A stretch of 41,552 nucleotides of DNA from Methanosarcina sp. DH2 (GCF_020804225.1 NZ_WJBI01000017.1:81260-122811); one strand, 5' to 3'; shown: positions 1 to 41,552, counted from the first letter of the stretch. Made by a program: numbers and translations. Notes: generated by a model not told the origin, from the letters alone.

Positions 1-171
1 GGACATCTGGGCAAGATTTTTCCAGCCTTACATGCCCCTTAGACCGGGGAAGCTCTGATTTTCTTCCCCTTAAGCCTTTTTTAAAAAAGATTATTTTTAG
101 ATCAAGAATTAAACTCTCCAATTCCTGATTTATCTAATTTCCCTTTTTCTTTTTCTTTTTTCAAAACCCCT

Positions 172-723
172 TTAGCACTTACTTGTTACAAAGACCATAG
201 CAGCCACTACCGTAGTCCACTTACCGTCCTTGTCGCCTTTTGCAGTCTGACATATATGGAAAGTATCAAAAATGTGTCCGCTTGCCTTGTACACCTGTTC
301 TCTCTCATGCCAGGCCATTTCCGCATCAAACTCTATGCCAAGGGTTGTTGCCAGCATCGTTGCTGCCAGGTCTTCAGCATATTCTCCGGCAATAACCTCT
401 TCTTCTCCAAAAGAGTGGTGTTCGGAAATGTAGCCATAATTATCTTCATTCACAGGTACAGCGGTCCCTATAGCTGATGCCATCAGGCGGTGCGGCTCGT
501 TAGTATCGTTTCTCGCAAGAACACAATGGACAATTGCACCTGGCTTCAATTCTGAAAGACCTTCTTCTTTAGGTACGAGTTTACAATTGGGAGGCAGAAT
601 ACTTGATACGCTCACAAGGTTGTATTTTTCAATTTTTGCATCCCTTAGTGCGAGTTCGAAGGATGCTAATCTGTCCTTATGGACCCCGGATCCTTTTGTC
701 AAAAATGCTTTTCTAGGGATCAT
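172..723 (-). CDS. pdaD: Pyruvoyl-dependent arginine decarboxylase
   Basis: This 183-residue protein matches the archaeal PvlArgDC family, which decarboxylates arginine to agmatine, the first step of archaeal polyamine synthesis. The family is made as a proenzyme that cleaves itself between two serines, turning the second into the pyruvoyl cofactor. Here the pair is Ser40-Ser41 in VSVSSILPP, giving a small beta chain and a large alpha chain. The family signatures [13 protein letters not shown] and the GEYAEDLAA stretch are present, and the length is normal. The start is supported by AAGGAG five bases upstream of ATG. The gene stands alone, with hydantoinase-like genes next upstream on the same strand and no obvious operon partner for agmatine use. 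I am confident of the family. Confidence 0.95.
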
Positions 724-927
724 GATAACTCCTTTAAGTGTTTATGCTTCATACATTTGCTGTGAGATTTCCATTGTCTGGGCAACCAATACACACATAA
801 ATGATTTATGAATGATTTAAAACTCTTCTACAGTCTAGAGTGAACTTTTCGAATGAGCTATTAGCTTAAACCAATATTTCATGTTCCAAACGTACAGGAG
901 AGTTATGAACTTTACCCTTTATCACTA

Positions 928-2973
928 TCAATTTTCGGCTGTGGAAGTCCCTTCCGGAGAACTGCATTCCCTGGATAGAGTTCGGTCCTCAAGCTCATCA
1001 AAACTTTCAGAGAATTTTTTGTGTCCGGATACCGCTCTCTCGTAAACATCCGAATTTGAGATTCCTTCGAAGATAAACCTGGTCTCAAGGGGAATGTCAC
1101 CCGTATGGACCATTATATCCTTCTTTTCTACACTGACAGTGACCTGGTCCGGAGAAAGCCCTGATTCAGCCATATAATCGAGAATCAGCTTTCTTCCGAA
1201 TTCCTCCGCGAACTCGATAGCTTCACTTCTTATAACGAAATGCCGCCTCCCCACAGGAGTGTAGACAAAAACCCCTTTAGTCCTCATGTCATATCTTGAC
1301 TCGCTGTAAGTTGTGCGGACTGTTATTTCAACGCGTTTTGTCCCTTTTCCCACAAGGGCTCCCACAGCATTCCCTACCCCGGAGTATTCCGGGACAATTA
1401 TTTCGGCATCGATCAGTTTTTTCAGGTCGCCCACATAAGCTCTGACCGGGCCTCCCAGAAGCACAACCGGGATATCTACCTTAAAGCGGGAGAAAAAGCT
1501 GCCTTCAAGCATTTTCTCAATTTCATTTCTGTCAACCCCTTCCATAAGGAATGAAAGGAGATCTTTTGCCATATTCCTGGCAAAAAGCCGTTTCACATTC
1601 ACACAGAACTCCTGCCTGCCGGTCCCGGTGAAGTTTGCAAGCAGCGTAGCCCCTATGACCGAGGCTTCAGAATCCCATTCAGTGTATTCTCCAAGCACAT
1701 GCAGGGCATCAGTCGGAGTAAAGCCGATAGCCTGAACAAGCCGCTTCTGGATCAGGGAGTCCATTATTTTTTTTGAAGGGAGTATATTTCTGTCCCAGTA
1801 GACGTCTTTAAGAGAAAGAGGTTCATTTCCTATAAGGGCAAGGAGTTCTTCTTCTTCTCTGTTCAGGTCAACAGGTTTCTGTTTTGTCCTTACAAAGAAT
1901 TTTGTTGCCTGGATATGCTCATTCATTTTTAGCCTGTCAGGAATCCAGCGCTTTTTCAGGGAATTCATAAATGAGGGGTAAAGGACAGCAGCCCTGCAGA
2001 GTGGGATAACCCTTCGAGGCCCGATATTTGTCCGGGTGCCCTGGACCCAGATATGGCTGTCCCCTCCCATTGCCGAGGTCTCCATCCTTAGTGCCCTCAC
2101 CTTTGTCTGCCAGCCTCCCACAACTGCTCCGTTTTCACTGAGGTAAGGAAGCCCTTTATGGATCATGGAGACATCCGTACTTGTCCCTCCAACATCGATA
2201 ACCGTACAGGTCTCATGTCCTGACAGATAGGAAGCCCCAAGGAGGCTTGCAGCAGGCCCTGAAAAGACCGATTCTATGGGCTTTTTCATGGCTTCGTGCA
2301 TGCTTACGACAGACCCGTCGCAGCGGAGCATTGCAATTCTGGACTCAAGCCCCCTCCTTTCGATCTCGCTTACAACGGTTTTTAAAAAACCCTCTGCTAC
2401 TGGCAGGAGCTGGGCATTAAGGTAAGCTGTAACCCCCCTTTCATAGGCTCCTAAGGACTGGGCAAGTTCATGCCCGCAGACAACAGGAAGCCCTGTAAGT
2501 TCCTGGATCAGGGCTTTTATACGCAGTTCATGCTCAGGGTTGCGGACGCTGAAATATGAAGAGACTGCAAAAGCCGAGACCCTGCCCTTCAGCCTCAGTA
2601 CAAAGCTTTCAACTGTGGAGAGGTCAAGTGCTGCTATTTCATCTCCATGGCTGTCGTGTCCACCCTGCACCATTATGCAGTTTCCAATCTCGGAATCCGC
2701 AGGGATTTCATAATCCCCTACAAGGACCAGCCCTACAGGATATCCTGTCTTTTCCAGGATGGTATTGGTTGCAAGAGTTGTAGAAACCGAAACCATAGTC
2801 ACAAGCTTCAGTTTTTCAGCTTCAAGCCCGTCAATAGAATTCGTAATTCCTTCAAGAAGGTCGGGATATGTTGTGAGTGCTTTATTAGAGCCGACAACCT
2901 TTCCATCCGAGTTCCGGATTAATATGGAATCGGTATAAGTGCCGCCGGCATCGATACCTAGACTGTATGCCAT
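928..2973 (-). CDS. HyuA-type hydantoinase/oxoprolinase subunit, paralog 1
   Basis: This 681-residue protein belongs to the HyuA family (Hydant_A_N plus Hydantoinase_A), the ATPase half of ATP-dependent N-methylhydantoinases, 5-oxoprolinases and acetone carboxylases. The ASKHA-fold phosphate loops are visible: GIDAGGTYTDS at the N-terminus and VIDVGGTSTDVSM near residue 258. TTLATNTILEK and VLLGGPV are also typical. AGGAAG lies upstream of the ATG. No HyuB-type partner is in the window, so substrate and reaction cannot be named. It differs from its tandem neighbour at 3403-5325 throughout and has a longer C-terminal tail rich in Ser and Glu. The two probably arose by an old duplication. Confidence 0.88.
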   Translation of the reverse strand: MAYSLGIDAGGTYTDSILIRNSDGKVVGSNKALTTYPDLLEGITNSIDGLEAEKLKLVTMVSVSTTLATNTILEKTGYPVGLVLVGDYEIPADSEIGNCIMVQGGHDSHGDEIAALDLSTVESFVLRLKGRVSAFAVSSYFSVRNPEHELRIKALIQELTGLPVVCGHELAQSLGAYERGVTAYLNAQLLPVAEGFLKTVVSEIERRGLESRIAMLRCDGSVVSMHEAMKKPIESVFSGPAASLLGASYLSGHETCTVIDVGGTSTDVSMIHKGLPYLSENGAVVGGWQTKVRALRMETSAMGGDSHIWVQGTRTNIGPRRVIPLCRAAVLYPSFMNSLKKRWIPDRLKMNEHIQATKFFVRTKQKPVDLNREEEELLALIGNEPLSLKDVYWDRNILPSKKIMDSLIQKRLVQAIGFTPTDALHVLGEYTEWDSEASVIGATLLANFTGTGRQEFCVNVKRLFARNMAKDLLSFLMEGVDRNEIEKMLEGSFFSRFKVDIPVVLLGGPVRAYVGDLKKLIDAEIIVPEYSGVGNAVGALVGKGTKRVEITVRTTYSESRYDMRTKGVFVYTPVGRRHFVIRSEAIEFAEEFGRKLILDYMAESGLSPDQVTVSVEKKDIMVHTGDIPLETRFIFEGISNSDVYERAVSGHKKFSESFDELEDRTLSRECSSPEGTSTAEN

Positions 2974-3402
2974 TTTTTTAACTTCCTGATCTTATTTTTA
3001 TATCTTCGGAATACTCATAATGTGCCATTTGATGATTCCGATTATTACTACTATTATGTCTTTGATCTCTGAAATTATTCGTAAGCTATTCTTTTTCTTT
3101 CCCGTGCCATAATTTGCTGTTCAAGGGAAGGAACACTTTAATTCCAGCCAGTCCCTGAAATACATTTCCCGGATAAGAAATCTGGATTTCTGGAGCAAAC
3201 GGATTTTAAAGAACAAATTTGGATCTCAAAAGCAAAGCTTGAGCTTAGTCATTATCTCAAACTTAGAGCTTCCTGTTTTATCTTTGATTTTATTTTTACA
3301 TTTTATCTTTATTTTTATCTTTACTTTTGACTTCCTGAAATCCGAATTGCAATATCTGCACTATTGGGGGAAAAAATATAAATGTTCCGGGTCTTCCGGA
3401 AC
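2974..3402. other. Intergenic region between the two hyuA paralogs
   Basis: This AT-rich stretch of about 430 bases has no credible gene. It contains a pyrimidine-rich run at about 3285-3335 and should hold the promoter of the downstream paralog. I saw no clear hairpin or operator. Confidence 0.5.
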
Positions 3403-5325
3403 TCAAACTTTCGGCATTCCGATTCCGACAAAGACCAGTTTTGATTCTACGGGCATTGTGCCTGCTTCACTCAGGGAAATATCTTTTCTGCTCATCTCTA
3501 TCTGAACCTGCCCTTTGTCAAGGCCAGCCTCGACCATGTATTCCATTACAAGTTTTCTTCCTAGAGATTCTGCGTGCGCCAGGGCTTCCGGGTAGCTCCC
3601 GAAGGTTTCCCTGCCCTGGGGTGAAAAGAGAAGTACAAGCCTTTTCCGATCTTTTGAATAGGTGCTCTTAATAAGAATTTCAATCCTTTTTATTCCCTTC
3701 CCGACAACAGCCCCTACAGCATTACCTACTTCCGAATATTTGGGGACTATAATGTCAGCATCAAGAATTTGCTTTAACTCCTCTGTATAGGCTACTACAG
3801 GTCCTCCTATAAGCACGACAGGTATCTTCATCCTGAACTGCGCGAACCTGTCCGACAGGATAATTTTTTCAATTTCCTGGGAAGGGACATCTTTTAAGAC
3901 AAAAGACATCAGGTTGACTGCCATGTTCTTTACAACGTCCTTTTTTATGCGCCTGCACAGTTCAATATAGTCTGTCTGCGTGTAACGTTCGAGAAGTTTT
4001 GCTCCGGCAATTGAGGCTTCCGCATCCCAGCCCCTGTAATCTCCAAGCACGTGCAGGGCGTCAGTCGGGGTAAAGCCAATTGCCTGGATAAGGCGTTTTC
4101 TTATCAGGGAATCGAGAAGTCCCGGAGACAGGGTTTTCTGAGTTTCCCAGAATATGTCGTTAAGGGAGGTAGGGGAATCTCCTATCCTGTCAAAGAGTTC
4201 CTGCTCGAAACTTCCAAGATTAGAAGCTTCTGCCCCTGTCCTTATGAAAAATTTTGTGGGCTGCACATTCTCTTCCAGGTGCATGGTTCCGGGAATTCTC
4301 CCTTTTCTCAGGACTTCAAGAAAGCCGGGATATTTGACAGCAGCAACACAGAGTGGAATTACTCGACGGGGGCCTATGTTGATTTTCAGATTCCTGACCC
4401 ATACATGGCTGTCCCCTCCCATTGCCGAAGTCTCCATCCTAATAGCTTTGACCTTGGTCTGCCAGCCCCCTACAATAGCCCCTTCGGAGCAGAGTTCGGG
4501 AAGCCCGTTTTCGAGCATGGAAACATCCGTACTCGTCCCGCCAACGTCTATGACTGCACAGGTCTCAAGCCCTGAAAGGTGGGATGCCCCTACCAGGCTT
4601 GCAGCAGGGCCTGAAAAGATTGATTCGATGGGTTTTTCCAGAGCTTCGTTAATGCCCACTACGGAACCGTCGCATTTGAGCATTAGCAGCCTGGCGTTCA
4701 TCCCTCTTCTTTTGATCTCCTCCCTGATCGAAAGGATAAACTGACTTGCAATAGGAATCAGCTGGGCATTAAGGTAAGCTGTAACCCCTCTTTCATACGC
4801 TCCGAGGTCAAGGGAAAGCTCGTGTCCGCACACAACAGGAAACCCCGTAAGTTCCTGAATACGGGCTTTGATTGCCAGCTCATGGGCAGGGTTCCGGATA
4901 CTGAAATATGAAGAGACTGCAAAAGCCGAGACCCTGTCTTTTACCTTCCTTACAAAAGCCTCAACTGCTTCCATATCAAGAGAAACAAGTTCAGCTCCGT
5001 GATGGTCGTGCCCTCCTTTTACCACGGTATAAAGCTCAGCGTGCATTTTTTCCGGGATTTCGTAATCCCCTACAAGGATTAAACCTACAGGATAGCCATT
5101 TTTTTCAAGGATTGTGTTTGTAGCAAGAGTTGTCGAGACTGATACCATTTTTACGTCTTTTAAGTATTTCTCATCCAGCCCGTCAATGGAGTTTTTAATT
5201 CCTTCAAGGAGGTCAGGATAGGTCGTAAGAGCTTTGTTCGAGTCCATCACCCTGCCATCGGAATCCCGGATGATGATCGAATCGGTATATGTCCCTCCTG
5301 CGTCAATGCCCATGCTGTATTGCAT
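3403..5325 (-). CDS. HyuA-type hydantoinase/oxoprolinase subunit, paralog 2
   Basis: This is a second HyuA family protein of 640 residues, colinear with the neighbour at 928-2973 from the first phosphate loop (SMGIDAGGTYTDS) through VIDVGGTSTDVSM near residue 257 to VLIGGPV. An ATG 27 bases further upstream (5352) is in frame, but AGGAG sits eight bases before the ATG at 5325, inside that extension, so 5325 is the better start. The family acts in ATP-driven opening of cyclic amides or related carboxylations, usually with a HyuB subunit, which is absent here. Substrate unknown. The 430-base gap to paralog 1 suggests separate transcription. Confidence 0.88.
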   Translation of the reverse strand: MQYSMGIDAGGTYTDSIIIRDSDGRVMDSNKALTTYPDLLEGIKNSIDGLDEKYLKDVKMVSVSTTLATNTILEKNGYPVGLILVGDYEIPEKMHAELYTVVKGGHDHHGAELVSLDMEAVEAFVRKVKDRVSAFAVSSYFSIRNPAHELAIKARIQELTGFPVVCGHELSLDLGAYERGVTAYLNAQLIPIASQFILSIREEIKRRGMNARLLMLKCDGSVVGINEALEKPIESIFSGPAASLVGASHLSGLETCAVIDVGGTSTDVSMLENGLPELCSEGAIVGGWQTKVKAIRMETSAMGGDSHVWVRNLKINIGPRRVIPLCVAAVKYPGFLEVLRKGRIPGTMHLEENVQPTKFFIRTGAEASNLGSFEQELFDRIGDSPTSLNDIFWETQKTLSPGLLDSLIRKRLIQAIGFTPTDALHVLGDYRGWDAEASIAGAKLLERYTQTDYIELCRRIKKDVVKNMAVNLMSFVLKDVPSQEIEKIILSDRFAQFRMKIPVVLIGGPVVAYTEELKQILDADIIVPKYSEVGNAVGAVVGKGIKRIEILIKSTYSKDRKRLVLLFSPQGRETFGSYPEALAHAESLGRKLVMEYMVEAGLDKGQVQIEMSRKDISLSEAGTMPVESKLVFVGIGMPKV

Positions 5326-5665
5326 TTGAATATCTCCTGTTAATTTTTTCATGAATGGGGTTCATAAATTCTTTTGTTTGTGAAATCTTTTATTAGATTA
5401 TTTTGCCGGATATAAATAGTGCCTAAAAATATATAATAATTAGTTGAAGCTAACATTTTCCTGCTTTGAAAAAAATCTGGTAGCTTTTCATAAGCAGTCA
5501 TCAAACTTGTGTTTCAATCAGGATTTCTTTATTTAAAGCCCAAGATTTATATAATTAGCCATATAAATCTCTCTTTTAAGGACCTGTTAAGAAAGCCTTA
5601 AAAAGTACTTTTAAGCCTGAAATAAGCTTTTTAAAATGTTCTTATAGACTGATTGAGGAGGGTAT
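5326..5665. promoter_or_regulatory. Divergent intergenic region with TATA-like sequences
   Basis: This AT-rich region of about 340 bases separates hyuA paralog 2 (minus) from the toxin-antitoxin-like pair (plus). TTTATATAATTAG near 5548 and CATATAAATC near 5560 resemble archaeal TATA boxes and could serve the plus-strand pair after a leader of about 80 bases. No gene is visible in it. Confidence 0.4.
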
Positions 5666-5854
5666 ATGATACTTACAGAGATTTTTAATCAGCTAAAGGA
5701 ACTCGAAATAAAATTCAATGAGATCAGCTACCCGCCTGAGACTACTTTTCAGTCCTCCTTCTCCTTTAAAATCCGCAAAGCGGAACAGGATTGTTTACAG
5801 CACCATTTGCCTGCTTTTGAGATTGAAGAATTTCTCGAAAAGGTAGAACAATGA
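5666..5854 (+). CDS. Small putative antitoxin upstream of RelE/ParE-like toxin
   Basis: This 62-residue protein is preceded by a strong GGAGG about four bases before its ATG. Its stop overlaps the start of the next gene by four bases (ATGA), the usual layout of antitoxin-toxin pairs. The sequence is hydrophilic with predicted helices (LTEIFNQLKELEIKFNEIS at the start, IEEFLEKVEQ at the end). I cannot place it in a named antitoxin family, and it has no obvious ribbon-helix-helix or HTH. The antitoxin role is inferred from position, size and coupling. Confidence 0.6.
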   Translation: MILTEIFNQLKELEIKFNEISYPPETTFQSSFSFKIRKAEQDCLQHHLPAFEIEEFLEKVEQ

Positions 5855-6132
5855 CATATAGAGTGACAGTTCATCCTTCAGTTCGTAAAAATCTGAAAAA
5901 GTTGTACATCCTCGATCAACCGGTCTATGATTACGTAAAAAAGCGTCTCCGACTCCTGGCTCATAAGCCTGAAATGGGCTATCCTCTTGAGGCTGGGTTC
6001 CAGGGAAAATGGAGGATTCACATAGGACCCTACGTGCTGATTTATACCTTTGACAGTGCCAGCAATATACTTACCCTTCTTACTTTTGAGCATTATACCC
6101 GGGCATATGATATGGATACGGCTTATGTTTAA
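5851..6132 (+). CDS. RelE/ParE-superfamily toxin
   Basis: This 93-residue protein has the RelE/ParE toxin plan: an N-terminal VTVHPSVRKNLKKL helix, a middle LRLLAHKPEMGYPLEAG turn, then the core strands GKWRIHIGPYVLIYTFD and ILTLLTFEHY. Family members either cleave mRNA on the ribosome (RelE-like) or poison gyrase (ParE-like). The sequence does not decide between them, although the basic and aromatic residues after GKWRIHIG fit the RelE type. It overlaps the upstream small gene by four bases, so the two should be co-translated. The pair stands alone, as mobile addiction modules often do. Confidence 0.8.
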   Translation: MTYRVTVHPSVRKNLKKLYILDQPVYDYVKKRLRLLAHKPEMGYPLEAGFQGKWRIHIGPYVLIYTFDSASNILTLLTFEHYTRAYDMDTAYV

Positions 6133-6640
6133 GGAGTCTTATTTATCTCTATTTTTAACTATGGCTATTATCTCTATTTTTAACTATGGCTACTGCTTTC
6201 CAAATGGATCTTTCCGCATCGCCGATCTGCCGACGCTACCTGCCTTTTGAATTTTACTTTTAACAGGCCATATCAGGATAGAAAAAGTTTTACTCATATC
6301 CTGCTGCGATCCCCTTTTTAATCGGTTGATATTATTCTCGAATATCCGGAAATGGCGTCTTCATAGTGTTTCACCATGCGCATGCGCCTTAAGTCAGCGC
6401 CAGTCGGATATGAATAAACAACTGTCAAACTTATGATGCTGCCAGAAAAAAGAGTAATCTGGAAAAATTCCGGAGAAATCCTCCGTTTGATTTGAGGAAA
6501 AGCCTGTCTTGACCCCAAAAAACCGTTTTTTTATGTAGTTTACAGGACGCCTCCGCCAGCTTATCTGAAGGTCTATAGAAAGAAGCAGAAAGTTATCTTT
6601 TTACTGGTTATTTTTCTATTTTAGTTTATTAAAAGTGGTC
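6133..6640. other. Intergenic region with a short direct repeat
   Basis: No gene can be supported in these roughly 500 bases. A near-perfect direct repeat of about 27 bases (TATCTCTATTTTTAACTATG and following) occurs in tandem at about 6142-6195. A minus-strand open stretch at 6318-6518 has coding-like residues (YSYPTGADLRRMRMVKHYED) but no recognisable family and no ribosome binding site; it may be a gene fragment. Confidence 0.4.
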
Positions 6641-7687
6641 TTAGTCATTTTTACCTGTTATTTTTTCTTTTTTTCTCCTGTCTACCTGAGATTCTGGTAC
6701 TCCGGCTACTGGCACACCGACAGTCAGCACTCCGACTGTTTTTGCTTTCAGGAGAATTTCATTCTCAGCTTTGTTTTCACTTTCATGTTTAGTTTCGTTT
6801 TCTATCTTACTCTCTTCTTCCAGGCTCATAAGGAGAGAGCTTGCAAGAATAAGAATGCAGCCGATAAGTGTGCTCCTGGATACAGGGTCGTTTAAGATCA
6901 AATAAGCAAAAAAGATCGCACTTACAGGTTCAAGGAGGGAGATAATACTCGCATTCTGAGCTTTTACCTGTTCAAGTCCTGTGAAATAGAGAATAGAACC
7001 TATAGAGGTTATCATTACCCCGAGGAAGAGAAGGACAGGCAGGTTCTCAAGCAGGGCTGCGGGAGATATCTGCAGCATAAAGGGAAGGAGGATCACAAGG
7101 GTCACGCCTGTTGAAAGGAAAAGCTGTTCCAGGCCTGAGTATTCATCCCTGAGATAGCGCGAGGTCATAATTATGCAGGCATAGAAAAAACCCGAAAAAA
7201 GCCCCATCAGTACCCCGAATAAATACCCTGAGCCAGCTTCTGCCGTGCCGGGAACGAGATTCTCATGACCCACAACCACCACCACCCCTATAAGGGAAAG
7301 TGTGAGAGCAGCAAGGTTTCGGGTGCTTATTTTTTCTTTGAGGATTACAGGGGCAACGAGCAGGACATAAAGAGGGGCAGTATAAAGCAGGAGCACTGAC
7401 ATAGAAACATTCGTAAAACTCACAGCCGTGTAATAAGAAAGCATGACTCCGGCTTGCCAGACTCCGAGAAGTAGCACGGCTTTCCTTTTTCCTCGAAGCC
7501 GTATCCCGGAAAGTTTTCCTGTAGCTGCAAGGTAAGCGGCAAGAACCAGAAAACCGAAGAGGAGCTGGCAAAAAACAACAGGTCCTGCAGCCATATTTTT
7601 TATGTACAGGAAAAAGATTCCTGCAAACCCGTAGATAACGGATGCGACAATAACCTGAGCATTTGCTTTTATGTATCTGGGCTCCAT
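6641..7687 (-). CDS. DMT-superfamily (EamA) transporter
   Basis: This 348-residue integral membrane protein has about ten hydrophobic segments in two similar halves, the plan of EamA/DMT permeases for small metabolites. Typical family features are the first helix with ASVIYGFAGIFF, the half-ending TLSLIGVVVVVG, and the second-half ASIISLLEPVSAIFFAYLIL with the conserved LEPV motif. After the last helix comes a charged tail of about 45 residues (EEESKIENETKHESENKAE and on), unusual for the family and probably cytoplasmic. The substrate cannot be told. The gene is monocistronic, with only weak Shine-Dalgarno support at the ATG. Confidence 0.88.
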   Translation of the reverse strand: MEPRYIKANAQVIVASVIYGFAGIFFLYIKNMAAGPVVFCQLLFGFLVLAAYLAATGKLSGIRLRGKRKAVLLLGVWQAGVMLSYYTAVSFTNVSMSVLLLYTAPLYVLLVAPVILKEKISTRNLAALTLSLIGVVVVVGHENLVPGTAEAGSGYLFGVLMGLFSGFFYACIIMTSRYLRDEYSGLEQLFLSTGVTLVILLPFMLQISPAALLENLPVLLFLGVMITSIGSILYFTGLEQVKAQNASIISLLEPVSAIFFAYLILNDPVSRSTLIGCILILASSLLMSLEEESKIENETKHESENKAENEILLKAKTVGVLTVGVPVAGVPESQVDRRKKEKITGKND

Positions 7688-8146
<459 letters not shown>

Positions 8147-8926
8147 TTAACTTCTTCCCGAAGCCCTGGGTATGGGAGAGGAATCAGACTGAGATGCCTT
8201 ATTCTTTACTCCAAGCACTCTCACGACAACCATGCTGATCTCAAAAAAGATGATCATTGGCACTGCAACCATAACCTGGCTGAGGACATCCGGAGGGGTG
8301 ATGATAGCTCCTACTACTAGAAAGACGATATAAATGTGCTTGCGGTAGGTTACAAGCGTGCTGTACTGTATAAAGCCGTTCCGGGTCAGGAAGGTGAGTA
8401 CTATAGGAAGTTCAAAGATCAGCCCGAAAAGAGCTGTGCCTGCAGCTGCAAACGAAATGAACTTGAAGACCGAATAGGTGGCAGTTACCCCTGAGCCTGC
8501 TGCGTTCAGGTAGAGGTAGTCCAGAAAGAGAGGCAGCATGAAGAAGTAAGCATACGACACCCCGAGGGCAAACATTACGAGAGCTCCCGCACTAAGGAGT
8601 ATAAACTGGCTCTTTCCGACCTGTACCGGACTTCTTAACGAAAAACGCCTCGATACAGCCCGGTAAGCATAGAATGCAATAAAAGGCAGGGCAAAGAGCA
8701 GCCCTATTATAACTGAGAGCTTGAGCTTCAACATCATTACTTCAAGAGGGGATACGTACACCAGCTTTGCACCCTCAGGCAGTAGGTCATTTTTCATCCT
8801 CTCAATCAGCGGACCCGTAAACTGAAAAGAAAGAGCAACGCCTGCAAAAAGGACTGCAGCAACTACAAGCAATTTCTTTCGCAGGGTCAGCAGGATTACA
8901 CTTAAGTTTTCAATTGCTTCAGACAT
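8147..8926 (-). CDS. tatC: TatC-like protein, divergent paralog
   Basis: This 259-residue protein has six predicted membrane helices and clear TatC similarity, strongest in the second half: FGLIFELPIVLTFL near residue 172 and the GAIITPPDVLSQ motif near residue 213. TatC is the signal-peptide receptor of the twin-arginine translocase. Two receptor-site features are missing. The N-terminal HLxELRxRL motif has become LLTLRKKL, with Thr where E. coli TatC has Glu15. The loop that carries Glu103 in E. coli has no Glu. It therefore probably cannot bind twin-arginine signals in the usual way and may work as a partner of the TatC at 9634-10413, which lies divergently across a 700-base repeat-rich spacer. 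Ribosome binding site weak. Confidence 0.88.
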   Translation of the reverse strand: MSEAIENLSVILLTLRKKLLVVAAVLFAGVALSFQFTGPLIERMKNDLLPEGAKLVYVSPLEVMMLKLKLSVIIGLLFALPFIAFYAYRAVSRRFSLRSPVQVGKSQFILLSAGALVMFALGVSYAYFFMLPLFLDYLYLNAAGSGVTATYSVFKFISFAAAGTALFGLIFELPIVLTFLTRNGFIQYSTLVTYRKHIYIVFLVVGAIITPPDVLSQVMVAVPMIIFFEISMVVVRVLGVKNKASQSDSSPIPRASGRS

Positions 8927-9021
8927 ATGGAGTACCTATCCGGCAAATAGAAGGAACCGATTATCCTTCAGGAAATGGTTATTCCGTTTGATTATTTCTT
9001 TTAATTATTCGTATTCCTTTT

Positions 9022-9138
9022 GACTACTTCGTTTGATTACTTCGTTTGATTACTTCGTTTGATTACTTCGTTTGATTACTTCGTTTGATTACTTCGTTTG
9101 ATTACTTCGTTTGATTACTTCGCTTGATTATTCCGTTA
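9022..9138. repeat. 13-bp tandem repeat, about nine copies
   Basis: The unit GATTACTTCGTTT is repeated in tandem. The central six copies are identical and both ends are degenerate. It lies about 100 bases upstream of the minus-strand tatC-like start at 8926, in the divergent tatC-tatC promoter region. Confidence 0.95.
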
Positions 9139-9214
9139 TATGTTTATTATACTGGGATAGCAAATTTAAGGTTCCAGATCAAAGCATTGTATTTCAAGCT
9201 TTTTGTTTTCGGCA

Positions 9215-9312
9215 CTGTAATATCTAACTATATGGCTGCCGTAACTGTAATATCTAACTATATGGCTGCCGTAACTGTAACTGTAACTGTAACTGTAACT
9301 GTAACTGTAATT
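9215..9312. repeat. 30-bp direct repeat followed by a 6-bp (GTAACT) array
   Basis: A 30-base unit beginning CTGTAATATCTAACTATATG occurs twice (at 9215 and 9245). It is followed by about seven copies of GTAACT from 9271. Together with the arrays at 9022 and 9553, three unrelated tandem repeats lie between the two tatC genes. Confidence 0.93.
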
Positions 9313-9552
9313 CTCTTAATATTGTAAGTATTAAGGACGGTAAATATATATCATGGATATATGGTTTTAGAGTATCCCTGATTCAGAATCTCCTGAGCAT
9401 TCGGCACATCCTGAGTGCGTGCATCAGCACGGCATGGGATGTAGTGTAATAGATGTTCCGATATTAATATATTTATTTAAATGCAGTGTAAGACAGAGAA
9501 ACCAGGTGGAGAACCCTGATAGTAAATGAGATCGCAGACCGGACAGAGAATT

Positions 9553-9607
9553 AGATAAATATCAGATAAATATCAGATAAATATTAGATAAATATTAGAT
9601 AAATATC
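9553..9607. repeat. 11-bp tandem repeat, five copies
   Basis: Five copies of AGATAAATAT(C/T) end 26 bases before the tatC start at 9634. The array therefore probably lies in the tatC leader and may replace a conventional ribosome binding site region, since no Shine-Dalgarno motif is visible there. Confidence 0.93.
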
Positions 9608-9633
9608 AGATTAAAAACAAAAAGATAAAAACT

Positions 9634-10413
9634 ATGCATTCCCACGATACCGGAAACCAGCTCCCTGACGCCGGAAACAAAGTTAATGGAAACACTTATT
9701 CTTCCGGGGTTCCAGGGGATGTCGAAGAACCCCTTATGGCTCACCTGTATGAGCTCAGGAACCGACTTGCTGTAGTTTTTGTCTGGCTCTTTCTGGCTAT
9801 GCTGGCTGCATATCCCTTCTCTGAAAAAGGGATGCTGCTTGTCTGGAAATCATTCATAAGCCCGGAGCTGGATATGGCAGTATATTCGCCTCTTGAATGG
9901 ATCTTTGCTCGTCTCAAGCTCTGCCTGGTCTTTGCACTTGCAGTATCAATACCGCAATTCTTCTACCAGCTCTACAGGTTTGCGGGCAAGGGGCTTTATC
10001 CGCATGAGAAGCGATTTTTCCTGAAAGTCATTCCTGCCTCTTTCCTGCTATTTGTCCTGGGAGCCGCCCTGGGCTATTTCATTGTCCTGCCTGTGATGTT
10101 CAGGTATGTTATCTTCTACTCAGGGGACGTGGCATCAGCTCAGCTTTCCGTTCAAAACACCTTCTCAGCCGTGACCACAATACTTGCAGGCTTCGGGATC
10201 GTATTCCAGGCTCCTCTCCTTGTGATATTTGCCGTGAAAATGGGGCTTGTAAAGTATCAGACTCTCAAGAGGCAGAGAATACTGGTCTACAGCGCAATTG
10301 TAACTCTATCACTGTTCCTTTCGCCTGACCCGACTTTCATAGCCCAGATACTGGTCGCGCTTCTCCTTGTAGTGCTTTTTGAGTTCAGCCTGCTCCTGGT
10401 CAGGCTTTTTTGA
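9634..10413 (+). CDS. tatC: TatC, twin-arginine translocase receptor
   Basis: This 259-residue TatC has six membrane helices after a hydrophilic N-terminal extension of about 34 residues. It keeps the signal-peptide recognition residues: HLYELRNRL with Glu40 (E. coli Glu15), and the YQLYRF...LYPHEKR loop with Glu125 (E. coli Glu103). In the second half it lacks two residues important in E. coli: Glu170 is Gln192 (FGIVFQAP) and the TPPD motif is SPDP (230-233). The minus-strand paralog keeps exactly those two. It is followed by tatA genes on the same strand. MAHLYELRNRL at Met35 would be a family-like start but has no ribosome binding site, so I keep 9634. Confidence 0.9.
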   Translation: MHSHDTGNQLPDAGNKVNGNTYSSGVPGDVEEPLMAHLYELRNRLAVVFVWLFLAMLAAYPFSEKGMLLVWKSFISPELDMAVYSPLEWIFARLKLCLVFALAVSIPQFFYQLYRFAGKGLYPHEKRFFLKVIPASFLLFVLGAALGYFIVLPVMFRYVIFYSGDVASAQLSVQNTFSAVTTILAGFGIVFQAPLLVIFAVKMGLVKYQTLKRQRILVYSAIVTLSLFLSPDPTFIAQILVALLLVVLFEFSLLLVRLF

Positions 10414-10523
10414 GGCAAATCCGGAGATTTAAAGGCACCTGCGATATCAAAAAAGCCATAATCCAGATAATCCCCAGGCAGTAGTCTCCACTTAAAACCT
10501 GCCTGCCCTGCTTTTTGCAAGAA

Positions 10524-10534
10524 TTTTTATATTT
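10524..10534 (+). promoter_or_regulatory. TATA box of the first tatA gene (possible leaderless mRNA)
   Basis: TTTTTATATTT is centred about 27 bases before the tatA ATG at 10556. Archaeal transcription starts about 25-27 bases downstream of the TATA centre, so it would begin at or next to the start codon. No Shine-Dalgarno motif precedes that ATG, which fits a leaderless message. Confidence 0.45.
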
Positions 10535-10555
10535 GATCGTCGATAATAGCCGACA

Positions 10556-10906
10556 ATGATAGGTTCCACGGAATTGATTGCAATCCTTATAGCTGCACTG
10601 TTCCTCTTCGGGCCCAGGAAGCTCCCTGAACTTGCACGGTCTCTTGGAAGTGCAGTAGGAGAATTCAAGAAAGCACAGAGAGCCGCTGAACTGGAGCTTA
10701 CGACCTTCGATTCATATACCCGCAAAACCGGATATGGAACCACTGCCGGGGTAAAAGAGGACGAAAAGGAAAAAGAAACCGAAGACCTGAACACTAAAAC
10801 CAGGGCGGACCTGAGCCTTAAAAATTCACTGGAAGCTCGACCTTCCATTTCAGAGGATGAAAATCCCGAAGTTTTCGATAACAATGGAAAAATTCAGGAA
10901 AATTAA
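10556..10906 (+). CDS. tatA: TatA-type twin-arginine translocase subunit, longer paralog
   Basis: This 116-residue protein has the TatA plan: a single N-terminal membrane helix (ELIAILIAALFLF), the hinge FGPRKLPELARSLG, an amphipathic helix (SAVGEFKKAQRAAE) and a charged, probably disordered tail rich in Glu, Lys and Thr. TatA protomers assemble the pore that carries folded proteins across the membrane. It lies 142 bases after tatC with its own TATA-like box and no ribosome binding site. The paralog at 11293 shares the first 45 residues closely but has a different tail. Assignment to TatA rather than TatB rests on the hinge FGPRKLPE and the lack of other features. Confidence 0.9.
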   Translation: MIGSTELIAILIAALFLFGPRKLPELARSLGSAVGEFKKAQRAAELELTTFDSYTRKTGYGTTAGVKEDEKEKETEDLNTKTRADLSLKNSLEARPSISEDENPEVFDNNGKIQEN

Positions 10907-11292
10907 GTTAACAGGAAATTAAATTCACTGTACACAGGTCTTCAAAAAAGCCCAGAACGAAGCTTCTGTTACCGGTCCGAAATCTCTGTTACCGGATTCA
11001 AAGCTTCAGTTACTGAACCAGCTTCTGTCGCTGATTATAAGTGTAAGGTGGTATCATTTTCTTAGAAGCTAATAAAAACTGCATATAAATGAATATATAA
11101 AAATAAGACAAATAATAAGTAAATAATAAAAGGCTTATATAGTAGAAGTAAATCCTCATTCTCTACTAAATGGCAGTTGTTCAGAATAATTTTTGTTCTG
11201 CTAAAACTATTATTATCCACTAATAAATAATCTACTCAAAACTACTCAAAACTTAAAAACACCAAAAAAGGTAAAGAAGTCGAGGTATAGAT
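10907..11292. other. Intergenic region between the two tatA genes
   Basis: This stretch of about 385 bases includes imperfect copies of TCTGTTACCGG near 10964-11000 and an AT-rich block with several TATA-like motifs (for example TATATAAAAATAAG near 11092). It probably contains the promoter of the second tatA. No gene is seen. Confidence 0.5.
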
Positions 11293-11607
11293 ATGTTTGG
11301 CGGGGTAGGTCCCACAGAACTGATTTTCATATTAGCAATAGTTATGCTCCTGTTTGGGGCAAGCAAACTCCCTGAACTTGCCCGCTCCATGGGAAGTTCC
11401 GTGGGAGAATTCAAAAAAGCCCAGAAAGAATCCGAACAAAACCTGAAGGACTTTGAGAAATCCTTAAAGGAACCCATAGCTCCAAAGACCAAGGTACAGG
11501 AAACTGCTGTAAAGCTCGGGCTTGACATAAGAGGTAAAACTGACGACCAGCTGCTTGAAGAAATCCAGAAGTCCGCAGAAAAGCCAAAAGAGGTTTCTGA
11601 ACCCTGA
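11293..11607 (+). CDS. tatA: TatA-type twin-arginine translocase subunit, shorter paralog
   Basis: This 104-residue TatA has a membrane helix (TELIFILAIVMLLFG), the hinge FGASKLPELARSMG and the amphipathic helix SVGEFKKAQKESEQ, followed by a Lys/Glu-rich tail. GAGGT six to seven bases before the ATG gives it a normal ribosome binding site, unlike the upstream tatA. The final part (AVKLGLDIRGKTDDQLLEEI) could form a further helix. Two TatA and two TatC proteins in one cluster allow differently composed translocases. The Nudix gene follows after about 130 bases on the same strand. Confidence 0.92.
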   Translation: MFGGVGPTELIFILAIVMLLFGASKLPELARSMGSSVGEFKKAQKESEQNLKDFEKSLKEPIAPKTKVQETAVKLGLDIRGKTDDQLLEEIQKSAEKPKEVSEP

Positions 11608-11736
11608 AAAAGCTTTAACAGCAGGTATTCTCTTTTATACTATTTTAGTAAATTTATTCCCCTTTAAATTTTTTATTGTGGTTCTAATTCTGCAGTACAC
11701 ATATAGAGATAATCAAAAGCTATCAGGAGGTTCCCT

Positions 11737-12258
11737 GTGACAGAGTTGATCAGTGAAGTTGACAGAGATGACAATTTTCTTGGCCTGCGCCCCAGAGAGG
11801 AATTTTACTCGGGAAATCATATCCACAGGGCTTCTCAGCTCATCCTTCTGGACCCGGAAAACAGAATGCTCCTGCAAAAGAGGTCGCCTGGAAAATACTG
11901 GTTTCCTGACCGTTATACATATTCCGTAAGCGGTACCGTTGCAGACGAGTCCTACGAAACCTGCATTGCGCGGGAAATGCTCGAGGAAATCGGAATCTCA
12001 GTCCCTTTCAGGAAATTATTCAAAATCCCCTGTATCCTTGAAAATAAAGGAGCTTACCACACCGTATTTTCAGGCAGATGTTCGGAAGAAACTGCAAGCC
12101 TTATCCGGTATGACCCCGAAGAAGCCGTTTCCATTGAGTGGGTAGAACTTGAAGAACTGCACAGGGCTGTTAAGACCGAACCTCATAACTACACTCCTTC
12201 CCTGAGGGCAGGCATAATAAAAATTTTCGAGGAAGGGTGCGGAAAGTATCTTTTCTAA
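11737..12258 (+). CDS. Nudix hydrolase, IDI-like subgroup
   Basis: This 173-residue Nudix protein begins at GTG, with AGGAGG six bases upstream. The Nudix box is GTVADESYETCIAREMLEEI, then G: the catalytic REMLEEIG is intact, but the loop between the first Gly and the first Glu is one residue shorter than the consensus GX5EX7REUXEEXGU. The N-terminal part (LGLRPREEFYSGNHIHRASQLILLD) and the KRSPGKYWFPDRYTYSVSG stretch resemble type I isopentenyl-diphosphate isomerases and their hydrolase relatives. Methanosarcina normally has a type II isomerase, so a house-cleaning hydrolase of unknown substrate is more likely. It is not clearly tied to the tat genes. Confidence 0.88.
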   Translation: MTELISEVDRDDNFLGLRPREEFYSGNHIHRASQLILLDPENRMLLQKRSPGKYWFPDRYTYSVSGTVADESYETCIAREMLEEIGISVPFRKLFKIPCILENKGAYHTVFSGRCSEETASLIRYDPEEAVSIEWVELEELHRAVKTEPHNYTPSLRAGIIKIFEEGCGKYLF

Positions 12259-12360
12259 ATCCCAAAGATATAGCTTTCCGTCCTGTCATACTTCCCGCCG
12301 CTGTTTACAGTTTCGTATAAGTCTACAGTTTCGTATACCCATAATTCAAAAATCATCTTA

Positions 12361-12444
12361 CCTCAATATTCCTACCTCAATATTCTTACTTCAATATTCC
12401 TACCTCAATATTTCTACCTCAATATTCTTACCTCAATATCCTTA
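12361..12444. repeat. 14-bp tandem repeat, six copies
   Basis: Six tandem copies of CCTCAATATTC(C/T)TA, with further degenerate copies up to about 12490, lie between the convergent Nudix and amrS genes and run into the amrS stop codon. Confidence 0.93.
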
Positions 12445-12484
12445 ACTGATATTCTTAACTTATTCTTAACTCAATGTTCTTAAC

Positions 12485-13549
12485 TTAATATTCATCTTCG
12501 TTCAATACCTTTTTTGCACCCACATACTCTCCAACAATAGGGATATTTTCTCCGCAAACCGGGCAGGTCTTTTCAGGAGTAATTTCGTATTTTTCTATAT
12601 CGAAATAACCTCGGAGAATCAACATTTTGCCGCAGTTCGGACAGAAAGTGTTGTTGCGGTCGCTCCCTGGAACATTGCCCATATATACATATTTCATCCC
12701 TTCTTCAGTTGCGATTTTACAGGCTTCATTCATTGTTTTCACCGGAGTAGGGGAAAGATCCTGCATCTGGTACTGAGGGTGGAAGCGCGTAAAGTGCAGG
12801 GGGGTTTCGGGGCCGAGGTTTTTGTAGACCCATTTTGAAAGTTCCCTGAGTTCGTCAGGAGAATCATTTACTCCAGGAATGATCAGGGTTGTGATCTCGA
12901 CATGGATTCCGAGCTCTTTTGCAAGGGCAGAAGCCTCAAGTACGGGAGCCAGTTTTGCACTGGCAACATCATGATAAAATTTTTCATTGAAAGCCTTGAT
13001 ATCAATATTAGCGGCGTCCAGATAGGGTGCGATATGTCTCAGAGGTTCAGGAGTCATATACCCGTTTGTTACGTAAACCGTGCCAAGTCCGGCTTCTTTT
13101 GCCAGTTTTGCACTCTCATAGGTATACTCGTGCCAGATTGTGGGCTCGTTATATGTCCAGGCAACAGACTTTGAGCCTGAGAAAAGCGCCCTTTCCACGA
13201 GTTCCTCCGGAAAAATATCCTTTGTATAAGCGTCTTCCAGGCAGACCTGAGAAATCGACCAGTTCTGGCAGTGTTTGCAGTGGAAATTACATCCGATAGA
13301 CCCGACTGAGTAAACATAAGACCCCGGATGAAAATGGTAAAGCGGCTTCTTTTCTATAGGGTCAACGGCTTCGCTCGAGACAGTGCCGTAAATAAGAGAA
13401 TACAGGTCTCCTCCCCTGTTTTCCCTGACCCCGCAAAATCCTCTCTTTCCGGGGGCAATCCTGCAGCTCTGGGCGCAGAGACTGCAGTGTACTTTATTGT
13501 CTCCGATTTTCTCGTAGAACATGGCTTCTTTTATCACATCAATCCCCAT
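12485..13549 (-). CDS. amrS: AmmeMemoRadiSam-system radical SAM enzyme
   Basis: This 354-residue protein matches the AmrS family (MJ0808-like, related to pyruvate formate-lyase activases). It has the radical SAM motif CNFHCKHC near residue 90, an N-terminal cysteine cluster (CSLCAQSCRIAPGKRGFCGVR), the conserved YNEPTIWHEY and LHFTRFHPQY stretches, and a C-terminal zinc ribbon (CPNCG...CPVCG). Neither the AMMECR1 nor the Memo partner is in the window. The chemistry it performs is not established. The called ATG has poor ribosome binding support, and an in-frame GTG five codons in with GGGGATTGAT before it is a possible alternative. Expression as a single gene seems likely. Confidence 0.92.
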   Translation of the reverse strand: MGIDVIKEAMFYEKIGDNKVHCSLCAQSCRIAPGKRGFCGVRENRGGDLYSLIYGTVSSEAVDPIEKKPLYHFHPGSYVYSVGSIGCNFHCKHCQNWSISQVCLEDAYTKDIFPEELVERALFSGSKSVAWTYNEPTIWHEYTYESAKLAKEAGLGTVYVTNGYMTPEPLRHIAPYLDAANIDIKAFNEKFYHDVASAKLAPVLEASALAKELGIHVEITTLIIPGVNDSPDELRELSKWVYKNLGPETPLHFTRFHPQYQMQDLSPTPVKTMNEACKIATEEGMKYVYMGNVPGSDRNNTFCPNCGKMLILRGYFDIEKYEITPEKTCPVCGENIPIVGEYVGAKKVLNEDEY

Positions 13550-13687
13550 TCATTGATTGTTTTTCAGGATAATAACGGTTACTGTTGTAGATTTTATTTA
13601 GTTCAAGTAAAAGAAACAGAGCGATCATTTTTTTACCAAAATTTTCCATAAACGAACGTGAAATTCTTCGAATAACAGGCACAAAAA

Positions 13688-13713
13688 ATGAAAATGCTTT
13701 CAAGCATTTTCAT
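13688..13713. promoter_or_regulatory. Perfect 12-bp inverted repeat upstream of amrS
   Basis: ATGAAAATGCTT and its exact complement AAGCATTTTCAT are separated by two bases. The site is about 140 bases upstream of the amrS start. It could be an operator or a hairpin; the sequence alone does not decide. Confidence 0.6.
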
Positions 13714-14224
13714 GCTAAATTAGTAACAAGAAATCTATTAAATCCTGTAAGAAATATTCAAAAATCAATTTAATTTATCAAGATAACCGATCACCATATC
13801 ATAAAAGAACAAAATCAAAGTTGCGCTGGCGCACCCCGCAGCTTGCTACGGGTATTCGACTGAAATCAACGCCTTATGCCATTCCCCTGTACTTTTTCAG
13901 TCACTCATGAGAACACACCGATTATTAAGCTTCATCTCTGAAGAAATCAGTTCTTTTTTCTCACTTCCTGCACGTTTTCTGGGAAAAGTCTCTAAGGCGA
14001 AACACTGAAGTAACAATCTATACAAAGCCGAATCCGAAGAACACTGAAGCTCTTGCTGAAAGACGCTCCAAAACAGGTAATTATTGAGCCTATCTCAAAA
14101 CTATCCTGTCCTCTTAAGGCATATTTTCACAGGAAATAGCAGGATCCTGTAAATTTTCCAATGATGTCCGACTTTTACACTCAAAACAAGAAGAAAAGGA
14201 ACTTGAGACAAACTCTATTCAAAA
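13714..14224. mobile_element. Possible remnant of an insertion element
   Basis: This 510-base gap has no intact gene. Two stretches look like mobile-element debris: a GC-rich block at about 13823-13860 (GCGCACCCCGCAGCTTGCTA) and GAGCCTATCTCAAAACT at 14089. The latter resembles, in the opposite orientation, CTTTTGGGATAGGCTC at about 35522, and could be a transposon end. No transposase can be read, so the call is tentative. Confidence 0.3.
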
Positions 14225-15028
14225 TTATGTATTCATAAAAGATCCATATATTATTCTTCTTGTAATCAAACCAATTACTACTGCACTCAAAAAACTAATC
14301 AATGTACCAATCAATATGTACTCCACATCGTCTCTTCCTTTTGATTCAAAACGAAAAATTGACTTCGCAGTGATTAGTAAGCCAATAGCAGAATATTCTC
14401 CAAGTAACACAAATGTCAACAATAAAACTCTTTCAATTCGACCAATATTCATTCCAGCATTTAATAGTTTTTCATCTTTAGGATAATCAATTTGATTTTT
14501 TAAAATTGAAGTCCATTTTCCGATGACAATTCCAGTCGGCCAAATGGTAATAATATACGAGATACAAATTATCCATAAGTTTGTATAACTGCCCAAACAT
14601 AAAGAATCAATGTTTATTTCAAAATTTACAATTTGCTTCCATATTAAAATAATAATTATAATATGTAAAAACTGATCCACTATGAATAATAAAATATCTG
14701 CCTTACTATCATAATTGTTTTTGGAATCTGAATCAGAGTTACAAATTTTTGTTTCTACAAACAATTTAAAGTAGTCTATTACCACATGTGTAGTATAAAT
14801 AACGACCAATATGAGTAAACAGGAAATAAAGGGAAATTGATAAAAATATAATATTACAGACGCCAAAAAACCAGCAGTGAAAGAATGTATATGAAGCCAT
14901 TTTGAAAAAAAACCATTTGCTTTGCGATCTTTTATGGAGACATCTGGTTGAAAAGGAAAATCTGCAAGGAGATGGGAAAGAATAAGCAAAAGAAGTAATG
15001 AAATATTTATATTAGATATGTCTGTCAT
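14225..15028 (-). CDS. DUF3307 polytopic membrane protein
   Basis: This 267-residue protein has about six or seven membrane helices and the DUF3307 signature: HLLADFPFQPDVSIKDRK near the start, HIHSFTAGF, THVVIDYFK and VDQFLHIIII. The conserved His and Asp residues inside or next to helices suggest metal or ligand binding, but no function is established. AGGAA six bases before the ATG supports the start. It lies 141 bases downstream of the SatD-HEAT gene on the same strand; from memory, SatD and DUF3307 genes are also neighbours in various bacteria. That makes the two likely partners, with this protein as the membrane component. A TATA-like AAATATATATG in the gap could give it extra transcription. 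Confidence 0.82.
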   Translation of the reverse strand: MTDISNINISLLLLLILSHLLADFPFQPDVSIKDRKANGFFSKWLHIHSFTAGFLASVILYFYQFPFISCLLILVVIYTTHVVIDYFKLFVETKICNSDSDSKNNYDSKADILLFIVDQFLHIIIIILIWKQIVNFEINIDSLCLGSYTNLWIICISYIITIWPTGIVIGKWTSILKNQIDYPKDEKLLNAGMNIGRIERVLLLTFVLLGEYSAIGLLITAKSIFRFESKGRDDVEYILIGTLISFLSAVVIGLITRRIIYGSFMNT

Positions 15029-15169
15029 GAAAGTTCCTACGATTTTCTTCTATGCGTGGCTTCATTTTTTGGGAGAGTACTCTTTAATAACATATATATT
15101 TATCCAGCATGTATAAATCATTTAATTTAGTCTCATATCTACTCTTTTTTATAGGTTTTAACTGACAAT

Positions 15170-16879
15170 TCAATCCCTTCCATTTTTATCATGATCTAAT
15201 TTTTTTACCAAAGCCTCTATTGCTGCATTGCCTCTATCCTGTCTTAATGCATAAGCTGCAATAACACGAACTTTTTCGCTTTCGTCCCGATCTAATCTCT
15301 TTATCAAAGCCTCTACTGCCGCATTGTCTTTAGTCTGTCCTAATGCATAAGCCACAGCAACACGAACTTTTTCGCTTTCGTCCCGATCTAATCTCTTTAT
15401 CAAAGCCTCTATTGCTGCATTGTCTTTAGTCTGTCCTAATGCATAAGCCGCAGCAACACGAACTTTTTCGCTCTCATCCTCACCTAAAACCCAAATTAAC
15501 GGAAATACCGCATCTTTGGCTTTAATCTGTCCTAATGCATTAGCTGCAGCAGCACGAACTTCTTCACTTTTATCACGAGATAATATCTTAACTAAAGGTT
15601 CTATTGCCATTTTATCTTTAGCCTGTCCTAATGCATTGGCTGCAGCAGCACGAACTTTTTCGCTCTCATCCTCACCTAAAACCCAAATTAACGGAAATAC
15701 CGCATCTTTAGCTTTAATCTGTCCTAATGCATCAGCTGCAGCAGCACGAACTTCTTCACTTTTATCTTGTTCTAATTCCCATATAAGAGCACCTACTGCC
15801 TTCTTATCCTCAATTTGCCCTAATGCATTAGCTGCAGCAATACGGACCTTGCTGCTTGGATCAGATTTTAATCCAGATATTAAAGGATCTACCACTTTTA
15901 AATTTTTAACCTGCCCTAATGCATTAGCTGCAGTAACACGAACTTCTTTATTTTCATTGTGTTCAAATTCCCTTATAAGGGCCTCTGTTGCCCCCTCATT
16001 TTTTGCTTGTCCTAGTTCGTTAGCTGCATATCTCCTTATAGACTCATCTTCCGAATTTCTCAAAACATCCACAAAGATATCCACTGATTTATCTGTCTCC
16101 GATTTCAACGAGGATAGATCTTCCCTTTTAGTCATTTCATATTGGTTTTTAAGATTTACGATTCTGGAATCAAAATCACTTAAGAATATCTCACAATTAT
16201 CATGAAAATAACGATGGAAATTTAACAGAGAAGTTATACTTTTGCGATTCAACCATCTTGAAATAGTAGATTGATCTTTATTATATTTTATTGCAATTTC
16301 TTGTTGGATAGACGTAGAATCAACTGATGTAGAAACGTATTCCTTCACTAAGTTCAATTCCCTATTTGATAAATTGTCTAATATTGCATCATAAAAATAG
16401 CAACTAACATCCATAAAATCATTTATTTTTTTTGAGGGAGTTCTAATCATTAACCTCAAATCTTTATCACTCATTTGATTAAAAATTCTTCCAGCTTCAT
16501 GAAACGCCTCCCCATCCCATGCCATAAATTCATCGGACATAGTTTCTTCATAGATACTTCCAATACCGATCGAAATTCTTGCATCTGATTTCCTCTTATA
16601 TTCCCATTCAACTGCCTTTAAATGTGATCTAATAATGGTTACTATATCCAATGCATACCGAGGATCAGTCAACACACATCTAAAAGAATCTCCCCAATAA
16701 ATATTAAAAGGATATATTACAATATCCGCATTATATTTACTGTTAATCTTACTGAGCATTTCATTAGCCAGATCAAAAGCATTCTTTAATTCATCCGTAA
16801 GTTCCTTTCTCTTTTGATCCTTAAATTTAGATGAAAATATTAAATCACCAGTAATAACAGCAAAAGTATTTTTATACAT
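15170..16879 (-). CDS. SatD-like domain, HTH and HEAT-repeat fusion protein
   Basis: This 569-residue protein has three parts. Residues 1-180 resemble SatD family proteins and the nucleotidyl-cyclase fold: ITGDLIFSS at 9-17, WGDSF at 62-66, ISIGIGS, then GEAFHEAGRIF, corresponding to the D, GD and AaRL motifs of class III cyclases. Residues about 190-212 (QEIAIKYNKDQSTISRWL) form a helix-turn-helix. Residues about 278-569 are nine HEAT repeats of exactly 32 residues. The ATG at 16879 is preceded by GGTG at six bases; TTG and GTG codons just upstream are alternatives. I infer a sensor in which HEAT repeats detect a partner, the first domain makes or binds a nucleotide, and the HTH regulates its own promoter. 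The DUF3307 gene follows. Confidence 0.8.
   Translation of the reverse strand: MYKNTFAVITGDLIFSSKFKDQKRKELTDELKNAFDLANEMLSKINSKYNADIVIYPFNIYWGDSFRCVLTDPRYALDIVTIIRSHLKAVEWEYKRKSDARISIGIGSIYEETMSDEFMAWDGEAFHEAGRIFNQMSDKDLRLMIRTPSKKINDFMDVSCYFYDAILDNLSNRELNLVKEYVSTSVDSTSIQQEIAIKYNKDQSTISRWLNRKSITSLLNFHRYFHDNCEIFLSDFDSRIVNLKNQYEMTKREDLSSLKSETDKSVDIFVDVLRNSEDESIRRYAANELGQAKNEGATEALIREFEHNENKEVRVTAANALGQVKNLKVVDPLISGLKSDPSSKVRIAAANALGQIEDKKAVGALIWELEQDKSEEVRAAAADALGQIKAKDAVFPLIWVLGEDESEKVRAAAANALGQAKDKMAIEPLVKILSRDKSEEVRAAAANALGQIKAKDAVFPLIWVLGEDESEKVRVAAAYALGQTKDNAAIEALIKRLDRDESEKVRVAVAYALGQTKDNAAVEALIKRLDRDESEKVRVIAAYALRQDRGNAAIEALVKKLDHDKNGRD
15183..16050 (-). repeat. In-frame 96-bp HEAT-repeat array, nine units
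   Basis: The codons for A-L-G-Q recur with exact 96-base spacing from about 15249 to 16017, giving nine units with no length variation. Units 3' of 15500 (plus-strand lower coordinates) and the pair around 15480-15530 and 15670-15720 are nearly identical in DNA, showing recent duplication including a two-unit block. Confidence 0.93.
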
Positions 16880-16932
16880 TAGAAACACCAAGTATTAACC
16901 ATGCATGAATTCAAACTGACAAGTTCACAGAA

Positions 16933-16986
16933 TTGTTGCATAAAATAGAATTATGCACTTACTATATATAGTGAATGCATATTTTA
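16933..16986 (-). promoter_or_regulatory. Promoter and palindromic operator of the SatD-HEAT gene
   Basis: Read on the minus strand, CTATATATAGT (about 16962-16972) is a strong TATA box, about 85 bases before the ATG. Just downstream, TGCATAA and TTATGCA (16937-16956) form an inverted repeat. It covers the interval from the TATA box to the expected transcription start, where a bound repressor would block initiation. A diverged copy of the whole block lies at 17617-17670. Confidence 0.6.
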
Positions 16987-17066
16987 CCACACGTGTGTCA
17001 TAATAGGATATTTTTTATTTCGAAGTGATTACGTATATTAACTGATTGAAGTTCTATTTAAAAAGA

Positions 17067-17580
17067 GTTGCTATTTCCAATGCATGCTTTAATCAAACAA
17101 TGCAAATCTAAAAGAAGCTTCCCAACAGTTATCTAAAGAATACTCCACCCGTATGGTTGTGGATCTTCGCCGTTTTGTTTAGCAGAAAATAATTGCTCAG
17201 TTTGGATGTAGCAGTATCCCTCAGACAGTTATCGATCTTGAATGTGATTTTCCATAAAAAATTCACTTATAATCCTTTAGATGTTGATTCCACATTTAAG
17301 AAGTGGATATAAATTACCCACAAGAAATAGCAAAAATCGATCTGAATATCAATTTGTTTAGTTCTGGATTAAAATCAATACTTAAATTACCAAAGATTTT
17401 CAACATTCAAAACTTTATAAATAAGTGCTTAGCAAATATACAATTAAGTATTACATTTATATAAGGAGCACTAACAAATATTTAACAAAATTTAATTTAC
17501 TTCATACTAACTTTTCCATTCAAAACATAGAAGAGCCTTCATGTGCTTTTTTGGTATTTGAAATGCCAAGTGCTAATTGT
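17067..17580 (-). pseudogene. Decayed second copy of the SatD-like gene
   Basis: Bases 17067-17125 align with 16638-16697 of the intact gene at roughly three-quarters identity with about one gap. In translation, intact W-G-D-S-F-R corresponds to W-E-A-S-F-R, so the Gly-Asp of the putative active site is lost, and a TAA stop follows. Around 17555-17580 the sequence resembles the start region of the intact gene (CCAAGT context), without a start codon. About 270 extra bases separate the two matching blocks, so the copy is interrupted as well as mutated. No HEAT part is recognisable. Confidence 0.7.
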
Positions 17581-17616
17581 CCTCTCAAATAAATGTAAGC
17601 TTAGCTAATAGCATGT

Positions 17617-17670
17617 TTGTTGCATAAAATGCAATTATGCAACTCATATATATAGTAAATGCATATTTGA
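17617..17670 (-). promoter_or_regulatory. Second copy of the SatD promoter and palindrome
   Basis: About 54 bases match 16933-16986 with around eight differences. Here the inverted repeat is perfect (TTGCATAA and TTATGCAA, spaced by seven bases), and a TATATATA box follows on the plus strand at the same distance. It faces the decayed gene copy, so the operator may survive without a gene to control. Confidence 0.65.
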
Positions 17671-18037
17671 TCTCGTATATTCCTTTTTTGATCATGTAAA
17701 AACACTGTGATATTTATCAGTTAAAAATAGAAACATATTAGATATGAACATCGAAAAGATCCATAAAGTCCAGAGAGCGCAGAAAAAGCCTTGGAATTCC
17801 ATTCATTAAAAACGTAAGCATAAGAAAATATTCATTAAAGATTAATCTTATGGATTTGAACTCACTGCCAGAAATTTCATACGTAATTAAGACTACCAGA
17901 TTTTAGAGAATGATTTGGAATTCAGAGAGCTTCATTATGGTTTGTATAAAATTCTTAAACAATTTAAACTTATTTATAAGTAATAAAGGAAAAACTATTC
18001 AAAAATTAACTGAGAGAATGACTGCCCTCTACTACAA
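17671..18037. other. AT-rich spacer without a recognisable gene
   Basis: These 370 bases are AT-rich with scattered short open stretches and many stops. Nothing could be assigned. Confidence 0.5.
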
Positions 18038-18502
18038 TTACTTCTTTTCAGCCTCTTTCTTAATCCTAGAATGAGTGAACATAACTTTAGGATCTAGATG
18101 TATTCCACGCATCAAATATTGAGACAGATTTTCACCATCCTCGTCTTCATCATTTGGATCGGAATGTAATGGTAAATGAAGTGCCTCATACACAGCAAAA
18201 CGATGTAAATCAAAGAATCTCGCAGAAGATCTCCTAAATTTGACGCAGCACGGACCCCTTGACATGGAAAAACTGAGAACAACTCTCCAGAAAGCTCTTT
18301 TTGTATATCCTGCGGGAACGGGGACTTGATCCCGCAGGATATACAAAAGGAGGACCAGACCAAGCCCATTTGCCAGAAGCATTGAGGGAAGGTTGCTTCT
18401 AATAACGTTCAGGATATCCGCCAGAGGAGCCGGATAGACAGGTAGCGGGAAAATAACCAAGAGATGGAGTATTCGACCAGAGCCCCTAAAAAATGCCGCC
18501 AA
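18038..18502 (-). pseudogene. Degenerate region, possibly a sensor-kinase membrane fragment
   Basis: A 154-codon frame is open here but is unlikely to be one real gene. The first part (PLADILNVIRSNLPSMLLANG and the hydrophobic run after it) resembles the last helix of 5TM-5TMR LytS-type sensor domains. The frame then crosses a 58-base hairpin and continues into unrelated hydrophilic sequence. No ribosome binding site is convincing. I read it as a gene fragment joined to other sequence. Confidence 0.35.
18295..18352. repeat. Long inverted repeat (23-bp arms, 12-base loop)
   Basis: The arms at 18295-18317 and 18330-18352 pair with a single mismatch, the inner 17 bases perfectly (TTGTATATCCTGCGGGA). 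The stem is far stronger than any other hairpin I found in the window. It may be a repetitive extragenic or mobile element. Confidence 0.85.
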
Positions 18503-18541
18503 TAAGCCCGATTCCTGTCCTCTCTCAAGCTGTTCTGGAGT

Positions 18542-19750
18542 TTACCCAGAATTCACTCCTACTTTCCATGCAAACACGATCCTTGACCCATCCTTCATAT
18601 CAAGGGCGCGGAAAACCTCAAGCCCGTAATTACCCAGCATTTCCACGTATTCGTTAAAAGGGAAGCTGTTTTCGAAACTGTACCCTGATCCTCCTTTTTT
18701 CACATCTTCAAAAGTCCAGAGGTTCCAGTCAAGGCTGAGAAAAGGGCTGGATTTCGTTTTCTCATCAGGGACCTGCCTGGTTATGAAAACGCCTCCGGGA
18801 TTCAGGGCTTCGGCAATTTTCGGGATCAGGGAAGGCACTTTTCCTCCGGGATTAAACGAAGAAAATATAACATCATAGTCGCTTCCGATTTCGTCTTTAA
18901 AAAAGTCCCCTGGAATTATATCCACTCTTGAAGCTCCATATTTTTCTATGAAATATTTTGTCTTTTGCGTAACAGGCGGAAGGTCGAAAACAAAAGCCTG
19001 AAGGTTTTCATTTAATTTTGCAAAGGCGATTGCATAGAGCCCGTGTCCTCCTCCCAGGTCAAGCAATTTTTTTACATTTGTAAAATCCACATTTTCCAGG
19101 ACGACCCTGACCGTTTCTTGAAGCAGACCACAGCGTGCGTTTTCAGCTATACAATGGACTACTTCTCCGAAAAAAGGCCCTTTCTCAACAATCTCAGGCC
19201 CATTCTTCATAATCTGTGGAAGGCGGGTCCAGAGTTCAACATTCCTGAGCCTTTCGGCAAGGTAATGCTGCTGAGAAAACGGGGAACTTTCCAGAAGATA
19301 CGTTGCACTGAGTTCCGAGACAAGGTACACTGCTTCACCATCTTTTGTTCCATCATCAGGTTTTCTGTCCTTAGATTTATCTTCATCTTCGCCTTTGTCT
19401 TCGCCTTTGTCTTCGCCTTTGTCTTCGCCTTTTCTCTGAATCTGTGTATTTTCCTCTCCCTCATGTGCCCCCTCTTCAAACCTGTCAAGAAAACCGAGAC
19501 TATGGAGGGCCTCGCAAAAGTGGGGCATAAGCACAGGGTCGCATCCTAGCTTTTCAGCCAGAACTCCTGTTGATAGGGGGATTTTAAGGGCTTCAAACAC
19601 TCCAAGCTCAAAAGCCGAAGCAATGAGCCTGCACTCCCTAAGACCCCGGACAGAGGAATCAATAAGCTTGAAAAATCGGTCGGCATCTATCTCAGGCTTT
19701 TGCATTAAGTCAACAGGTGTTTCAGTTTGATTTTTAGCTTTATTTTCCAT
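18542..19750 (-). CDS. O-methyltransferase-like SAM-dependent methyltransferase
   Basis: This 402-residue protein has an N-terminal winged-helix dimerisation domain (RLIASAFELGVFEALKIPLS) and a class I SAM-binding domain with LLDLGGGHGLYAIAFA near residues 227-242. This is the plan of the acetylserotonin/hydroxyneurosporene O-methyltransferase group. Between the domains (about residues 95-140) lies a charged low-complexity insert with GEDK repeated in tandem, encoded by a 12-base repeat at about 19383-19430. It is downstream of the ABC importer on the same strand after a 220-base gap. It may modify the transported ligand or a metal chelator, but that is only inferred from position. The substrate is unknown. 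Confidence 0.82.
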   Translation of the reverse strand: MENKAKNQTETPVDLMQKPEIDADRFFKLIDSSVRGLRECRLIASAFELGVFEALKIPLSTGVLAEKLGCDPVLMPHFCEALHSLGFLDRFEEGAHEGEENTQIQRKGEDKGEDKGEDKGEDEDKSKDRKPDDGTKDGEAVYLVSELSATYLLESSPFSQQHYLAERLRNVELWTRLPQIMKNGPEIVEKGPFFGEVVHCIAENARCGLLQETVRVVLENVDFTNVKKLLDLGGGHGLYAIAFAKLNENLQAFVFDLPPVTQKTKYFIEKYGASRVDIIPGDFFKDEIGSDYDVIFSSFNPGGKVPSLIPKIAEALNPGGVFITRQVPDEKTKSSPFLSLDWNLWTFEDVKKGGSGYSFENSFPFNEYVEMLGNYGLEVFRALDMKDGSRIVFAWKVGVNSG

Positions 19751-19862
19751 ACCATCTCTCCTATTTTCCGTATACTTTTCCTATTTACATATATTTTCTC
19801 TACTCATTATTTTTACATATCTTTTTGATCCGATGGGACCTCATTTACGGGTTATAATAAAT

Positions 19863-19897
19863 TAAAATAAAATAAAATAAAATAAAATAAAATAAAA
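19863..19897. repeat. (AAAAT)n microsatellite
   Basis: About seven tandem AAAAT units lie between the methyltransferase start and the end of the last ABC gene, within the probable methyltransferase promoter region. Confidence 0.9.
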
Positions 19898-19970
19898 GTA
19901 AACCAGATAAAATGAATTAAGTAAAAACAGGTAAATCGGATACGTGGTAACAAATTCTCTCACCGCACCA

Positions 19971-20669
19971 CTACCTGAAACCGACAATTTTTCCTTCCTC
20001 CATGAAAGCGATTTCATCACTCATCCATTCCACGACCGGCATATCGTGGGAGATGAATAGAAAACTGATCCCGTACTCAGTTTGCAGTTTTTTGAGCAGG
20101 AAAAGGATCTGGGCCTGGACAAGCGGGTCGAGCATGGATGTGGGCTCATCCGCAACTATGAACTCCGGTTTCATGCCAAGCACTCTGGCTATTGCAACTC
20201 TCTGGAGCTGCCCTCCACTCAATTCTCCAGGATAGCGAAAAAGCAGTTCTTCACTAAGGGAAACAGCCTCGATAAGCTCCTGTATCCGTCCCCGTTCCTT
20301 GTCTCTGTCACAGAGCCTGTGAAGCCTCAGGGGTTCGGCAATTGCATCATAGATTTTCATCCTCGGGTTAAGGCATGATTCCGGGTTCTGGAAAATAATC
20401 TGCATTCTTGTCCCCAGGCTTTTCAGGTCGCTGCCTTTGAAGCCTGAGATATCCTGTCCATCAAAAAAAACCCTCCCAGCAGTGGGTTCCAGCAGCCTCA
20501 AAACCGTTCTCCCAAGTGTGGATTTTCCGCAGCCGCTTTTTCCAACAAGTCCCAGGGTTTTTCCTCTCCCGATCTCAAAACTGATTCCGTCAACCGCCCT
20601 GTGGACCTCTTTTTTGAACAGCCCTGAATAATAGTACTTTTTCAGGTCCTCTACTTTCAACAGTGTCAT
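19971..20669 (-). CDS. Dpp/Nik-type ABC importer ATPase (second ATPase)
   Basis: This 232-residue ATPase has Walker A GKSGCGKST at 43-51, a Q-loop in IIFQNPESCLNPR, the signature LSGGQLQR and Walker B EFIVADEPTS. It is of the DppF/NikE type but lacks the C-terminal oligopeptide-transporter extension found in many of them. It overlaps the upstream ATPase gene by four bases (ATGA), so the two are translationally coupled. It ends in TAG, the only gene in this window I found to do so, which matters in an organism that can read UAG as pyrrolysine. Confidence 0.93.
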   Translation of the reverse strand: MTLLKVEDLKKYYYSGLFKKEVHRAVDGISFEIGRGKTLGLVGKSGCGKSTLGRTVLRLLEPTAGRVFFDGQDISGFKGSDLKSLGTRMQIIFQNPESCLNPRMKIYDAIAEPLRLHRLCDRDKERGRIQELIEAVSLSEELLFRYPGELSGGQLQRVAIARVLGMKPEFIVADEPTSMLDPLVQAQILFLLKKLQTEYGISFLFISHDMPVVEWMSDEIAFMEEGKIVGFR

Positions 20670-21691
20670 ATCCCCTCCCCCTCACACCTGCACCTGAAAG
20701 CAGCCTGAGCAGTAAGGAAAGGTTGTGCTGCAGTTTCCTTTTTCCTGCCCTTTTCAGAGAGTAAGCAGCGGGTAAAGCGTTCCCCTTCAGGTCCCATAAG
20801 TCCCGGATGGGCTACTGAGCAGGCCTCAACCCGGAAGCTGCAGCGCGGATGGTACCTGCAGCCGGAAGGAGGAGAAACAAGGCTCGGAGGCTGCCCTGAA
20901 ACCATCCTGAGCCCTTTTCCGGGAAGCGAGTGCAGCAGGTCAAGGGTGTAAGGATGTTTGGGATTAGAAATGATCTCGGCTGTCTTTCCGATTTCAACGA
21001 TTTCTCCTGCGTACATGACTGCAATCCTGTCCGTGAAACTGCCGGCAAGCTCAAGGTCGTGCGTGATCAGGAGCATGGAAGCATTTTCCTTGCGGACAAG
21101 CCCGGCAATCAGTTCCGCAATCTGCAGTTTCGTATCCTGGTCGAGCCCTTTTGTAGGTTCATCTGCAACCAGGAGCCCGGGCCTGAGGGCAAGCCCTATT
21201 GCGACCATTACTCTCTGCATCATCCCGCCGCTGAACTGGTGAGGGTAATCGCACCCTCGGGAGGAGCTTATTCCCACAAGCTCAAGCATCTCTCCTGCTT
21301 TTTTTTCAGCTTCCTTTTTTCCCATGCCCTCGTGGTATCGGTAGATTTCTGCGATCTGCCTTCCTGCTGAAAGGACAGGGTTGAGGCAGGCTGAAGGGTT
21401 CTGGAGCATAATTCCTATTTTCTTTCCCCTGAAGAGCCTCATTTCCTTTTCAGTCAGGGTGAGGAGGTCCGTGCCCCTGTACACTATTTTTCCTTCAAGT
21501 TTTGCTTTACCCGAAAGCAGCCTCAAAATGGCTTTTCCGAGAGTAGTTTTTCCACAGCCTGTTTCTCCGATAAGCCCCAGAATTTCCCCTTCCTTTATCT
21601 CAAGGTAAATGCTCTCATTGGCTGTTACAGTACCTTTTGAGGTTTTGAAAGAGACTTTAAGATCTTCTATTGAGAGAATAGAATAACTCAT
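20666..21691 (-). CDS. Dpp/Nik-type ABC importer ATPase (first ATPase)
   Basis: This 341-residue ATPase has Walker A GETGCGKTT, signature FSGGMMQR and Walker B LLVADEPTKGLD. Its C-terminal oligopeptide-transporter extension carries the cysteine cluster CRYHPRCSFRVEAC, typical of DppD/NikD. A longer frame exists upstream, but the ATG at 21691 overlaps the stop of the permease gene by four bases (ATGA), so this start is strongly preferred. With the next ATPase it forms the motor of the importer at the inner face of the membrane. Confidence 0.94.
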   Translation of the reverse strand: MSYSILSIEDLKVSFKTSKGTVTANESIYLEIKEGEILGLIGETGCGKTTLGKAILRLLSGKAKLEGKIVYRGTDLLTLTEKEMRLFRGKKIGIMLQNPSACLNPVLSAGRQIAEIYRYHEGMGKKEAEKKAGEMLELVGISSSRGCDYPHQFSGGMMQRVMVAIGLALRPGLLVADEPTKGLDQDTKLQIAELIAGLVRKENASMLLITHDLELAGSFTDRIAVMYAGEIVEIGKTAEIISNPKHPYTLDLLHSLPGKGLRMVSGQPPSLVSPPSGCRYHPRCSFRVEACSVAHPGLMGPEGERFTRCLLSEKGRKKETAAQPFLTAQAAFRCRCEGEGI

Positions 21692-22587
21692 CTTGCCAGC
21701 ACCTCCTGATTCGCAGGCTGGCCAAAGCTGTCCCTCAAACCGTCTCCTGCAAAATTGAATGAAAAGACTGTGAATATGATCATCAGGCCAGGGAAAAATG
21801 TGAGTTGGGGAGCTGTGCGGAGGTACGGGATTCCGGCTTTGAGCATGGAGCCCCATTCAGGGTCAGGAGGCTGGATCCCGAGCCCGAGAAAACTCAGGGC
21901 TGCAGCAAAAATTATAACATGTGCAATCTCAAGGGTCCCGAGAACGATTACAGGCCCCATGCAGTTTGGAAGGATGTGTTTTCGCATAATGTAGAAACTT
22001 GAGGGCCGCAGAGCCCTGGCAGCCTCGACAAAAGCTCTCTTTCTGAGGGACAGCACCTGCCCGCGTACAAGCCTGGCATAAACAGGCCACTGAGTAAGGG
22101 CAAGGGCAAGGACAACGCTTGAAAAGCCCGGGCCCAGCAGCCCTGCAATCACAAGGGCAAGGATGATGTTCGGAAAAGCCATTACGATGTCCACTCCTCT
22201 CATTATCGCTTCATCCAGAAAGCCTCCCATGTACCCTGAAAGCAGTCCCAGAACTGTGCCTGCAATGGACGTTGCTGCAACTACAAGGAGTCCGATGCCC
22301 AGAGAAACGCGCGTACCGTAGACAACCCTTGAAAAAATGCAGCGCCCAAGCTCATCGGTTCCGAAAGGATACTCGGAAGACGGAGAAAGAAGCCTGCTGT
22401 CAAGCTTCTGAGCGAGGGGGTCGTGGGGTGCGATCTCAGGAGCAAACATTGCCAGAAAGCAGAGAACAGCGATAAGCAGGAGGCCTGAAATCGCAAGCCT
22501 GTTCTTCCTGAACTCCCCGAAAACTAACCTTTTTTCGGCCAGGTACGCCTTTTCGGTGAGCTTTATTTTTTCAATCATGTCTGTCAT
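21688..22587 (-). CDS. Dpp/Nik-type ABC importer permease C
   Basis: This 299-residue permease has an N-terminal helix, the DppC/NikC lead-in motif PFGTDELGRCIFSRVVYGTR, and about five more membrane helices. The EAA loop that contacts the ATPases is EAARALRPSSFYIMRKHILP. GAGG seven bases before the ATG supports the start at 22587, which overlaps the upstream permease gene by 17 bases. The family imports di- and oligopeptides or nickel (free or chelated). Confidence 0.95.
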   Translation of the reverse strand: MTDMIEKIKLTEKAYLAEKRLVFGEFRKNRLAISGLLLIAVLCFLAMFAPEIAPHDPLAQKLDSRLLSPSSEYPFGTDELGRCIFSRVVYGTRVSLGIGLLVVAATSIAGTVLGLLSGYMGGFLDEAIMRGVDIVMAFPNIILALVIAGLLGPGFSSVVLALALTQWPVYARLVRGQVLSLRKRAFVEAARALRPSSFYIMRKHILPNCMGPVIVLGTLEIAHVIIFAAALSFLGLGIQPPDPEWGSMLKAGIPYLRTAPQLTFFPGLMIIFTVFSFNFAGDGLRDSFGQPANQEVLAR

Positions 22588-23512
22588 ATCTTATCCTCGG
22601 GTCAAGAACTGCATACAGGATATCGACGGCAAGGCTGGAGAGGGAAAAAAGTACTGCAATAAAAAGGACGCATCCCTGGATCATGGAAAAATCCCGCGCA
22701 AAAATCGAGTCAACAAGGAGTTTTCCAATACCGGGCCAGGAAAAAATGGTTTCCACAATTACGGCTCCTCCGAGAAGGTAGCCAAACTGCATTCCTGCAA
22801 ATGTGATAACCGGGAGAAGAGCGTTTTTCAGGGCGTGCCGGAAAAGAATGGTATGCTCGTCAAGTCCCCTGGCACGTGCAGCCACAATATATTCCTGACC
22901 CAACACTTCCAGAAGGCTTGCGCGGGTAAGCCTTGCAGTAACTGCAGCAAGTGAGGTTCCAAGGGTAAGGGCAGGAAGGACAAAGTGCTTGAGGCTTCCA
23001 TAACCGAAACTGGGGAACATGTGGAGAGTAAGGGCAAAAAGCCAGATCAAGAGAAGCCCGAGCCAGAAGTTCGGAATAGAAACCCCTACCAGAGAAACAA
23101 ACATGCAGCCTCTGTCAAGCAGGGAATTTTTCCTGAGTGCGCTCAGAATTCCAGCAGGCAGGGCGATAAGGAAGGAGACCAGCAGGCTTGCAATTGCAAG
23201 CTTTGCGGTTGCAGGCAGTTTCTGGAGGATTTCGGCAAGGACATCTTCCGAGGTCACAAGCGATTTTCCAAGGTCCAGCCGGAGAAGGTGCCCAACCCAT
23301 ATTAGGTACTGTATATGCACAGGAGCATCAAGCCCTTCTGCTTCCCTCAGGGTTCCGATCTGGCTGGCGCTCAGGTCTTCCCCGTACCTTGCAAGGGCGA
23401 TAACTTCTGCAGGGTCCCCGGGAGCAAAATACATCGCAGAAAAAGCTATAAACGTAACTCCTGCGATTACGATAGAAACCATTGCCAGGCGTTTTGCTAT
23501 GTACTTCCACAT
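22571..23512 (-). CDS. Dpp/Nik-type ABC importer permease B
   Basis: This 313-residue permease of the DppB/NikB type has an N-terminal helix (VSIVIAGVTFIAFSAMYFAP), the PGDPAE motif and the EAA loop in VAARARGLDEHTILFRHALK. An upstream in-frame ATG at 23542 exists, but GGAAG lies seven to eight bases before the ATG at 23512, and the extra residues fall in repetitive DNA, so 23512 is preferred. It is the second gene of the importer operon, after the binding protein. Confidence 0.94.
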   Translation of the reverse strand: MWKYIAKRLAMVSIVIAGVTFIAFSAMYFAPGDPAEVIALARYGEDLSASQIGTLREAEGLDAPVHIQYLIWVGHLLRLDLGKSLVTSEDVLAEILQKLPATAKLAIASLLVSFLIALPAGILSALRKNSLLDRGCMFVSLVGVSIPNFWLGLLLIWLFALTLHMFPSFGYGSLKHFVLPALTLGTSLAAVTARLTRASLLEVLGQEYIVAARARGLDEHTILFRHALKNALLPVITFAGMQFGYLLGGAVIVETIFSWPGIGKLLVDSIFARDFSMIQGCVLFIAVLFSLSSLAVDILYAVLDPRIRYDRHD

Positions 23513-23529
23513 GGGTATCTTCCGAACTC

Positions 23530-23660
23530 TACATTTTTCCAATTTTACATTTTTCCAATTTTACATTTTTCCAACTTTATTTTTCCAACTTCATTTTTCC
23601 AACTTCATTTTTCCAACTTCATTTTTTCCAACTTTATTTTTTCCGAATTTTTTACGCCTT
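23530..23660. repeat. Tandem T-rich repeat between binding protein and permease genes
   Basis: Around eight imperfect copies of a 14-15 base unit, TTTTTCCAACTTCA and variants, fill most of the 167-base gap inside the importer operon. In the mRNA this is a purine-rich tract; it could set the ratio of binding protein to permease. Confidence 0.9.
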
Positions 23661-23679
23661 TCTGAACTTTATTCTTCAC

Positions 23680-25251
23680 TCACTTTCCATGATAGACCCC
23701 TGAAAGGTTCAGCCAGGGATCTTCAGAGCTTATGGTATAGCCTTTTACTGAAGAGCCGGTTGCAACAACCTTTTCTTCGTGCACGAGATAAAAAGCCGGG
23801 ACTTCTTCTATCACAAAGGACTGCAGGGAATGGTAGAGTTCTTCCTGTTCCTGTGTATCAACAGTCATATCTGCCGCGTTGACGAGCTGGTCATAGGTCT
23901 CATTATGATAATGCGAATACGGGCTTCCGGAATGGTGTACAAAGAAGTGCTTCGGGTAGGGGCCCCAGACGAAATAGCCACTTCTGAGTATCATACCAAA
24001 GTCCCCTGTGTTTTCGAGTTTGCTTATAGCTCCTTCATCAAGCACCTGGATCTCAACGTCCATTCCGACTTCCCTGAGGGTTCCCTGCACAACCTGAGCC
24101 ATGGGGTTATGCCTGGCTGCCCAGACTCCTTTACTTACTATCAGGGTCACATGCAGGGGTGTTCCGCCTTTTTCCTTTATCCCGTCCCCGTCAGAGTCTT
24201 TCCATCCGGCTTCTTCAAGGAGAGCCCCCGCCTTATCGAGGTCCTGCGTATATGTCTCAAGGTCAGGGTCTGAGTACATCATTACAGGGGAATAGGGCCT
24301 CCCGCCTGCCGGCTTCCCGATGCCTTCAAGCACTTCGTTTACGAGGGTCTCAGTATCGATTGCATAAGCAATACTCTGGCGTACTCTCGTGTCATTGAAG
24401 GGAGAGTTGTCGCAATTGAACTGCAGGAAGTCCGTAAAGGTCGTAAGTTTCCTGTGGACCTGAATGCCTTCTTCAGCTTCGAGCCTTTCGACATCGTATT
24501 CTGGAACCTTGATGACCATATCCACCTCTCCGGTCTCAAGGGCAATTACCCTGGTAGCCGCCTCCGGGATTACCTTGAAAGTAACCTTATCAAGCAGCGG
24601 TTTTTCTCCCCAGTAGGCTTCGTTTCTTGTGAGCACGATTTCCTGGTCCTTTTTCTGGGTTTCAAACATGAACGGTCCGGTACCTACTGGTTTGACAAAA
24701 TTCCCTTCCGCATCAAGACAGCCCGGACACATTACAGGCCAGGCTACATGGGTCAGGTAGAAAGGCAATGGCATGGGTTTTTCCAGGACGAATTTTACAG
24801 TGTGGGCATCAAGAGTTTCCACACTCTGAACCGGCTTTAAGACCGCCTGCCTGACATAGGACTGGTTGGAATAAGAGAAGACAACCGAATCCGCATCAAA
24901 GGGACTCCCGTCATGGAAAGTCACATTTTCACGCAGGTGAAATATCCAGGTCCTGCCGTCATCAGGGGTTTCCCAGGATTCCGCAAGCCCGGGGATGACG
25001 TTCAGGTCCGGATCCAGCCTCACAAGGGTCTCATAGACCTGGGACCAGACAAACCGCGCATCGCCCGCTGCAAACATGTTAAGGTACCAGCTGCTGACAT
25101 CCGTACTTATGCCCACAACAAGCTCCTGGGAACTTTCTACGGAACCTGCACCTTTTGCAGTCCTGTCTTTTTCTTCACCTATGCAGGCACTTGCTCCGAT
25201 TACGGCAAACAGCATACAAATGATCAAAATGAACTTGAAACTCCGATTCAT
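23680..25251 (-). CDS. Dpp/Nik-type substrate-binding lipoprotein
   Basis: This 523-residue extracytoplasmic binding protein (SBP_bac_5 family) begins with a signal peptide ending in the lipobox IGASAC, so Cys23 is the likely lipid anchor. Family features follow: YETLVRLDPDLNVIPGLAESW, TWIFHLRENVTFHDGSPFDADS and VGTGPF. It would deliver peptide, nickel or a metal chelate to the permeases encoded downstream. The gene is first in the minus-strand series binding protein, permease, permease, ATPase, ATPase. Ligand type cannot be read from sequence; the NikA/CntA-like and DppA-like groups are both possible. Confidence 0.93.
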   Translation of the reverse strand: MNRSFKFILIICMLFAVIGASACIGEEKDRTAKGAGSVESSQELVVGISTDVSSWYLNMFAAGDARFVWSQVYETLVRLDPDLNVIPGLAESWETPDDGRTWIFHLRENVTFHDGSPFDADSVVFSYSNQSYVRQAVLKPVQSVETLDAHTVKFVLEKPMPLPFYLTHVAWPVMCPGCLDAEGNFVKPVGTGPFMFETQKKDQEIVLTRNEAYWGEKPLLDKVTFKVIPEAATRVIALETGEVDMVIKVPEYDVERLEAEEGIQVHRKLTTFTDFLQFNCDNSPFNDTRVRQSIAYAIDTETLVNEVLEGIGKPAGGRPYSPVMMYSDPDLETYTQDLDKAGALLEEAGWKDSDGDGIKEKGGTPLHVTLIVSKGVWAARHNPMAQVVQGTLREVGMDVEIQVLDEGAISKLENTGDFGMILRSGYFVWGPYPKHFFVHHSGSPYSHYHNETYDQLVNAADMTVDTQEQEELYHSLQSFVIEEVPAFYLVHEEKVVATGSSVKGYTISSEDPWLNLSGVYHGK

Positions 25252-25854
25252 AAATAATCCTCAATTTTGGTGGGAGAAAATTTAACTAACGAACGTTTGA
25301 TAGAATTTAGAACGATAGATAAAATTACAGGCCGATGAAGTGATATTTAAGTTGAAATCGTTTGATAGAGTCGATGGGATGGTAGTTTAGGTGAAGATAG
25401 CTTGGGTAGGAGGCAGTTTAATAGAGAGGTTTTAACAATGCAGGATATCTGGGGCCTGTGATCAGTTCATTCTTTTTAATGGAGTTAATGCAGGAAACAA
25501 AACCGGAAAATTTCAAGCTTTTAAAGGACTCCAGATCTCCCGGTTAAGTTTGTTCAAGTTAAACCTGGTAGATCTTTTTTTTCAAAGCGATAATTCAAGA
25601 TACATTTGCCCCTTCAATTATTATTTTACTAAAATATTGTAATATTTAATAAGATAAAAGATTTTTCTTATAGCAATACAAGTAAACGCTGTTAACTGAA
25701 TGTATTACTCTCAGGGTCATGTGTTGAAGTAAATTAAAAATGAAATGAACCGCCAGTAAAACAAAAATAAACTGAAAAACCTGATAAAGTTTGAAATAGA
25801 CTGTTTATAAAACTCGAAAACACTTTTATACTACAGCAATAGATACGATTAAGG
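25252..25854. other. Divergent intergenic region
   Basis: These 600 AT-rich bases separate the importer operon (minus) from the histidine kinase (plus) and should hold both promoters. TTTATACTACAG near 25824 is a TATA candidate for the kinase. No gene or strong repeat is visible. Confidence 0.5.
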
Positions 25855-27969
25855 ATGCGATGTAAGGAGATAAAATCTTACATAACCTTCAAGCCTTCCC
25901 TCATGAAACTGGGGCTGTTCCTGATTATATCAGGTATTCTCTATATGATCAGTCTTGAGAACTACCTGCTCTTTCGCATTATTGTAAGTCTTTTTAATGT
26001 TATAATTGCTTACATGGTTTTCATAATAGTATGGAAATCAAAGACCTTTTCAGAGAATCGGTACCTTACATTCATCGGGACTGCGCTCTTTTTCATAGCT
26101 TGCCTTGGTTTTTTGCGTGCTTTTGCATATGAGAAAATGGATGTGTTTCCCGGGTATGGCGCAAACCTTCCTGTGCAGCTGTGGATAGCCATAAGGTATC
26201 TGCTAAGTATCTCCTTTTTTGTGGCTCCATTACTATTTATACGGGGTTCAGGCAGTGAAAAAAGGAGTGTAAAACCTGTTGAAAACAGCCAGTTTGCCCA
26301 GAAAGTGTTCATTGTATATGCTGTAATTACGGCCGTTCTCCTTCTCTCAATCTTCAAGTACAGAAATTTTCCGGACTGCTATATTGAGGGCTCCGGACTA
26401 ACTTCTTTTAAAATCTTTAGCGAATATTTGATCTCTTTTTTATTCCTCGGGTCAGTGTTTCTCCTGTATCGGAAAAAAGACCGATTTGATAAACATGTTT
26501 TTAGTATACTTATAGCAGCTATAGTAGCGTCCATTTTAGCGGAACTTGCCCTTATTCACTACACAAACACAGAAGAAGCTTTGAACTTTATCGGACAGAT
26601 TTTTAATGCCCTTTCTTTCTACCTTATCTATATCGCAATCGTGGAAACAGGCTTTGATGAGCCCTGCAGCCTTCTTTTCAGGGAACTTAAATTCAGGGAA
26701 GAAGCCCTGAAGAGAGAGACTAATTTCCTGAAGGATGACCAGGGAAGGATTTACAGGATGCTTGGAGTGGAAAGACCCATACCTGAGAGTATAATGTCAA
26801 CTGAAAAGCTGCAGGGTAAAACAGAACAATACAAAACAGAACAATATAATACAGAACAATATAATACAGAACAATACAAAACAGAACAATATAATACAGA
26901 ACAATACAGCTCGTTCTTACAGGAAATGCAGGGGCTTATAGCGTTCAGACTTGACGAGAAGGGTGCCCTGGTTTTTATGGACGGAGACGTGAGGGAGATC
27001 ACAGGCTACAGTAAAGAAGACTTCATTTCCGGAAAAGTGAAATGGACTGAAATAGTTCTGCCCGAATATCGTTCATTAATTATCGAAAACCTGAGAAAGA
27101 TGGAATTAGAACCCAATTCCTCTCCGGAGCTGGAATATCAGGTAAGGAAAAAGGATGGGAGTATAAAATGGGTCAGGCAGATCATACATATTACTCCTGT
27201 AAAATCCGGAATCTCAGGAAAATTCCAGGGCTTTGTCCGTGATATCACTCAACGTAAAAAGGCGGAAGAAACTCTCGCCAGAACTGAGGAAGCCCGTATA
27301 AAAGAGATTCACCATAGAATTAAAAATAACCTGCAGGTTATCTCTTCATTGCTCAGCCTTCAGGCGGATAAACTCAATGATAGGGAAACTTTCCAGGCCT
27401 CAGAAGTCTTTGAAGCTTTCAGGGAAAGCCAGAACCGTGTAGTCTCCATGGCTCTAATTCATGAAGAACTGTATCAGGGGAAGGATATGGAAACCCTGGA
27501 GTTTTCGGCTTACCTCTGGAAGCTCACTGCAGATCTTCTCAAGTCCTATAATATCGAAAATGAAAATATTAAGCTTAATCTCGAACTTGAACAGGTTTTT
27601 CTGGGAATGGACACTGCAGTTCCCCTGGGCATCATTGTAAACGAATTAATTTCAAATTCTCTGAAACATGCTTTTTCGGAAGGCACTGAGGGCGAAATCC
27701 GCATAAGCCTCTACGGGTCAGATGATAGTAGAACAGAAGGAAAAACAGCTAAACTTAAAAAAGGAAGTGATTTGCAATTTACACTGACTGTGGCAGATAA
27801 CGGAAAGGGCCTTCCTGAAAATATAGATTTCAGGAATACAGATTCTCTTGGGCTTCAGCTTGTAAACATTCTCGTGGAACAGATTGAAAGCTCTATCGAA
27901 CTTAAAAGGAATTCTGGAAAGGAATCTGGAACGGAATTTAAGATTACTTTCAGGAAACCCGAAAGATAA
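25855..27969 (+). CDS. MASE3-PAS-HisKA_2 membrane histidine kinase
   Basis: This 704-residue kinase has an N-terminal MASE3 sensor with about eight helices (residues about 14-265; note FPGYGANLPVQLWIAIRYL). Next come a short coiled linker, a repeat segment of TEQYN units (about 321-351), a PAS/PAC domain (about 352-475) ending in GFVRDITQRKKAEE, a HisKA_2 helix with HHRIKNN (catalytic His487), and an ATPase domain with NELISNS at 596 and DNGKGLP at 648. The regulator it phosphorylates is not adjacent, and no receiver gene is in the window. The called ATG has only AAGG directly before it; Met17 is an alternative start. Confidence 0.93.
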   Translation: MRCKEIKSYITFKPSLMKLGLFLIISGILYMISLENYLLFRIIVSLFNVIIAYMVFIIVWKSKTFSENRYLTFIGTALFFIACLGFLRAFAYEKMDVFPGYGANLPVQLWIAIRYLLSISFFVAPLLFIRGSGSEKRSVKPVENSQFAQKVFIVYAVITAVLLLSIFKYRNFPDCYIEGSGLTSFKIFSEYLISFLFLGSVFLLYRKKDRFDKHVFSILIAAIVASILAELALIHYTNTEEALNFIGQIFNALSFYLIYIAIVETGFDEPCSLLFRELKFREEALKRETNFLKDDQGRIYRMLGVERPIPESIMSTEKLQGKTEQYKTEQYNTEQYNTEQYKTEQYNTEQYSSFLQEMQGLIAFRLDEKGALVFMDGDVREITGYSKEDFISGKVKWTEIVLPEYRSLIIENLRKMELEPNSSPELEYQVRKKDGSIKWVRQIIHITPVKSGISGKFQGFVRDITQRKKAEETLARTEEARIKEIHHRIKNNLQVISSLLSLQADKLNDRETFQASEVFEAFRESQNRVVSMALIHEELYQGKDMETLEFSAYLWKLTADLLKSYNIENENIKLNLELEQVFLGMDTAVPLGIIVNELISNSLKHAFSEGTEGEIRISLYGSDDSRTEGKTAKLKKGSDLQFTLTVADNGKGLPENIDFRNTDSLGLQLVNILVEQIESSIELKRNSGKESGTEFKITFRKPER

Positions 27970-28147
27970 AGGCAGAAAGACACAGACAGGGCATTTAAAT
28001 TGAAACTTTATATTGAAACTTTAAATGAATTTCTAAAACCAGTTTTTAACTGATTTTTAACCGGGTTTTGACTGAACATTTGGCAAAGAAGAAAAACAAA
28101 GCAAATAAGAAAAAACAAATTAAGAACGATAAATTAGAAAAAAAGTT

Positions 28148-28333
28148 TTAGAAGGCTGCATCAACATAATCAACCGGCCTTTTGAAAACAGCTGTAATCA
28201 TGCCGTCTTCATCGATCTCATTTGAAAACTTGATCAGTTCCCAGCCTTCAACTCCAAGGTTGTTAAGGTCTTCTTTTGTTTTTGACCACTCGCTGAACCT
28301 TATCTCTTTAACATCGTATTCCCAGACGGTCAC
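28148..28333 (-). CDS. Small DUF4177-like protein
   Basis: This 61-residue protein fits the DUF4177 pattern: a WEYDV strand, a helix (TKEDLNNLGVEGWELIKF, with the typical GxEGWEL turn) and the closing strand AVFKRP. Function is unknown. TGGAGATG upstream of the ATG in the message supports expression. It stands alone between the kinase and the Mth938-like gene. Confidence 0.75.
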   Translation of the reverse strand: MTVWEYDVKEIRFSEWSKTKEDLNNLGVEGWELIKFSNEIDEDGMITAVFKRPVDYVDAAF

Positions 28334-28810
28334 TTGTATTCATCTCCAGTAAAGTTGGGTAATATTATCTCATATATTAACTGGGGATATCTGCTATATT
28401 TATCTTTTTAAAAAATATATTTGCCATTAAATCAACTAAACTTGATTTGGAGGGGAATAGAGGCATTTGCCTGAAAATCTACTTCGATTGTAAAAGATAC
28501 CTGAGACCTGCAAAAGAATAATTTCCGCGTTCAGAAGATATTTCTCAGGAAGTTAAAGGTTCGACTGGATACTAAAAGCAGTAATGAAAAGCCCTGATAA
28601 TTTGTTTCTTACTGGGTTATAAGCAGATAACCCGATATACAATTGCGGTGTACAATTGAATTAAAGTTTCTCCGGAAAAAAGATTAAAGTAATTAATAAC
28701 AGTAAAAGCCATAAAACAAGCCTGAAAGAGCCCAGAAAGAGCTCAGGAAACAAAACGAAAAATCTGACGATCAAGTGACAAAAAAGAAATAATTCTGAGA
28801 GGAGAAAGGC
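28334..28810. other. Intergenic region before the Mth938-like gene
   Basis: Nothing coding was found in these 477 bases. A short repeat, ATACAATTG and GTACAATTG, occurs near 28638-28658, and the end of the region carries the GAGGAG ribosome binding site of the next gene. Confidence 0.5.
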
Positions 28811-29173
28811 CTGAAAACGAAAATAAACTCAACCAGTTTCGGTTCGGTTATAGTCAAAGGGAAACTCTTTAAGTACGATATCCTTATCCGCCTGGACGGG
28901 CAGGTCGAAAAGCGCAGGAAAAAGCTCTCGAAAGAAATCTACGGGACATCCCATAAAATCTCTCTTGCCGAAGCGGAGTACATCTATGAAGAAGGAACCA
29001 GAAAGGTAATTATCGGAACAGGTCAAATAGGGTTTGTAAAGCTTTCAAAAAAAGCCAGAAAATTCTTTAAAGAAAAAAATATCAAGACGAAACTCTTTCC
29101 AACCCCTGAAGCAATTAAGCTCTGGAACAAAAGCAAAGGAAAGACCATTGCGATGTTCCACATAACCTGCTGA
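28811..29173 (+). CDS. Mth938-like domain protein with a CTG start
   Basis: This gene is easily missed because it has no ATG, GTG or TTG start. The frame encodes 120 residues of the Mth938/AAMDC-like family: INSTSFGSVIVKGKLFKYDI, then LSKEIYGTSHKISLAEAE, VIIGTGQIGFVKL, LFPTPEAIKLWN and the closing MFHITC. An in-frame TGA at 28796 leaves only 17 codons for a start. Of these, CTG at 28811 sits exactly six bases after GAGGAG, and starting there gives the N-terminus expected for the family. ATA at 28823 is a weaker option. Function of the family is poorly known. The complementary frame at 28829-29026 is a shadow. Confidence 0.85.
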   Translation: MKTKINSTSFGSVIVKGKLFKYDILIRLDGQVEKRRKKLSKEIYGTSHKISLAEAEYIYEEGTRKVIIGTGQIGFVKLSKKARKFFKEKNIKTKLFPTPEAIKLWNKSKGKTIAMFHITC

Positions 29174-29251
29174 GTTTTTCTCCCCTCATAAAAGCACAAA
29201 AATTAAAAATAATGAGAATGAGTTATCAAACAAACTCAGACATCATTTAAC

Positions 29252-30361
29252 TTAAATTTCAACCAGCTCGTATTCCCTGCTCCCAAGCCCTATTTCTTCA
29301 GCATATTCAAGCTGGTGAGTGCCGTCTACTTTGGGCCAGGTCCCTTTGAACTTGTCAGCCCCAGCTTCGTGATTGCACTGTAGAGCAGAGCCTGTAATTC
29401 CTTTCTGCCTGTTCACAAGGTCATAGCTTGCCTGGTCCAGGGCCACAGGATCGGTTGATGCAAGGATCCCTATATCAGGTACAATTGGGGCGTCACTCCA
29501 GGGCACGCAGTCGCAGTCCGGTGTGATTTTAAGCAGGAAATTGATATAGCCTACCCTTCTCTCTTTTCCTTTTACCGCCCCGTATGCATATTCAGTCATA
29601 TATTCAAGGAAGTTCGGGATATCGCGCTCCCAGTCTATATCAATAGCACCTGCCGGACAGACTTCCATACATTGCCCACAGCTTACACAGGCCTCAGTTT
29701 CAATCCTTGAAAGTTCACCTTCAAGAGCAGCTGCTCCGGCGGGACAAACTTCAACACATCTACCGCAGCCCACGCACTTTTCTTCATTCACCTGCGGGCT
29801 TGTTGGAAAATGCTGGTCCCTTTTCCCGGCAGCAGGCGCACAGCCCATTGCCAGGTTCTTGATAGCTCCCCCGAAGCCTGCAACAATGTGCCCCTTGAAG
29901 TGGGACATTACGATCATCGAGTCTGCAGCAACGATGTCGGATCCTATTTTCACGGAATTGAAATGCTTCTGCCTGATCTCGACCTCTGCAATGTTCTGGC
30001 TCCTGAGCCCGTCTGAAATAATAAGCGGAGCCCGGACAACAGAATAATCAAAACCATGCTCTATGGCTGTTGTCAGGTGGTCAACTGCATTATGCCGGCT
30101 CCCGGAATAAAGGGTGTTCGTATCCGTGATAAACGGCTTTGCTCCGGATGCCCTTATTTTATCTACAACCTGCCGGACAAATACCGGGTTGATGTAGCCG
30201 TCATTCCCGTATTCTCCGAAATGGATCTTGATCGCAGTCAGGTCTTCTGCCCCCAGCAGTTCGACAAATCCTGCCTCATCAAAAAGTTTCTGGATCTTGC
30301 TTATCTTACTCTCGTGGGGGTTTTTTGCCCTCAGGTCTGCGAAATAGACTTTACTTGCCAT
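29252..30361 (-). CDS. DUF362 protein with two 4Fe-4S clusters
   Basis: This 369-residue protein has a DUF362 core (IKIHFGEYGNDGYINPVFVRQ near the start; MSHFKGHIVAGFGGAIKNLAMG before the clusters) with a two-cluster ferredoxin insert: CVGCGRCVEVCPAG near residue 197 and CVSCGQCMEVCPAG after it. It continues with DIGILASTDPVALDQAS. Such proteins are presumed iron-sulfur oxidoreductases; no reaction is established. GGAGG seven bases before the ATG supports the start. It lies downstream of the rsgA/TPR region on the same strand but with a 530-base gap. Confidence 0.92.
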   Translation of the reverse strand: MASKVYFADLRAKNPHESKISKIQKLFDEAGFVELLGAEDLTAIKIHFGEYGNDGYINPVFVRQVVDKIRASGAKPFITDTNTLYSGSRHNAVDHLTTAIEHGFDYSVVRAPLIISDGLRSQNIAEVEIRQKHFNSVKIGSDIVAADSMIVMSHFKGHIVAGFGGAIKNLAMGCAPAAGKRDQHFPTSPQVNEEKCVGCGRCVEVCPAGAAALEGELSRIETEACVSCGQCMEVCPAGAIDIDWERDIPNFLEYMTEYAYGAVKGKERRVGYINFLLKITPDCDCVPWSDAPIVPDIGILASTDPVALDQASYDLVNRQKGITGSALQCNHEAGADKFKGTWPKVDGTHQLEYAEEIGLGSREYELVEI

Positions 30362-30619
30362 TCAAGTACCTCCATAAAATAAGTCTAATTAATTACTCTT
30401 ACCCGTCCTATGTGGTCAAGAAAGTCTTTTTTGTTTTTAGGTGTTACGCTGTTCGGGAAGAAAGGAAGAATCTGCTTCATTCGGGAAGGTTCACGCAGCA
30501 CGCTGAGACTGTATAACTATAATAAGTAAGGCTGAGATGACTGATAAATGACTGATAAATGACTGATAAGTGACTAATAAGTGACTAATAAATCTTGCCT
30601 GTGTTGAAAGTAAACTTAT
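30362..30619. repeat. Intergenic region with an 11-bp tandem repeat
   Basis: Five tandem copies of TGACT(G/A)ATAA(A/G) occupy about 30537-30593. The rest of the stretch, which includes the DUF362 promoter, shows no gene. Confidence 0.85.
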
Positions 30620-30829
30620 TTTATTGCTTCCCAGTAAATTTCTTATACTTTTTTTGCGTCAACTGCCATTTTCTGGTATCTTTCCTTTTCAAGCCTCTTC
30701 AACCCGATCTCAGACCTTTTCGACTGGAATTTAGCTCTTCAGCTAACCTGTGATAGCTGACAAGCCGCTCTTCCGGAATAAGCCTGTCCTCTACCGCCTC
30801 TGCAGGACGGCACAGCCCGGCTCATTTCA
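30620..30829 (-). pseudogene. Decayed 3' fragment of rsgA
   Basis: This 210-base block aligns with the last part of the intact rsgA gene (33640-33845). It shares CCGTAAATT/CCAGTAAATT at the end, CTTTTCCTTTTCAAGCC, AACCTGTGATAGCTG and AGGACGGCACAGCCCGGCTC. In translation it begins EPGCAVLQ, just after the zinc motif, and then runs into several frameshifts and stops. It corresponds to about the last 67 codons only. The intact gene lies 2.8 kb away on the other side of the TPR gene in the same orientation. Confidence 0.88.
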
Positions 30830-30889
30830 GAGGCTGATTAAAAAATAGAACAGGGCAGTGAGTGCCCGCAGATTTCTATGGTTCCGAGG

Positions 30890-33493
30890 TCAGAGATATT
30901 CGAGCGAGGAATCCCATTCAGGGCCTTCTTCATCCAGTTTTGCGTCGATCTCTTCAGCTTTTTTACGGTATTCTTTTGCAGTTTCAGAGTCCCCCAGCTC
31001 TTCAAGGAGATTTGCGTAGTTGCTGAAAAGCAAGAAATTACTTTTCAGGAGATTAAGGTCTTCCGGGTCGGATTTTTCCAGGCTTTCGTTAAAGGCAAGG
31101 GCTTTTTCAAAGCACTCTTTTCCTTTTTCCGGCTGATCCGTAACCGAATATCCGATCCCGAGATTATTCAGGGCTCCAAGCATATGATGCAGGTGCATGG
31201 GGCTTTCAGGGTCGTTTTCATACAGGATTTTTAGGCTTTTGTATGCATATTCGTATTCCGGGATTGTTTCTTCCAGTTTATCGGCATCCCTGTATATGTC
31301 CCCCATTTGTTCGGCAAAACTGGCAAGTATCTCCTGAAGCCTCAGGTTCATCGGGCGGGATTCATATAATTTTTCAATGGTTCTGAGGGCAAGTTCATAG
31401 TATTTTCTGGCAATGCTTGAGTCTTTCTTTTCGGACTCCAGTTTTTCAAGAAGGGATATTCCTAAAAAGAATGCTTTGCCTGATGTAAGGATTAAGAGCG
31501 CCGGGTCTTCAACCTGTTCAACAATTATTTGTTCAAATCTTTCAAGAGCCTGCCTGTGGTAGGCACCGGCTTTTTCCTCGTCTCCAAGTTCGGAATGCAA
31601 CATTGCAAGTTCAAAGTATGTAGTTTCCATATCCAGAGCATGATCATGATCCACATCGTGGTCATGGTCCGTATCATGGTCATGGCCCATATCGTGGTTG
31701 TGGTCCAGGCCGTGGTTGTGGTCGTGGTCCAGGCCGTGGTTGTGGTCGTGGTCCAGGCCGTGGTTGTGGTTCTGATCGTGGCTATGGTTCTGATCGTGGC
31801 TATGGTTTGTATCATGGCAACTTTCCGGAGGCATCAGCTCAAGGAGCTGTTTCTGGACTTCCAGGACCCTTTCATACGCACGGATTGCTTTTTCGAATTC
31901 TCGATTATTTTTGAACAGCAGGCCCAGACTTGTCAGGGTTTCGAGGAGCCCCTCATGGAAAAATTCGCTCTCGGGATTGGATTCGTAGGCTTCTTGAAAT
32001 ACGGGGAGAGCCCTTTTGTGGTACTGCACTGCAGTTTCAGGCTCCTCCTCCGCATATAGCCTGCCGATCTGGTTCCAGGTATCAGCCTTGTTAGCTTCTA
32101 ACATGAGTTTATCGGCTTCCGTGGGATGAAGGTTTTCGTAGATTTCGATCTCCTTCTCATAATAAGCCCTTGCCTTTTCAATTTCTTCCTCTTCAACAAA
32201 AAGGTCTCCAAGCTCCCGATAGACATCGGAAAGCTTCAGAGAGTATTCAGGGTTTTCAGGTTCTTTTTGCAGCAGGTTTTCATAGATCTGCAATGTGTCC
32301 TTATAGCAGATTTCTGCGCTTTCGAATTCTCCTATCTCCGAAAACAGCTCTGCAAGTTCGTCTAAAGACCTGGCAAGGTTTTTATCGGTTCCAAGAATCT
32401 CCGGGTATTTGTCCATCAGTTCCCGGAAAGTGTCCCTTGCCTTCGTATAGTAATCCCTGGCTTTCGCAGTCTCTTCCGTATCTGAAAATATTAAACCTGA
32501 GTCTTTGTACATATCTGCAAGGGCCATAGAAAAAGGAATGTTTTTGGAAACTGGAATGTTTTCAGAGATGTCAATATTTTCAGAAACAGGAATATTTTCA
32601 GAGATAGGAATATTTTCAGAAACAGGAATATTTTCAGGCTCTTCTTCTATCTCGCTTTCAAGCAGGCTCAATGCTTCTTTATAGCACTCCTCTGCCTTTA
32701 CAAGATTTTCTTGGTCCGAATACATATCGGCGAGGTAGCGGTATGCGTAGCTCAGGTAAACTTTGGTTTCGGAGCTTTCAGGGTCTTTATCAAGGACTTT
32801 CCCGTAAATTTCTATTGCCCGGTTATAAATGTGCTTTGCCTCTTCTAAACATCCCTTTTCTTCGCATATCCTTCCAAAATTCATAAGCGAATCATCAAGG
32901 CTGCTGAGATGCTCGGACACTTCTGTTTCACTTTTGAGCAATTTCTCAATGATATCAAATCTTTTATAAAAAAGCGGGGATGCTTCTTCGATTAATTCTC
33001 CGGCTTCAAAACAGAGCCCTATGTGTTCGATCGTTTCCAGGAACTTTTCCAGGTACTCTGGATTTTCGGGATCTGATTCCAATAATTTCTCAAAGCCCAG
33101 AACCGCTTTTTCAAAAATCTCTTCCATCGGATAGATGTATTCTTTTGCTTTATCAGGATCTTCGAGCTTCGAAAGGATGTCTCCAATGCTTCCGATCGTG
33201 TCTCCTATAAAGGACTGATACTCTTCCTTTTTCGGTTCTTTTGAAAAAAGCTCCCAGCTAATTTCCAGCGCCTTTCCGAAAAGTGTAAGCGACTCTTCGA
33301 GTTCGTCAATTCTGTATGTTGCAAAACCTTTAAAAAACAGGAGATGGTATGAAATCTCAGGATCCTTCACTTCTTTTTCAATCTTTTCAACCTTATCAAG
33401 GCTTTCAAAGGCCTTTTTATATTGCTCTTTATCTATTTCGTCGGCTGCTTTCTTCAATAGGCGAAGAGCAGAATCTCGTAGCTTTCTTGACAT
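30890..33493 (-). CDS. Large TPR-repeat protein with His/Asp-rich insert
   Basis: This 867-residue soluble protein is made mostly of tetratricopeptide-type helix pairs (for example LADMYSDQENLVKAEECYKE and ELGDLFVEEEEIEKARAYYE), with no signal peptide and no catalytic domain. Two low-complexity inserts stand out. Residues about 284-321 repeat ENIPVS. Residues about 559-617 alternate His, Asp and Asn, with NHGLDHDH repeated in tandem. The His/Asp insert looks like a metal-binding segment (Zn, Ni or Cu), an inference. TPR proteins act as scaffolds. The gene sits between rsgA and a decayed rsgA fragment, so it was probably brought in by a duplication or insertion. Confidence 0.88.
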   Translation of the reverse strand: MSRKLRDSALRLLKKAADEIDKEQYKKAFESLDKVEKIEKEVKDPEISYHLLFFKGFATYRIDELEESLTLFGKALEISWELFSKEPKKEEYQSFIGDTIGSIGDILSKLEDPDKAKEYIYPMEEIFEKAVLGFEKLLESDPENPEYLEKFLETIEHIGLCFEAGELIEEASPLFYKRFDIIEKLLKSETEVSEHLSSLDDSLMNFGRICEEKGCLEEAKHIYNRAIEIYGKVLDKDPESSETKVYLSYAYRYLADMYSDQENLVKAEECYKEALSLLESEIEEEPENIPVSENIPISENIPVSENIDISENIPVSKNIPFSMALADMYKDSGLIFSDTEETAKARDYYTKARDTFRELMDKYPEILGTDKNLARSLDELAELFSEIGEFESAEICYKDTLQIYENLLQKEPENPEYSLKLSDVYRELGDLFVEEEEIEKARAYYEKEIEIYENLHPTEADKLMLEANKADTWNQIGRLYAEEEPETAVQYHKRALPVFQEAYESNPESEFFHEGLLETLTSLGLLFKNNREFEKAIRAYERVLEVQKQLLELMPPESCHDTNHSHDQNHSHDQNHNHGLDHDHNHGLDHDHNHGLDHNHDMGHDHDTDHDHDVDHDHALDMETTYFELAMLHSELGDEEKAGAYHRQALERFEQIIVEQVEDPALLILTSGKAFFLGISLLEKLESEKKDSSIARKYYELALRTIEKLYESRPMNLRLQEILASFAEQMGDIYRDADKLEETIPEYEYAYKSLKILYENDPESPMHLHHMLGALNNLGIGYSVTDQPEKGKECFEKALAFNESLEKSDPEDLNLLKSNFLLFSNYANLLEELGDSETAKEYRKKAEEIDAKLDEEGPEWDSSLEYL

Positions 33494-33639
33494 AGAAATA
33501 GCATAGGTTTTTTCATATAATAATTATAGGTCATGGAGGGCTCAATGTAAACTATCCCTCCCTTCTTTCTATCCTGCTTTCTATGAATTCGAAAATGATT
33601 GAGTCCTGACGATTCTTGCCTTCTCTAATACAATTCATC

Positions 33640-34749
33640 TTACGGCTTACCCGTAAATTTCTTATATTTTTTAATAGTCACTGCAATTTGCTTGTGCTTT
33701 TCCTTTTCAAGCCGTTTCAGCCCGATTTCGGATTTTTTTGACTGAAATATGAGTTCTTCGGTCAACCTGTGATAGCTGTCCAGCCGCTCCTCAGGAATAA
33801 GCCCGTCCTTTACTGCCTGCAGGACAGCACAGCCCGGCTCATCATGGTGAGTGCAATCTTTAAACCGGCAGTTACAGGCTGCATCAACAATCTCGGAAAA
33901 AGCTTTTTCAAGGCCTTCGGCAGAGTCTCCGATCTGGATTTCCCTGATACCTGGATTGTCTATAAGAACCGCTCCATTTGGAAGAGGGAACATTTGACGG
34001 ACTGTAGTTGTATGCCTCCCTTTTTCATCGTCTTCTCTGATACCCGCAGTTCTCTGGACGGTCTCACCAAGAAGAGAGTTAATAAGCGTGGATTTCCCGA
34101 CACCTGAAGAACCTATGAGTGCAACTGTTTCGCCGGGGTTAAGGTAAGGGCTGAGTGAATCAAGCCCGGTTTTTGAAAGGGCGCTAAGAGGAACGACAGG
34201 TACATTCCCTGCAATAGACTGGATTTTTTCTACCAGCAGGGTAGGGTCATCTGCAAGGTCGATTTTGTTAAGTAAAATAACCGGATTTGCCCCGGAAGAA
34301 TAGACAACTGTAAGATACCTTTCAAGCCTTCGCAGGTTGAGGTCTTTTCCCGCTGCAGTTACAATAAAAATGGTATCAAGGTTTGCAGCAATGATCTGCT
34401 CCCCTCCCCCGTCTCCTGCTGCTCCTCTTGAAAGGCAGGTCCTTCTGGGCAGGATATTCACAATCATGCGTGAGCCCAGTTCCGGTTGGTCGAGCAAAAC
34501 GACAAAATCCCCTACAACTGGCTGCTTTCCAATTTTCTGGAGTGCACCGGAAATTCCCGCCTGTACAACAGCTCCCGGAATTAGGACCTCACAGACTGTT
34601 TTATGCCTTGATGAGACTCTCCCGGCAATATAGGATCCTTGATAGACTGAAAATGCCGATTCAAGCTCTTCGTCCCAACCTGGAATATTATCAGTGCGCC
34701 TGTGACCTGAAATGCGACCTGAACTTTCCGTTTCGCGATGGTTATTCAT
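33640..34749 (-). CDS. rsgA: RsgA, circularly permuted ribosome-associated GTPase
   Basis: This 369-residue protein has the YjeQ/RsgA plan: an OB-fold ([20 protein letters not shown]), then a permuted GTPase domain in the order G4 (LLNKIDL), G1 ([10 protein letters not shown]) and G3 ([10 protein letters not shown]), and a C-terminal zinc finger with [14 protein letters not shown]. In bacteria it helps mature the 30S subunit. It is uncommon in archaea, and its presence in Methanosarcina points to old transfer from bacteria. An extra N-terminal stretch of about 20 hydrophilic residues precedes the usual start. The 3' end exists as a decayed second copy at 30620-30829. Confidence 0.95.
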
Positions 34750-34967
34750 TAAATGGAAGTATCCGCTTAAATGGATAAATCTTTTGATATTTTATCTTTT
34801 TATCAGATAATTGCATCTAAAAATTTCTTACTTTACTAGATGCAGAAATTCATTCTTAGGATAAGCATCTTCATTTCACCAGTAGATAAACATCTTCACC
34901 CCAAAATTTACTCCTCTGTTTCAAACTCTTTTTATAGAAATACAGAGAAGTATGGGAAAGAGTAAGA

Positions 34968-35162
34968 ATGAATGGGAAAGATAAAGATAACGGAAAAGAA
35001 GATGCGATGGGCTCTGGACTCGCTCTTGGCATGTCATTGGGTTTGATAATTGGCATTCTTATAGACAACATAGCCCTGGGGGTTGCTTTTGGACCTGTTC
35101 TTGGAATGGCTTTAGGAGCAGCTTATGGTAAAAAAGAGAAGGAGAGAGTACGTGAAAAATAA
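34968..35162 (+). CDS. Small glycine-zipper membrane protein
   Basis: This 64-residue protein has a charged start (MNGKDKDNGKED), two short Gly/Ala-rich membrane segments (GLALGMSLGLIIGILIDN and ALGVAFGPVLGMALGAAYG) with GxxxG spacing, and a basic end (KKEKERVREK). Glycine-zipper hairpins of this kind are widespread small membrane proteins of unknown role. GGGAAAGAG upstream of the ATG may serve as the ribosome binding site. It stands alone. Confidence 0.72.
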   Translation: MNGKDKDNGKEDAMGSGLALGMSLGLIIGILIDNIALGVAFGPVLGMALGAAYGKKEKERVREK

Positions 35163-35603
35163 ATAGTAATGTACTTTCATGCCAGATGAATAAGATAAAT
35201 ATTGGAAACTTCTTAAAAGACATTTTGCTTATTCTAACTTTTTCTGTGAATTCCAGCAGGGCAGTCGGTTTCATTTTCATGTAATATATTGAATATAAAT
35301 ATTCAGTTCTGGACAGCTTTCCATAATATTAAATAAGCTCCTGAAAGGTATGAAAAAAGAATAAACATTCACAGACAATAAATTTATACTGCTAATTCAA
35401 TTGATGTTGAGCTGATCCCAAAACTCAAAAACTACTTCTTTGAATCTTGTTTTGAAAGGAACAATCGAACTAATTATCAGCAAAATAGCTATGGGCACCT
35501 CCTAATATGGGAGTAAAGAGGCTTTTGGGATAGGCTCGTTGATAAAAAACTACCAGATTCAACGTTAATAAATAATGATAAACAGTATTCATATGGTGAT
35601 AAT
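35163..35603. other. Intergenic region with a possible mobile-element end
   Basis: No gene is visible in 440 bases. CTTTTGGGATAGGCTC at about 35522-35538 is the near-complement of GAGCCTATCTCAAAAC at 14089, and ATCCCAAAACTC occurs at about 35415. These could be ends of a lost insertion element. Confidence 0.3.
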
Positions 35604-35951
35604 ATGAAAGTTAAATACGCTACCATCATAGTTGAGGATATGGACGAGTCAATTAAATTTTACACAGAAGCTATGGGATTTGAAATAGATAGCCAACACG
35701 ATCTCCCTGGAGCAACAATCATATTATTAAAAGGGGAAGGGGATGCTATGATAGAGCTCATAAAAAATACAGAAAATGAAACTGGTTTTTATTCGATGGG
35801 GATGGATGTTGAAGACGTAAATACCACAGTGAAAGAACTCAAATCTAAAGGTGTCAAAATCATCATGGAACCCAGACCAATAACAGTTGGAACTCTTGCT
35901 TTCATAGAAGACCCAAATGGAGTCAAGATAGCGCTAATTCAACACCACTAA
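35604..35951 (+). CDS. VOC (glyoxalase/bleomycin resistance) superfamily protein
   Basis: This 115-residue single-domain VOC protein has two beta-alpha-beta-beta-beta modules: [24 protein letters not shown] first, and [21 protein letters not shown] with [15 protein letters not shown] second. A possible metal site includes Glu in AMIELI and the C-terminal Glu region. The superfamily ranges from glyoxalase I to dioxygenases and drug-binding proteins, so no reaction is assigned. GGTGAT before the ATG supports the start. Confidence 0.88.
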
Positions 35952-36096
35952 TCATTTTTTTCAATTCATTGCGGTTCTTCTCTATTTCATTTGCGCATTT
36001 CGTAACAGCAAATATAAACGCCATCATGAATGACCAGTTATTTTCTTTATAATGTGCTTTTGAAATATTATCCTTTAGTGAGGCAGAACGGTATAT

Positions 36097-36128
36097 ATTA
36101 ATATGGCATTAACTTACCATTAATATGG
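36097..36128 (+). promoter_or_regulatory. Direct repeat before the antitoxin gene
   Basis: ATTAATATGG occurs at 36097 and 36119, spaced exactly 22 bases (two helical turns), ending seven bases before the ATG. This is suitable for side-by-side binding of ribbon-helix-helix dimers, suggesting autoregulation. Confidence 0.5.
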
Positions 36129-36135
36129 GATATAT

Positions 36136-36375
36136 ATGGTTCAAGCGATTATAAACATTGATGAGCGTACTAATCGAATTTTGAATATTATCAAGGCGAA
36201 ATACGGTTTAAAAGACAAAAGTGCTGCGATAAATAAAATGGCTAAAGAGTATGAAGAAGAGATTTTAGAGCCAGAGTTAAAACCTGAGTACATTGAAAAA
36301 TTGAAGAAAATAGAAAAACAGGAAGCTATAGAAGTGGGTACGGTTGAAAACTTAAGGAAACGATATGGTCTTTGA
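36136..36375 (+). CDS. DUF2683 family antitoxin-like protein
   Basis: This 79-residue protein matches the DUF2683 family common in Methanosarcina. It has a ribbon-helix-helix-like N-terminus (MVQAIINIDERTNRILNIIK) followed by a Glu/Lys-rich toxin-binding-type tail (EPELKPEYIEKLKKIEKQ). In many copies a RelE-type toxin gene overlaps the 3' end. Here an ATG at 36365 overlaps the stop region in the position expected for that toxin, but its frame ends after 18 codons, so the antitoxin appears to be an orphan. Confidence 0.8.
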   Translation: MVQAIINIDERTNRILNIIKAKYGLKDKSAAINKMAKEYEEEILEPELKPEYIEKLKKIEKQEAIEVGTVENLRKRYGL

Positions 36376-36421
36376 TTTTTATGTATTTTTTAAAATCCTG
36401 TATTATCCAATAATCTCTATA
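36365..36421 (+). pseudogene. Possible truncated toxin start
   Basis: The frame begins MVFDFYVFFK and stops at TAA after 18 codons. The overlapping start and the MVFD beginning fit a RelE-type partner of DUF2683, but the rest is missing. It could equally be chance. Confidence 0.3.
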
Positions 36422-36572
36422 TAAATTTTAGAGGACTCCCTCAAGCCTGGTTGACATTTTCTCAGATAATCTCATAGTACAACTTAAAGAGATCTTCCCA
36501 TATCTCAGCCTTCCAATTCCCAGCAGCCTTTGGAGAAGGTTAGTTAAATTTCAGAGTCAAGGTCCATGCAGT

Positions 36573-37604
36573 TTAATAAGCCGATTTGCTTAGAAATTCT
36601 TTCACAAGCACCCTCGTCCCGTTCATTTGAGATATCATTCCATGACCTCCAGTATCATATAATACAAGCTGCGATTGGTCTATTTTGTTGTGAGCGTTTT
36701 CCGCATGTTTGTAACTTACCAGCGCATCATCTTTAGCATGGATAATCAATGTTGGTGCACTAAGATTATCTGCAGGTACGGTATAAAATTCAATCATTTT
36801 TTCATCGTTTACGGTGCCTTTATACCTTTGAGACATTGGATGCATTATATCAAGCATTTCCTGTGCCAGTTCTTTCTGTTCCGGGCTAAACGTTTCGTAT
36901 ACCTGTGACGGAATTCCCATCAGTTCCAGAATTGTAGATTGAAAAAATCTTGTGAAGAGCCAGTACACATAGTCAGATTGCTGGATAATGTGAATAATAC
37001 TAACATAAAAAGGATCCTGGTCGCCTGGTGCCGGGCCCATACTTACAGCAGAAATCAATATTAATGCTGAGCATCTGTCAGGATAGTCGTTTGCAAACTG
37101 AGTGGCTGACGGACCTCCAGCTGATACGCCAACAACAATTATTTTATCTATGCTTAAATTGTCCAGAAGAGTTTTATAAGCAGCGGCTTGCGATCCAATT
37201 GAAGCATTATCCGGAATGGGTGACCGAAGATAGCCATATCGTGAAACCGAGATGAATTTATAATCGTCCCCGAAAATTACTTTGCCCGCCCAGAGTCCCT
37301 GATCATAACCTCCTCCTGCGCCATGTAGCAATAAAACCGGAGTCCCTTCTCCCTTTACAGCATACTCAATATCTCCATACTCTGTTTTCAAAATATTACT
37401 GTTCGCAAGCAATTGCTCTTCTGCTTCCGTCATCGTCTCGTGGTAACTCGGATAAGTTAGAGCAATTAGAATAACAGCTGAACAAATTAAAAATGCAAAT
37501 ATAATTAGTAAAATATTCCTGCTTCTTTTCTTAATTTCTTTCAAGAATACCACTTCTAATTTGTAGTCACTATACCCCGGACTCAAGTCCAAACATGTTT
37601 GCAA
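36573..37604 (-). CDS. Membrane-anchored alpha/beta hydrolase
   Basis: This protein of up to 343 residues has a membrane helix (NILLIIFAFLICSAVILIAL) near the N-terminus and an alpha/beta hydrolase domain. Visible features are the oxyanion-side VLLLHGAGGGYDQGLW, the nucleophile elbow GVSAGG (Ser), an acid in IIHAKDDALV and the catalytic His in GGHGM. It should face the outside of the cell with a single anchor. Substrate unknown. The first 17 residues are doubtful; GTG or TTG codons just before KEIKKRSRN, following GAAGTGG, are likely alternative starts. Confidence 0.85.
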   Translation of the reverse strand: MQTCLDLSPGYSDYKLEVVFLKEIKKRSRNILLIIFAFLICSAVILIALTYPSYHETMTEAEEQLLANSNILKTEYGDIEYAVKGEGTPVLLLHGAGGGYDQGLWAGKVIFGDDYKFISVSRYGYLRSPIPDNASIGSQAAAYKTLLDNLSIDKIIVVGVSAGGPSATQFANDYPDRCSALILISAVSMGPAPGDQDPFYVSIIHIIQQSDYVYWLFTRFFQSTILELMGIPSQVYETFSPEQKELAQEMLDIMHPMSQRYKGTVNDEKMIEFYTVPADNLSAPTLIIHAKDDALVSYKHAENAHNKIDQSQLVLYDTGGHGMISQMNGTRVLVKEFLSKSAY

Positions 37605-38101
37605 CCCCTAAATATCCCACTTTTGAATACTGTTCAGCAATTTATTTCTCAACAGCATTCAAGCCATTTAATAGAAAATTCTCTATACAATATCCCATAA
37701 CTCACACCTCTTATAATCATTCCGACCTCTATACAAAACTCAAAAATGTAAATTTTGATTGAAAATTTTCGCACGACATTATCCGGTTGGCATGACAATA
37801 AGAAGCTCTTTAAAATTTCCTTTGTGGGTCCGGAGGAATTAATTTTAATGGAATTGGAATACACAGGTTTTCTGACAAAACCTATATATTTTCTTTGTTT
37901 CCTGCTAAATAGTGTGTTGCATAAAAGAAAATTGAAAAAATGTTATCTGAGAATATTCTGCTTTTTATGTTCATTTCCTTGAAACTAAATTTTATTTCTG
38001 TGAAACTAAATTTTTATTTCCATATTTGTGATTTTTACAACAGAACCGGAAAAACTATAGGTGTGGTCTACCAGTGAGTAAGTCCTAAATAGTATAATCA
38101 T
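37605..38101. other. Intergenic region without a supported gene
   Basis: About 500 AT-rich bases. A plus-strand frame at 37755-37982 has an internal GGAGG before an ATG at about 37848, but the product is hydrophobic, basic and unlike any family I know, so I do not call it. The start of the pentapeptide gene lies at the right end. Confidence 0.4.
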
Positions 38102-38737
38102 TTGGAAACATCAATATCTAGAGATGGAAGCATGTTGGAAAGCAGAATTATTGCCGCAAAATCTGATGACAGTTATATAGAAAGGATGCACTTTGAAGGC
38201 GAGGTGCTTTCGGACGTCGATATCGCAAGGACAGAATTTGAATCGGTACAGTTTATACAATGCCAGTTCAGCAAATGTAATTTTTCAAAAACCAGCTTTT
38301 ACAATTCGGTTTTTGATAACTGTAATTTTGCAAATTGCAGTTTTACGGAAAGCTACTGGAAAGGCTCTAAAATATTAACGTGCAAGGGCGATGGCAGCAA
38401 GTTCAGCAAGAGCCACATGAAAGAAACCTCTTTAGAGGACGGGTCCTTTCGATATGCAGATTTTTCAAGTTCTGTATTGGAGAACTGCACCATTCAGGAC
38501 TGCAATTTCACGGAAGCGTTCTTATCCGAGATTCGTTTAAAGAAACCCACACTGAAAGCGGTTAATTTCACAGGAGCGGATTTCTTTAAAGCTTTACTCA
38601 AAGACATCGACTTATCGGACTGTATCATTGATGGGATCACAGTATCCGATACACGCAATGAACTCAGAGGGGTTATAGTCAATGCCGGGCAAGCAATAGA
38701 ACTTGCTGCGCGGATTCTGGGAATCAAAATTGTGTAA
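38102..38737 (+). CDS. Pentapeptide-repeat protein, McbG/Qnr-like size
   Basis: This protein of up to 211 residues folds as a right-handed quadrilateral beta-helix of A(D/N)LXX-type repeats: FIQCQFSKCNFSKTSFYNSV, DNCNFANCSFTES, FSSSVLENCTIQDCNFTEA and VNFTGADFFKALLKDIDLSD. It ends in LRGVIVNAGQAIELAARILG, like the dimerisation tail of McbG and Qnr proteins, which mimic DNA and bind gyrase. Length is also similar. Whether it protects gyrase here is unknown. The first start is a TTG without ribosome binding site; ATG at 38132 is an alternative that loses only ten residues. Confidence 0.88.
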   Translation: METSISRDGSMLESRIIAAKSDDSYIERMHFEGEVLSDVDIARTEFESVQFIQCQFSKCNFSKTSFYNSVFDNCNFANCSFTESYWKGSKILTCKGDGSKFSKSHMKETSLEDGSFRYADFSSSVLENCTIQDCNFTEAFLSEIRLKKPTLKAVNFTGADFFKALLKDIDLSDCIIDGITVSDTRNELRGVIVNAGQAIELAARILGIKIV

Positions 38738-39002
38738 GGCATTGACTCACTCACATAAATCAGAGGAGAAATGAATGATTTGTCCAGTGTCTATCAGGAA
38801 AAGCAACGCTTTTATTATGTCCTCTGGAAGATCGAAGGCTGTAACTATATTTAAATTGTCTGAAAAATAACTGTTACCGCTTCCGTATTCGGAAGGATTG
38901 AAAAATAGAAACGTTTAAAAAGATAGCTACAATATAACGCGTTATAAATAATTTATATATAGTGTTTTTAATTAATTGGGATAAATTTGGAGTTAAATTT
39001 TT
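38738..39002 (+). promoter_or_regulatory. Promoter region of the KAP gene with a 14-bp palindrome
   Basis: TATAACGCGTTATA at 38933-38946 is a perfect palindrome. It lies directly before the TATA box TTTATATATAG (about 38952-38962), which is placed about 45 bases ahead of the TTG start at 39003. An operator next to the TATA box would fit regulated expression of the former KAP gene. Confidence 0.5.
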
Positions 39003-39667
39003 TTGCCAGACAGTAAGTCGAAACTGATTTTGGAATGTTGGAACGATGTTTCAACAGAGGAAGATTCACTTGGATTCAGGCCCTACGTTGAGGCTATCAT
39101 AGAGTTTCTTACTGCCGATGGTACACGGCCTCCAATTACCCTTTCTATTGAGGGACAGTGGGGGTGCGGTAAATCTCCTTTCATGAGACAATTACAAAGA
39201 GAAATCAACAAAAAAATAGAGCAGAAGAAAAACCAGAATATTTTACTGTATGGTTCAACTGCTGGAGATATGAAAAAGAAGATGAGTTATGGGCTGCTTT
39301 TGCACTTTGTCTAATGAAACAGTTGTCAGATCATCTTTCCTGGAAACAGCAACTGTTAGCACAATTAAAATTAAGGTGTCTCAGACTTAAATTTAAATGG
39401 AAAGGTAAGAATTCAAATTATCTTCACATTCTTTCCTTTATTTTTGCGATTTTTATATTTATTTATTCTATTATAAGTCTTGTAAATATAAATTCTATAA
39501 ATGAATTATCAGTTACTATTTGGGCGACATTGGCCGGGATTATAGTCCCCGCATTGTATTTTTGGAAAGATCTTAAAGACGTGGTTGGGAATCCTTTTGA
39601 ATTCAGCAAATTGGAAAACTCATTAACAACCTTCCTGGCTCCTGCAGGCTTTAATCTAAGGTTGTAA
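39003..39667 (+). pseudogene. KAP-family P-loop NTPase, frameshifted and truncated
   Basis: The first frame (39003-39314) carries the N-terminus of a KAP NTPase with Walker A GQWGCGKSPF, where the usual last Ser/Thr is Pro. Near 39240 the homology jumps to another frame, which reads TVWFNCWRYEKEDELWAAFA, the KAP motif that should follow, and continues to 39667 through two membrane helices (LHILSFIFAIFIFIYSIISL; IWATLAGIIVPALYFW). Losing one T from the run at about 39240 explains the shift. The protein ends soon after NPFEFS, so Walker B and the rest are missing. KAP NTPases are membrane-associated and often found in defence islands. Non-functional as it stands. Confidence 0.85.
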
Positions 39668-40206
39668 TTTTCCGTTCTTATGAAATCCTTACTTTCCATA
39701 GCTCCGCTTTCAATCAGGCTAATAACTGCCAGATCCACAAGGAACCTGAAAGGCTCCTAAAGGTCATACGCTAAACTGTTCTTGCTTGGTGTCATTTCAT
39801 GCAGAGAGCCCACATGAGCGTCCAGACCTACAGAATTAATAGCTTTCAGGCATTCAGATTCAAGCGGAGAACAGCCATAATTCAGCATTGTGTTTACCAT
39901 ATCTCCTGAACTCATAGCTCTTCTGAACTGGTCTATCCTGTTACAGAAATCATATTCCTTTGGAACCGCCTTTGAAAAATCAATCCAGTATTTACCGGCT
40001 AAGGTTCCCTCTGTTCCCAAAATTTCCCTGGTACTCTTTACATCTCTTAATTTAACAAGTTCGTCCGATAGTCAAATTTAATTTCCGGATATCTTAGACT
40101 CAGGAAATCAAGAACAGTCTTGGACTCCTCAAATTTAGCCTCAATAAACTTCTTTGCTATCTCAAGCCTTGCTTCCTTATCTTCAAAAGTATGTTTCAAG
40201 AACCAA
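39605..40206 (-). pseudogene. cas1: Remnant of cas1 (CRISPR integrase)
   Basis: Read on the minus strand, the remnant encodes WFLKHTFEDKEARLEIAKKF, KTVLDFLSLRYPEIKFD, then after a frameshift near 40075 DELVKLRDVKSTREILGTEG and TLAGKYWIDF. It goes on to INSVGLDAHVGSLHEMTPSK with NSLAYDL, an in-frame TAG, and EPFRFLVDLAVISLIESGAM, ending NLRLKPAGARKVVNEFSNLL. These are the conserved Cas1 motifs, including the catalytic Glu of GTEG and the His/Asp region GLDAHVG...HE. The N-terminal domain (before about residue 80) and the last residues are missing. No other cas gene or repeat array is in the window. Confidence 0.88.
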
Positions 40207-40207
40207 G

Positions 40208-41552
40208 TTACGAGTTCCTTCTCAAAACATATGCCATGGATAATAATCCAAAGAATTTAATGATTCCATTAAATCCAGGCATTTGTTTGCTCAAATCACT
40301 TGCAGAGTCTTTCACTTCAAGTGTAAGTTCTTTCTTTTGAGCTATAACGTCTTCACCAGAAAAAGAGTAATGTACTTCGGCTTTTATATTATAAATGCCA
40401 GCTTCATTCCCTTGGATATCGATCGTCATGGGTTTAATATCGTCACCAGGCTCAACTTCATAAGAAGCCGTGTATATGCCTGCACCAGACCTTGCAAAAG
40501 AACTTCCTGTTACCGATACCCCACTCGGTGTTTCAATAATAAGCTGGACCTGCATTTTTGAATTTCCAATAGGATTGAGTGATTCAAGCGTAAATTTTGC
40601 ATTTTCACCTACTTTTATACTACTCTTTGTGGTTTTAAATGCTACGTAAGGTCCTTTCTTCGATACAGTGACTGGAGTCTCTTTAAAGGTTCCATGCACA
40701 TTGATATCAGCGTCAGCGGCTTCTATTCGAATAATATGATCTCCAGTTGTGAGGGAGGAAATTGACGTCGAATAGGTTCCTGCTGTTGAATAGGAGTCAA
40801 TTATTTTTCCATCTAATTTACAAGTTATTTTTCCAATGCCACTATCGTCTTTAACTGAGTATGTAACTATTAAAGACTCTCCTTCTTCTAGTATTTCATC
40901 ATCATCTCCATCAATTCTCATGGATTCAATGATTATGTTCGGAGTACTTTTATCTTCTAATTTTAAATTAACAGGATAATTAGATTCACGCGACTTAATG
41001 TTTATAAAGGCACTTTCTCCATAATACCCATTTTTTGTTACTTTTAATATTGAATTAGTGTTTTTCTTAGCATCAATAGTAATCTTTCCATCGATGTTAG
41101 TAACCCCAATATATTTTTCGTCCAAGAAAACCTCAGCATTACTTATTGCATGATGTTTCCCATCCTTCACGGTAATTGAAATGGGGGTTTTAGAATATGT
41201 TAAATACAATGTTTCTTTTTGCTCTTTCTTGTAATCTGTTTTAATAATCTGGACTTTTGGATAATAGTCTTCTTTAGTTACATTGAGAAAATGTTCTTCT
41301 CCTTCAGTCACTTCTTTTGTCAATTTTCCATTGAAATCCGTTTTTCCTAGTAACTTACCATCTAAGTAAACATCAGCATCCTCAAGGTAAGAAAGACTTG
41401 AGTAATCTTTTACTTCAATTGTTAAGTTAATGTAGGAATATATTTTTGCGACACTAAAATTTATTACCTTTTTATTATTTGACTCAGAGACCTCATTAAT
41501 CTGAGCAGATTTGCCTTCACTATTGGACATATCAGCATAAGCTGAAACTGAA
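40208..41552 (-). CDS. PGF-CTERM surface protein with PEGA-like repeats (5' end outside window)
   Basis: This exported protein is cut by the right edge. The frame stays open to the last base, and the residues before the first Met here read SVSAYAD, the end of a signal peptide, so the true start lies beyond the window. Two PEGA or carboxypeptidase-regulatory-like modules follow (DADVYLDGKLLGKTDFNGKL and NAEVFLDEKYIGVTNIDGKI), then Ig-like stretches. The end is QMPGFNGIIKFFGLLSMAYV followed by LRRNS, a PGF-CTERM sorting signal recognised by archaeosortase. It is probably anchored in the S-layer or cell envelope. Function unknown. Confidence 0.85.
   Translation of the reverse strand, partial: SVSAYADMSNSEGKSAQINEVSESNNKKVINFSVAKIYSYINLTIEVKDYSSLSYLEDADVYLDGKLLGKTDFNGKLTKEVTEGEEHFLNVTKEDYYPKVQIIKTDYKKEQKETLYLTYSKTPISITVKDGKHHAISNAEVFLDEKYIGVTNIDGKITIDAKKNTNSILKVTKNGYYGESAFINIKSRESNYPVNLKLEDKSTPNIIIESMRIDGDDDEILEEGESLIVTYSVKDDSGIGKITCKLDGKIIDSYSTAGTYSTSISSLTTGDHIIRIEAADADINVHGTFKETPVTVSKKGPYVAFKTTKSSIKVGENAKFTLESLNPIGNSKMQVQLIIETPSGVSVTGSSFARSGAGIYTASYEVEPGDDIKPMTIDIQGNEAGIYNIKAEVHYSFSGEDVIAQKKELTLEVKDSASDLSKQMPGFNGIIKFFGLLSMAYVLRRNS

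Follow-up and report, generated by a model that had tools for sequence, protein, structure and literature searches.

A SatD cyclase-fold protein and a DUF3307 membrane protein as near-inseparable gene neighbours, probably an undescribed signalling switch

What does a protein that joins a SatD-like domain, an HTH and an array of HEAT repeats do beside a gene for a DUF3307 membrane protein, when neither SatD nor DUF3307 has an assigned function? The question is raised by a locus of Methanosarcina sp. DH2, whose relatives are the Methanosarcinaceae. The window analysed here is a stretch of 41,552 nucleotides, part of a genome of 4.6 Mb. We propose that the two genes probably constitute an undescribed signalling switch, with a possible role in protection against stress or viruses. 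The locus is organized as follows, the DUF3307 gene being located downstream of the satD-HEAT gene on the same strand.

15170..16879, minus strand: satD-HEAT gene, 569 aa from ATG, coding for a predicted cyclase-fold domain, an HTH and nine HEAT repeats (ORF; Pfam SatD and HEAT families)
15029..15169, no strand: gap of 141 bp between the satD-HEAT and DUF3307 genes (sequence)
14225..15028, minus strand: DUF3307 membrane protein gene, 267 aa (Pfam E 5.6e-22; AlphaFold2 pLDDT 90.2)
16880..17020, no strand: region upstream of the satD-HEAT gene, with two palindromes (sequence; weak)

Both ORFs lie inside the span of 14225-16986 given in an earlier note on this DNA, the upper limit of which extends some 107 bp upstream of the satD-HEAT ORF. 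The satD-HEAT gene could alternatively start at an in-frame TTG (16891), yielding 573 aa. Both family assignments are above the curated Pfam cut-offs: the SatD signature (PF16264) matches with 34.2 bits (E 2.6e-8; cut-off 29) over residues 12-219 of the TTG-started frame, which comprise the cyclase-fold and HTH parts, and the DUF3307 signature (PF11750) matches the partner with 78.6 bits (E 5.6e-22; cut-off 23). Several Pfam HEAT families match the satD-HEAT protein as well, with E values down to 3e-88. The 141-bp gap harbours a TATA-like stretch of putative function (15088-15103, minus strand). Upstream of the satD-HEAT gene, the palindromes CACACGTGTG (16988-16997) and ACTATATATAGT (16961-16972) mark a region that is a possible, weak candidate for an operator with a TATA box. 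Simple scans for bacterial promoters and terminators performed no better than on shuffled sequences, and an Rfam scan of 13500-18600 found no RNA.

The motifs that the earlier note had picked out in the SatD-like domain, namely ITGDLI (with D12), GDS at residues 63-65 and GEAFHEAGRIF, are all present. Its parts are listed below.

16430..16879, minus strand: predicted cyclase-fold (palm) domain of SatD, residues 1-150 (AlphaFold2; Foldseek; VIA; profile match to 3mr7)
16844..16846, minus strand: codon for D12, putative first metal-site Asp, at the end of strand 1 (D in 162/166 SatD-like ORFs)
16688..16690, minus strand: codon for D64, putative second metal-site Asp, in the strand 2-3 hairpin (GDS; D wherever the position is covered)
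16202..16366, minus strand: HTH part of the SatD family, residues 172-226 (model helices; HTH family matches in members)

An AlphaFold2 model built from an alignment of 79 homologues (mean pLDDT 94.0, pTM 0.92) shows the topology strand-helix-strand-strand-helix-strand-helix-strand followed by the HTH helices, and it contains the beta-alpha-beta-beta-alpha-beta palm fold of the nucleotidyl cyclase/GGDEF/Cas10 superfamily. The best 50 Foldseek matches in the PDB are all GGDEF diguanylate cyclases or class III adenylyl, guanylyl or uridylyl cyclases, with E values from 1.2e-4. VIA-align superimposed the model on a GGDEF diguanylate cyclase domain (Z 10.8, rmsd 2.5, 129 residues), a bacterial adenylyl cyclase (Z 10.6), Cmr2/Cas10 (Z 10.2) and GTP cyclohydrolase III (Z 9.9). 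Evidence independent of the structure model came from a sequence-profile search of the PDB, in which class III cyclases ranked first (3mr7, 4.1e-5; Ma1120, 9.5e-4), with both aspartates and the next strand, R-x-x-I-G-i-G, aligned. The cyclase-like fold that had been proposed, with an unrelated fold named beforehand as the outcome that would speak against it, was thus recovered by structure model and sequence profile alike.

D12 and D64 match the acidic metal-site residues that the palm superfamily carries on strand 1 and in the strand 2-3 hairpin. Among 166 SatD-like ORFs, D12 has four exceptions, one of which is a gap in a truncated ORF, and position 64 is Asp in every ORF that spans it. Taken together, models and alignments show SatD as a predicted cyclase-superfamily protein with conserved metal-site residues. 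As 64 of the 79 members match Pfam SatD, the identity of the family does not depend on our own HMM alone. Nevertheless, no class III cyclase domain family of Pfam is found among the matches of the window protein at E values up to 1, and the Asn-x3-Arg pattern of the class III transition-state residues on helix 4 is missing from the 79-member consensus, which reads GEAFxxSGxxLD there. Lacking this pattern, SatD stands as a family of its own within the superfamily, and a binding-only role is possible.

The HTH had been described as an element of its own; it is present, but it belongs to the SatD family itself. Sigma-70 region 4-like signatures match 44 of the 79 members, and other HTH families match many members too. 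SatD might therefore be a nucleotide-binding transcription factor only, the cyclase-like domain acting as a sensor and the HTH regulating its own operon, membrane protein included. The family-wide conservation of the HTH speaks for that interpretation, as do the loss of the transition-state residues and the palindromes of at least 12 bp found in 18% of the upstream regions, versus 9% in shuffles. However, plain ligand binding would not demand almost invariant metal-site aspartates, and a partner gene that is usually overlapping and co-directional would not need regulation in trans, and we consider this alternative unlikely.

The membrane protein that accompanies SatD comprises two parts.

14609..15028, minus strand: N-terminal helical domain of DUF3307, optional in the family (conserved columns, 64 homologues)
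14234..14473, minus strand: C-terminal two-helix domain of DUF3307, constant partner of SatD (conserved columns; pairing survey)

It had been read as a protein of six to seven helices on the same strand as SatD. The strand is correct and about seven hydrophobic spans are discernible, but the AlphaFold2 model (pLDDT 90.2, pTM 0.87) is all-helical with ten helices. Neither a PDB profile search nor Foldseek identified a structural relative of this model (best E 1.5; VIA Z 6.0), which does not prove a new fold. Conserved residues in 64 homologues are H19, D23, Q27, H48, H81, D85, K88, D118, Q119 and H122 in the N-terminal domain, and G192, G196, E199, R200, K222, R226, E236 and Y237 in the C-terminal domain; the window protein keeps all of them, including the His, Asp and Gln residues typical of PF11750. 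That Pfam model, however, describes the N-terminal domain only, whereas it is the C-terminal domain that accompanies SatD, and no model matched that domain. In 32 cases, the satD gene is followed by a gene for a partner consisting of the C-terminal two-helix domain alone, mostly 118-155 aa long, and the N-terminal domain is missing from these short partners (~120 aa). The true constant companion of SatD is thus the C-terminal two-helix domain of DUF3307, which is new here. We infer that this domain couples to SatD and that the N-terminal part is an exchangeable output.

Other arrangements of the two domains were encountered. On an Arthrobacter plasmid (L175:7627-8487), the C-terminal two-helix domain lies behind an unrelated N-terminal region, possibly a different output module. 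The N-terminal domain occurs on its own in phages, including Sinorhizobium phage phiM12 (L178:2995-3315), where it retains the conserved His, Asp and Gln residues, Ralstonia phage RP12 and phiKZ Orf197-like proteins (BFVD matches). These solo proteins could be stand-alone output domains or phage counter-measures.

Next, we consider how general the association is. Starting from DUF3307 in genome and viral contigs, a SatD-like ORF was found adjoining in 84 of 85 loci, upstream and on the same strand, in a sample skewed to close relatives of the query. Because of this bias, two independent samples were added. When 295 genomes of the phylum were surveyed by their Pfam matches, 18 of 20 DUF3307 genes lay beside SatD (two in reversed order), the other two being broken or at a contig end. 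All plasmids inspected that have DUF3307 or a clear SatD match carry the pair; they come from Bacteroidota, Pseudomonadota, Actinomycetota, Fusobacteriota and haloarchaea. In total, SatD is the neighbour of 157 of 161 ORFs that carry the C-terminal domain, in counts that include duplicates, some loci having been fetched twice; the four exceptions comprise contig ends, a remnant in decay and one pair that an over-long frame had concealed. The overlap between the two genes has a median of 4 bp and is exactly 4 bp in 65 cases. By chance, such an adjacency would be expected about once in thousands of genes. These surveys show that SatD and DUF3307 are near-obligate neighbours across bacteria and archaea, bearing out the conjecture of pairing beyond chance. 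With the fold and pairing results, the earlier reading of the locus as an enzyme with a membrane partner is therefore well founded.

No third conserved gene was found among the neighbours of the pair, type I restriction genes alone being recurrent. Searches of E. coli genomes with three enterobacterial pairs and of phage records with the window proteins gave no match. Our literature search found no paper that joins SatD with DUF3307, or SatD with nucleotidyl cyclases.

The dependence between the two genes appears to run in one direction. SatD lacks an intact partner, which is missing or broken, at seven loci (L003, L004, L005, L015, L129, L132 and L158), and no intact partner without SatD was seen except at contig ends. 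A single clade in which D12 is replaced by Asn is also devoid of the partner. These few independent events are no more than suggestive, and a Tn-seq meta-analysis is in keeping with them: satD is the only accessory gene of Streptococcus pyogenes (present in 178/249 genomes) found to be essential in every strain tested; the passages of that article consulted offer no mechanism (PMC11323703). In our own reading, being accessory yet essential agrees with the pattern expected of an antitoxin-like gene. A distant SatD-like ORF on an Aerococcus plasmid (L183:3097-4753) adjoins a ribonuclease/barstar pair and a DUF975 membrane gene. It was dropped as a proxy for streptococcal SatD because the ORF as annotated lacks both metal-site motifs and does not match Pfam SatD.

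SatD could also restrain the membrane protein by direct contact, in the manner of a type II antitoxin and without a diffusible nucleotide. The strict gene order, the 4-bp overlaps, the loss of the partner where SatD stays and the essentiality of the accessory satD in S. pyogenes, as reported (PMC11323703), would all fit. Direct contact leaves unexplained, however, both the conservation of the metal-site residues and the loss of D12 solely where the partner is lost, and we regard it as quite improbable.

The system closest in logic is Panoptes (OptS mCpol and OptE S-2TMbeta; PMC12657218, PMC12657230), likewise a two-gene operon, in which a minimal palm synthase precedes a small membrane protein, with a fold superfamily that includes Cas10 and a toxin-antitoxin-like logic compatible with the loss asymmetry of the SatD pair. 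In contrast with Panoptes, SatD carries an HTH, and its partner is all-helical, without the nucleotide-binding beta-barrel sensor of the S-2TMbeta effector. As regards the mCpol family, what the VIA alignments cover is the palm fold common to SatD and Cas10. Pycsar similarly combines a cyclase-superfamily enzyme with a membrane partner, but its cyclases are proper class III family members, whereas the window SatD matches no class III domain family of Pfam, and the SatD partner matches no known Pycsar effector family (NCBIfam, PADLOC). By the features tested, the pair is a member of neither Panoptes nor Pycsar.

Our best explanation of the whole, to which we give an even chance, is an obligate signalling module of two genes, SatD and DUF3307, in which a nucleotide messenger sets the membrane protein. 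The palm domain of SatD would make a nucleotide second messenger by means of the D12/D64 metal site, and this messenger would be read by the partner's C-terminal two-helix domain and would set the partner's activity. The N-terminal domain of DUF3307, where present, would be the membrane output, and the HTH of SatD probably controls the operon. The wiring would more likely be inhibitory than activating, with the signal holding the membrane protein inactive, in the way of Panoptes and of toxin-antitoxin pairs. We nevertheless propose inhibitory control of the partner tentatively, well short of an even chance, and the same holds for an antiviral output. A broader scenario is one of widespread inhibitory signalling, in which SatD would constantly supply a nucleotide by which a membrane toxin is kept inactive, stress or phage would deplete the signal and release the toxin, and the HEAT repeats would provide an extra trigger in the window copy. 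Though rather doubtful as a whole, it would, if true, explain the accessory-yet-essential streptococcal satD. If SatD is an active enzyme, the pair would add a branch to nucleotide second-messenger signalling, one whose membrane partner matched no solved structure. Two function-less families gain a testable joint role, that of a cyclase-fold protein with a near-inseparable membrane protein in archaea and several bacterial phyla.

The purpose of such a circuit might be housekeeping, for envelope or acid stress, rather than defence, which would be compatible with the same mechanism and which we judge only slightly less than an even chance. The name SatD itself goes back to acid tolerance in S. 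mutans, as cited in PMC11323703. In 12-13 loci of the Flavobacterium group, the pair shares a conserved gene order with HMG-lyase-like and dihydroorotate dehydrogenase genes; some lineages thus pass it on by vertical descent next to metabolic genes, which is equally consistent with a housekeeping role. PADLOC holds no model for either protein, its matches in the pair hitting HEAT or HTH parts only. Against a housekeeping role, the distribution is patchy: within the family, 14 of 101 genomes have Pfam SatD, as do 41 of 295 in the phylum, and this paired type occurs in 1 of 31 genomes of the genus. The pair is moreover the evident cargo of enterobacterial plasmids of 3.8 kb. It lies directly beside a Pycsar locus on a Sphingomonas plasmid, adjoins HipA, HEPN and AbiEii-type genes in Agrobacterium, and directly follows type I restriction HsdM-HsdS genes, within their operons, in six Bacteroidales-type loci (L066, L080, L085, L089, L111 and L113). 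A survey of neighbourhoods for defence genes, as the earlier note had suggested, therefore gives a divided answer, with the restriction operons and Pycsar on one side and the metabolic synteny of Flavobacterium on the other. No defence genes were recognized around the window copy.

The window copy is itself unusual, in both composition and setting.

15173..16063, minus strand: nine HEAT repeats, 32 aa / 96 bp each (Pfam; repeat analysis)
13595..18560, no strand: segment swapped for a different segment of ~5 kb in three congeners (blastn versus syntenic regions)

The nine repeats counted previously were indeed found as nine 32-aa units, which are 78-82% alike at the DNA level. They set the protein apart from its namesakes, Pfam SatD (PF16264) and streptococcal satD, and the SatD-HEAT fusion is the sole case among about 165 SatD ORFs, the gene being present in one of 31 genomes of the genus, that of Methanosarcina sp. 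DH2. HEAT arrays of a similar kind are abundant elsewhere in the genus. The G+C content is 30.1% for the SatD part, 28.2% for the DUF3307 gene and 39.7% for the HEAT part, with 41.3% for the window. The swapped segment is flanked by a radical-SAM gene (12485-13549) and a methyltransferase gene (18542-19750), and 13595-18560 has no nucleotide match to the ~5-kb alternative segment of the congeners. In the one alternative allele annotated (L184), that segment codes for a FeoB-like iron transporter and a DtxR-like regulator. The A+T-rich composition and the alternative segment suggest that the pair replaced another allele here and that a host-like HEAT array was joined to SatD, in an order of events that we infer. 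Added to the acquired pair, the HEAT array would probably provide a protein-binding control input.

In the DUF3307 tree, the window copy clusters with Methanolobus (support 92/91), and its branch is an ordinary one. Its SatD part has a branch length of 3.13, compared with 1.38 for DUF3307, and its placement was not settled by the tree. Near-invariant sites are altered in the window SatD (W62 for R, R67 for Q and A129 for S), and these departures and the long branch suggest that its function may have changed. With a fusion found in no other species and a divergent SatD, the window copy may be atypical of the family. At the extreme, it might be a drifting, non-functional relic fused by chance to a HEAT array, as the uniqueness of the fusion, the long SatD branch with its substitutions and the 141-bp gap in place of an overlap would suggest. 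Yet neither reading frame is interrupted, the DUF3307 residues listed above are retained along with D12 and D64, and the DUF3307 protein groups with Methanolobus on its ordinary branch, so that a relic seems a poor bet.

Repeat growth near the locus had also been taken as a sign of conflict genes. We discarded this argument because short tandem repeats occur throughout the window, with 33 tandem-repeat rows spread across it. They include repeats at 7829-7952, 9019-9130, 12356-12493 and 31694-31807, among them AAT repeated ~41 times and a 13-mer repeated 8.6 times. A perfect 12-bp repeat of 3.9 copies (19386-19432) is located inside the methyltransferase gene (18542-19750), where it encodes repeated GEDK.
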